Shown: piece after piece, positions 1-41,088 of the stretch | How the letters are laid out: each line of letters opens with the position of its first letter | How positions within the stretch are numbered: the first letter of the stretch is position 1 | Assembly (NCBI GenBank): GCA_017302045.1 | Contig: JAFLED010000004.1 | Location: 1 to 41,088, forward strand | DNA: 41,088 bases | From: Spirochaetota bacterium | Lineage (GTDB): Bacteria > Spirochaetota > Leptospiria > Turneriellales > Turneriellaceae | Reading direction: 5' to 3' | Notes under the pieces: generated by a model | The model's database searches: none | What the model saw: only the letters and a program-made list of their open reading frames with translations | What the model was told of the DNA's origin: nothing | Translations under genes and position numbers: made by a program

Positions 1-241
1 CAGCGACCGAGAACTTTTCGAAGAGGGGCATCCACCCGATGTTGCCCGTGTACTGCGCGATGAATTCTTGCGGAGGTAACGCGTTGCTGATATTGAGCCC
101 TGAACCACCCGCGATGAGCAGTTTGTGGCCGGGCCCTTTGTTCTTTTCAAAGAGCGTTACCGCGACACCGGCTTTCGTCAGAGTCGAAGCGGCCATGAGT
201 CCGGCAGGCCCGGTGCCGACGATTGCGACGCGCAGGCTCAT
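1..241 (-). CDS. HI0933/TIGR03862-like FAD flavoprotein (N-terminal part; gene runs off the left edge)
   Basis: Only about 80 N-terminal residues are present because the gene continues leftwards beyond base 1. It begins MSLRVAIVGTGPAGLMAA, a Rossmann GxGxxG dinucleotide-binding fold for FAD. This is followed by LFEKNKGPGHKLLIAGGSGLN, which matches the 'K-G-x-G-x-K-x-L-x-(A/S)-G-x-G-x-N' block of the HI0933/BaiN-like and TIGR03862 flavoproteins. Members are soluble predicted NAD(P)/FAD oxidoreductases, mostly of unknown substrate. The ATG at 241 overlaps the stop of the upstream vapC-like gene as ATGA, so translation is probably coupled to the toxin-antitoxin pair. The family call is good; the substrate cannot be told. 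Confidence 0.85.
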   Translation of the reverse strand, partial: MSLRVAIVGTGPAGLMAASTLTKAGVAVTLFEKNKGPGHKLLIAGGSGLNISNALPPQEFIAQYTGNIGWMPLFEKFSVA

Positions 242-639
242 GCGCCGAAATCAGAGAGTAGGCGTGCCCGCTTCGGAAAAGCTTTCCCGATTTTTTTGTC
301 GGCCGTGATTAGTTTACAATCGAGATCTTCGGCGAGTGCGATATATTCGCAGTCGTATGCAGAGAGGTTTGACTTAAAAGCCAGATCGAGTGTCGCGCCA
401 CCCGTCACCGCGTACTCGCGGCCGCGCAGCATCGTTTCGGCATTGATATAGATTGCTTGTGCGTCGCCGGCTTTGAGGCGTTTGGCGCGCACATAGGTCA
501 CGAGAACGTTGCGGAATTCGGAGCGCCATAGGTAAGGTATGGCCCAGTTCGCGTCGTATTTAAGAGCCTCTTCAGCGGCGGCGGTGAAATCGCCCGGTAG
601 CCAAAAATACGCGATGACATTCGTGTCGACGACAATCAC
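238..639 (-). CDS. vapC: VapC-type PIN-domain ribonuclease toxin
   Basis: A 133-residue PIN-domain protein, the usual length for VapC. It starts MIVVDTNVIAYFWL. The four acidic residues expected of a PIN active site are visible as D5, E41, D96 (in SAYDCEYIALA) and D114 (in ITADKKI); they bind Mg or Mn for RNA cleavage. The start is GTG at 639 and overlaps the vapB stop as GTGA, the classical antitoxin-toxin coupling. The stop in turn overlaps the flavoprotein start as ATGA. VapC toxins cleave specific RNAs, often initiator tRNA or 23S rRNA, when the antitoxin is lost; the target here is unknown. The catalytic set is complete, so it is likely active. Confidence 0.88.
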   Translation of the reverse strand: MIVVDTNVIAYFWLPGDFTAAAEEALKYDANWAIPYLWRSEFRNVLVTYVRAKRLKAGDAQAIYINAETMLRGREYAVTGGATLDLAFKSNLSAYDCEYIALAEDLDCKLITADKKIGKAFPKRARLLSDFGA

Positions 640-878
640 GCACGGCCCATTCGTTTCGCGGCGAAAAGGTCTGCTTCGGTTATTTTGCCCGAGAACAGGC
701 CCCGGAGCTCACGCGCGCGGCTCAGCGTTGCCTGCGCATCGATATTCTGCGATCTCACGGCAGCTTCGAGTATCGCGAGAATCTCGCCATTGAGGCTACG
801 GTGGTTCATGGCAGCCCGGTCTTTGAGAGCGCGGTGCGTTGTTGCCGGGACTTCTTTGAGACTGAGTGTAGCGGTCAT
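636..878 (-). CDS. vapB: VapB/FitA-type ribbon-helix-helix antitoxin
   Basis: An 80-residue protein directly upstream of vapC. Its N-terminus reads MTATLSLKEVPATTHRAL, then RAAMNHRSLNGEILAILE. That is the FitA-like Arc/MetJ pattern: a beta strand, then two helices with the 'hR-S-hN-x-E' segment. The C-terminal half should fold onto the PIN toxin. The ATG at 878 was chosen over an upstream GTG-type extension at 899 because it gives the standard FitA N-terminus and leaves a 17-bp inverted repeat (881-897) free as an operator just upstream. No strong ribosome-binding site is visible. Confidence 0.82.
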   Translation of the reverse strand: MTATLSLKEVPATTHRALKDRAAMNHRSLNGEILAILEAAVRSQNIDAQATLSRARELRGLFSGKITEADLFAAKRMGRA

Positions 879-880
879 CA

Positions 881-897
881 GGTACCATTTTAGTACC
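881..897. promoter_or_regulatory. Inverted repeat, candidate VapB autoregulatory operator
   Basis: GGTAC-N7-GTACC is a perfect inverted repeat 3 bp upstream of the vapB start. Read on the minus strand the same region is also a tandem AAAATGGTAC repeat with an 11-bp period, one helical turn. Ribbon-helix-helix antitoxins bind such sites to repress their own operon. Function is inferred from position and symmetry. Confidence 0.55.
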
Positions 898-973
898 ATT
901 TTGATATTTCGACAAGTTTTTTTTGGGGGGGGAGAATATCTCGACGCTGTACCGGCTCAGGCACCGATTGCTC

Positions 974-1840
974 ATGATCATCGATTCGCACGCCCACTTC
1001 GAACCGCGCATGCTGGGCGAGGCAAACCTGATTCAGAAACTCGATGCGGCAGGTGTTGATAAGGTCGCGCTGATTCCGGCGATGAACGATCCCTTACCGC
1101 ATGTGCCCGAATTCGTGCTCGCGGCGTCGCGGGCGTTGATGCAGTCGGGTTTAACCCGGCCGCTCGCCGAGGCCGCGCACCGCTTTACGCTCACGAGTGA
1201 AGGCAACCTGCGCCTCGGCGGCACGATTTACAATATCTATCCGCAGCCCGACAACGAACCGGCTTTTGCGCTGGTAAAAAAATATCCCGGGCGTTTTCTT
1301 GCCTGGGCTTTTCTGAACCCTCGCCACAATCCCGGCGTGCTCGACGATCTGGAGAAGTGGCGTCACGAGAAAGGCATGATTGGCGTGAAACTACATCCGC
1401 ATTGGCATGATTATACGACGGATTTGCTCTACCCGCTCTTTGAGCGCATGCAGGAACTAAATCTACCCGCGCTGATTCATCTCGGCTTCGGTAAGCGCGG
1501 TGACTTTCGCGCGATTGCGGAGAAATTTCCGCGCCTGAAAATTATCTCCGCGCATGCGGGTTTTCCGTTTTACCAGGATATGTGGAACTTTGCAAAACAC
1601 CACAACATCTATGTCGATCTTTCGAGTCCGTATATCGACGAGAACCTCGCGCGCGCCGCGGTTAAGGTCATGGGGGCAGATCGCTGCCTCTACGGTACCG
1701 ACGCGCCGTATGGGTTCTCCGACCAACACAAAGGTTACGATTACAGCGAAATACGCGGCTGGGTCGAGCGCCTGCCGGTTTCGAGTACAGATAAAGAAAA
1801 AATCTTTGCGGGAAATTTTCGCGAGCTGGTAAAAATCTGA
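974..1840 (+). CDS. Amidohydrolase family protein (Amidohydro_2, TIM-barrel)
   Basis: A 288-residue metal-dependent hydrolase or decarboxylase of the Amidohydro_2 (PF04909) type. The opening MIIDSHAHFEP carries the HxH metal ligands at residues 6 and 8. KLHPHWHDY, IHLGFG and SAHAGFPF follow in the order expected for later barrel strands. GTDAPYG near the end supplies the conserved catalytic Asp. The ATG at 974 was chosen because the HxH strand normally sits at the extreme N-terminus. A TTG at 923 in the same frame would add 17 residues read from a G-rich tract. No clear Shine-Dalgarno precedes 974. The substrate is unknown; the gene stands alone and ends in a hairpin terminator. Confidence 0.8.
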   Translation: MIIDSHAHFEPRMLGEANLIQKLDAAGVDKVALIPAMNDPLPHVPEFVLAASRALMQSGLTRPLAEAAHRFTLTSEGNLRLGGTIYNIYPQPDNEPAFALVKKYPGRFLAWAFLNPRHNPGVLDDLEKWRHEKGMIGVKLHPHWHDYTTDLLYPLFERMQELNLPALIHLGFGKRGDFRAIAEKFPRLKIISAHAGFPFYQDMWNFAKHHNIYVDLSSPYIDENLARAAVKVMGADRCLYGTDAPYGFSDQHKGYDYSEIRGWVERLPVSSTDKEKIFAGNFRELVKI

Positions 1841-1885
1841 GCCGGCGAAAGCAGCCGATCAGCTGCCCGGCTTAATTAGTTTTTT
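1840..1885 (+). terminator. Rho-independent terminator after the amidohydrolase gene
   Basis: A two-part stem: AGCCGG (1840-1845) pairs with CCGGCT (1867-1872) and the inner GCAGC pairs with GCTGC. A short AT-rich stretch and six T (1880-1885) follow. It overlaps the last codons of the convergent MarR gene. Confidence 0.65.
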
Positions 1886-2317
1886 GAGAGCGTTGTTGAA
1901 TTCCCGCAGACCGCTGCCGAGGGGCGCAAAGAATTCCATGTCGAATTTTTCGACCGCCTTTACCGCCTCATGCACAACGCCGCGCCCCGCTTCGGTCAGC
2001 TCGACGGCTTTCGCCCGTGTATCGCTGCTATGCGCACGCCGGCGCACAAGTTTTCTTACCTGCAGCGCGCGCAACACCTGCGAAACTGTCATCGGGTCGA
2101 TCTTCGAATGCTGCGAAAGCGTCGCCTGCGTGACTTCGTTGCCGCCGAGCGTCAGCCAGTGAATACTGGCGATCAGCACAAATTGCGAATGCGTGAGATC
2201 GAAGGCGACCAGTGCCCGGCGTATTTCACGCTGCCACAGGCTGGTTGCCTGCCACAGCAGAAAGCCGGGACTGTCTTCGGCCTGCTCAAAAGCGAAAGTG
2301 TCGCCCCGCTTACGCAT
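1859..2317 (-). CDS. MarR-family transcriptional regulator
   Basis: A 152-residue MarR-type winged-helix protein of standard length. The N-terminal dimerisation helix (SPGFLLWQATSLWQREIRRAL) is followed by a winged helix: TQATLSQHSKIDPMTVSQVLRALQVRKLV. The wing reads RRRAHSSDTRAKAVELTEAG, matching the DxR(x)K motif of the family. It lies 21 bp downstream of the SRPBCC gene on the same strand, so the two form an operon. It probably represses the promoter upstream of that partner, where a 10-bp inverted repeat is present. The ligand is unknown. Confidence 0.88.
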   Translation of the reverse strand: MRKRGDTFAFEQAEDSPGFLLWQATSLWQREIRRALVAFDLTHSQFVLIASIHWLTLGGNEVTQATLSQHSKIDPMTVSQVLRALQVRKLVRRRAHSSDTRAKAVELTEAGRGVVHEAVKAVEKFDMEFFAPLGSGLREFNNALKKLIKPGS

Positions 2318-2338
2318 CGGCCAGCGTCGTGTTGTTCT

Positions 2339-2764
2339 TCAGGCCGGCAATCCTGAGGCGATCTCGATCTGTTTTTCGGTCTCGTGCGGCAGGACGGCAG
2401 CGATATCTTCGGCGACGAGCTTACGCCACAGAAAACCCAGCAGCCCTTCGACTTTCATTGTTGTGGTGATCTTGAGGCCTTGCGCTGTTTCTTCAAGCAG
2501 GTGTTCGCCGTACATGCGTGCCAGCGGAAACCGCGTCAGATCGACGAACTTGCGGTTTTCAATAATCTCGATCAGGCGGATCTTCACCTTTGGCGCACCT
2601 TTCGGTTTTAGCGTAAAAAAGTTACCCTGCGCGAAGGCGCCTGACATTTGCGCATATTCGATGCCTTCGTCCCAGGTGTGCCAGTTATTCACATCGCTCA
2701 GCAGTTGCCACATCTGCCGCGCGTTTACCTTGTTTGTTGTCGTTGTATAAGTTTTACTCCACAT
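2339..2764 (-). CDS. SRPBCC (START-like/polyketide-cyclase-type) ligand-binding protein
   Basis: A 141-residue protein beginning MWSKTYTTTTNKVNARQMWQLLSDVNNWHTWDEGIEY, the typical first strand and helices of the SRPBCC fold with its 'W-x-x-W-x' segment. Later strands (KVKIRLIEIIENRKFVDLTRFPLARMYGEHLLEE) fit the helix-grip cavity. The ATG at 2764 is preceded by GGAGGGA at good spacing, so the longer frame from 2809 is not used. It is the first gene of an operon with the MarR regulator. SRPBCC-MarR/ArsR pairs are common and may sense a hydrophobic molecule; the ligand is unknown. Confidence 0.83.
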   Translation of the reverse strand: MWSKTYTTTTNKVNARQMWQLLSDVNNWHTWDEGIEYAQMSGAFAQGNFFTLKPKGAPKVKIRLIEIIENRKFVDLTRFPLARMYGEHLLEETAQGLKITTTMKVEGLLGFLWRKLVAEDIAAVLPHETEKQIEIASGLPA

Positions 2765-2774
2765 CGTCCCTCCA

Positions 2775-2819
2775 TTTTGTATGTGAACATAATATATGTA
2801 TACATACAAAATCGCCCAA
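2775..2819 (-). promoter_or_regulatory. Promoter and operator of the SRPBCC-MarR operon
   Basis: On the minus strand there is a -35 TTGGGC (2819-2814), a 17-bp spacer and a -10 TATATT (2796-2791). A perfect 10-bp inverted repeat TTTTGTATGT (2775-2784) / ACATACAAAA (2802-2811) flanks the -10 box, a typical place for a MarR-family repressor. Confidence 0.6.
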
Positions 2820-2913
2820 AAAAAAGTACGCCGCAGCGGAACACACAGAAGCCGGTTCGGTCATTTCAAGGGGGCCGGCGCAAAGTCGGCTGGGTATTTG
2901 GCGAGTTCGTGCG

Positions 2914-3678
2914 TTAGAGCAATTTCAGAAAACCATGCGCAAAATTATATGCATCGCCCGGCCAGCGCGCCGAGATATAGTTGCCGTCGGTCACGGTGAA
3001 CCCGCGCTTCATTTTATCGGGCGCATCGCGTGTCACGCCGGGCGTGGGGCCGTGTTGGAAATCCGACTTTTTCGCCAGCGCCGCAGTGACCTCTTCTTCA
3101 ACCGTCGTCTCGGGGTAGGTGCGGTAATAGGTGCCGAGCCAGACACGCGTTAGGTTGAAGGCCGCCATTTCTTGCTTCTTCAAAAGCGCGGTCGTCTTTT
3201 TGCCATAGAGCACCGACTTGCCGTCTTTGCGTTTCGAACGCGCCGCAAGCACAACGCCGTGGCAGATCGCGCCCACGGTTTTCTTTTTCGCAAAAAAGGC
3301 GGATGTCAGCTTGTGCAGTTCGGGGGCTTCGAGATAGGTGCGCATACCCGGTGCATGGCCGCCGGGCAGCACGAGCCCGTCGAAGCCGGTCTCTTTGACT
3401 TTTTTATAAGGCGTGGGCTTCTGGAAATTTTTATCTTCGTACATGGCCAGGCAGGCGTCGACGGCGTCTTGGCGCGCCATCAGAATCTTTTTAAAAAGCG
3501 CCAGCCCGGTGCCATAGAGCATGCGTGCATCTGCCATCGCCGGTTTGCCGTCGGGAGTGGCGAAAAACACGTCGACACCGTTGTCTTTCAGGATCCGCCA
3601 GGTAATGGCGGCCTCACTCGGGTCGAAATCATATGAAGGTAAGGGCATGAGTACCTTGCGCTGCTTAACCTTGGCCAT
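2914..3678 (-). CDS. DJ-1/PfpI (type 1 glutamine amidotransferase-like) protein
   Basis: A 254-residue protein of the DJ-1/PfpI superfamily. The N-terminal strand KVLMPLPSYDFDPSEAAI carries the conserved Glu (E22). VLPGGHAPGM is the oxyanion region. TVGAICHGVVLAA is the nucleophile elbow with Cys139 followed by His140, as in the Hsp31-like branch. WPGDAYNFAHGFLKLL closes the fold. Relatives act as glyoxalases, chaperones or peptidase-like enzymes. The ATG at 3678 gives the standard N-terminus; an upstream start at 3711 would add 11 atypical residues. It is divergent from the metal island. Confidence 0.85.
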   Translation of the reverse strand: MAKVKQRKVLMPLPSYDFDPSEAAITWRILKDNGVDVFFATPDGKPAMADARMLYGTGLALFKKILMARQDAVDACLAMYEDKNFQKPTPYKKVKETGFDGLVLPGGHAPGMRTYLEAPELHKLTSAFFAKKKTVGAICHGVVLAARSKRKDGKSVLYGKKTTALLKKQEMAAFNLTRVWLGTYYRTYPETTVEEEVTAALAKKSDFQHGPTPGVTRDAPDKMKRGFTVTDGNYISARWPGDAYNFAHGFLKLL

Positions 3679-3766
3679 GTGCGTTTCTGCCCGCAGCCTA
3701 TGGCGGGTCAAATGCTTGTCTGAATTTTACTGGCCGCCCTGTCTCGCGAATGTTTATTTTATCTTC

Positions 3767-4153
3767 ATGCGCGCTATAGCTCTGCTACAGCTCTCATATC
3801 TTGTACTTCTCGTCGGCTCCGTATTTTCAACGGTACACGTTGACCATGCTGGCAGCCACGGCACCCTTTGTTCGGCCGAAGCCAGTAGCGCGTATTGCCA
3901 TAACAGCCAGCCGCACGATCACGAAGAATCGCATCCCGGTGAAGATTCTCTGTTCGAGCACGTGTTTGAAGACGGCGCGTCGTTCAATAAACTCTTCGTT
4001 CTCATAAATCCGCTCTATGTCGAAGCGCCGCTGGCGTTACCCCGCCCCGAAAAGTTTGTCGTCTATTTTGTACAAGAAGAAGCGTTACCGCTTCAGTTTT
4101 GGCATCCTCCCGAAAATAAATCTCCCCGCGCACCTCCCGCTTTCCGCGTTTAA
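3767..4153 (+). CDS. Small His-rich exported protein at the head of the RND operon (CzcI-like in position)
   Basis: A 128-residue protein with a hydrophobic N-terminal segment (MRAIALLQLSYLVLLVGSVF), probably a signal peptide or anchor. It is followed by a His/Cys-rich stretch with H24, H27, H31, C35, C44, H45, H50, H52, H56 and H65. No catalytic domain is recognisable. Small periplasmic His-rich proteins such as CzcI often precede czc/cus pump genes. The resemblance here is in size, position and composition rather than clear sequence identity. The gene ends 39 bp before the pump start. It probably binds metal in the periplasm. The start is an ATG just after an AT-rich stretch with no clear Shine-Dalgarno. 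Confidence 0.6.
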   Translation: MRAIALLQLSYLVLLVGSVFSTVHVDHAGSHGTLCSAEASSAYCHNSQPHDHEESHPGEDSLFEHVFEDGASFNKLFVLINPLYVEAPLALPRPEKFVVYFVQEEALPLQFWHPPENKSPRAPPAFRV

Positions 4154-4192
4154 ACGATTTTAATGCGAGGGATATCCCCCCGCCGGAGGTTT

Positions 4193-7100
4193 ATGCGAAC
4201 TATTATTGAATTTTCACTCAAAAACAGAATTGCCGTTATTGTTGCTTTATTTTTCATTCTTGCCGGGGGCATCTTCGTCGCCCTGGGGTTACCGGTCGAC
4301 GCGGTGCCCGACGTCACGAACGTGCAGGTGATCGTCAATGCCAAGACCGGCGGTCTCGACCCGCAGCAGGTCGAGAAGTCGGTCACGTTTTTTGTCGAGG
4401 CCGAGATGGCCGGCATACCGCGCGTACGCGAGGTGCGTTCGCTGTCGCGTTTTGGTTTGTCGCAGACGGTGATTGTCTTCGAAGACGGCACCGATATTTA
4501 TTGGGCGCGGCAGCAGGTGGCCGAACGTATGCGCACCGCGAGCGATAAAACGCCGCGCGGCATCGCGCTCACGATGGCGCCGATTTCCACGGGGCTGGGC
4601 GAGGTTTTTATGTATGTGCTGCAGCTCAAGGCCAATAGCCCGCACATGAAAGAAGCCGAACCCGAACGCCTCGTCTACCTGCGTACCGTGCAGGATTTCA
4701 TTTTGAAACCCTACCTGAAGTCGCATGTGACAGGTGCGGCCGAGGTCGATTCGCTCGGCGGCTACGAAAAACAAATCGATATCGACGTCGACCCGGTCAA
4801 AATGGAGAAGCAGGGTATCACACTGAACGCGCTCGCGGCGAAACTCAAAACGCTCGGTGAAAATTTTGGCGGCGGTTATATCGAGCAGAATGCGCAGCAG
4901 ATCATCGTCAGAACCAATGGTGCATTTCCGCTGCAGACCCTGCGTGAAACACCGATACGCCTTGCTTATGACGGCGGCCAGGTTCGCCTGAAAGAAATCG
5001 CCGACATACGCACCTACCACCCGCAACGCGTCGGTGCGGCGACCTACCGCGGCGAAGAAGCTGTGCTGGGCACGGTGCTGATGCTGATGGGGCAGAATAG
5101 CCGCGAGACGGCCGCCGCCGCCCAAGAGGCGCTGGCGGCCGCACCTTTACCCGCCGACGTCGAGGCACGCATCGTCTATTCGCGCAGTTATCTCGTCGGG
5201 GCTACGGTAAAGACGGTTGCAAAGAATCTCGTCGAAGGCGCGGTGATCGTGGTTTTGATTCTGTTGCTGTTTCTGGGCAACCTGCGCGCGGCGCTCTTTG
5301 TCTCGCTGGCTATTCCCGTTTCGTTTGCCTTTGCCCTCGCGGGCATGCAGTTCTTTCACATCTCGGCAAACCTGATGAGCCTGGGGGCGCTCGACTTTGG
5401 TCTCATTGTCGACGGCTCGATCGTAATGATCGAGAACCTGCTCACGAAGCTCGAACACCGCCCGCCGGTAAGCGCCGCCGAAAAACTCAGACTCACGGGC
5501 GAAGCGGCGCTCGAAGTGTTGCCGCCGATGGCCACCGGTATGGTGATTATTATGGCGGTCTACATTCCGATTCTGACGCTCGAAGGCACCGAAGGTAAAC
5601 TCTATTACCCGATGGCGATGACGGTGATCTTTGCGCTACTGGGAGCTCTCGCGATGGCGGTACTGGCGATTCCGGTATTGGGCTATTATGTTCGCGCTAA
5701 ATCGGGGGCGCGGCCGACCGGGCTCTACGGGTTGGTACAGAAGTTTTATGAACCGGCTCTGCAATTTCCTCTGCGTAACATCCGCCGGTTAATAGTTCCG
5801 ATCGGCGCGTTTCTCTTGCTCTGCGGCTGGTTGTTTTCACGGCTCGGTTCTGATTTTATGCCGCCTCTCAACGAAGGCGATATGACCCTTAATCTGATGC
5901 ACGACGCACGCATGTCGCTCACAGAAAGTCTCGCGCGTGAAAAACAGGCGGAAAAAATTATCCTGAGCCACCCCGAGGTCGAGACGGTATTCGGCCGCAT
6001 CGGTACGAGCGAGGCTGCGACCGACCCGATGGGTGTCAACCTCAGCGACCTCTTTGTCATTCTGAAAAAAGATGCGTCGCTGTGGCGCAAGAACGCGCGC
6101 GGGCAGACCTTAACGAAAGCGGAACTCTTTCGACTGATCGAAGCCGACCTGAAACCTGTGCTCGCCGCCGCGCCGGGGCTTGAAAATACCGAAGTCGTCG
6201 AGACACAGCCGATTGCGATGCGTGTCAATGAAATGCTCGAAGGCAGTCGCGCCGAGGTGTCGCTGCGAATTTTCGGCCGCAACCTCGATACGCTGACAGA
6301 ACTGCAGAACAAAGTGACCGCTATTCTGAAAAAAATTCCGGGAGCCGCCGAAGTCGAACTCGATGCTTTGACGGCATTGCGCAAAAGCCTGATGCTCGAC
6401 GCGCGCATTAAACACGAGCGCATCAACTATTATGGTATTCCGTTAAGTCAGGTGAACGAGACGCTCGAAACCGCAATGGTAGGGCATACCGTCGGCAGCC
6501 TCTATGAACATGACTGGCGTTTCCGTATCGATGTCATCATCGACGACGCAAAACGAAAAAATCTTGCGCTCATCCGCAAGATTCCTGTGGCTTTGCCCGA
6601 GGGGGGCAACATCAACCTCGGCGACATCGTCGATTTTTCGTATGCGGAAAATGTCACCTCGATCGCGCGCAGTGCGATGAACCGTTATGCCGGCGTCGCT
6701 GTTTTTCTCGGTAACCGCGATACGCTCTCGTTCGTGAACGAGGCGCGCGAAAAAATCGCCAAAGAACTGCAACTGCCAGAAGGCTATCGCATTGTCTGGG
6801 GCGGGCAATTCAAGAACCTCGAACGTGCGCGCCTGCGGTTGCTCATTATCGTACCCCTGATTCTGACCGTCATCGCCTTTCTCGTCTACCGCACATTTCG
6901 TTCGCTGCGCCAGACCTTTTTGATTTTTCTCACCGTGCCATTCTCGTGGACGGGCGGCGTGCTCGCATTGTACTTCGCGGACATCCACTTTTCGGTTTCG
7001 GCGGCAGTGGGCTTTATCGCGCTTTCAGGCGTAGCTGTCTTGAACGGTCTCGTCAAGGTCAGTTATCTTAACCAGCTGCGCGCCGAGGGTAAAAGCGTCG

Positions 7101-7327
7101 CCGAAGCCGTACACCTCGGGGCGCTGGGGCGTCTGCGCCCTGTGCTCATGACGGCTTCTGTCGCGAGCCTCGGTTTTCTGCCGATGGTCATGAACACGGG
7201 TATCGGCGCCGAGGTGCAGCGGCCATTGGCGGTGGTTGTTCTGGGGGGGCTGGTGACGGCGACGCTCATGACGCTTTTCCTGATGCCGGCGATTTACCGC
7301 TGGTTAGAAGAAAAAGGCGATAAATAA
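4193..7327 (+). CDS. Heavy-metal efflux RND transporter, CzcA/CusA family
   Basis: A 1044-residue inner-membrane proton/metal antiporter, full length for the HME-RND family. The N-terminus MRTIIEFSLKNRIAVIVALFFILAGG is the first transmembrane helix, then LPVDAVPDVTNVQVIVN, a strongly conserved HME block. The TM4 proton-relay segment has D401, D407 and E414 (ALDFGLIVDG...MIEN), the arrangement known for CzcA (D402, D408, E415) rather than CusA, which has a single Asp. The porter-domain segment QPIAMRVNEMLEGSR also resembles CzcA. The ATG at 4193 has CCGGAGG upstream. The outer-membrane partner is probably the TolC-like gene at 8148. No membrane-fusion adaptor gene is present. The metal could be Zn/Co/Cd by motif or Cu by context. 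Confidence 0.93.
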   Translation: MRTIIEFSLKNRIAVIVALFFILAGGIFVALGLPVDAVPDVTNVQVIVNAKTGGLDPQQVEKSVTFFVEAEMAGIPRVREVRSLSRFGLSQTVIVFEDGTDIYWARQQVAERMRTASDKTPRGIALTMAPISTGLGEVFMYVLQLKANSPHMKEAEPERLVYLRTVQDFILKPYLKSHVTGAAEVDSLGGYEKQIDIDVDPVKMEKQGITLNALAAKLKTLGENFGGGYIEQNAQQIIVRTNGAFPLQTLRETPIRLAYDGGQVRLKEIADIRTYHPQRVGAATYRGEEAVLGTVLMLMGQNSRETAAAAQEALAAAPLPADVEARIVYSRSYLVGATVKTVAKNLVEGAVIVVLILLLFLGNLRAALFVSLAIPVSFAFALAGMQFFHISANLMSLGALDFGLIVDGSIVMIENLLTKLEHRPPVSAAEKLRLTGEAALEVLPPMATGMVIIMAVYIPILTLEGTEGKLYYPMAMTVIFALLGALAMAVLAIPVLGYYVRAKSGARPTGLYGLVQKFYEPALQFPLRNIRRLIVPIGAFLLLCGWLFSRLGSDFMPPLNEGDMTLNLMHDARMSLTESLAREKQAEKIILSHPEVETVFGRIGTSEAATDPMGVNLSDLFVILKKDASLWRKNARGQTLTKAELFRLIEADLKPVLAAAPGLENTEVVETQPIAMRVNEMLEGSRAEVSLRIFGRNLDTLTELQNKVTAILKKIPGAAEVELDALTALRKSLMLDARIKHERINYYGIPLSQVNETLETAMVGHTVGSLYEHDWRFRIDVIIDDAKRKNLALIRKIPVALPEGGNINLGDIVDFSYAENVTSIARSAMNRYAGVAVFLGNRDTLSFVNEAREKIAKELQLPEGYRIVWGGQFKNLERARLRLLIIVPLILTVIAFLVYRTFRSLRQTFLIFLTVPFSWTGGVLALYFADIHFSVSAAVGFIALSGVAVLNGLVKVSYLNQLRAEGKSVAEAVHLGALGRLRPVLMTASVASLGFLPMVMNTGIGAEVQRPLAVVVLGGLVTATLMTLFLMPAIYRWLEEKGDK

Positions 7328-7417
7328 ACCCGATGGCATAACGCGGTTATCGCACAGAAACTGGTTTTTTCCCGCGATTCGGTGTAATATCAGAGGGTAG
7401 GGGACGTCTATAGTACA

Positions 7418-7786
7418 ATGTCGCTGAAAAAGGCAAAGTGGCTTGTCCTTTCGCTTACGCTGCTCGTGGGCGGGCAGGGCGTTTTTCAACTCGCTGCGTC
7501 TTGCCCGACCGCAGTGCGCAGCGACCACCGCTGTTGCCTGGCGCGTAAGGGGCCGTCCCTGCATGTGAAAACCGCGCCACCCTGCCGCCACTGTTTCGAA
7601 AAGGCAAGCCCGGCGGCGATTCCGCAGCCTGCGCAAAATCCGGTTGCGGTTGCGGCCGTTTTGCCTAAGTCGGATTTCCCCCGTACACAAGACCTTTTCC
7701 TCAGGGACGGGGCACCTCACCCACGCGGAAATGTTTTGCTTCCGAAGCCTGATATCCCGATACTGCTGCGGCAAATACTGATCTAG
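7418..7786 (+). CDS. Small Cys-containing exported protein in the metal operon
   Basis: A 122-residue protein with an N-terminal signal-like segment (KKAKWLVLSLTLLVGGQGVFQLAAS). It has cysteines at 29, 39, 40, 56 and 59 (DHRCC and CRHC) and a Pro-rich remainder. No domain is recognised. Small CC/CxxC exported proteins are common beside copper genes and may bind Cu(I). The plus-strand frame was preferred over an antisense frame because it has a signal peptide and lies between same-strand metal genes. The Shine-Dalgarno is weak (AGGGGA about 13 nt upstream). Confidence 0.5.
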   Translation: MSLKKAKWLVLSLTLLVGGQGVFQLAASCPTAVRSDHRCCLARKGPSLHVKTAPPCRHCFEKASPAAIPQPAQNPVAVAAVLPKSDFPRTQDLFLRDGAPHPRGNVLLPKPDIPILLRQILI

Positions 7787-7837
7787 AAATCCTCTGCGCG
7801 CGGACACGATCCGCATTTCAGAATAGAAGGAGGATTT

Positions 7838-8161
7838 ATGTACCAATTCACAATGTTTATTTTCGCAAGCCTGACGGTTTTCAGCGCCTGCGCCTCGGCC
7901 ATACAGTTGCCGGCCGAAGGAAAAGTTTTTTCAGCAACGACCGAACAGCCAGCTTATGACTCGCAGATTCTGCAGCTTGCCGAAGCACAGCCGAAAAGCG
8001 AAGCAAAACCATCTACGAAGACTGCCGTCGATTTGCCGTATGTCTGCCCGATGCACGAAGATGTGCAGAGCGACAAGCCCGGTAAGTGCCCCAAGTGCGG
8101 CATGAAGCTGCAAAAGCGCGATAAAAAAGATCATAAAGAAGGCGGCCATGAGCACCATTAG
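7838..8161 (+). CDS. Free-standing heavy-metal-binding-domain (HMBD) exported protein
   Basis: A 107-residue protein. An N-terminal signal segment ends in LTVFSAC (Cys18), a possible relaxed lipobox. The linker is about 45 residues long. The HMBD (PF19335-type) spans residues 68-92, with YVCPMHE and KCPKCGMKL presenting C70, M72, H73, C84, C87 and M89. A KDHKEGGHEHH tail follows. In other bacteria this HMBD is usually fused to the N-terminus of CusB-type adaptors or to copper ATPases; here it stands alone. AAGGAGGA precedes the ATG. The gene overlaps the next one by 14 bases. It likely captures Cu or another soft metal in the periplasm and passes it to the pump or oxidase. Confidence 0.82.
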   Translation: MYQFTMFIFASLTVFSACASAIQLPAEGKVFSATTEQPAYDSQILQLAEAQPKSEAKPSTKTAVDLPYVCPMHEDVQSDKPGKCPKCGMKLQKRDKKDHKEGGHEHH

Positions 8162-9563
8162 ATTCTGGCTGCTTATCGTTCTCGGCGCAGTGCTCGTCGT
8201 CGCCGGCTGCAGTTCTGCCCCCAAGCGCGATGACATGGCAAAACTCAACGCGCTTGCCGAAGAGCGCACCGGCAGCGGCGTGCGCTGGCGCACCAGTGAG
8301 ACTACCGATGCAGAAATCCGCAAAGAGATCGGGCAGATTCTCGCGCGCGAGCTCACGGTCGACGATGCGGTGAAGGTCGCCTTGCTCAACAACCCCGGCC
8401 TGCAGGCCGAGTTTGATAGGTTGGGTGCTGCTGTGGCAGATGTCTGGCAGGCGGGGCTTCTCAAGAACCCGACGCTGGTCTTGTCGCCGCGTCTATCTAC
8501 AAAATCGGGAAACCCGACAATCGAAAGCGGCATCGACCTGAACCTGCTCGACTATTTCATGCGCTCGGCGCGCAAACGGATCGCCGAGGCCGAAGCCCTC
8601 GAGGTGCAACACCATGCGGCGCAGGCGATACAGAATCTCGCTTTCGAAACGCGCACCGCGTACTTTAACCTGCAGACCGCACTGCACAAGTATCGCGTCG
8701 AAAAGCTGAACTTCGAAACCGCTGAAGATTCTGTCGTCATGCACCGGCGCCTCGCCGAGGCGGGAAATATCAGCGCTCTCGAACTTTCGATTGAAGAGGC
8801 AAACTTCTCTGAGATACGTGTCGCCCTGCAAAAGGCCGAAAGCGAGGCACACCTCATGCGCGAGAATCTGAACCGTCTCTTGGGGCTCTGGGGCGCCGAC
8901 ACCACCTGGAAAATTCCCGAAGCGGTACCGGCGATACCCGAAGGTGACGGCGGCTTTGAAGGGCTAGAGGCAAAAGCTCTCGCCAACCGTTCCGATATTC
9001 TTTCGCTGAGGGCCGGGCTCGATTTCTACCGCGAGCAGATCGGCGCGGCACAGAGCGTACGCTGGGTGCCGCAGCTCGATACCGGCATCGACGCCGCCTT
9101 TGAAGAAGACGCGTACAAGATCGGGCCGCACCTGCAATATGAAATACCGATCTTCGACCGCGGCGATGCACGGATCGAAAAGTTCGTCAATCTCTACCGC
9201 ATGCGGCTGCGCGAGCTTGAAAATCTCGCCATCCATGTGCGCGCCGATGTGCGCACAGCGCGCGATAAAATGATCGCGGCGCGGCAGCGTGTATTTTTTT
9301 ATCACAAACAGATCTTGCCGCAGCGCACGCGCGCCACCGAGCTCATGCAGGTACAGTACAACGCGATGCGCGCGGGCATCTTTCACCTGATCGCCGCGCG
9401 GCAGAATGAACTTAGGGCCGAGAAAGAATATCTCGACGCCCACCGCGATTATTACACCGCACGCGCCGAGCTCGAGCGCGCCGCGGGTGTGAGGATGTAC
9501 TCACCCCACCCCCCAACCCCCTCCCCACTAAGTGGAGAGGGGGTGAAGAAGGAGACAAAATGA
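8148..9563 (+). CDS. TolC/CusC-family outer-membrane efflux lipoprotein
   Basis: A 471-residue outer-membrane factor. A signal peptide with lipobox VVAG-C21 is followed by the typical start of the first repeat (TVDDAVKVALLNNPGLQAEFDRLGAAVADVWQAGLL). It has long alpha-helical hairpins and a second repeat (LANRSDILSLRAGLDFYREQIGAAQ). It should form the trimeric exit duct for the RND pump. The last 15 or so residues (SPHPPTPSPLSGEGVKKETK) are not family sequence: they are the translation of a palindromic repeat (9517-9543). The gene overlaps the HMBD gene by 14 bases and the oxidase gene by ATGA. Confidence 0.9.
   Translation: MSTIRFWLLIVLGAVLVVAGCSSAPKRDDMAKLNALAEERTGSGVRWRTSETTDAEIRKEIGQILARELTVDDAVKVALLNNPGLQAEFDRLGAAVADVWQAGLLKNPTLVLSPRLSTKSGNPTIESGIDLNLLDYFMRSARKRIAEAEALEVQHHAAQAIQNLAFETRTAYFNLQTALHKYRVEKLNFETAEDSVVMHRRLAEAGNISALELSIEEANFSEIRVALQKAESEAHLMRENLNRLLGLWGADTTWKIPEAVPAIPEGDGGFEGLEAKALANRSDILSLRAGLDFYREQIGAAQSVRWVPQLDTGIDAAFEEDAYKIGPHLQYEIPIFDRGDARIEKFVNLYRMRLRELENLAIHVRADVRTARDKMIAARQRVFFYHKQILPQRTRATELMQVQYNAMRAGIFHLIAARQNELRAEKEYLDAHRDYYTARAELERAAGVRMYSPHPPTPSPLSGEGVKKETK
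9517..9543. repeat. REP-like palindrome inside the tolC-like 3' end
   Basis: CCCCCTCCCCACT and AGTGGAGAGGGGG form a 13-bp stem with one mismatch around a single A. The translated form, SPHPPTPSPLSGEG, recurs in many unrelated bacterial annotations as the readout of such dispersed palindromes. The following GAAGGAG serves as ribosome-binding site for the oxidase gene. Confidence 0.6.
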
Positions 9564-10864
9564 AAAATTTATCACGACTCAATTTTCTGCAGAAATCTGG
9601 TGCGGCGCTGGTCGGTGCTCTCGCCGCCGGGAGTCTCTTTGCGGCCGAAGGCCATGAAGGCCACGGCAATCCCAAACCGCAGAACGACACGAATGCCGAT
9701 GGCGGGCACGAACACGGAGACGAGAACCTGAATACATCCCACCGCGTCATCACGCCCAATGTTGCATCGCTCGGTTTCACGATGGAGAACGGTTTTAAGA
9801 CCTTTCGCCTGACGTCTGAGCGTGTGAAGCGCGAGTTTGCGCCCGGCATGGTTGTCGACTGCTGGGGTTACAATGGTTCGGCGCCGGGGCCGACCATCGA
9901 AGTCACCGAGGGCGATAAGGTGCGCATCTATGTCACGAATAAGTTGCCCGAAAAAACCTCGGTGCACTGGCATGGCGTGCTCTTGCCCGCGGGCATGGAC
10001 GGCGTTGCTGGCCTCAACCAGCCGCATATTCTGCCGGGCGAAACGTACAAGTATGAGTTTACGATTAAGCAGAAGGCTGCGACACTCATGTACCATCCGC
10101 ATTCTGACGAGATGGTGCAGATGGCGATGGGCATGATGGGATTTTTTATCATCCACCCGAAAAAGCCCGAACGCAAGATCGACCGCGATTTCGCGATCAT
10201 GCTGCAAGAGTGGCGTATCGAACCCGGCACGTCGAAACCGAATCCATTAATCATGACGGATTTCAACATCTTTACATTCAATCACCGAGCTTTTCCCGGC
10301 ACCGAGCATCTCGTGGTGAAGACCGGCGACCGCGTGCGCATTCGGCTCGCGAACCTCAGCATGGATTCGCATCCGATTCACATTCATGGCCACTACTTTC
10401 ATGTCACCGGCACCGACGCGGGGCCGATACAGAAGACTGCATGGATTCCCGAGGTGACGGTGAATGTACCGGTGGGTTCGACGCGCGACATCGAGTTCAT
10501 CGCCGATAATCCCGGTGACTGGGCATTCCATTGCCACAAGTCGCACCACACGATGAATGCGATGGCGCATGATATTCCGAATATGATGGATGTCAAACGG
10601 GACAAAGCGCACCAGATGCGCGTGCGCAAACAATTACCCAATTACATGGAGATGGGCAATGAAGGCATGGGCGAAATGGCAGAGATGGATATGGGCCGGC
10701 CGAAAAATACGCTACCGATGATGACGGGCACGGGCCCCTTCGGGCCGATCGAGATGGGCGGCATGTTCACCGTGCTCAAGGTGCGTGACAAGCTCAAGGG
10801 TTATGCGGATCCGGGTTGGTATAAGTATCCTAAGGGAACGGTGGCATCGAAGGTGAATAGTTGA
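9560..10864 (+). CDS. Two-domain multicopper oxidase
   Basis: A 434-residue periplasmic oxidase. The exported N-terminus (FLQKSGAALVGALAAGSLFA) resembles a Tat signal but lacks the twin Arg. It is followed by a His/Asp-rich linker (EGHEGHG, DGGHEHGDE). All four copper motifs are visible: HWHG, HPHSDE, HPIHIHGH and FHCHKSHHTMN. They provide the T1 and trinuclear T2/T3 sites. The length fits only two cupredoxin domains, not three as in CopA/CueO. A Met-rich tail (YMEMGNEGMGEMAEMDMG, then PMM and MGGM) probably binds Cu(I). The likely role is oxidation of Cu(I) to the less toxic Cu(II). The start overlaps the tolC-like stop (ATGA). Confidence 0.92.
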   Translation: MKNLSRLNFLQKSGAALVGALAAGSLFAAEGHEGHGNPKPQNDTNADGGHEHGDENLNTSHRVITPNVASLGFTMENGFKTFRLTSERVKREFAPGMVVDCWGYNGSAPGPTIEVTEGDKVRIYVTNKLPEKTSVHWHGVLLPAGMDGVAGLNQPHILPGETYKYEFTIKQKAATLMYHPHSDEMVQMAMGMMGFFIIHPKKPERKIDRDFAIMLQEWRIEPGTSKPNPLIMTDFNIFTFNHRAFPGTEHLVVKTGDRVRIRLANLSMDSHPIHIHGHYFHVTGTDAGPIQKTAWIPEVTVNVPVGSTRDIEFIADNPGDWAFHCHKSHHTMNAMAHDIPNMMDVKRDKAHQMRVRKQLPNYMEMGNEGMGEMAEMDMGRPKNTLPMMTGTGPFGPIEMGGMFTVLKVRDKLKGYADPGWYKYPKGTVASKVNS

Positions 10865-12216
10865 AGATCCAATTTCTCGGCGGTACGGGCACCGTCACGG
10901 GTTCGAAATATCTCGTGACGGTGGGCGAGACGCGCATTCTCGTCGACTGCGGTCTCTACCAGGGTCTTAAGGAACTGCGCCTCAGAAACTGGGATGCACT
11001 GCCGGTCGATCCCAAGTCAATTGCCGCGGTCGTGCTCACGCATGCACACATCGACCATTCGGGTTATCTGCCGCTTTTGGTAAAAAAAGGTTTTAAGGGG
11101 AAGATCTACTGCACGCCCGCAACGCAGGCACAGTGTGGAATTCTTCTGCCTGACAGCGGCTGGCTGCAAGAAGAAGAGGCACGTTTTGCCAACAAACATG
11201 GCTTTTCCAAACACCATCCCGCACTGCCGCTCTATACGCAAGACGATGCCCTGATTGCGCTCGAAAAATTTACCGCCAAAGAATATGGTGTGGATTTCCC
11301 TCTGCCCGCAGGCGTCACCTGCCGTTTTGAAAATGCGGGACACATTTTGGGCTCTGCGCTCGTGCGTCTGAAGGCCGCGGGTCAAACCCTGACTTTTACG
11401 GGTGATATAGGGCGACCAAATGACCCGCTGCTTTTTCCCCCCGAGCCGCTCGCTGCAACAGATTACCTTGTGGTCGAATCGACGTATGGTGACCGTGTGC
11501 ACGATAGCGAACCGCCCGAAGAGCGGTTAGCCGAAATCATTACCGAGGCTGCGCAAAATAAATCCGTCGTGCTGGTGCCTGCATTCTCGGTTGGGCGCAC
11601 GCAGTTGCTTCTTTATTATCTCGCGAAACTGCGTCGCGCGAATCGTATTCCTGAAATGCCGGTCTTTTTGAACAGCCCGATGTCGATCAGTGCGACCGAG
11701 ATTTTCCGTAATTTTCCTAGCGCACACCGGCTCGATGCCGAGACCTGCCAGCAGCTGCGCGACGCCGCGACCTACATCAGAACACCCGAAGAATCGAGAC
11801 GCCTCAACGAGACGGCGGGGCCGATGGTGATTATTTCGGCTAACGGCATGGCATCGGGCGGACGCATATTACACCATCTCAAGGCTTTTGCCCCACATGA
11901 GAATAATGTCATTCTGCTGACAGGGTTTCAGGCCGTGGGCACGCGTGGCGCGGCATTACAGCAGGGCGCGAAAACGCTGCGCATTCACGGCGAAGAAGTA
12001 CCGGTGCGCGCGCGGGTTGAGATGCTGCACAGTCTTTCAGCGCATGCCGACGGTAACGAAATTATCGCCTGGCTTAAACGCAGCGAAAAGCCACCGCTAA
12101 AGACCTTTGTGACACACGGCGAGCCCGAATCGGCGCGTGCGCTGGCAGAAAAAATCCAGGTCGATTTAAACTGGAACGCGGCTGTTCCGGAATATTTACA
12201 GGAGGTTGAACTTTAA
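10861..12216 (+). CDS. Metallo-beta-lactamase/beta-CASP family ribonuclease-like protein
   Basis: A 451-residue protein. The MBL domain (MKIQFLGGTGTVTGSKYLV...) carries the zinc motif HAHIDH with H61, H63, D65 and H66, then AGHILGSA and FTGDIG. The beta-CASP domain (VVESTYGDR to about residue 340) includes VLVPAFSVGRTQ, and SANGMASGGRILHHL and SAHAD complete the active site. This is the CPSF73/YSH1-like family of RNA endo/exonucleases that lacks the RNase J C-terminal domain. The TTG start at 10861 overlaps the oxidase stop as TTGA, so it is translationally coupled to a copper oxidase. Its role in the metal operon is unknown. Confidence 0.9.
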   Translation: MKIQFLGGTGTVTGSKYLVTVGETRILVDCGLYQGLKELRLRNWDALPVDPKSIAAVVLTHAHIDHSGYLPLLVKKGFKGKIYCTPATQAQCGILLPDSGWLQEEEARFANKHGFSKHHPALPLYTQDDALIALEKFTAKEYGVDFPLPAGVTCRFENAGHILGSALVRLKAAGQTLTFTGDIGRPNDPLLFPPEPLAATDYLVVESTYGDRVHDSEPPEERLAEIITEAAQNKSVVLVPAFSVGRTQLLLYYLAKLRRANRIPEMPVFLNSPMSISATEIFRNFPSAHRLDAETCQQLRDAATYIRTPEESRRLNETAGPMVIISANGMASGGRILHHLKAFAPHENNVILLTGFQAVGTRGAALQQGAKTLRIHGEEVPVRARVEMLHSLSAHADGNEIIAWLKRSEKPPLKTFVTHGEPESARALAEKIQVDLNWNAAVPEYLQEVEL

Positions 12217-12239
12217 TGCGGGCGACTGGGGCAACTTGA
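12216..12239 (+). other. Seven-codon open frame with a perfect RBS before the AraC gene
   Basis: AGGAGG (12200-12205) lies 10 bases before an ATG at 12216 that overlaps the last base of the upstream stop. The frame reads MRATGAT and stops at 12237-12239. That TGA overlaps an in-frame TTG of the AraC gene as TTGA. It is either a leader minicistron that couples translation, or the true AraC start followed by a one-base loss in the G4 run at 12228-12231. Confidence 0.45.
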
Positions 12240-13003
12240 CCGAGCCGCCCAAAGCAACCCTGATTTTTGCGCAAGGCCTGACGCTCTACGCCGGGCCGGT
12301 TGCCGACACAGAACCGCACCGGCACCATGCGATACAGATTGTGTTCAGCTTTGCTGAACCTTTTCATATCCGCTTTGAGCGTGAAAGCCTGAGTACACGC
12401 TGCGTTGCGGTGAATCGCGATGTAATGCACCAGTTTTTCGGGCAAGAGAAACCCTTTCTTTTCTTCTATGTTGAACCCGAATCCGAATTCGGCGGCCATT
12501 TGCAGAGTAAGCTTTCAGGTGCTTATGAATGCTGGGAATCCGGTAAGTCTTTGCTCGCGCCGATGCAAAAAAGTATCGGCCAGGAAGGGCTTTCTATCGC
12601 TACCGTAAAAAAGGCCCTCGCTCAAGAATTAAATTTTGTCACCCCAGCACCACGTATGGATTCAAGAATTGCCGAGGTGATTGAGGTGATCGAAAAGACT
12701 CCTCATCGAAAGATTTCGGTACCGCTGCTCGCGAGCGCAGCCGATCTTTCAGAAAGCCGGTTGCAGCACTTGTTCAAGGAACAGACGGGTATTTCCATGA
12801 AGCGTTATATGCTCTGGAAGCGGATAAACGACGGTATCAACTATGCCGCCCACGGCAGAGACCTGAGCACGGCCGCGTATGAAGCCGGCTTTTCGGATGC
12901 AGCACACATGAGCCGGACTTTTAAAGTTATGTTTGGCATCCACTTATCCAGATATTTCGCGAATAGCAGATCCATTCAAGTCACGATTGAAAACCTGGAG
13001 TAA
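12236..13003 (+). CDS. AraC-family transcriptional regulator
   Basis: About 255 residues. The N-terminal half is cupin-like (PHRHHAIQIVFSFAEPFHIRFE), as in AraC sensors that bind small ligands. The C-terminal half has two helix-turn-helix motifs: ISVPLLASAADLSESRLQHLFKEQTGISMKRYM and STAAYEAGFSDAAHMSRTFKVMFGIHLSRYF, the canonical AraC signature. The start is uncertain. TTG 12236 is in frame; TTG 12206 touches the Shine-Dalgarno and is unlikely. An ATG at 12216 would be ideal if one more G were present in the run at 12228-12231. It follows the nuclease gene directly and may control this island. Confidence 0.85.
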   Translation: MTEPPKATLIFAQGLTLYAGPVADTEPHRHHAIQIVFSFAEPFHIRFERESLSTRCVAVNRDVMHQFFGQEKPFLFFYVEPESEFGGHLQSKLSGAYECWESGKSLLAPMQKSIGQEGLSIATVKKALAQELNFVTPAPRMDSRIAEVIEVIEKTPHRKISVPLLASAADLSESRLQHLFKEQTGISMKRYMLWKRINDGINYAAHGRDLSTAAYEAGFSDAAHMSRTFKVMFGIHLSRYFANSRSIQVTIENLE

Positions 13004-13031
13004 ATTGTTAACCATTGCAACAGGAGAAGAT

Positions 13032-13382
13032 ATGCACCCGATACTAAAAGATGCCTTTCATGCCGAGATGCTTACGGCAAAAAAATATTATGAGCGCGGA
13101 GAATACCGCGACTGTTTTCACCACCTCGAACGCGCGCATGTGCTCGGCCAGCGCCATGCCTGGCCGCATACGGTGAATCACTGGTGGATGCTCAAGGTCG
13201 GCATGCGCCTCGGCAGCGGCCGCGAAATCTTCGGGCAATTCTTGCGCCTGGTTGGCGGAGGCATCACCTCACTGCTGGGCCGGGCGCCCATCGGCAACAC
13301 GGGTGGCGCGAATGTCGGGATCATGACGCCGATGCCGATACCCGAAGACCTCGCGGCTATCTTTCGGCAAGCGGGTATGTGA
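13032..13382 (+). CDS. DUF3703 family protein
   Basis: A 116-residue protein matching the DUF3703 pattern from memory of the family: AKKYYERGEYRDCFHHLERAHVLGQRHAWPHTVNHWWMLKVG, then GNTGGANV and PMPIPEDL. The family has no known function but is often found beside heavy-metal resistance genes, as here. The His and Trp content (HLERAH, PHTVNHWWM) suggests a helical, possibly metal- or haem-related protein. CAGGAGAAG precedes the ATG at 13032. It overlaps the sigma-factor start by one base (TGATG), so the two are co-translated. Confidence 0.8.
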   Translation: MHPILKDAFHAEMLTAKKYYERGEYRDCFHHLERAHVLGQRHAWPHTVNHWWMLKVGMRLGSGREIFGQFLRLVGGGITSLLGRAPIGNTGGANVGIMTPMPIPEDLAAIFRQAGM

Positions 13383-13906
13383 TGAATGGTACGGCTTCTG
13401 ACCAAATAGTCTCCTATATAGATCGCCTGTCTGCCTATGCGCAGAGCCGCGTTGCCGATAAAGATCTCGCAGCCGACGCGGTACAAGAAGCAATAACGAA
13501 AGCTGTCAAAGCCTCGGCAAGCCTCAAAGACGAGGATAAACTGCTTCCCTGGCTTTATGCGATTCTGCGCAACACGATCGCCGACCTCACCAAAAAACAG
13601 GGCCGCGAAATTGCGACCGCCGATTTTCCCGATACGCTGGCCGCGGCCGATACTGAAGAGCGCGATAAAGTCTGCGGCTGCTTTAAGCCGCTGATTGCAA
13701 CCCTGCCTTCAGATTACGGTGCGATTATCCGTGAAGTCGATCTCGAAGAGCAGCCCCGCGAAGAAGTCGCGCAACGCCTCGGAATCACGGTGACGAACCT
13801 CAATGTGAAAATTCACCGCGCGCGGGAGAAACTGCGCGAGGCGATCGAAGGCACTTGTAATTTATGCGCGAAACATGGTTGCATCAACTGCCACTGCGGC
13901 CGTTAA
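13382..13906 (+). CDS. ECF sigma factor with CxC linker and Cys-rich tail (CorE-like metal-sensing type)
   Basis: A 174-residue sigma factor. Region 2 is seen in DLAADAVQEAITKAVKA and LLPWLYAILRNTIADLTKK. Region 4 is seen in LPSDYGAIIREVDLEEQPREEVAQRLGITVTNLNVKIHRAREKL. The linker between them contains C98-G-C100. The tail has C159, C162, C167, C170 and C172 (CNLCAKHGC, INCHC). A CxC in the linker plus a C-terminal cysteine-rich domain is the layout described for CorE-type (ECF44) sigma factors of Myxococcus, which sense Cu or Cd/Zn without an anti-sigma factor. No anti-sigma gene is adjacent, which agrees. It probably drives metal-resistance promoters. Confidence 0.82.
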   Translation: MNGTASDQIVSYIDRLSAYAQSRVADKDLAADAVQEAITKAVKASASLKDEDKLLPWLYAILRNTIADLTKKQGREIATADFPDTLAAADTEERDKVCGCFKPLIATLPSDYGAIIREVDLEEQPREEVAQRLGITVTNLNVKIHRAREKLREAIEGTCNLCAKHGCINCHCGR

Positions 13907-14251
13907 TTATTGCAGCGGCGTATTTCCCGAAAGCAGCTCGCGGTTCAGTGTTTCCTGAATCAGATCGCGGTCGGCGTCAGACATCACCGTGATGCGTCCG
14001 CCGGCTTTTTTGCCGATCAGGTTGGTGATTTCGACCTGGGCATGCACATGGCGTTTTTCCAGCACAAAGCGCACCTCGATCTTATCGCCCTGGTAGAACG
14101 ACTTTTTGCCGACGAGGGCCATCCCCCTTGTGCTGATATCAATGAGACTACAGGGCATCCAGTCTTCGCTGTCCGTGAAGCGGTACTGGCCGTCGACGGC
14201 TACCTTGAGGCGGCCATGCTCGCGCTTGTGATCCCGGGCTTTTTCGGCCAT
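13907..14251 (-). CDS. PilZ-domain protein
   Basis: A 114-residue single PilZ domain. The c-di-GMP motifs are present: REHGR (RxxxR) near residue 10 and DISTRG (D/N-x-S-x-x-G) near residue 38, followed by beta-barrel strands (GDKIEVRFVLEKRHVHAQVEITNLIG). It should act as a small c-di-GMP receptor with no fused effector. It converges directly on the sigma-factor gene (stop next to stop) and is divergent from the copper ATPase, sharing that promoter region. Confidence 0.85.
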   Translation of the reverse strand: MAEKARDHKREHGRLKVAVDGQYRFTDSEDWMPCSLIDISTRGMALVGKKSFYQGDKIEVRFVLEKRHVHAQVEITNLIGKKAGGRITVMSDADRDLIQETLNRELLSGNTPLQ

Positions 14252-14271
14252 GTTACCCTATATTATCGGTT

Positions 14272-14312
14272 TCAACCGCGGTTGACCTAAAAAAAGGTCT
14301 CAGAACTGTAAT
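14272..14312 (+). promoter_or_regulatory. Promoter of the copper ATPase gene with two overlapping dyads
   Basis: TTGACC (14282-14287), a 19-bp spacer and TGTAAT (14307-14312) form a promoter with the long spacer typical of MerR-family control. A perfect 14-bp palindrome TCAACCGCGGTTGA (14272-14285) overlaps the -35. A second dyad, GACCT-N6-AGGTC (14284-14299), lies just inside. The dyad is not centred in the spacer as in a classical CueR site, so the regulator is uncertain. Confidence 0.5.
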
Positions 14313-14350
14313 ATTTCTATGTTAGAGTTGTCTTGGGGTTAGAGGTACAT

Positions 14351-16705
14351 ATGAAACACAACCACCGTAACATCCCAGCCGGCAAGGTCAAAGACCCCGT
14401 CTGTGGCATGACCATCGATCCCGCGAAAGCCGCGGCAAAGCAGGTCTATAAGGGGGAGACCATCCACTTCTGCAGCTTGCATTGCGAGAAGAAGTTCCTG
14501 ACCGATCCGGAGAGCTATCTCAAGCCGAAGGCCGCCGCACCGGCCCTGGCCGGATCACTTTATACCTGCCCCATGCACCCCGAGGTCATCCAGGACCACC
14601 CCGGCGACTGCCCCAAATGCGGCATGGCGCTCGAACCGATGGTGCAGACTGAAGAGCATACCCAGAACCATGGTTCGACGATGCTCACCACAGGCGAGTT
14701 CAAGGACATGAAACGCCGCTTCTGGTTTTCGGCGATTCTGACCCTGCCGCTCTTTGCCGTATCGATGTCTGACATGATCCCCGGTGTAAACCTACAGCAC
14801 CGTTTTCCCGCCGGCTGGTTCGGCTGGCTGCAGGCTGCACTCGCAACACCCGTAGTGCTCTGGGGGGGATTTCCCCTTTTGGGAAAAGCCTGGCGATCGG
14901 TCAAAAATATTTCGCCGAACATGTTTACGCTCATTGGTCTGGGTACCCTGTCGGCGTACTTCTTCAGCCTCGTGGCTTTGCTTTTTCCGGGAATCTTTCC
15001 CGCAGCGTTTAAAGGGCATGGCGGCAACGTCGAACTCTACTTCGAAGCTGCCGCGGTCATTACGACCCTGGTTTTACTCGGGCAGGTGCTCGAACTTATG
15101 GCGCGTGACTCGACAGGCGGTGCGATTAAGGCACTCTTGGGGCTTAAGGCCAAGACGGCGCATGCCGTCGGCCCTTATGGCGATGAGAACGATATTCCCC
15201 TCGAAGAGGTTTATCCCGGCATGCTGTTGCGTGTAAAGCCCGGCGAGAAGGTACCCGTAGATGGTATCGTCACCGAGGGTTTGAGTTTTGTCGATGAGTC
15301 GATGCTCACAGGTGAAAGTATTCCTGTCGAAAAAAAAGCGGGTGAGCGCGTGACAGGCAGCACGCTGAACAACACAGGAAGTTTTGTCATGCGTGCCGAG
15401 CGCGTCGGCAGCGAAACCCTGCTCGCACAGATTGTGCAGATGGTGAGCTCGGCGCAGAGAAGCCGCGCGCCGATTCAGCGTCTTGCGGACATTGTCTCGT
15501 CGTGGTTTGTGCCAGCGGTCGTTGCGGTGGCAGCAATCACGTTTGCCGTCTGGGTCATCTTCGGTCCTGAACCCCGCTATGCCTATGCATTCGTGAACGC
15601 CGTCGCGGTACTGATCATTGCGTGTCCCTGTGCGCTGGGCCTCGCGACACCGATGTCGGTCATGGTGGGCGTCGGCAATGCAGCGCGGCAGGGTATTCTC
15701 ATTAAAAATGCCGAGGCTCTCGAAACCTTGGGCAAGGTCGATACGCTGGTGGTCGATAAGACGGGAACCCTCACCGAAGGCAAACCCTCGGTGGTCGCGG
15801 TTTTTGCCGCGGCGGGTTTCGCCGACACAGATGTCCTCGCGCATGCGGCGGCCCTGGAGCAATCGAGCGAGCATCCTTTAGCCCGCGCCATCGTCAGAGA
15901 AGCCGCAGATAAAAAAATCAATACACCGGCGGTGAGCGAGTTTATTTCGATAACCGGCAGCGGCGTGCAGGCGAAAATCGATGGTCGCAAAAACTACCTC
16001 GGTAACGAGCAGATGATGTTACAAAATGGGTTCGATACGATTGCCGCACAGAGTTTCATCGACGAACACCGGGGGCGCGGCGAGACCGTTGTGTTCCTCG
16101 GTGAAGAGAACCACCTCGCGGGTGTCGTTGCGATCGCCGATAAAATCAAAGTGAGCACGACAGAGGCAATCCGCACCTTAAAAAAAGAGGGAGTACACAT
16201 TGTGATGCTCACGGGTGACAATGCGCAAACCGCCGCCGCAATTGCGCGTGAACTCGGTATCAGCGATTTTCATGCCGACGTCAAACCGCAAGACAAAGCA
16301 GATTTTGTCGCAGATCTGGTGAGCAAGGGGCGTATGGTCGCAATGGCAGGCGACGGCGTCAACGACGCACCGGCGCTCGCGCGGGCGCATGTCGGTATTG
16401 CGATGGGCGGTGGCACCGACGTCGCGATGGAAAGCGCGGGTATCACGCTGGTCAAGGGCGATCTCATCAAGATTGCCGCGGCGCGCGACCTCAGCCGGCG
16501 CGTCATGCGCAATATCAGGCAGAACCTGTTCTTTGCTTTCGTCTATAACCTGTTCGGCGTACCGGTCGCGGCCGGGGCGCTTTACCCGTTCTTCGGCCTG
16601 CTGCTTTCACCGATGCTCGGTGCGGCGGCGATGAGCTTAAGTTCAGTATCGGTGATTGTCAATGCGCTGCGGCTGAAAAGCCGCCGCGACCGACATTCGG
16701 CGTAG
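14351..16705 (+). CDS. copA: Cu(+)-exporting P1B-type ATPase with YHS and HMBD domains
   Basis: A 784-residue ATPase. A YHS domain (about residues 12-55, VKDPVCGM and [11 protein letters not shown]) and an HMBD (about 72-97, YTCPMHPEV and CPKCGM) replace the usual N-terminal HMA domain. Eight membrane helices are expected. TM6 has C425-P-C427. The catalytic Asp is D469 in DKTGT, with SSEHPLA and GDGVND also present. TM7 FVYN and TM8 MSLSS complete the Cu(I) (P1B-1) signature. It pumps Cu(I), possibly Ag(I), from cytoplasm to periplasm, feeding the oxidase and RND system. The ATG at 14351 has TTAGAGG upstream; a TTG 18 bases earlier is less likely. Confidence 0.93.
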
Positions 16706-16713
16706 TATGAAAT

Positions 16714-17658
16714 CTACCACCCATAACCGAGGGAGACGGCGCCATAGAAATCGTGGACCAGCGATGAAATGGAGTTGGAAATCACTGTCCTTTCCTGTAA
16801 AAACAGCGCGCTTAATTGGTAATAACCCAACAGCCTGAATTGCCATGGGCCGCTATGAAAGGTAACTCCGCCTGCCACGCGCAGCGCCGGGCCGTGGATG
16901 GTCGCGGTCTGTATACCGGTATACTGTACGGGCACCGGCATAAGATTCACACGGTAGTCGTTGTACGTGACCAGCGGTGAGTAACTGCCCAGCGTATAGC
17001 CGATTTGACCAACCAGATCGAATGAAAGATTTTCGCTCAGCGGAAAAAAACTCGCCTCTTTGCCGTAAAACAGCGCGTGGATGCGTGTGAGAGCAAGGCT
17101 CGAGAGCGTATTGCGGCCGTAATCCTGACCGTCGCCGATGTATACAGTCTGCGCGGTCGAACGAAATGCATAAGAGATAAGCGTCGAAAGACGTTCCGAG
17201 TTGATATGGCGGTAACTCGCACCGCCGCCCAGCGCCGACATCGATGACTTTGCGTATTGTGTCGAACCGTCGCTGTATTGCGTCGAAATGCGCAGATCGT
17301 CGACCAGGCGGTTTTCGTCGCTGTAAATGCCGCCGGTCGCACCGCCCAGATAAAAATCCAGAGTTACCGCATGCGGCAGGCGGGCCCGGGCCTTATTTTC
17401 AGCTACCGGTTCGCTCCGTTTTTCTTCGGGGGGCAGCTTCGCCTGCCAGACAAGTTCACCCTGGTCGTCGAAGATCTGCAAAATGACAGCGCGGGCAATT
17501 CTGATTTCATTTTTTTTCTCGCCGCGTATCGTGAGGCTTTTCTCGTCTTCGGCGACGATAGTGCCCTGTATACGCTCGGTCTGTGTGACGACGGTGGCGG
17601 CGCTGAGCGCCGTGACAAATACAGGCAGAAAAAAAAAGAATCTGCAACTGCGGCGCAT
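16714..17658 (-). CDS. Predicted outer-membrane beta-barrel protein
   Basis: A 314-residue protein with a signal peptide (CRFFFFLPVFVTALSAA). A small N-terminal region (RIQGTIVAEDEKSLTIRGEKKNEIRIARAVILQIFD) looks like a short beta domain. The second half alternates polar and hydrophobic residues as in transmembrane strands (LSFDLVGQIGYTLGS, GPWQFRLLGYYQLSAL). It ends in AVSLGYGW with a terminal aromatic residue, as expected for BAM-assembled barrels. No family was recognised. It converges on the copper ATPase gene with an 8-bp gap; a link to metals is not shown. Confidence 0.6.
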   Translation of the reverse strand: MRRSCRFFFFLPVFVTALSAATVVTQTERIQGTIVAEDEKSLTIRGEKKNEIRIARAVILQIFDDQGELVWQAKLPPEEKRSEPVAENKARARLPHAVTLDFYLGGATGGIYSDENRLVDDLRISTQYSDGSTQYAKSSMSALGGGASYRHINSERLSTLISYAFRSTAQTVYIGDGQDYGRNTLSSLALTRIHALFYGKEASFFPLSENLSFDLVGQIGYTLGSYSPLVTYNDYRVNLMPVPVQYTGIQTATIHGPALRVAGGVTFHSGPWQFRLLGYYQLSALFLQERTVISNSISSLVHDFYGAVSLGYGW

Positions 17659-17738
17659 GATTTTCGGCTGGCATCTGACGATGACGCGTAAACGACATCG
17701 CGGGATTGATTTGACGGCATGAAAAAGCCTTCAGAATT

Positions 17739-18803
17739 ATGTCACATCTCATGGCCTATGCTTTCGAGCGCTTTGTTTTTTTTCAGGCCGCCACCGCCGA
17801 CCGCGAACGCATCGCGGCTCTGCAGATTCTGAACCCCCGGTTGACCCCGGCGCGCGTGCATTTTGCCGACAGCCTGCCCGAGCTCGAAGGGTTGCGGCCT
17901 GCCGACCTGCTTGTCTGCTGCGGCGATACCCTGACGCATGCCTTTAAACCAGCGGGCGATATGGGGCATGTTACGGTCGTGACAATGCTCCAATTGCAGG
18001 CGCAGGCGGCGCAGATGATCTCGCTGCAATCGCCCGCTGTCTTCGGCGAAGTCGTGCTGGCATTTTTGCCCGATCTATTGCGTGCGCAGGCGATGCGGAT
18101 GTTCTCCTTATTCGGTTTTAATCCCGTCGCGGTCGATTCGACACAGGCTTTGTTGAAAGAACTCAAACACGGCGCGTCTCTCGTCGTTTTCGATCAGGAT
18201 ATGCCGGTGCTGCGCAACCGCGTGCATGAAAGCCGCGAAAAAATTTTTTCACTGCTGCGCGCCGAACGGCGTCAGCACCGGCAATTAGCGGTACTGATCA
18301 TCAAAGATTTCGATCAGGGCAGCCTTTTCGGCGATATGACGACTCTGGCGAAAGACGTTTCGAATGCGATGCTGTCGCCGCATGAGTTTCTCGAATTCAT
18401 CCGCAACTATCTCTGCGATTTCCATGTCAGCCATGCGACGTGGAAGCTGAAAGTAGGCAACGCGACAGGCCTTGCACAGACGACATATACGGGCAGGCCT
18501 TCGGCATACCTGGGCCTTGCAGACGTCAAAAGCGCTTTCCAGATGCAGCAAGACCGCGCCTACCACGAATTCATGCATGCGCGCGAACAGATGATCGTCG
18601 AAACCCATGATCTCGCGGTGCGGATGGCTGTCACGGAATGGTTATTCGACAAAGAACTCGCGCATCGCGCCGAAGCTGTGGCAAAAAGTCTGCTGATCAA
18701 AGCTGAGATACCCCGCGTTTTCGAGCGGGGGTCGCCCCAGGTTCTGATTTCAGATCCCGGGGCAGGCGACGATCCGCCGCCCCAGGATATTATGTTTAAC
18801 TGA
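17739..18803 (+). CDS. Hypothetical protein with a degenerate receiver-like domain
   Basis: A 354-residue soluble protein, not assigned to a family. Residues about 115-225 read like a response-regulator receiver: RMFSLFGFNPVAVDSTQALLKEL, then ASLVVFDQDMPVLRN with D152 at the phosphoacceptor place, LAVLIIKDF, and NAMLSPHEFLEFI, where the usual Lys-Pro is Ser-Pro (S213). The missing Lys suggests a pseudo-receiver. The N-terminal 100 residues also alternate strand and helix (PADLLVCCGDTLTHAFKP) and may be a second related fold. The C-terminus is helical. It is divergent from the barrel gene and convergent with the channel gene. Confidence 0.6.
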   Translation: MSHLMAYAFERFVFFQAATADRERIAALQILNPRLTPARVHFADSLPELEGLRPADLLVCCGDTLTHAFKPAGDMGHVTVVTMLQLQAQAAQMISLQSPAVFGEVVLAFLPDLLRAQAMRMFSLFGFNPVAVDSTQALLKELKHGASLVVFDQDMPVLRNRVHESREKIFSLLRAERRQHRQLAVLIIKDFDQGSLFGDMTTLAKDVSNAMLSPHEFLEFIRNYLCDFHVSHATWKLKVGNATGLAQTTYTGRPSAYLGLADVKSAFQMQQDRAYHEFMHAREQMIVETHDLAVRMAVTEWLFDKELAHRAEAVAKSLLIKAEIPRVFERGSPQVLISDPGAGDDPPPQDIMFN

Positions 18804-18809
18804 CGGCGC

Positions 18810-19757
18810 TCAGCGCTTTTTGCGTTTCGGTTCTTTTTCGGCGTATTTCACCTGTTTGATTTGTAATACCTTCAGCGAGGCGTTCAATTTCTCGATCGCC
18901 GCCTCGGCGCGGCGGCGGTCTGCCTCGCGCGGATTAGCATCGCGTTCCCTGAAATTGAGTTCTGCCAGCTCTTCGCGCGCTTCTTCCATACTGTTGAGTA
19001 CGATACCGATGAAGAGGTTCACGAGAATAAAAACACAGCTGAGAATAAACGCGATAAAATAAGCAGGCGCCCAAGGCATGACCTGCGGCGATGTGCAGAG
19101 GTGTTTAAACGGTTCGTAGCCTATTTTGTCGCAACCATACAACTGAATATTCAAAAGTTCAATCCAACTGTCGAGCGTCGATACCTGAAACAGCGACAGC
19201 GCCGAACTCGTGAGTGTGCCAAAATGCAAGGGATCGTTCTTGCCGAAGAGCATCACGCCCGCAACGCCGAAGACGAAAAACAGCACGGCCATGAGTAGCC
19301 AGACATAACCCATCGAAGGCAGACTTTTGAAGATTGCCATGACAAGAATCTGCAACTTAGGAAAAGCGCTGAGTAGTCGCAGTGCACGTAACAGGCGCAG
19401 TAGACGTAAAAGTGTGACATACTGGTTATCGTAGGGCAGGTAACATGCTGCGGTGATGAGAAAATCGAAGATGTTCCAGCCGTCCTGGAAGTAACGCCAC
19501 GGCTGCCTGCCTTCGGCGAGAATTTTGACGGCAACTTCGACAGAGAAAACAGCGATAACCACTCGCTCCAGAAATGCGAATAACGCATGGTGCTTCTTTT
19601 CAAACTCAGGGTAAGTCTCGATCGCGGCGAGCGCACAGGCGACGAGAATAATCGCCGTGATAAAAAACCGAAACGCCGGCGCCGCCGCAATTTTTTTTGC
19701 CACTTCAAACATGCAGCCGCACTCGTCGGTGTTTTCACCGGCGGGCGACAAGAACAT
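18810..19757 (-). CDS. Voltage-gated cation channel (bacterial Nav/ion_trans family)
   Basis: A 315-residue six-helix channel subunit that should form a tetramer. S1 (FRFFITAIILVACALAAIE) to S3 (WNIFDFLITAACYL) are clear. S4 carries gating arginines at every third place: R118, R121, R124 and R127. The selectivity filter reads T194-L-D-S-W198, where NaChBac has TLESW. The P2-S6 loop is longer than in NaChBac and has two cysteines (C209, C221) that could form a disulfide. S6 is followed by a charged coiled-coil tail (about 257-300). The start may instead be the ATG at 19712. It lies downstream of der on the same strand. Na versus Ca selectivity is uncertain. Confidence 0.87.
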   Translation of the reverse strand: MFLSPAGENTDECGCMFEVAKKIAAAPAFRFFITAIILVACALAAIETYPEFEKKHHALFAFLERVVIAVFSVEVAVKILAEGRQPWRYFQDGWNIFDFLITAACYLPYDNQYVTLLRLLRLLRALRLLSAFPKLQILVMAIFKSLPSMGYVWLLMAVLFFVFGVAGVMLFGKNDPLHFGTLTSSALSLFQVSTLDSWIELLNIQLYGCDKIGYEPFKHLCTSPQVMPWAPAYFIAFILSCVFILVNLFIGIVLNSMEEAREELAELNFRERDANPREADRRRAEAAIEKLNASLKVLQIKQVKYAEKEPKRKKR

Positions 19758-19801
19758 TCAGCGGCGGCCTTTGCGGCGACATCCGATGAACATCCTATCT
19801 G

Positions 19802-21154
19802 TCAGGTTTTTCTTTTGCGGTCTTCGCTGCGCACCTGCAGCAGAATCGGCACTTCTGTCATATGCAGACGTTTTCTGAGTTCTGAGTTGAGATGCCGCTT
19901 CACCGGCATGGCGACGGGTTTGTTGGTAAACAGAATAAAACGGTTGAGCGGCGTGCCCTGCGTGATGTACTTCAGCTTGATATTCTGGTTGGCGAGAATG
20001 TGGCTGTGCGAGAGTTCTTTAAGAATCGTGTTGAGTTTCGGCGTCGCAAATTTTTCGAAAACCTGACCCTTGAGTTCGAATGCCTTTGCCAGCGCCTTCA
20101 CGCAGTTTTCGCCCGTCGAGGCGCTGATAAAAAGCCAGGGGAATTTCCAGAAGGCCTTCTGCGCGTCGGCGAAGTCGGCGGCGATTTCTGCTTTCGTTTC
20201 TTTGTCGTCGCGGAATTTATCGTACTTGTTGATGAGCGCGATGAGCGGTTTGCCCGCGTCGGCGATCAGTGCAAAGAGGGTTTTGTTCTGTTTGTCGAGT
20301 TTGTCGGCATAGTCCATGACCAGAAACACGACGTCACAGGCCTCGAGCGCTTCTTTCGCGCGTTTGACGCTGATAGATTCGACGTCTTCGATGACGTTGC
20401 GCTGGCGGCGCAAACCGGCGGTGTCGACGACTTCGATGAGTTTGCCTTCAAAATGGAAAAACTCGTTGATGCTGTCGCGCGTTGTGCCTGCAACGGGGGA
20501 AATCAACGCGCGGTCTTTACCGGTGAGCGTATTGAAGAGCGTGCTCTTACCGGCATTGGGTTTGCCGAGAATCGCGAGGCGTAAATCGGCCATCGCCTTG
20601 TGGCGCGGGGGGTCTTCTTCGTCTTCGCTTGCGCTATCTTTCTTTTTGCTTTTGCCGACTTTAAAAAGAGTCTGTATGCGCTCGCGCAATTCGCCGACAT
20701 TGCGGTGGTTCAACGCCGAGACGAAAAACGTCTCGCTAAAACCCAACTCGTAAAATTCCGTGGCTTCGGCTTCGAGCTGCGGATCGTCGATAAAGTTCAC
20801 CACCAGCCAGACGGGCTTTTTCATACGCCGCAGGCGTTCGGCGAGGTCGGCCTCGAACGGGGTTAATCCGCCGCGCGCGACGACGAAAAGCAGCAGGTGA
20901 AATTTATCGAGCTGTTTCTCGGCTGATCGTATCGCCGCGAGCGTCAGTTCGTCGCCGCGTACGTTTTTCTCGCTTTCAAAACCCGGAAAATCGGTCAGCG
21001 TCCAGCTGCCTTCGCCCCACGGAACCTTCTCGCGAATGAGGTCGCGTGTCACCCCAGGCTGGTTATAGATGATGCTCTTGCGTTTGCCGATGAGGCTGTT
21101 GAAAAGCGAACTTTTGCCCACATTCTGGCGGCCGACGATTGCGATTGCGGGCAT
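19802..21154 (-). CDS. der: Ribosome biogenesis GTPase Der (EngA)
   Basis: A 450-residue tandem GTPase with standard Der architecture. GTPase domain 1 starts IAIVGRQNVGKSSLFNSL with the PGVTRD switch and DFPGF. Domain 2 (about residue 190 on) has LAILGKPNAGKSTLFNTL, AGTTRDSI, DTAGL and NKYD. The last 80 residues form the KH-like domain (LNRFILFTNKPVAMPVKRHLNSELRK). It assists 50S subunit maturation and is normally essential. The interdomain linker has a Lys/Glu/Asp-rich stretch (KSKKKDSASEDEEDPP). It starts 8 bp downstream of the ABC-F gene, so the two are co-transcribed. Confidence 0.97.
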   Translation of the reverse strand: MPAIAIVGRQNVGKSSLFNSLIGKRKSIIYNQPGVTRDLIREKVPWGEGSWTLTDFPGFESEKNVRGDELTLAAIRSAEKQLDKFHLLLFVVARGGLTPFEADLAERLRRMKKPVWLVVNFIDDPQLEAEATEFYELGFSETFFVSALNHRNVGELRERIQTLFKVGKSKKKDSASEDEEDPPRHKAMADLRLAILGKPNAGKSTLFNTLTGKDRALISPVAGTTRDSINEFFHFEGKLIEVVDTAGLRRQRNVIEDVESISVKRAKEALEACDVVFLVMDYADKLDKQNKTLFALIADAGKPLIALINKYDKFRDDKETKAEIAADFADAQKAFWKFPWLFISASTGENCVKALAKAFELKGQVFEKFATPKLNTILKELSHSHILANQNIKLKYITQGTPLNRFILFTNKPVAMPVKRHLNSELRKRLHMTEVPILLQVRSEDRKRKT

Positions 21155-21162
21155 ATCTGAAA

Positions 21163-22581
21163 CTACCCCATAACCGGGTTGGTGTCAAGCACAACGCGGT
21201 TTGTCAGGTCGAGACTGAGAATGAACGCTGCGTCGTGACTTGCGGCAAGTACAATGCCCGAAAAAGCGTTCAGAAACCCGGCATAGAGGCCGCGCGTTGC
21301 CGTGTCGAGGCCGGTCTCGGCTTCGTCTGACAAAATAACCGAAGCGGGGCGGGGCGATTTACCGATGAGTAAAATCCGGAGCCGCATTTTCTCGCCAGCA
21401 CTCAGATCGGCAAACCGGCGAAACACCGCGTCGCCCGGAAACCCAAATGCACCCAAAAGGCGGCGGGCTGAACCTGCGTCGCCGGCGATGCCTTCGGCGA
21501 GAGCGAGCATGAGCGGCGTTGCTGCCGGGTCAAAACCCGTATGCGTAGAATTCATCAGGCGGATTTCCCCCGTCTTATGCGCGATCGTTCCGGTATGCGG
21601 CAATTCGTTTTGGCCGCAGATCGTTTTAAACAACATACTCTTGCCGCTGCCGTTCGCGCCCGCGATGTGCAGTTTCTCGCCGCGTTTTGCAGAAAACGAG
21701 AGCGGGCGACGCCAGAGGGTTTGGTTCTCTGCGCGGTAAATCTGAAGACGATCGATTTCGAGAAAAGACTCTGCCGCGACCGGAACCGCAAAAAAATATT
21801 CGCACGATCGACCTCGTTCTTCGCGCAGCGAGTGCAGCGCCTGCGCTTCGGCGTCGCCGCGTTTCCGGTTTTTGCTGATGATTTTACCGAGCGTGGCTTC
21901 GGCGTTGCGTTTCATGATGCCGCGCGCGATGCGCGGTATGCCGGCGAGCGGCGCCTTCGCTGCGGCATTCGCCGACCGCCGCAACTGCCGTTCCAGTTGC
22001 ACTCTGCGTTCGCGTTGCGATTTTTTTAGCTCGTGCTCGGCGTGATCGACCTTGGCCGCGCGCATTTCTTTTTCATGCGCGATCATGCTCTGGTATCCGG
22101 CGAAGGGCATACTGTAGGCCGTTACCCTGCCCATTTCGGTGTGCAGAATCGTTCCGGCGCTGTCCAAAAGCGCAGGATCGTGCGATGCAATGACGACAAG
22201 ACCGCGGTGACGCCGCAGCGCAGCCGCCAGCCATGCCCGGTTTACTGCGTCGAGGTGGGTTTCGGGTTCGTCGAGAAAGAGCGCGCCGTCTGCTTCCCTG
22301 AAGAGCGTCGAAAGGCGGCGCATCTTCTGCTGCCCGCTGCTCTGCACCGCGGGGCCCAGACTCTGCGGTAACCAGCCGAAAGTGTTGAAGCCCTGCCATT
22401 GAACAGTGCCCCGTTGCGGGCTGATCTCGCGCATCATGAGGCGCATCAGCGTCGTCTTGCCCGCACCGTTGGGCCCGGCCAATGCGGTAACTCCCGATGG
22501 TATCGTGAAACTGACGCCGTCTAAAACGGGGGCTTCGCCTGAAAAAGAAAAACTTACCTGTGATAATTGTATCGAATGCAT
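21163..22581 (-). CDS. ABC-F-type protein with two ATP-binding domains
   Basis: A 472-residue soluble protein with tandem ATPase domains and no membrane helices. NBD1 has Walker A AGPNGAGKTTL, signature SSGQQKMRRLS and Walker B GALFLDEPETHLD. A basic helical linker (about 165-245, HELKKSQRERRVQLERQLRR) corresponds to the ABC-F interdomain region. NBD2 has AGANGSGKSML, LSAGEKMRLRIL and SVILSDEAETGLD. ABC-F proteins act on the ribosome, some giving antibiotic resistance. It is shorter than EttA or Uup, and the 'DEAETGLD' block deviates from the usual 'DEPTNHLD'. An AGGAG lies before the ATG. It leads an operon with der. Confidence 0.85.
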   Translation of the reverse strand: MHSIQLSQVSFSFSGEAPVLDGVSFTIPSGVTALAGPNGAGKTTLMRLMMREISPQRGTVQWQGFNTFGWLPQSLGPAVQSSGQQKMRRLSTLFREADGALFLDEPETHLDAVNRAWLAAALRRHRGLVVIASHDPALLDSAGTILHTEMGRVTAYSMPFAGYQSMIAHEKEMRAAKVDHAEHELKKSQRERRVQLERQLRRSANAAAKAPLAGIPRIARGIMKRNAEATLGKIISKNRKRGDAEAQALHSLREERGRSCEYFFAVPVAAESFLEIDRLQIYRAENQTLWRRPLSFSAKRGEKLHIAGANGSGKSMLFKTICGQNELPHTGTIAHKTGEIRLMNSTHTGFDPAATPLMLALAEGIAGDAGSARRLLGAFGFPGDAVFRRFADLSAGEKMRLRILLIGKSPRPASVILSDEAETGLDTATRGLYAGFLNAFSGIVLAASHDAAFILSLDLTNRVVLDTNPVMG

Positions 22582-22701
22582 ATCCGCTCCTGAGAAATAA
22601 AACGCAAGCCGAAAAACCGGCGGTGGAGTGGGCGGATTAGCGCATAAACGCAGCGAATGCTGCGTGATGAATATAGCTTAAAGGCCGTGTCGCGGCAAAA
22701 A

Positions 22702-23289
22702 TTAGCGTAAACAATCGAGCATCCAGCGTAACGTCACCGGAACCTGTTGTAAGCGTTTCTTTTTCTCGCGCGGCGAATAGTGCACCTCGGCCATCAGGTA
22801 GCCGTGCAGATAATCGACCAACAGGTCGCGCAGCAGTTCGGTGCGTTCGGGTGAAAAACCTGCGCGACCGAGTATCTGCATGAGTGACTGGTTATACGCG
22901 TCGATTGCAGCGACGCGCAGTGTGCCGTGCGTCACGAGAAAATGCGTCAGGCGAAAATTGCGTAGCGCGATCTGGTGGTATGCTAACAAGAATTCCATTG
23001 CGGCGTCTTGCCAGGGCGCGCCTGCCGGGGGGGCGAGCGGCAGATCCGCAAATACTTCTTCTAGCGCGGCCTGCCAGAGTGCCTCGCGGTCGGGAAAATA
23101 ATGGTAAACCGCCATCGGGTCGACACCGAGATGGGTTGCCAGCGCACGCATGCTGGGCTCCACCTCTGCGTGTTTTAACAGCGCAATCGTCTCCGTGAGA
23201 ATCTGCGCGCGCGAAAGCCTGGGTTTTGTGGGCCGTCCGGCTTTTTCTGCATAGGAGACCCCCGCTGCGCTTGTGATGGAGCGCGGCAC
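22702..23289 (-). CDS. TetR-family regulator, start region disturbed
   Basis: The TetR DNA-binding domain is complete: AGRPTKPRLSRAQILTETIALL, then PSMRALATHLGVDPMAVYHYFPDREALW. A helical ligand-binding domain of about 130 residues follows. In the present frame the only start codons lie upstream, e.g. GTG at 23289, inside an antisense reductase remnant and without a ribosome-binding site. An ATG at 23252 would give MQKKAGRPTKPRLS, an ideal TetR start, if the A5 run (23242-23246 on this strand) were A6. So this is either a one-base frameshift, a sequence error, or a shifted start. The domain call is safe; the start is not. Confidence 0.75.
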   Translation of the reverse strand: MPRSITSAAGVSYAEKAGRPTKPRLSRAQILTETIALLKHAEVEPSMRALATHLGVDPMAVYHYFPDREALWQAALEEVFADLPLAPPAGAPWQDAAMEFLLAYHQIALRNFRLTHFLVTHGTLRVAAIDAYNQSLMQILGRAGFSPERTELLRDLLVDYLHGYLMAEVHYSPREKKKRLQQVPVTLRWMLDCLR

Positions 23290-23650
23290 ATACGATAAGG
23301 TGCTTGAGTTCGATCCATGGCCGTACAAAGTCGCGCGTGTCGTGGTCGTGACGCAGAGGCCGCTCGCTGTTCCCGATAGCCGCGTTACGGTTTCTGCGCT
23401 GCCCCCGCGCGAACTCGCCGCCGATCTAAGCGCACAGGGCTTCAAAAAAATCTATCTCGACGGCGGCCGGCTGATCCAGTCCTTTCTGCGGGAAAAACTC
23501 GTGACCGATCTCACGATCACCCGCATACCCGTGTTGATCGGCGAGGGACTGCCGCTTTTTGGTGCGCTGGGCCATGACATCGATCTGAGGCATACCGGTA
23601 CGCAGAGCTGGTCGAATGGCTTTGTGCAATCGCGCTACGAGATTATCTAA
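23273..23650 (+). pseudogene. 5'-truncated DHFR/RibD C-terminal-domain reductase remnant
   Basis: The frame gives MERGTYDKVLEFDPWPYKVARVVVVTQRPL, then FKKIYLDGGRLIQSFLREKLVTDLTITRIPVLIGEGLPLF. That is the C-terminal two-thirds of the RibD_C/dihydrofolate-reductase-like family. Family members carry about 50 more N-terminal residues, including the first strand and the 'SLDGxIA' loop, before the 'MGRGTYE' block. Here an in-frame stop lies at 23252-23254 and the tetR-like gene occupies the space. The N-terminus and promoter have evidently been lost, so it is probably non-functional. It ends 36 bp before the hydrolase gene. Confidence 0.7.
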
Positions 23651-23686
23651 GGCTGTCCGCTTTGATTTGAAAACGGATGCTGGCCG

Positions 23687-24514
23687 GTGCACCGGGCCTA
23701 TTTCGATTTTCACGGCCTCAGGCTGTCTTATCTCGAGGCCGGCGCAGAGAATACGCGTAAAATCCTCATCGCGCACGCGAACGGCTATGCCGCCGGCTGT
23801 TACGATTATATCATCGCGGCTCTGGCGAAAGATTATCATGTTTGCGCGCTGGATTTCGCCGGCCACGGTGCATCGGAAAGTACCCTCGACTTTCGTTCAT
23901 GGAATTTTTTTCGCGACCAGATTCTCGCTTTTTTGAACCACATGCGGTGGAGCACCTGCTCGGCCATCGGGCATTCGCTGGGCGGGGGCAGCCTGTTGCG
24001 CGCCGCAATTGAAGACGCCACCAGGTTCGAAAAGATGATCGCCTTCGATCCCGTTATGCTCGGGTTTCTGCCGATTCTCTATGTGAAGCTCTTCGGCAAC
24101 CCGATGGCGCGCACTGCAGCGGGCCGACGCGCGACTTTCAAAAATAAAGAACAGGCGTTGAAGATTTTCGGCCGCCACCCGGCGAACAAAAACTGGGAAA
24201 AACCGGCTGTACAAGCGTATGTCGACTATTGCATTCGCGAAAATGCTGGCGGCGCGCTGCTGTGCTGCGATCCCCAGGTAGAAGCGCGGATTTTCTCGCA
24301 GACTGAGTTCGGTCACCTTTTTCGTCTCGGCCGTATCCGCTGTGAAACGCATCTCGTCTTGCCGGCGCATTCGAATGTCTGTGCGCCGTGGGTTGCCCGC
24401 CGCATCGCCACGCAGAATACTCTATCGGCGGTGGTGCGCGTACCGCAGGCAGGGCATTTGTTACCGTTCGAAAACCGCGCCGAAACACTGGCGCAGATCA
24501 AAAAGCATTTGTGA
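23687..24514 (+). CDS. Alpha/beta hydrolase
   Basis: A 275-residue alpha/beta-hydrolase. The oxyanion segment is LIAHANGYAAGCYDY, with ALDFAGHGASES next. The nucleophile elbow is GHSLGGG with Ser97. The catalytic His lies in AGHLLPFEN near the C-terminus. The usual Asp in the 'G-x-x-D' turn before it reads HSNVCAP, so the acid may instead be D121 (FDPVM) after the next strand, as in some family members. The start is GTG at 23687, the only start after an in-frame stop at 23663. It is probably co-transcribed with the DoxX-like gene 28 bp downstream. The substrate is unknown. Confidence 0.83.
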   Translation: MHRAYFDFHGLRLSYLEAGAENTRKILIAHANGYAAGCYDYIIAALAKDYHVCALDFAGHGASESTLDFRSWNFFRDQILAFLNHMRWSTCSAIGHSLGGGSLLRAAIEDATRFEKMIAFDPVMLGFLPILYVKLFGNPMARTAAGRRATFKNKEQALKIFGRHPANKNWEKPAVQAYVDYCIRENAGGALLCCDPQVEARIFSQTEFGHLFRLGRIRCETHLVLPAHSNVCAPWVARRIATQNTLSAVVRVPQAGHLLPFENRAETLAQIKKHL

Positions 24515-24542
24515 GCCTGTCGGCCGCCGCGAGGGCGATCCC

Positions 24543-24953
24543 ATGGAATTTTTTTTAGACCCGAATGTGCAGATGAAAGTGATGCGCGCGGTGATACCGG
24601 CGCTCATGGCGGTACTCTTCGCGCAGTCGGGGCTCGATAAGGTGTTCGATTTTCAGGGTAATCTAAGTTGGATGACCAGCCATTTCAGCAAAACGATTTT
24701 GAAAGGTATAGTTCGTCCGTCGCTTCTGGCAATTACATTGATGGAGCTTGCGGCCGCCGTATTCTGCGCCGCAGGAGCTCTGGTGATTTTATTCTCGGGT
24801 TCGACCGTGGCTGCTTTCTGGGGATTGATCATCGCCGCAGCGACATTGATCGCGCTTTTCGCAGGCCAGCGTATCGCGAAGGATTACTCCGGTGCTGCGA
24901 CTATTGCGATGTACGCAGGCATTGCGGTGTTGGGTATTTTTGTTCTGCGCTAA
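24543..24953 (+). CDS. DoxX-like four-helix membrane protein
   Basis: A 136-residue integral membrane protein with four predicted helices: VIPALMAVLFAQSGLDKVFDF, ITLMELAAAVFCAAGALVIL, TVAAFWGLIIAAATLIALFAG and TIAMYAGIAVLGIFVL. The first helix with SGLDKVFDF and the 'MELAAA' second helix resemble DoxX/DUF417-type proteins. The ATG at 24543 has GAGGGCG upstream and gives the first helix near the N-terminus. The role is unknown; such proteins are tied to quinone or redox functions in some bacteria. Confidence 0.72.
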   Translation: MEFFLDPNVQMKVMRAVIPALMAVLFAQSGLDKVFDFQGNLSWMTSHFSKTILKGIVRPSLLAITLMELAAAVFCAAGALVILFSGSTVAAFWGLIIAAATLIALFAGQRIAKDYSGAATIAMYAGIAVLGIFVLR

Positions 24954-24987
24954 GAACCTTTCTCCATAGGTTCCAGGTTAAATAAAA

Positions 24988-25014
24988 TCGCGCACCGGGA
25001 GAAACGGTGCGCGA
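24988..25014. terminator. Bidirectional terminator between convergent genes
   Basis: TCGCGCACCG (24988-24997) and CGGTGCGCGA (25005-25014) form a perfect 10-bp stem with a 7-base loop. On the minus strand the stem is followed at once by TTTTATT, a good rho-independent terminator for the lipoprotein gene. On the plus strand a T-run comes only 13 bases later, so it is weaker for the DoxX-like gene. Confidence 0.75.
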
Positions 25015-25024
25015 CGTAGAAAGA

Positions 25025-26410
25025 CTATTTTTTCGCGAGCGAACCGACGAGCTTACCGACCGTGACAAAATCACCCGAGAACGGTGAATAACCGCCATCG
25101 GGTTTTTGGTAGTTGCCTTCGATCTTTTGCCCGATGATGCCGGTGATACGTCCCGTACCCGGAGGGGCAATGCCACCGAAGTCCGAAGAGGCGATAAGAC
25201 CTTCGTAACCCAAGAGCGAAGGCTCGTTGATCTTGAAGAGTGTCCGCCCGAAAACTTCGATTGTGAAGTGCGCGCCGGCTTCGAAGCCCAGCCAGATATC
25301 CCAGCGTTGTAGCTGATTCAGTGACTGGTTCCAGGCGACGTTGAAGTGCGCATAGATATAAAGATTAGCGCCGGGGCCTGCAACACCATAGAAAAGCAGG
25401 GTGACTTCGGGCCCGGTGTATACCATCGCGTTGATGTTACCGGAAAAAACCGGCGGTACGAAGTTGTATTTGCTGGTCTTCTCGCGAATCGGCGTCCAGG
25501 TTTTGTTTGCATAGGTGATGCCTGCGGTCGCGCTCGCTTCGTATTGTACCGAGGTCGTGAGGCTTGCGGTAATTTTACCGTCGACGCCGAGCACTAGGGC
25601 GATGCGCGGCACGATAACGACGGGTACGAAGCCGATCATAAAAGTGATGGGTTGCAGATGAAATGTTGTCAGCGTAACCTGCGCGCGCGACACATCGAAT
25701 GTCGCACCGTTCAGGTTCGTGCTGAGCTTGGTTACAATCGAAGGATTCACGGAGAATTCTGCATTCTTGAGTTCGAACGATTTGATCTTCATGTTCATCT
25801 TGAACTTGAGATCCATACCCACGCAGCCGTTGATCGTGCCCGCGTTCTGGATATTGACATTGTTGAACTCGACATACCATTTTTTCGATTTGCATTCGGG
25901 TATTGCGTTCACCGGTTGTTTTACACCGTAAACCGTGACGCCCGCTTGCGGGGTAATCGTCTCAACCTTGCCATTCAGCGGGTTGTAGGTTGCGCCGGTC
26001 AAGAGGCTGTTGTCGCCGGCGGGGTTCAAAATACCTTCGGCATTCGACTGGCCGTCGACAACTGCTTCGGTGATCGAAACGGGTTCGGTCGCAATGGTTT
26101 TAGTATCACCGGTTTCGGCAACCGCAACTACCTTCTTTATGAAGCCGTTCGGCGATTGGGTGTTAATATCGGAAACAATGATATCTCCCGCTTTGACCTT
26201 CTTCACTTCTTCATTATTGTTTTTAAACTGCACCGATGTTGCGCTGGGTGCGACGATATATTTTGCCTCCACGGGAGTCAGGTCGCGCACGTTATCGGCT
26301 CTTTTGCTACCGACATAGTCGTCGTCGCCGTTGCTAAAAGCACACTGCGAAAGCATCAGGCTGCCGCAGGTTAAAAGCAGAAATGGCGTTTTTTTCATGA
26401 AGTTTGGCAT
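25025..26410 (-). CDS. Large lipoprotein of unknown function
   Basis: A 461-residue exported lipoprotein. A Lys-rich start (MPNFMKKTPFLLLTCGSLMLSQC) carries a spirochaete-like relaxed lipobox ending at Cys23. It then runs for about 150 Ser/Thr/Asn-rich residues. A long beta-rich region (VNAIPECKSKKWYVEFNNVNIQNAG, and VTLLFYGVAGPGANLYIYAHFNVAW) may form a beta-sandwich or barrel-like surface domain. No family was recognised. The gene has its own promoter (26426-26454) and a strong terminator, so it is monocistronic. It may be surface exposed; that is inferred only from the lipobox and composition. Confidence 0.7.
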   Translation of the reverse strand: MPNFMKKTPFLLLTCGSLMLSQCAFSNGDDDYVGSKRADNVRDLTPVEAKYIVAPSATSVQFKNNNEEVKKVKAGDIIVSDINTQSPNGFIKKVVAVAETGDTKTIATEPVSITEAVVDGQSNAEGILNPAGDNSLLTGATYNPLNGKVETITPQAGVTVYGVKQPVNAIPECKSKKWYVEFNNVNIQNAGTINGCVGMDLKFKMNMKIKSFELKNAEFSVNPSIVTKLSTNLNGATFDVSRAQVTLTTFHLQPITFMIGFVPVVIVPRIALVLGVDGKITASLTTSVQYEASATAGITYANKTWTPIREKTSKYNFVPPVFSGNINAMVYTGPEVTLLFYGVAGPGANLYIYAHFNVAWNQSLNQLQRWDIWLGFEAGAHFTIEVFGRTLFKINEPSLLGYEGLIASSDFGGIAPPGTGRITGIIGQKIEGNYQKPDGGYSPFSGDFVTVGKLVGSLAKK

Positions 26411-26425
26411 ATCGTTGGTTCCGTT

Positions 26426-26454
26426 AGTATAAATGGGGGGCGAGACCTGTCCAA
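26426..26454 (-). promoter_or_regulatory. Sigma-70-type promoter of the lipoprotein gene
   Basis: On the minus strand TTGGAC (26454-26449), a 17-bp spacer and TATACT (26431-26426) stand just upstream of the ATG at 26410. The boxes match the sigma-70 consensus at 4/6 and 5/6. Confidence 0.6.
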
Positions 26455-26502
26455 GGCCAAAAAAGTGACACTTGTATACACTAAATGTCAGGAGATAGTT
26501 TT

Positions 26503-26523
26503 TAGCCGCGGGTTTGGCGGCTA
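26503..26523 (-). terminator. Hairpin at the 3' end of the protease-barrel gene
   Basis: TAGCCGC (26503-26509) and GCGGCTA (26517-26523) form a perfect 7-bp stem that includes the stop codon. No T-run follows on the minus strand, so it may be a 3'-end stabilising hairpin rather than a terminator. Confidence 0.35.
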
Positions 26524-29460
26524 ATATTCATACCCAATCGAGAAGGCGCCCTGCCAATCACCGATGGGCCGGCTGTTTTTCAGCGTCCACGGGGTCCCCC
26601 AGTCGAGTTTTAGCATAAGTCCGGGAAAGAGAATGAATCGCGCACCGAGGCCGTAAGACAGGAGTAAATCCTGCAGCTCGCCTTTGGCCGGGTCGTAGGC
26701 ACGCCATGCCCGGGGATTATCGAAAACACCGCCGCCGTCGAGAAACATGACCATCGAGAAGCCGCGCATGATCCACGGCGCGGGAAAACCGAACGCGAGC
26801 GCGTCGAGCAGCGGAAAGCGGAATTCAAGATTGAAATAAAACGCATGCTGCCCGCGCAACGACCAGAAGTCGTATGAGCGCAGGTTGAATGGCCCGCCGA
26901 TGATCCAGGGAAAATACTGCGCGTCGGGGCCGTTGGTGGTTGCCGCGAAGAAACGGCTCGCGAAAATATAACGCTGCCAGATATGCCAGTAGAATCTGCC
27001 TTCGACTGTATTACGGTTGAAGACATAGTCGCGGCCCGAGATGTTGATGCTCTGCTCGCCGATATAAGATGCCGACCAGCCCTTGATCGGGCCAATGACG
27101 GAGTAGAGCACGTTGTTGTGGCTGAAGCCGTACTGCACCGAATACATATTCGTAAAACGATCGGGCTGTAAGCGCGTGTCGGGTACCGAGCGTTCGAACA
27201 GAAAACTTTCTTCGACACGCGCGACATTGAATTGCATGAGAAAAGAATCGAAGGGTGTCACAGGGTATTCCATGCCGAAATAACCGCCGATCTTTAACAC
27301 CGACCCGACATATTTAGGGTAATAAAACAAACCGTTGAGCGTTGTCAGGTCGATGAGATTTACCGGCGAGATAGCGAATGTCGTGCGGTATCCCCCCCAG
27401 TGCATTTTGACGCGTTTCTTGAGATAACCGTAATCGAACTGGTAGATGCCCAGACCATTTGTGAGAAAGTTTGCAACCATGCTGAAGCTATGGTTTCCCG
27501 TGAGGTCAGAGCCCGTGACCGCGACCATACCTGCGAAATAGCTGCCACCGGAATACGCACCATACCCCAGGAGAAAAAACATAAAATCGGGGCCGACGCG
27601 AGCGCGGTAGGGTTCCATGCTCGCCGGTTTTTCGCCGCCCTCGTAGCGCGGCAGCGCGAAGGGTTTATAGGTGTGCAAGGTTTTGTCGTCTTCGTAAAAC
27701 TTTTCGTCTCCCGGTGTCACCTCGCGCAGCGCGATGTCGAAACCCTGCTGGCGAAACTGCGTGTAGATGATACGTTTTGCACCGTTGCCTTCGGGATAGG
27801 TTACCTGCGCGTCGAGCGCCCCGCCACCCGTGTCGGTAAATTTTTTTCGGGCGAGCGTTTTACGGTCGAGCAGATAGACATTATGAATGCCCGTATGGTT
27901 TGAGACATAGAGAATCTTATCGTTCGATTTGCCGTCGTAAAACTGCGCCGAGATCTGCTTCTGGGCGTCGTTGGTTAACTGGCGGATTTTCTTCGTTTCG
28001 GTATCTATTTCATAGAGATGATAGTCGCTGCTCTCGAGGTCTTGCGCGCTGTTCATGTTCGAAGAAAAGACGATCAGCCGGCCGTCGCCCGAAAGCGCAG
28101 GGTCTTTTTCAGAGAAGGCGTCGTTCGTGATTTTTTCTGTGCGGCCGGTTGCCAGCTCGATGCGGTAGATATCGGTAACGCCGAGCGTTACCCCGACAAA
28201 CACGGCATGGGTGCCCCCCGGCGACAGGCGCGGGTGCATGACCATATCGACCGGCGGTGTGAGGCGTCTGACGATGCTGCGTTTTTCGATGTCGAACAGA
28301 ATCAGCCTGTCTTTACCCTGGCTGCGCGCCGAGAAAAAAATCTGCCGGGAGTCGGGAGTGAAAGAAATACGGTTCGTGAGCAGGTGCAGCTGAAAGAAGG
28401 TAGGGTTATCCGAACTTTTCAACAGAATTTTCTCGCTATCTCCTAAATCTTTCTTTTTCTGCAACGAATAATCTTTTGCCTGTTTGAAGTCTTTGATGTC
28501 GCGCATCACGAGCACGGGATAGAAACCGCGCGCGGTGAGGTAGACGGCCTTGCTGCCGTCGGGCGATATCGAAGGGTGCAGGTTGATGAGCGACTCGTCG
28601 TCGCTGTGCCGGCTGATGAGCGGCCCTTCTTCTTCGTCGTATTTTTTATTCGCAAGATGAAAGTATTTGCGTTTGACCCAGCGCCGCCAACCGTCGTCGA
28701 ATTCTTCGAAGGGAATACCCAGGTTCGTTTTCACAGCGTCTTCGATACCGCGTAGATCCCTAAGGTCGCGCAGCATTTCGGCGATCTTGTTTTCGCCATA
28801 GGTTTCGGCGATATATTGCATCACCGACTGTCCGCCTTTATAAAAGATGAATCCGGTTTTGACGCGGTACTCATTCATCATCTCGAGCGTCGGCAGCGAA
28901 TCAGTGAGCGCGGCGTCGCGCATCTGCATGTCGGCTGTGGAATCCCAACCCAGGGAAAAATATTCGGCCATGCCTTCGACGAACCAGAGCGGTGGCTGGC
29001 CCGCCGAAACCAGAGAGAAGGTACTCCCCATCGTCTGCCCGAGCAAAATATCGTACTGGAAGGCGTGTACGAGCTCGTGCACGACGACATGCCTGAAATC
29101 GTCGCCGCTGCCGAGGTAGGGCACGACGACGCGGCGTTTAATGCGTTCGGTGAACCCGCCGGTGCTCTCGTCGATCGCAAAGGGGATGATATTGGTCGAT
29201 TGAAAATGGCCATGCGACGGGTAGACGAAAATCGGCGTCACCATCGAAAGCCGGTGATTCAACTTGCGGCTCAGGTGAATATTCGCCTCTTCGGCATACG
29301 TCAGTGTCTTTTGCGCGAGGTGATTATAGCCTTTAGGAAAGTAGATATCGAAGTGTTCGCTTTTCAGCAGTTGCCAGTCGATTTCTTCCCAGTTGATTTT
29401 TTGCGCAGCCGCAAGGGGGATAACCCACGCCAGGAAAAGCAGCATCGACTTTCGGAACAT
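26521..29460 (-). CDS. Secreted zinc protease / TolB-like beta-propeller / outer-membrane barrel fusion
   Basis: A 979-residue protein with a signal peptide (MLLFLAWVIPLAAAQ). Residues about 21-270 form a gluzincin-like peptidase: H128-E-L-V-H132 is the zinc motif and E162 in VEGMAEYFS the likely third ligand. Residues about 290-600 contain TolB/PD40-type propeller blades (LHPSISPDGSKAVYLT, RISFTPDSRQIFFSAR, HPRLSPGGTHAVFVG, DPALSGDGRLIVFSS). The last 330 residues look like a BamA/surface-antigen-type barrel (GPFNLRSYDFWSLRGQHAFYFNLEFRFPLLD) ending in FSIGYEY with an aromatic terminus. The propeller and protease may face the periplasm or the surface. The substrate is unknown. Confidence 0.82.
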   Translation of the reverse strand: MFRKSMLLFLAWVIPLAAAQKINWEEIDWQLLKSEHFDIYFPKGYNHLAQKTLTYAEEANIHLSRKLNHRLSMVTPIFVYPSHGHFQSTNIIPFAIDESTGGFTERIKRRVVVPYLGSGDDFRHVVVHELVHAFQYDILLGQTMGSTFSLVSAGQPPLWFVEGMAEYFSLGWDSTADMQMRDAALTDSLPTLEMMNEYRVKTGFIFYKGGQSVMQYIAETYGENKIAEMLRDLRDLRGIEDAVKTNLGIPFEEFDDGWRRWVKRKYFHLANKKYDEEEGPLISRHSDDESLINLHPSISPDGSKAVYLTARGFYPVLVMRDIKDFKQAKDYSLQKKKDLGDSEKILLKSSDNPTFFQLHLLTNRISFTPDSRQIFFSARSQGKDRLILFDIEKRSIVRRLTPPVDMVMHPRLSPGGTHAVFVGVTLGVTDIYRIELATGRTEKITNDAFSEKDPALSGDGRLIVFSSNMNSAQDLESSDYHLYEIDTETKKIRQLTNDAQKQISAQFYDGKSNDKILYVSNHTGIHNVYLLDRKTLARKKFTDTGGGALDAQVTYPEGNGAKRIIYTQFRQQGFDIALREVTPGDEKFYEDDKTLHTYKPFALPRYEGGEKPASMEPYRARVGPDFMFFLLGYGAYSGGSYFAGMVAVTGSDLTGNHSFSMVANFLTNGLGIYQFDYGYLKKRVKMHWGGYRTTFAISPVNLIDLTTLNGLFYYPKYVGSVLKIGGYFGMEYPVTPFDSFLMQFNVARVEESFLFERSVPDTRLQPDRFTNMYSVQYGFSHNNVLYSVIGPIKGWSASYIGEQSINISGRDYVFNRNTVEGRFYWHIWQRYIFASRFFAATTNGPDAQYFPWIIGGPFNLRSYDFWSLRGQHAFYFNLEFRFPLLDALAFGFPAPWIMRGFSMVMFLDGGGVFDNPRAWRAYDPAKGELQDLLLSYGLGARFILFPGLMLKLDWGTPWTLKNSRPIGDWQGAFSIGYEY

Positions 29461-29501
29461 GGGCGCGAGACTCTTAAGGCTAAGCTCCCGATCACGCCGT
29501 C

Positions 29502-29523
29502 AAGGGTTTGCGGGCAAACCCTT
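29502..29523 (-). terminator. Hairpin downstream of creD
   Basis: AAGGGTTTGC (29502-29511) and GCAAACCCTT (29514-29523) are a perfect 10-bp inverted repeat 26 bp after the creD stop. There is no clear T-run on the minus strand, so it may act as an attenuating hairpin before the protease gene. Confidence 0.4.
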
Positions 29524-29548
29524 ATGGGCGTTACGGGATAATATGCCT

Positions 29549-30736
29549 TTATTTGGCTTCGCCGACGGCGTACCAGTCAACGCGCCGCGTTAGGTACATC
29601 GTCAGGGCGAGCGCCGCAAAGAGCGTCAGCGATCCCGAAAGCAGGGCAGCCTCTTCGAGTTGCAGAATGACATAGAGCAGTGCATAGAGCCCTGCGATGA
29701 TGAGCGTGAACTGCACCGCATGTGCCCGGCTCAGCAAAATACCGCCCGAATACCGCGAGAGCAGAATCGTATTCGCCGAACCGGCAATGAGGTAGGCCCA
29801 GGCAAAACCCAGGTACTCCGAAAGCGCGAGCAGCAACAGATAAAAGATGACGATGCCGAGACCGGCGAGAAAGTACTGCATCGGATGAATCTGCGCGCTG
29901 CTGACGAGTTCGAAGAGAAAGAGCGCCGCCAGCGTCAGGGCGATAAAGAGAATCGCGTATTTTACCGAACGCTCTGTCACGAGATAGATGTCGGCGGCCT
30001 GATAAAAAGAGACGCCGAAGACGCCCGGGGTGGCAACTTCGGTATGGCGGTCGACGGCGGCAAAGATTTCACTCCACTTGCGTGCCGCAACACCCGAGAC
30101 TTTCCACGTCGCCGAAAAACCGGACTTCTGAATGTCGTAGGTCAACGGCAGAAAGTCGCCGAAAAAGCCCGGGTCATTCCAGTCTGAGGTCAGGCGTAGT
30201 TCGGTTTCGGTGGCGACGGGTAACAGGCTGAAGCTTTGCAGACCTTCGGCGGCGACCTGCAGTTGCACGCGTGTTCCTGCAAACCCCGCGGGCACAGATG
30301 CCTTGTAGACAAAGATGCCGTTTTCGACAGTTTCTGAAAAAAGCAGCGGCGCATTCGCGAGCGAGGCTTTTTCGATTCTGAGTCGAGCACGCGATTTCAG
30401 CATCATCTGCCGTGCACCCATACGCCGCAACTCGCCTGTGAATTGCAATTTAGCGGCATAGAGCGGAAAGCGGTAGATACCCTTACGCCGCAGACTGACT
30501 TTGAGAACGCCATCGACGCGTAGCTGGCTCATTTCAATCGCAGTCTCGCCCGCAAAACCGACGGGGCCGGCGATCATCTGTGGGGCACCCCAGATGCGCG
30601 CCATTTCGCGCAAGACAGTTTCGCGGCGCTGTGCGCGTTCGCTGACGAGCGGCAACACGAGCGAGGCCAGCATTGTGAGTATCAGCGTGAGTAGAGAGAG
30701 CCAGAGTATCTGGTTACGGAGTTTGTTTTTCTTCAT
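29549..30736 (-). CDS. creD: CreD-family inner-membrane protein
   Basis: A 395-residue membrane protein. It has an N-terminal helix (NQILWLSLLTLILTMLASLVLPLVSERAQRR) and a large periplasmic beta-rich region of about 230 residues. A cluster of C-terminal helices follows (YAILFIALTLAALFLFELVS, IHPMQYFLAGLGIVIFYLLLLALSEYLGF). 'HPMQY.L.G....FYLLLLALSE..GF' is the CreD hallmark. The ATG at 30736 gives the standard N-terminus; the ATG at 30781 would place a regulatory box in the 5' end and is less likely. It is divergent from creBC, with a CreB consensus site between them. In enterobacteria CreD is the most strongly induced CreBC target and affects envelope and beta-lactam phenotypes. Confidence 0.92.
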   Translation of the reverse strand: MKKNKLRNQILWLSLLTLILTMLASLVLPLVSERAQRRETVLREMARIWGAPQMIAGPVGFAGETAIEMSQLRVDGVLKVSLRRKGIYRFPLYAAKLQFTGELRRMGARQMMLKSRARLRIEKASLANAPLLFSETVENGIFVYKASVPAGFAGTRVQLQVAAEGLQSFSLLPVATETELRLTSDWNDPGFFGDFLPLTYDIQKSGFSATWKVSGVAARKWSEIFAAVDRHTEVATPGVFGVSFYQAADIYLVTERSVKYAILFIALTLAALFLFELVSSAQIHPMQYFLAGLGIVIFYLLLLALSEYLGFAWAYLIAGSANTILLSRYSGGILLSRAHAVQFTLIIAGLYALLYVILQLEEAALLSGSLTLFAALALTMYLTRRVDWYAVGEAK

Positions 30737-30782
30737 GATGCTGAAACTTACACCGGGCAGCCTGTTTGTAGATGAAGGCATT

Positions 30783-30798
30783 GTGAATTTCAGGTGAA
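30783..30798 (-). promoter_or_regulatory. cre-tag: CreB binding site TTCAC-N6-TTCAC upstream of creD
   Basis: Read on the creD strand the site is TTCAC CTGAAA TTCAC, an exact match to the E. coli cre-tag consensus (two TTCAC direct repeats spaced by six bases). It lies 46 bp before the creD ATG and 68 bp before the creB ATG. A lone third half-site, TTCAC, is at 30827-30831 on the plus strand. Confidence 0.75.
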
Positions 30799-30866
30799 TT
30801 TTGCCGCCGCCGCGGCGAAAAACGACTTCACCTTGCTGTTGCGGTTATTTCTTTGCCGCGAACCGT

Positions 30867-31559
30867 ATGCAGCCACGCCGCATTTTGCTAGTCGAAGACG
30901 AAAGACCCATTGCAGAAAATATTGTCTATGCGCTCAAAGCGGAACATTTCGCCGTAAAATGGGTCTCGAAGGGCGGCGACGCGGTGCGCGCATTGCAAGA
31001 AGAGGGCGCGGACTTCATTATTCTCGACATCAATCTGCCCGATATGTCGGGTTTCGACGTCTGCCGCGAGATACGCAAACACAGCGATAAGCCGATTCTG
31101 TTTTTATCGGCGCGGCAAGACGAAATCGACCGTGTCGTCGGTCTCGAAATCGGCGGCGACGATTATCTGATGAAACCCTTCAGCCTGCGCGAGCTCGTCG
31201 CGCGTATCCGCGTCATTCTCAAGCGCAGTGAAAACAAATCTGCCGAAGCGCCGAAGTCTAAGTCTAAAACCCCCTTCGAAATCGACGAAAAGCGCAACCG
31301 CATTTCGTATTTCGGCGAGAAACTCGAACTTTCGCGCTATGAATACTTCATTCTCTGCACGCTGGTGGGCCGACCGGGCTGGGTGTTTAGCCGCGATCAG
31401 CTCATCGACCATTCGATGGGGCAGGTGAGCGCGCCCTTCGATCGTACGATCGACGCGCATATCAAGGGCATACGCGCGAAACTGCGCAAGATCAACCCCG
31501 ATATTGACGCGATTGAAACGCAGCGCGGGTTTGGTTATGCGCTGAAGGAAAACTGGTGA
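30867..31559 (+). CDS. creB: CreB response regulator (OmpR/PhoB family)
   Basis: A 230-residue regulator. The receiver domain starts RRILLVEDERPIAENI with D11/E12, phosphoacceptor D54 in LDINLPDMSG, and K103 in LMKPF. A Lys/Ser linker leads to an OmpR-type winged helix (LELSRYEYFILCTLVGRPGWVFSRDQLI and DAHIKGIRAKL, with GFGYAL at the end). The ATG at 30867 gives the usual start two residues before the first strand. The next gene, creC, overlaps its stop (GTGA). It binds the cre-tag upstream of creD by family knowledge. Confidence 0.93.
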   Translation: MQPRRILLVEDERPIAENIVYALKAEHFAVKWVSKGGDAVRALQEEGADFIILDINLPDMSGFDVCREIRKHSDKPILFLSARQDEIDRVVGLEIGGDDYLMKPFSLRELVARIRVILKRSENKSAEAPKSKSKTPFEIDEKRNRISYFGEKLELSRYEYFILCTLVGRPGWVFSRDQLIDHSMGQVSAPFDRTIDAHIKGIRAKLRKINPDIDAIETQRGFGYALKENW

Positions 31560-32875
31560 GTATTCGGCTGCGGCTTCTGGCGGCGCTGCTCGTCACTGCG
31601 GCCGTCGCATTCTATTTTCTCGGGCGCACGCTGATGGCTGACGTCAAGACGCGCTATTTTCAGGTGCTCGAAGATTCGTTGTCTGAAACAGCCTATCTTT
31701 TGGCTGCGGGCGCCGAACAAAACGTGCGCGATGGCCGTATCGACGTCGTACGCACGGCCCGCCTTGTCGATACAGTACTCGCACGCACGCTCGACGTCGA
31801 AATCTTCGGCGTGAAGAAAACGCGCATGCAGTTGCGCGTCTATATTACCGACGATAAGGGTAAGGTACTTTACGATTCCGCATATCTCGCAGCGGGTAAA
31901 GATTATTCGCGCTGGAACGACGTCTACCTCACGCTGCGCGGACGTTATGGCGCGCGATCGAGCCGCGACGATGTGCGTTATCCCGGCGTCAGTGTAAAAT
32001 ATATCTCGGCGCCGATACGCGCCGGTGGCAAGGTCGTCGGCGTGCTCACGACGGGAAAGCCCGCTGTCACGTTAGAGCAGGCTATCGAAGCAACGAAAGA
32101 AAAAATTCTCGCGACGATTGCGGTTGTCTTCGCGGGGTTTATCCTCATCGGTTTTGCGCTCAACTACTGGATCACGCGCCCGATACCGCGGCTCGAAGCC
32201 GAACTCGATGCGAAAAAATATATTGAAAATTTTGTACAGATGCTGACGCATGAATTTAAAACGCCCGTCGCGGGTATTCTCGGCGCGGCCGAAATTCTCG
32301 AACGCGAGCTGCCGGCCGAAGACCGCCGGCGTTTTCTGTCGAATATCGGGCGCGAAGCCGGTCGTATACAGCGGATCACCGAAAATCTGTTAACGGTCGC
32401 GCGGCTCGAGAATATGCATTCGCTCGGTGAAACCGAATGGGTGCATCTCGGAGAACTCGTGCGGCAGATAGCCGAAGACTCGACCGAGATGCTTGCGGCC
32501 AAGAATCTCAGACTTACGCTCGAAAGCGAAGAGCTTAGTGTGCAGGGCAATTATTTCTTTCTTTATCAGGCGGTGGTGAATGTTTTGCAAAACGCCATCG
32601 ACTTCTCCGCGTCAGGAGAGGAAATCCGCATCGCCGTCACGAAAAGCCGAACGGGGGTTGTGGTGTGCGTCGAAGATCATGGCGTCGGAATTCCCGATTA
32701 TGCGCGGGATAAAATTTTCACGAAATTTTATTCGCTCGAACGGCCCGATACAGGGCGCAAGGGTACAGGGCTGGGCCTGGCTTTTGTGGCGCAGGTGATG
32801 AAACTGCATGGCGGCAAGGTACGTCTCGAAAATCGTGTTACCGGCGGTGTGCGTGCCGTGCTCGAGTTTGGCTAA
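31556..32875 (+). CDS. creC: CreC sensor histidine kinase
   Basis: A 439-residue membrane kinase. TM1 (residues 3-23) and TM2 (185-205) flank a periplasmic sensor of about 160 residues with a Cache-like pattern (VYITDDKGKVLYDSAY and SVKYISAPIRAGGKVVGVLTTGKP). The H-box is QMLTHEFKTPVAGILGAAEIL with H232; the 'GAAEIL' ending is characteristic of CreC. The ATPase domain shows N (VVNVLQNAIDFS), G1 (VEDHGVGIP), F (FTKFYSLERP) and G2 (GTGLGLAFV) boxes. The start is GTG at 31556, overlapping the creB stop. It senses metabolic or envelope signals in enterobacteria. Confidence 0.93.
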   Translation: MSIRLRLLAALLVTAAVAFYFLGRTLMADVKTRYFQVLEDSLSETAYLLAAGAEQNVRDGRIDVVRTARLVDTVLARTLDVEIFGVKKTRMQLRVYITDDKGKVLYDSAYLAAGKDYSRWNDVYLTLRGRYGARSSRDDVRYPGVSVKYISAPIRAGGKVVGVLTTGKPAVTLEQAIEATKEKILATIAVVFAGFILIGFALNYWITRPIPRLEAELDAKKYIENFVQMLTHEFKTPVAGILGAAEILERELPAEDRRRFLSNIGREAGRIQRITENLLTVARLENMHSLGETEWVHLGELVRQIAEDSTEMLAAKNLRLTLESEELSVQGNYFFLYQAVVNVLQNAIDFSASGEEIRIAVTKSRTGVVVCVEDHGVGIPDYARDKIFTKFYSLERPDTGRKGTGLGLAFVAQVMKLHGGKVRLENRVTGGVRAVLEFG

Positions 32876-32887
32876 AAACTGGCCCCT

Positions 32888-32909
32888 GTAATGACATGGG
32901 TGTCATTAC
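32888..32909. promoter_or_regulatory. Perfect palindrome upstream of the GH18-like lipoprotein gene
   Basis: GTAATGACA (32888-32896) and TGTCATTAC (32901-32909) form a perfect 9-bp inverted repeat with a TGGG centre, 13 bp after the creC stop and 13 bp before the next start codon. It may be an operator or an mRNA hairpin that masks translation. It contains no TTCAC repeat. Confidence 0.5.
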
Positions 32910-32922
32910 GCATCGGTATCTT

Positions 32923-35544
32923 ATGTCTGCGCGCCGTGCGATCCCGCTTTTGGTTCTGGTTACACTCGCTGCAGGTTGTTTCAAGACCAAGCGCGGATTA
33001 CCCACGGCGGAAAAACCCAACCCTGAAGACGACGGTTGGGCGGCGAACGGCGAGCTGAGTTATGATTTCTCGCTGAAGAACATCCGTGCCGAGGTTTCAG
33101 GCACGACAGTCAAAATCAGCTGGGAGAGCGAACTCGAGGCCGACGCGCTTGTCGAATGGGGCGTGCAGGAATTTTCGGACCACCGTGTTTATAAAGAAGA
33201 AAGTACCAAGGCCCATCAGCTGACGCTCACCGGTCTCGCCGAAGGCCGCTATCGTTTTCGCGTCACCTCAGAAGTGAAACAGCGCGGTCTCAGGGCGCAG
33301 GTCGACAACCTCGGCGCGTTCTGGTTTCACGTGCGCGTTTTTCCCGCGGTGACGAATGTCAACGCGACGACAAATGCCGCGGCGCGCACCTTGACGGTGA
33401 CATGGACAACCGACCGCGACGCAACGGGTATTCTCGAACTCGGCAACGATCTTGCCTACGGCGATATCGTCGTCGACGAGGGGACATCCGGCACCGCGCA
33501 TTCGCTCACCGTCACGTTACCGTCGTATGGCGCGACGTATTATTACCGTCTGCTGAGTTTCGACGACGAGGGCGACCTCACGCTGAGCGACAATGCCGGT
33601 GCGGGTTATACGGTCGCGATTGCGAACCCTGCGCCGCCGCCGACTCCAGACGGCACGAATGCGAATCCGTATGTGATCAACACGAGTACGATTTCAACGA
33701 CGCCTGTGAATTATACGCACAGCGCGAATACCGCAACGAGTACGCAATCGCTGATCGGCAAATACGCGCCTGCGACGCAAGATGAAACCGGTAACGAGGT
33801 TGTGTATCAGTTCACGGTTGCGAAGGCAGTGCAGTTTAAAGCGCAGCTGACGGCAGGGCAGGGCGGCACTGTCGACAACGATCTGCATGTTCTCACTTCG
33901 CTCGCCACCACCCCCGTCGGCGGATTTCAAACCGCGACTCTCTACAACAACGATGCCGCCTTCCGCAACGACGTCAGCGTACCGAATGGTTCGCCGTCTG
34001 TCAATCTACCCGCAGGCACTTATTATATCGTCGTCGATGGTTTTAAACCCGCCGCTGGTGTGCCGAAGAACGGCGCGTTTACGCTGAATGTGCAGCTGAC
34101 CGAGATTGCGAGCTCTGACATCACGATCAATATCGGCGCGCTGCCTTATACCTATGTCGACAACACGCATAACACGGGGACCGTCGGCGCGCCCGACAGC
34201 ATCAATTTTTATCCCGGGTATACGCAGAACGAATCGGGCCCCGAGTATGTTTACACTTTCACCGTGCCAGCGAATAAAAAATACAAAGTTACCGCGACAC
34301 TGAGTGGGATGTCCACCGGCGTCGACATCGATATACACCTGCTGTCATCGCTCTCGCCGCTCGCGGTGCTGGCGCGCAACGACACAACTCTCACACAGAG
34401 CCTCGAAGCGGGCACCTATTACCTGGTCGCCGACACGTATGTAAATGCATCCGGCGTCGAAAAGAAAGGTGCTTACACTCTCACAGTCAACTTTGTCGAC
34501 GAAACCGCCGTCGTGGTGGCGAACCGCGTTGTACAGGGCTATCTGACATATTGGTCGTCTTCTACCTCGGGCATCCAGTGGGATAAACTCACGCACCTCA
34601 TCTGGTTCTGCCTCGAACCCAATGCCGACGGCAGTATCAAGACGACAAATGGCTGGGGCACGACATCTGCGGTCACAACCGCGAAGAACAACAACGTCAA
34701 GGTTTTGCTTTCTGTCTGTCTCTTCGGCGCCGATGCGATTGCGACGATGGTGAATTCGCCCACGAACCGCGCGCGCATGATTGCGAACATTGTCGCGCAG
34801 GTGAAACTGCGCGGCGCGCACGGGGCCGACCTCGACTTTGAGATTCCCGGCAAATCGGCGAAGACGGGGCTGACGCTGTTTGTGCAAGAGCTGCGCACCG
34901 CATTCAGCGCAGAGGGCAATGCACCCGACGGGCAGCCCTACCGCATTCACATGGCGCTGATGCCGATCGATTGGTCGGGCGCGTATGACATCGCGAATTT
35001 TATTAACTACCTCGATTATGCGATGGTGATGAGTTACGAAGGGCATAGCAGTTCGTCGCCGCAGGCGGGGCCGACGAATAAGCTCTATTCGCCCGTGCCG
35101 CCCTGGTCATACAATTTCTCTTATCAGTATTTTTTTAACCACTGGATCGGTAAGATGGGTTCGGCGAATGCGGGTAAACTTCTGGGCGGTGTCGGGTATT
35201 ATATGCAGGACTATGCCACCGAAAATTTCGCGATTCCGGGTAAGAGCCTCGGAGCGGGTTCTGCGAAGATCAAAATGTATTATCAGATTCTTCCGCTCGT
35301 AAAAAATCTTGTCCCCGATGGTGTGAATACAATTCTCGGGTACGAAAATACCATCAAGAATCCGTATTATTTTTACAAAGCCGGCGGCGTCAGCCACCAG
35401 GTCTGGTACGATACAAAAGATTCGCTGAAAACGAAGTACGACTACATCAAGTCGCGGCAGATGGGTGGCATTGGTATCTGGGCGCTCAACTACGATAAAG
35501 GCATTACCGATACGTGGGATGCCATTCGCGAAAGCTGGTGGTAG
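32923..35544 (+). CDS. GH18-like lipoprotein with FnIII-like and PPC-like domains
   Basis: An 873-residue lipoprotein with lipobox LAAG-C19. Residues about 40-225 hold two fibronectin-III-like beta domains (VSGTTVKISWESELEADALVEWG, RTLTVTWTTDRDATGILELG). Residues about 235-500 hold two PPC-type domains (NDLHVL...LPAGTYYIVVDGF and VDIDIHLLSSL...LEAGTYYLVADTY). The C-terminal third is a GH18-like barrel starting RVVQGYLTYWSSS. The motif D636-L-D638-F-E640 is present, with the glutamate acid/base, but His633 replaces the first Asp of the usual DGxDxDxE. It may bind or cleave chitin or peptidoglycan-type glycans. The ATG at 32923 was chosen because it gives the lipobox signal; an ATG at 32896 lies in the palindrome. 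Confidence 0.85.
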   Translation: MSARRAIPLLVLVTLAAGCFKTKRGLPTAEKPNPEDDGWAANGELSYDFSLKNIRAEVSGTTVKISWESELEADALVEWGVQEFSDHRVYKEESTKAHQLTLTGLAEGRYRFRVTSEVKQRGLRAQVDNLGAFWFHVRVFPAVTNVNATTNAAARTLTVTWTTDRDATGILELGNDLAYGDIVVDEGTSGTAHSLTVTLPSYGATYYYRLLSFDDEGDLTLSDNAGAGYTVAIANPAPPPTPDGTNANPYVINTSTISTTPVNYTHSANTATSTQSLIGKYAPATQDETGNEVVYQFTVAKAVQFKAQLTAGQGGTVDNDLHVLTSLATTPVGGFQTATLYNNDAAFRNDVSVPNGSPSVNLPAGTYYIVVDGFKPAAGVPKNGAFTLNVQLTEIASSDITINIGALPYTYVDNTHNTGTVGAPDSINFYPGYTQNESGPEYVYTFTVPANKKYKVTATLSGMSTGVDIDIHLLSSLSPLAVLARNDTTLTQSLEAGTYYLVADTYVNASGVEKKGAYTLTVNFVDETAVVVANRVVQGYLTYWSSSTSGIQWDKLTHLIWFCLEPNADGSIKTTNGWGTTSAVTTAKNNNVKVLLSVCLFGADAIATMVNSPTNRARMIANIVAQVKLRGAHGADLDFEIPGKSAKTGLTLFVQELRTAFSAEGNAPDGQPYRIHMALMPIDWSGAYDIANFINYLDYAMVMSYEGHSSSSPQAGPTNKLYSPVPPWSYNFSYQYFFNHWIGKMGSANAGKLLGGVGYYMQDYATENFAIPGKSLGAGSAKIKMYYQILPLVKNLVPDGVNTILGYENTIKNPYYFYKAGGVSHQVWYDTKDSLKTKYDYIKSRQMGGIGIWALNYDKGITDTWDAIRESWW

Positions 35545-35588
35545 TCTAAAATCTTTCGACTGTCTGTCTGAATCGCCGGGTCTGCCGC

Positions 35589-36827
35589 GTGGCAGCCTCC
35601 CGCGCAAGCGCGTCGTTTATCTTCATTACGATTCTTCTCGATGTTATCGGCTTCGGATTGATCATACCCGTGATGCCGAAAATGGTGTCGAAGTTTACAT
35701 CCAACGATATCGAGACCAACCAATGGTATATGATCATGACTGCCAGTTATGGCATCATGCAGTTCTTTTTCTCGCCGATTCTCGGTGCGCTCTCCGATAA
35801 GTTCGGTCGGCGCCCGGTGATTCTGATCTCGATTGTCGGCCTCGGACTCGATTTTATCTTGCAGGGCATTGCATGGTCGATTCCCGTACTTTTTGCCGCG
35901 CGGCTTTTAGGCGGCATCACCGGCGCGAGTTTTTCGGTGGGTAGCGCCTACATCGCCGACGTCACCACGAATGAAGATCGCGCAAAAGGTTTCGGCATGA
36001 TCGGTATGGCATTCGGTATCGGCTTTATTCTGGGGCCGATGCTCGGCGGTTTTCTCGGCGATTATAGAGCGGAATACCCCTTTTTCGCCGCGGCGGGTTT
36101 CTCGCTCTTGAACGCCGTCTACGGTTTCTTTGTGCTGCCCGAATCGCTGCCGCATAACCTGCGCACGCCGTTCTCGCTCAAAAAGGCGAACGCTTTCTCG
36201 GCGCTCAAGGGTCTTGTCGAACTCAAGGGCCTCGGCATGTTTATTCTCGCGATTGCGATGACGAACCTTGCGCAGTTCATGATGCATTCTGTCTGGGTGC
36301 GTTATACCGAAACACGCTTCTTCTGGACGCCGAAAGATAACGGTATTGCGCTCTTCTGTGTGGGTATTTCAGCTGCGATCGTACAGGGTGGCCTGCTCGG
36401 CGTACTCATCAAAAAATTCGGCGAAGTCAGTCTTGCCAAGATCGGGCTCTTTTTCTGCGCGCTGCAGTTTTTACTGATGGGGTTGGCCCCCGCGGGCTTT
36501 TACATGTATGTAATTCTCGCGATCTGCATTCTTGCCAATGCGGCCGGGCCCTCGCTGCAGGCGCATGTTTCGCGCTGCGTACCGCCCGAGAAGCAGGGCA
36601 TTGCGATGGGGTCGCTGACCTCGATTGCAAGTCTTTGCCAGGTAGCCGCGCCTTTTATCGCCCTGACGATTCTCTCGAAATTCACGCACGCACCAGGCGC
36701 GATCAACACGCTGCAGGCAGGCATGCCGTTCTTTGCGAGTGCAGTTTTACAATTTCTTGCGTTTGCGATCGCCGTCTGGTATTTCGCACATGAATCCGAT
36801 GCGATGAAAGAACTGCGCCGGGCTTAA
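35589..36827 (+). CDS. MFS transporter (DHA1/TetA-like)
   Basis: A 412-residue twelve-helix transporter. TM1 contains [21 protein letters not shown]. Motif A in the 2-3 loop is [12 protein letters not shown], and motif C in TM5 is [15 protein letters not shown]; both are typical of drug/H+ antiporters. TM4 reads [23 protein letters not shown], as in TetA and related carriers. The start is GTG at 35589 with no strong Shine-Dalgarno, 44 bp after the GH18-like gene. The substrate is unknown; TetA-like proteins of this type export diverse compounds. It converges on the TPR gene. Confidence 0.87.
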
Positions 36828-36833
36828 AAAAAA

Positions 36834-36916
36834 CTATAGATCTTCCGTGATCATCGGCTTACCGCAAAGATGCCATCGTGGCAGCGGTAAGCCTATAAAT
36901 CTTCCGTAATCATCGG
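36834..36916. repeat. Hairpin flanked by a duplicated TPR-gene terminus
   Basis: A 24-bp direct repeat (36834-36857 and 36893-36916; 22 of 24 bases identical) encodes the PMITEDL-stop end of the TPR protein twice on the minus strand. Between the copies lies a hairpin. GGCTTACCGC (36856-36865) pairs with GCGGTAAGCC (36884-36893). After a five-base bulge, TGCCA pairs with TGGCA around TCG. It sits between convergent genes and probably also ends transcription. Confidence 0.65.
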
Positions 36917-39900
36917 AGGAACATAATCCATGATCACGGGTACGTTTTCGCCCTCACCGAGCGCTTTGCGCTTGAAGCTGAGACGAATGTTGAGGTTGGC
37001 GATTTCGTTTTCTTTGCCGATGCGTTTCGAATTCTCGATGGATTTCCAGTAGTGCATGAGCGACTTCTGTTCGTCGTCGAGCATTTCGTAGATCGCCCCG
37101 ATATTGTTTTCGATAATGGCAAGGTTCGACATCAGCCGCGCGTGTTTCTCGTTTGAGGCGTCGATGCGGGTTATCGTACCGACCTGCGCGTTGTAGCGGT
37201 CTTGCGAATAGAAGAGTAAGCCCAGCGCGCTGTCGAGATATTTCTCGCGTTTACCCGCGGCGGTCTCTTCGACCGCAAGGCGGTAATAACAATGCGACTG
37301 CGCGAGACTCAGATTCGGCAGCGAGGCCGTCTTTTCGGGATCGATTTTTTCCCAATCGGCGAGCGCGCCGCGGTGGTCGTTCTTCACGAATTTCGACCAG
37401 CCCGAAAAATACATGAGATCGCTTTCGGCCTTGGTGCCGGCGATGCCGAGACTGCGCGCTTCGTTGAATTCGAGCTCGATACGGTCGAGGTGCGCGAGCA
37501 GGGCATGCGATCCGCTGTCGGATGCCGAGCGGTACTTCTGCGTTTCTTTGAGGCGCAGCCATGTCTCCGAATTCGCGAGATCGCGTATCGCATCGAGGTA
37601 CATCGCCTTGCCCATGTTGAAAGAGATAATGCCGACGGGCGCGTCGGAGAGCGTCTCGTCCTGCTCGTTTTCGCCGAGTTCGGCGAGTTTATCGGGGGCG
37701 CTCAGCTGTTTTGCCAGTCGCAAAAGTTCGGTGGCACCCGAAAAATCGTTAAGCGAGGTTAATAGCTCGGCGCGGTCGTTGAGCGCCATGAAGTGGCGCG
37801 GGTCATAGTGAAACGCGTACTCGAACTGCTTGAGTGCCATACGCACCTGATTTTTGTCTTTGGCATACGAGCGGGCGCGCTGGTAATAGCCCTCGGCGAA
37901 GCGCGTACCCTCGTGTTTGACGCCAAAACTGTCTGTTTCACTCGAACTGAAGATAGAATTGAGCAGGTCATCGGTGCGCGTTTTCAGCTGCTGACCTGTG
38001 AGCATGTTTGCCGGCGAGATATTGTATTTCACGCGCAGCTCGTTTTCTGCGGGAAGATCGATATAGAAGGCGGCGAGGCGCGCCTTGATGTACATCGGCA
38101 GCTTGTTCTCGATCTTCTTGTTCTTTACCATCGTATGGTGCTGAATCACCATGCGCGGGTCGTTGTTGAGATGAAAGAGTTTGATGAGCGACTTTAAGAC
38201 ACCGGCATGCGCCGTGGCATTTTCAGGCTCCTTGTCGAGAATCTTCTTATAATAGTCGAGCGCGCGGTCATAGTCTTTTTCATGGTAGAAGATATCGCCG
38301 ATACCCATGACGGCACGATCCATCATTTCTTCTTTTTTGAACGAAGGTGTCGCGGGGTTTGCCATCAGCACGCGGCGGTAATAATCGGCACCGAGAAAAT
38401 TGTTCTTGTAAGGTTCGCGGCCGAAACGCCGCGACGGGTTCGAATGAAACTGACCGAGTGCGAGCAGAACCTGCGCTTCGTCTCGCCGGTTATCGAGATG
38501 TGAAATGACGTATGCGCCTTTTTTACCCATCGCCAGCGGCGTGCCGTTCACGTTCACCATGGTTTCGCCGCCGGCATACGCAACGACCGGCACGCGTTTC
38601 AGCGCACCGAATAATTCGCCGCTCGAACGGATTTCTTTGTCGCCGACCCGCGCGGCCTGGCCAGGCAGTTTCACTTCGGCGAAGAGTTTTGCGAAAGCTT
38701 CGGCATAGAGACCTTTGTAACGGTAGGCATCCGCGTATTGCAAATAGGCGTAGGTGTCTTTATCGTAATAGCTGAGCGCTTTTTCAAACTGGCGCTCCGC
38801 TTCGGGTACCGCCTGGCTACCGCGTTGCAGAATCATGTCGCGGCCTTTCGCCACAGCCTGCCGGTAGAAATAGGGTTTGAGTAGCGCAAAATACGTACCA
38901 CCGACGACGGCGATGAGTACAAACGCCGCGATCGCGCCGAAGCGCGTGAGTTTGATGAGGCGTTCCTGGCGTGCAAGACCTTCGTCTGTGTACTCGGGCC
39001 GCGCCATGACGATACGCGGGCCCTCGCTGTCGGCGAGTTCTTCGGGTATTTCTTCGACGTTTTTAGAATCGAGCCACGCGCTGATTTCATTCGCCGATGC
39101 GCCTTCGGATAAGAGTCGCATCAGCTCGGTCGAATCCGCCGGCTTCATATTCTCGTCGAGCAGCGCCTTGCTCAGACGGCGGCGCAGCGGCGAGGGAAAA
39201 GACCGCAGCGTGTCGCGCACACGGCGCAGCGTCGCCGGGTCGACAGTCGCGGCTTCTTCGGCCGCCAGCGAACTCAGGTCTGAAGAGAGCGAAGCGCCTG
39301 CGAGCGCGCCTGCCGCGGCACCGGCACCCAGCGCAACTTCGGGCGAAAGGTCGTCGAGCGAGGGTGCGGCTGAATCGAAGTTAAATGCGTCGTCTTGCTG
39401 CGCAACAGCCGGCGCAGAATCGAAATCACTCAGGTCGGGCGCAGGGGTATCGCCAAGATCCATGGGAGCATCGGCAGCCGGAGCCATCGCGTTGAGCCCG
39501 TAGCTCGCCGGCGCATCAAAATTAAAATCGCTGCCTGTATCCGGTGCTGCGGCATCGGGCAGGGCAAAATCGTCGCCCGCCGGTGCGCCAAAATCGAGTG
39601 CGTCACTGGCAGGTTCTGTTGCGGGTTCGCCGGGCAGGTCGAAATCCAACGCGGGCGCTTCGTTGGCTGGTGCGCCGAAATCGGCGCCAAAGTCGGTTTC
39701 GGCCGCGGGGGTAGTGTCGGCCGGAGCATCAAAGTTAAAGTCGCTGCCTGTGTCTGCCGCGGCTGTTTCAGGCAGAGTAAAATCGTCGGTGGCCGCTGGG
39801 GCATCAGAAGTCGCCGGTGGCAGATCGAAGTTGCCAAAATCCATATCGCCCGCTGCGGGGGCGGCAGGTTCTGCGGGAGGCGCATCGAAATTAAAATCGC

Positions 39901-40369
39901 TTGCGAGATCGTCGCTGCCCGCTGTCGGCGCGGGTTCAATGCCAGGTAGTGCAAAATCACCTGTATCAGAGGCCTCGACCAGCGGATCTGCTGCTGGCAG
40001 ATTCGTAACGGCTTCGGGTGGAGTATCAAAATCCATCGCCGGTGCGTCGTCGAGGGGGACATCCAACGGCACATCTTTGGGCTCGTCGGCAGCCGCGGGA
40101 GCGTCGAAATTATCGACGTCCATGTTCATGATATCGTCGAATTTCGAGAGGTCTGCGACGGGACGCTTGGGCGCAGCCGCGTCGACGGCCGCGGCGCCCA
40201 GGGCAGCGGCACCAGATACTTCGTCGCCTTCTTCGCCCTCAGGCCGGTCTTCGGTCTGGTCGAGATCGACCTGTCCCGGCGCTTTCAGAAAGAAACTGGT
40301 GAGTTCCTTAATGGTTTCGAGCTCTTCAGGGCTATACGTGATTTCGGGTTTTGCTTGCTCGTCGGCCAT
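36893..40369 (-). CDS. Giant TPR membrane protein with repetitive acidic N-terminus (possible flagellar-collar FlcA-like)
   Basis: An 1158-residue protein without a signal peptide. A short helical start (ITYSPEELETIKELTSFFLKAPG) is followed by about 270 residues of low-complexity Ala/Asp/Pro/Phe repeats. A conserved helical segment comes next (ATLRRVRDTLRSFPSPLRRRLSKALLDENM, TELMRLLSEGASANEISAWLDS). One transmembrane helix lies at about 473-496 (FGAIAAFVLIAVVGGTYFALL). Some 650 periplasmic residues with TPR units follow (AVPEAERQFEKALSYYDKDTYAYLQYADAYRYKGLYAEA, KDYDRALDYYKKILDKEPENATAHAGV, MALKQFEYAFHYDPRHFMALNDRAEL). The cytoplasmic-tail/TM/periplasmic-TPR plan recalls the spirochaete collar protein FlcA, but identity is not proven. 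Confidence 0.8.
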   Translation of the reverse strand: MADEQAKPEITYSPEELETIKELTSFFLKAPGQVDLDQTEDRPEGEEGDEVSGAAALGAAAVDAAAPKRPVADLSKFDDIMNMDVDNFDAPAAADEPKDVPLDVPLDDAPAMDFDTPPEAVTNLPAADPLVEASDTGDFALPGIEPAPTAGSDDLASDFNFDAPPAEPAAPAAGDMDFGNFDLPPATSDAPAATDDFTLPETAAADTGSDFNFDAPADTTPAAETDFGADFGAPANEAPALDFDLPGEPATEPASDALDFGAPAGDDFALPDAAAPDTGSDFNFDAPASYGLNAMAPAADAPMDLGDTPAPDLSDFDSAPAVAQQDDAFNFDSAAPSLDDLSPEVALGAGAAAGALAGASLSSDLSSLAAEEAATVDPATLRRVRDTLRSFPSPLRRRLSKALLDENMKPADSTELMRLLSEGASANEISAWLDSKNVEEIPEELADSEGPRIVMARPEYTDEGLARQERLIKLTRFGAIAAFVLIAVVGGTYFALLKPYFYRQAVAKGRDMILQRGSQAVPEAERQFEKALSYYDKDTYAYLQYADAYRYKGLYAEAFAKLFAEVKLPGQAARVGDKEIRSSGELFGALKRVPVVAYAGGETMVNVNGTPLAMGKKGAYVISHLDNRRDEAQVLLALGQFHSNPSRRFGREPYKNNFLGADYYRRVLMANPATPSFKKEEMMDRAVMGIGDIFYHEKDYDRALDYYKKILDKEPENATAHAGVLKSLIKLFHLNNDPRMVIQHHTMVKNKKIENKLPMYIKARLAAFYIDLPAENELRVKYNISPANMLTGQQLKTRTDDLLNSIFSSSETDSFGVKHEGTRFAEGYYQRARSYAKDKNQVRMALKQFEYAFHYDPRHFMALNDRAELLTSLNDFSGATELLRLAKQLSAPDKLAELGENEQDETLSDAPVGIISFNMGKAMYLDAIRDLANSETWLRLKETQKYRSASDSGSHALLAHLDRIELEFNEARSLGIAGTKAESDLMYFSGWSKFVKNDHRGALADWEKIDPEKTASLPNLSLAQSHCYYRLAVEETAAGKREKYLDSALGLLFYSQDRYNAQVGTITRIDASNEKHARLMSNLAIIENNIGAIYEMLDDEQKSLMHYWKSIENSKRIGKENEIANLNIRLSFKRKALGEGENVPVIMDYVPPMITEDL
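39334..40114 (-). repeat. Degenerate Phe/Asp/Pro repeats in the TPR protein N-terminus
   Basis: Units such as DDFTLPETAAADTGSDFNFD (near 39735-39795) and DDFALPDAAAPDTGSDFNFD (near 39510-39570) recur, as do shorter DFNFDAP, DFGAP and DFDLPGE blocks. The similarity is visible in the DNA too, which suggests recent duplication. The region is acidic and predicted disordered. Confidence 0.75.
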
Positions 40370-40390
40370 GTCTTTTCTGCCGGGGTTTAT

Positions 40391-40431
40391 CCCTCAAGTA
40401 TTTATCGGTTTTTCCGAAAATAATTTGAGGG
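40391..40431. promoter_or_regulatory. Long imperfect palindrome in the divergent promoter region
   Basis: CCCTCAAGTATTTATCGG (40391-40408) and CCGAAAATAATTTGAGGG (40414-40431) pair at 14 of 18 positions around TTTTT. The ends CCCTCAA/TTGAGGG are perfect. The right arm contains the GAGGG that serves as ribosome-binding site for the plus-strand gene, so it may control both genes. Confidence 0.5.
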
Positions 40432-40435
40432 ATTT

Positions 40436-41088
40436 ATGTCACCTGCAACCGGTAAATACAGCCCAGCAACTAAAATAAAGGGATTTCTCGCGGTATTGCT
40501 CGCCGTCTCAGCAATCGGTGCAGCGCCGGGCCAAAACGACGAATTCGACCTCACGTCAGAACAACTCGAGCAGAGCCAGGCACAGGCCGAACCGGTGGTT
40601 TACGGCAATACACTCGAAACGATGCGCGCCGCTGAAAAACCTCGTTTTGTCACACTCATGGATACCTACCAATATGCGCGCGGCAACGGGCTTGCGACGC
40701 GTGGCGTGCTTTTCTCTTACCATAACCGCGCGGCGCGCGAAGTGCGCTTCGTTGCCGACATTCCGGGGTTTCCGCACCAGGCGATGCGCCGCAACAAATA
40801 TGGCGTGTGGATTTATTTTTATGCGCCGCCCGAAATTGTGCATGCATCGCCGACGAAAAAAGTCCGCTATAAATTCTGGGTCGACGGTCTTTACACCGTC
40901 GACGATACACACCCGCAGCACGAGAAAGATACCGGCGGCCAGATGGCATCGGTCTTTCACCTGTTGCACGACCAGTTCGCGGCTTCGACAGGTGTTTTTG
41001 TGCTCGATACGCCCGTGAATCACGGTCGTGAAGTGCTGTTTCGTATTCCCGCCGGCGAAGCAGAGACGGCAAGCATCGCGGGGGATTT
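40436..41088 (+). CDS. Exported protein with AMPK/CBM48-type glycogen-binding Ig domains (3' end beyond the window)
   Basis: The frame is open from ATG 40436 to the right edge (217 codons) and so is partial. An N-terminal signal segment (KIKGFLAVLLAVSAIGAAPG) is followed by an acidic Gln-rich stretch (LTSEQLEQSQAQAEP). An early-set Ig domain then reads GVLFSYHNRAAREVRFVADIPGF and GVWIYFYAPP, with RYKFWVDGLYTVDDTHP at its end. That is the pattern of AMPK-beta/isoamylase N-terminal (CBM48-like) domains. A second copy begins at the edge (GREVLFRIPAGEAETASIAGDF). GAGGGATTT precedes the ATG. It is divergent from the TPR gene. Glycan binding is inferred from the fold only. Confidence 0.72.
   Translation, partial: MSPATGKYSPATKIKGFLAVLLAVSAIGAAPGQNDEFDLTSEQLEQSQAQAEPVVYGNTLETMRAAEKPRFVTLMDTYQYARGNGLATRGVLFSYHNRAAREVRFVADIPGFPHQAMRRNKYGVWIYFYAPPEIVHASPTKKVRYKFWVDGLYTVDDTHPQHEKDTGGQMASVFHLLHDQFAASTGVFVLDTPVNHGREVLFRIPAGEAETASIAGD

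What the first reader, a model, noticed from the sequence alone, without database searches (positions are those of the whole stretch)
30737..30866. Exact enterobacterial cre-tag in front of creD
TTCAC-N6-TTCAC on the creD strand matches the E. coli CreB consensus with exact spacing. The genome lineage appears far from enterobacteria, yet creD, creB and creC are all present, arranged divergently around the site. This implies that DNA recognition by CreB is conserved, or that the module moved as a unit, and that CreBC regulates creD here.
Basis: partly seen in the sequence, partly recalled or inferred. Interest (0 to 1): 0.65.

Follow-up and report, generated by a model that had tools for sequence, protein, structure and literature searches.

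The report
Ancient CreB switch: creD plus exosortase
The DNA site in front of creD is very probably a real and deeply conserved binding site for the CreB regulator, built here from three repeats rather than two, and the only other such site in this genome sits in front of a protein-sorting (exosortase) operon, so this little-understood switch probably controls a cell-surface protein system in many bacterial phyla.

Summary
TTCAC-N6-TTCAC lies at 30798-30783 (minus strand), upstream of creD's true start (30736), between divergent creD and creBC. CreB, CreC and CreD all pass NCBIfam equivalog cut-offs. The real site is larger: three half-sites with an 11-bp period (TTCAC-N6-TTCAC-N6-TTCAT). That form occurs twice in 3.78 Mb: at creD, and 28 bp before an exosortase K-like gene followed by its VIT-domain MSEP-CTERM gene. 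Three-repeat TTCAY arrays occur in 17 of 28 CreC-positive genomes of the phylum and 0 of 13 CreC-negative ones. Across about 100 CreBC loci from at least seven phyla, arrays cluster upstream of creD (26 seen, 0.1 expected) or upstream of VIT/VWA genes that travel with XrtK, XrtQ or a sortase. The CreB recognition helix is conserved. A CreC tree shows no recent transfer from enterobacteria. CreBC with cre-tag and creD is a known system; the third half-site, the depth of conservation and the recurrent VIT/(exo)sortase target look new. Binding and regulation are inferred, not shown.

The parts
29549..30736 (-). creD: inner membrane protein CreD, 395 aa
   Evidence: PF06123 318 bits; NCBIfam NF008712 322 bits against a 275 cut-off
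30783..30798 (-). cre-tag as described: TTCAC-CTGAAA-TTCAC
   Evidence: only exact match in the window
30772..30798 (-). full operator: three half-sites with an 11-bp period, TTCAC-CTGAAA-TTCAC-AATGCC-TTCAT
   Evidence: one of only two such sites in the genome; the same form at creD in G001 and G002
30737..30866 (.). creD-creB intergenic region with divergent starts
30867..31559 (+). creB: OmpR/PhoB-type response regulator
   Evidence: NCBIfam NF008296 CreB 298 bits against a 273 cut-off; BaeR (206) and PhoB (179) fall below theirs
31556..32875 (+). creC: sensor histidine kinase, overlaps creB by 4 bases; HAMP stretch missing
   Evidence: NCBIfam NF008312 480 bits against a 356 cut-off; about 33 columns missing against relatives; no HAMP match, while G001 CreC has a weak one

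Best explanation
30772-30798 is the CreB operator of creD. It is read as three tandem TTCAY half-sites, 11 bp apart (one DNA turn), by phosphorylated CreB molecules lying head to tail on one face of the DNA, as known for other PhoB/OmpR-type regulators; this activates creD. In the same genome a near-identical triple site 28 bp before the xrtK-MSEP-CTERM pair (contig C241) puts an exosortase and its VIT-domain substrate under the same switch. This pairing of CreBC with creD and/or a VIT-domain protein plus its sorting enzyme recurs in many phyla, so the ancestral job of CreBC is probably an envelope response that makes CreD and a sorted VIT/VWA surface protein. Shown: sequences, family membership, conservation, co-occurrence. 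Inferred: binding, activation, physiological role.
For: creD, creB and creC equivalogs. Triple site at creD in G000, G001 and G002, whose CreD proteins are only 52-54% identical to that of the window. Only two triple sites in the genome, the second upstream of XrtK/MSEP-CTERM. Triple TTCAY arrays in 17/28 CreC-positive and 0/13 CreC-negative genomes. Four-repeat arrays at creD and at xrtK in G127 and G222, where creBC lies on another contig. xrtK arrays in 4 of 7 CreC-positive and 0 of 6 CreC-negative genomes. About 100 CreBC loci: 26 arrays within 260 bp upstream of creD, 0.10 expected from the rest of the loci. Arrays upstream of nine VIT/VWA genes near creBC, with XrtK, XrtQ or a sortase behind or beside them. 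In Ereboglobus a blind scan found a four-repeat array just before a VIT gene away from creBC. Recognition helix conserved. Literature: TTCACnnnnnnTTCAC is the cre/blr-tag, and induction by BlrA depends on it (PMC3660660).
Against: No binding or expression data. xrtK lacks the array in congeners G001 and G002, which have CreBC, so the link is not universal even within the genus. Pseudomonas creD promoters have no exact TTCAY pair. Some TTCAT-type arrays in the phylum precede pstS, so the repeat is also a Pho-box form in some species. No sigma-70-like promoter was recognised at 30600-31000. Counts ignore relatedness, and several genomes are draft MAGs. The motif was refined on the same loci that were then counted; the blind genome-wide scans (own genome, Ereboglobus) are the cleaner test.
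Confidence: 0.82

Rival explanations
1. The arrays are Pho boxes read by PhoB, the relative of CreB, and not CreB sites.
For: TTCAT-rich 11-bp arrays precede pstS in G060, G071 and G135; CreB and PhoB belong to one regulator family.
Against: In the own genome the only two triple arrays are at creD and xrtK, none at pstS. Arrays track CreC presence (17/28 against 0/13). They lie in the creC-creD gap in many phyla. CreB-type arrays nearly always carry TTCAC, while the G135 pstS array is all TTCAT.
Confidence: 0.06
2. Chance match: a two-repeat motif of ten fixed bases is expected several times per genome.
For: The bare motif has 7 matches, about 6.9 expected.
Against: It sits in the 130-bp creD-creB gap, has a third in-phase repeat, and is kept in two congeners and across phyla.
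Confidence: 0.02
3. creBCD with its operator was transferred recently as one block from enterobacteria.
For: The exact E. coli consensus is present, and CreBC is patchy: 32 of 296 genomes of the phylum at E <= 1e-60.
Against: Window CreC pairs with its congener and lies outside the proteobacterial creD-linked clade; CreB, CreC and CreD are all far from E. coli in sequence. Gene order differs (divergent against collinear). Transfer between distant phyla in the deep past is not excluded: the deep fork that holds the window has modest support (85) and the spirochaete rows do not form one clade.
Confidence: 0.03
4. The creD site is a CreB operator, but the xrtK-MSEP-CTERM site belongs to another regulator or is not used.
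For: xrtK lacks the site in G001 and G002.
Against: The repeat core and phasing match the creD sites of G001 and G002 almost base for base. Independent arrays occur at xrtK in G113, G127 and G222, all CreC-positive, and at VIT genes in other phyla.
Confidence: 0.15

Closest known systems
E. coli CreBC-creD and the cre-tag; Aeromonas BlrAB and the cre/blr-tag (PMC3660660)
   Same: CreB, CreC and CreD equivalogs; exact TTCAC-N6-TTCAC upstream of creD on the creD strand; recognition helix nearly identical.
   Different: creD is divergent from creBC; a third in-phase half-site; far-off phylum; second site at xrtK-MSEP-CTERM; no creA at the locus.
Exosortase K / MSEP-CTERM (TIGR04287 / TIGR04286)
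   Same: xrtK-like gene followed by an MSEP-CTERM protein with a VIT domain (312 bits against a 150 cut-off).
   Different: XrtK scores just under its strict cut-off (48.8 of 55). I found no regulator described for this pair in the open papers searched; here it has a CreB-type operator.
Proteobacterial dedicated sortase system (TIGR03784 sortase, TIGR03788 VIT/VWA target, TIGR03785/03787 two-component pair)
   Same: A two-component system next to a VIT/VWA protein and its sorting enzyme.
   Different: The kinase and regulator here are CreC and CreB, not the marine_sort pair (window CreB 153 bits against a 336 cut-off); the sorting enzyme is often an exosortase.
PhoB and the Pho box
   Same: Same regulator family; direct repeats with an 11-bp period.
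   Different: Half-site TTCAC/T; PhoB models are well below cut-off for the window regulator.

Membership tests
CreBC two-component system with CreD | CreB response regulator equivalog | tested here: met
   NF008296 298.1 bits, cut-off 273
CreBC two-component system with CreD | CreC sensor kinase equivalog | tested here: met
   NF008312 480.3 bits, cut-off 356
CreBC two-component system with CreD | CreD inner membrane protein equivalog next to creBC | tested here: met
   NF008712 322.3 bits, cut-off 275
CreBC two-component system with CreD | cre-tag TTCAC-N6-TTCAC upstream of creD | tested here: met
   30783-30798; conserved in congeners
CreBC two-component system with CreD | CreB binds the tag and activates creD | not testable with these tools
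   needs EMSA or a reporter; the recognition helix is conserved
CreBC two-component system with CreD | collinear creABCD order as in E. coli | tested here: not met
   creD divergent, no creA at the locus; order also varies among relatives, so it is not treated as defining
PhoB / Pho box | PhoB equivalog score, and arrays at pst genes | tested here: not met
   TIGR02154 179 bits against a 296 cut-off; no TTCAY triple other than at creD and xrtK in the own genome
XrtK / MSEP-CTERM system (second target) | MSEP-CTERM protein with VIT domain | tested here: met
   TIGR04286 312 bits against 150; VIT only 24.9 bits against a 26.5 cut-off in this truncated copy, 28.9 in the congener G001
XrtK / MSEP-CTERM system (second target) | XrtK exosortase | tested here: inconclusive
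   TIGR04287 48.8 bits against 55; the superfamily model TIGR04178 (36.6 against 23) is passed

The most novel reading that the evidence does not exclude
CreBC is an ancient, multi-phylum envelope regulator whose conserved regulon is creD together with a VIT/VWA surface protein and its dedicated exosortase (XrtK, XrtQ) or sortase, reached through TTCAY arrays of two to four or more half-sites. This would supply a regulator for orphan exosortase systems and a plausible original purpose for CreBC.
Probability: 0.65. Interest if true: 0.75.

Novelty: new variant of a known kind. Interest (0 to 1): 0.66.

Why it matters
CreBC has been studied mainly in enterobacteria, Aeromonas, Pseudomonas and Stenotrophomonas, where its real purpose is unclear. 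Finding the same operator, in a longer form, in spirochaete relatives, Verrucomicrobiota, Thermodesulfobacteriota, Bdellovibrionota, Acidobacteriota and Hydrogenedentota, and repeatedly at VIT-protein/exosortase genes, turns the open question of what CreBC is for into one that can be tested. It also gives exosortases K and Q, whose biology is little known, a candidate regulator and a place in an envelope response.

Tried and rejected
The bare two-repeat motif as a regulon finder was rejected: 7 matches, about 7 expected. The five genome matches other than creD and the C241 xrtK site lack the third repeat and were not followed up. A profile of MSEP-CTERM for a collection scan failed because it is too divergent; CreC was used instead. 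The small membrane protein behind the G127, G222 and G172 arrays could not be placed in a known family: no Pfam match. An out-of-sample test on XrtQ in the class of Variovorax gave only two genomes and was uninformative. Recent transfer from enterobacteria was rejected by the tree. The -10 element could not be placed.

Full report
WHAT IS THERE. The minus strand reads AATTCACCTGAAATTCACAATGCCTTCATCTACAAAC... from 30800, and the creD ATG follows at 30736. The exact cre-tag TTCAC-N6-TTCAC is at 30798-30783; it is the only one in the window, against 0.08 expected. A third half-site, TTCAT, follows with the same 11-bp phase, ending at 30772. The gap 30737-30866 separates divergent creD (29549-30736, minus) and creBC (30867-32875, plus). 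NCBIfam equivalog models identify all three genes above cut-off.

IS IT MORE THAN CHANCE. The two-repeat motif alone is not: 7 matches in 3.78 Mb, about 6.9 expected. The three-repeat form is: two sites in the genome, none for the reversed control, none in 12 Mb of simulated sequence. The three-repeat form stands in front of creD in both congeners that have CreBC (G001, G002), with the same divergent layout, although their CreD proteins are only 52-54% identical to that of the window.

THE SECOND SITE. The other triple site, TTCACATAGAATTCACACAGCCTTCAT at G000:C241:1445-1471, ends 28 bp before the ATG of an exosortase gene (closest to XrtK, 48.8 bits against a cut-off of 55). That gene overlaps the start of an MSEP-CTERM gene (312 bits against 150) whose protein carries a weakly scoring VIT domain. 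Congeners G001, G002 and G004 carry xrtK-MSEP-CTERM without the site; G004 has no CreC or CreD.

TEST IN THE PHYLUM. CreC, above cut-off or as a clear fragment, is in 28 sampled genomes. Triple TTCAY arrays occur in 17 of these 28 and in none of 13 CreC-negative genomes that carry MSEP-CTERM or CreD-like genes. Five of the array matches (G030:C22, G032:C129, G042:C470, G167:C6, G135:C32) look incidental or, for G135:C32, precede pstS; in 13 of the 17 genomes at least one array stands before creD, a CreD-like gene or xrtK. In G127 and G222 creD and creBC are on separate contigs, yet creD has a four-repeat array, and so does xrtK. G113 has creBC, no detected creD, a four-repeat array before xrtK, and a two-repeat site between creC and a class D beta-lactamase gene, a parallel to the Aeromonas BlrAB beta-lactamases (PMC3660660). 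For xrtK-MSEP-CTERM the array is in 4 of 7 CreC-positive and 0 of 6 CreC-negative genomes.

TEST ACROSS PHYLA. A CreC profile scan gave 80 named loci. In these and the spirochaete-phylum loci, pairs or longer runs of TTCAY lie within 260 bp upstream of creD 26 times; the density elsewhere predicts 0.10 (relatedness is ignored, so the nominal P is not meaningful). Nine more stand upstream of VIT/VWA genes, in Desulfobacterales, Moraxellaceae, Comamonadaceae, another pseudomonadote, Akkermansiaceae and Holophagae. Pfam confirms VIT and VWA in all eight that were scanned; NCBIfam shows XrtK, XrtQ or XrtQ-like, or a sortase-like enzyme next to the five that were scanned, and tblastn shows such an enzyme at the others. 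Of the remaining 15 arrays, several stand before CreD-like genes (directly in L195 and L196, one gene away in L228) or before the beta-lactamase. In Ereboglobus, which has creBC without creD beside it, a blind genome scan found a four-repeat array just before a VIT gene that is not at the creBC locus; with the own-genome xrtK site this is the cleanest evidence, because the site was found first and the gene identified afterwards. Pseudomonas loci have no exact TTCAY pair before creD.

THE REGULATOR. CreB of the window has DRTIDAHIKGIRAKLR where E. coli has DRTVDTHIKTLRAKLR, and the motif is held in nearly all CreB loci read. The DNA-contact residues were not mapped on a solved complex. The CreC tree puts the window with its congener on a deep branch near other non-proteobacterial CreC; the proteobacterial creD-linked CreC form a separate supported clade. 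Deep forks are weakly supported, so old transfers cannot be excluded, but a recent move from enterobacteria is not supported.

MECHANISM. PhoB/OmpR-type regulators bind direct repeats head to tail, one subunit per 10-11 bp (established knowledge of the family, not tested here). Three or four TTCAY half-sites fit a row of CreB subunits placed to recruit RNA polymerase at creD. Binding, phosphorylation dependence and activation are inferred.

KNOWN AND NEW. Known: CreBC, CreD, the cre/blr-tag and its need for induction. New as far as I could check in open papers (most subscription papers are not held): the third and fourth half-sites as a standard feature, the depth of conservation, and the recurrent VIT/(exo)sortase target. 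A two-component pair beside a VIT target and sortase is already recorded as the dedicated sortase system in NCBIfam, but with a different kinase and regulator family.

Noticed in passing
window 31556-32875: CreC of this genome lacks about 33 residues between the second membrane segment and HisKA (the HAMP stretch) that relatives, including congener G001, have; signalling may be altered, or it may be an assembly fault.
   Followed up: partly
L143:7336-8253 (G113:C396): Directly behind creBC, a two-repeat cre-type site precedes a class D beta-lactamase gene (NF012161 262.7 bits against 250), a spirochaete-phylum parallel to Aeromonas BlrAB-controlled beta-lactamases.
   Followed up: partly
L166, L167 (G222:C236, G127:C200) and L155 (G172:C98): Four-repeat arrays precede a small membrane protein gene of unknown family (no Pfam match), next to a divergent gene that looks like a PTS transporter part in G127 and G222; probably a further CreB target.
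   Followed up: partly
G060, G071, G088 (loci L148-L150, L159-L161, L164, L165, L168): TTCAY four-repeat arrays precede pstS-like and PHP-domain-like genes in one AT-rich genus, so the same repeat form can be a Pho box.
   Followed up: partly
L328 (G300:C7:11728-11787), Akkermansiaceae: Six TTCAY repeats in a row with an 11-bp period, between a divergent ferritin-like gene and a small ORF; target unknown.
   Followed up: no
window 35589-36827: MFS transporter close to the Tet(A)/Tet(B)/Tet(C) efflux model (277.9 bits) but well below its cut-off (475), so an efflux relative rather than a called resistance gene.
   Followed up: no
L068 against L111, L112, L113: The xrtK-MSEP-CTERM pair lies in a different gene neighbourhood in this genome than in congeners G001, G002 and G004, which fits separate acquisition or relocation together with its operator.
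   Followed up: no
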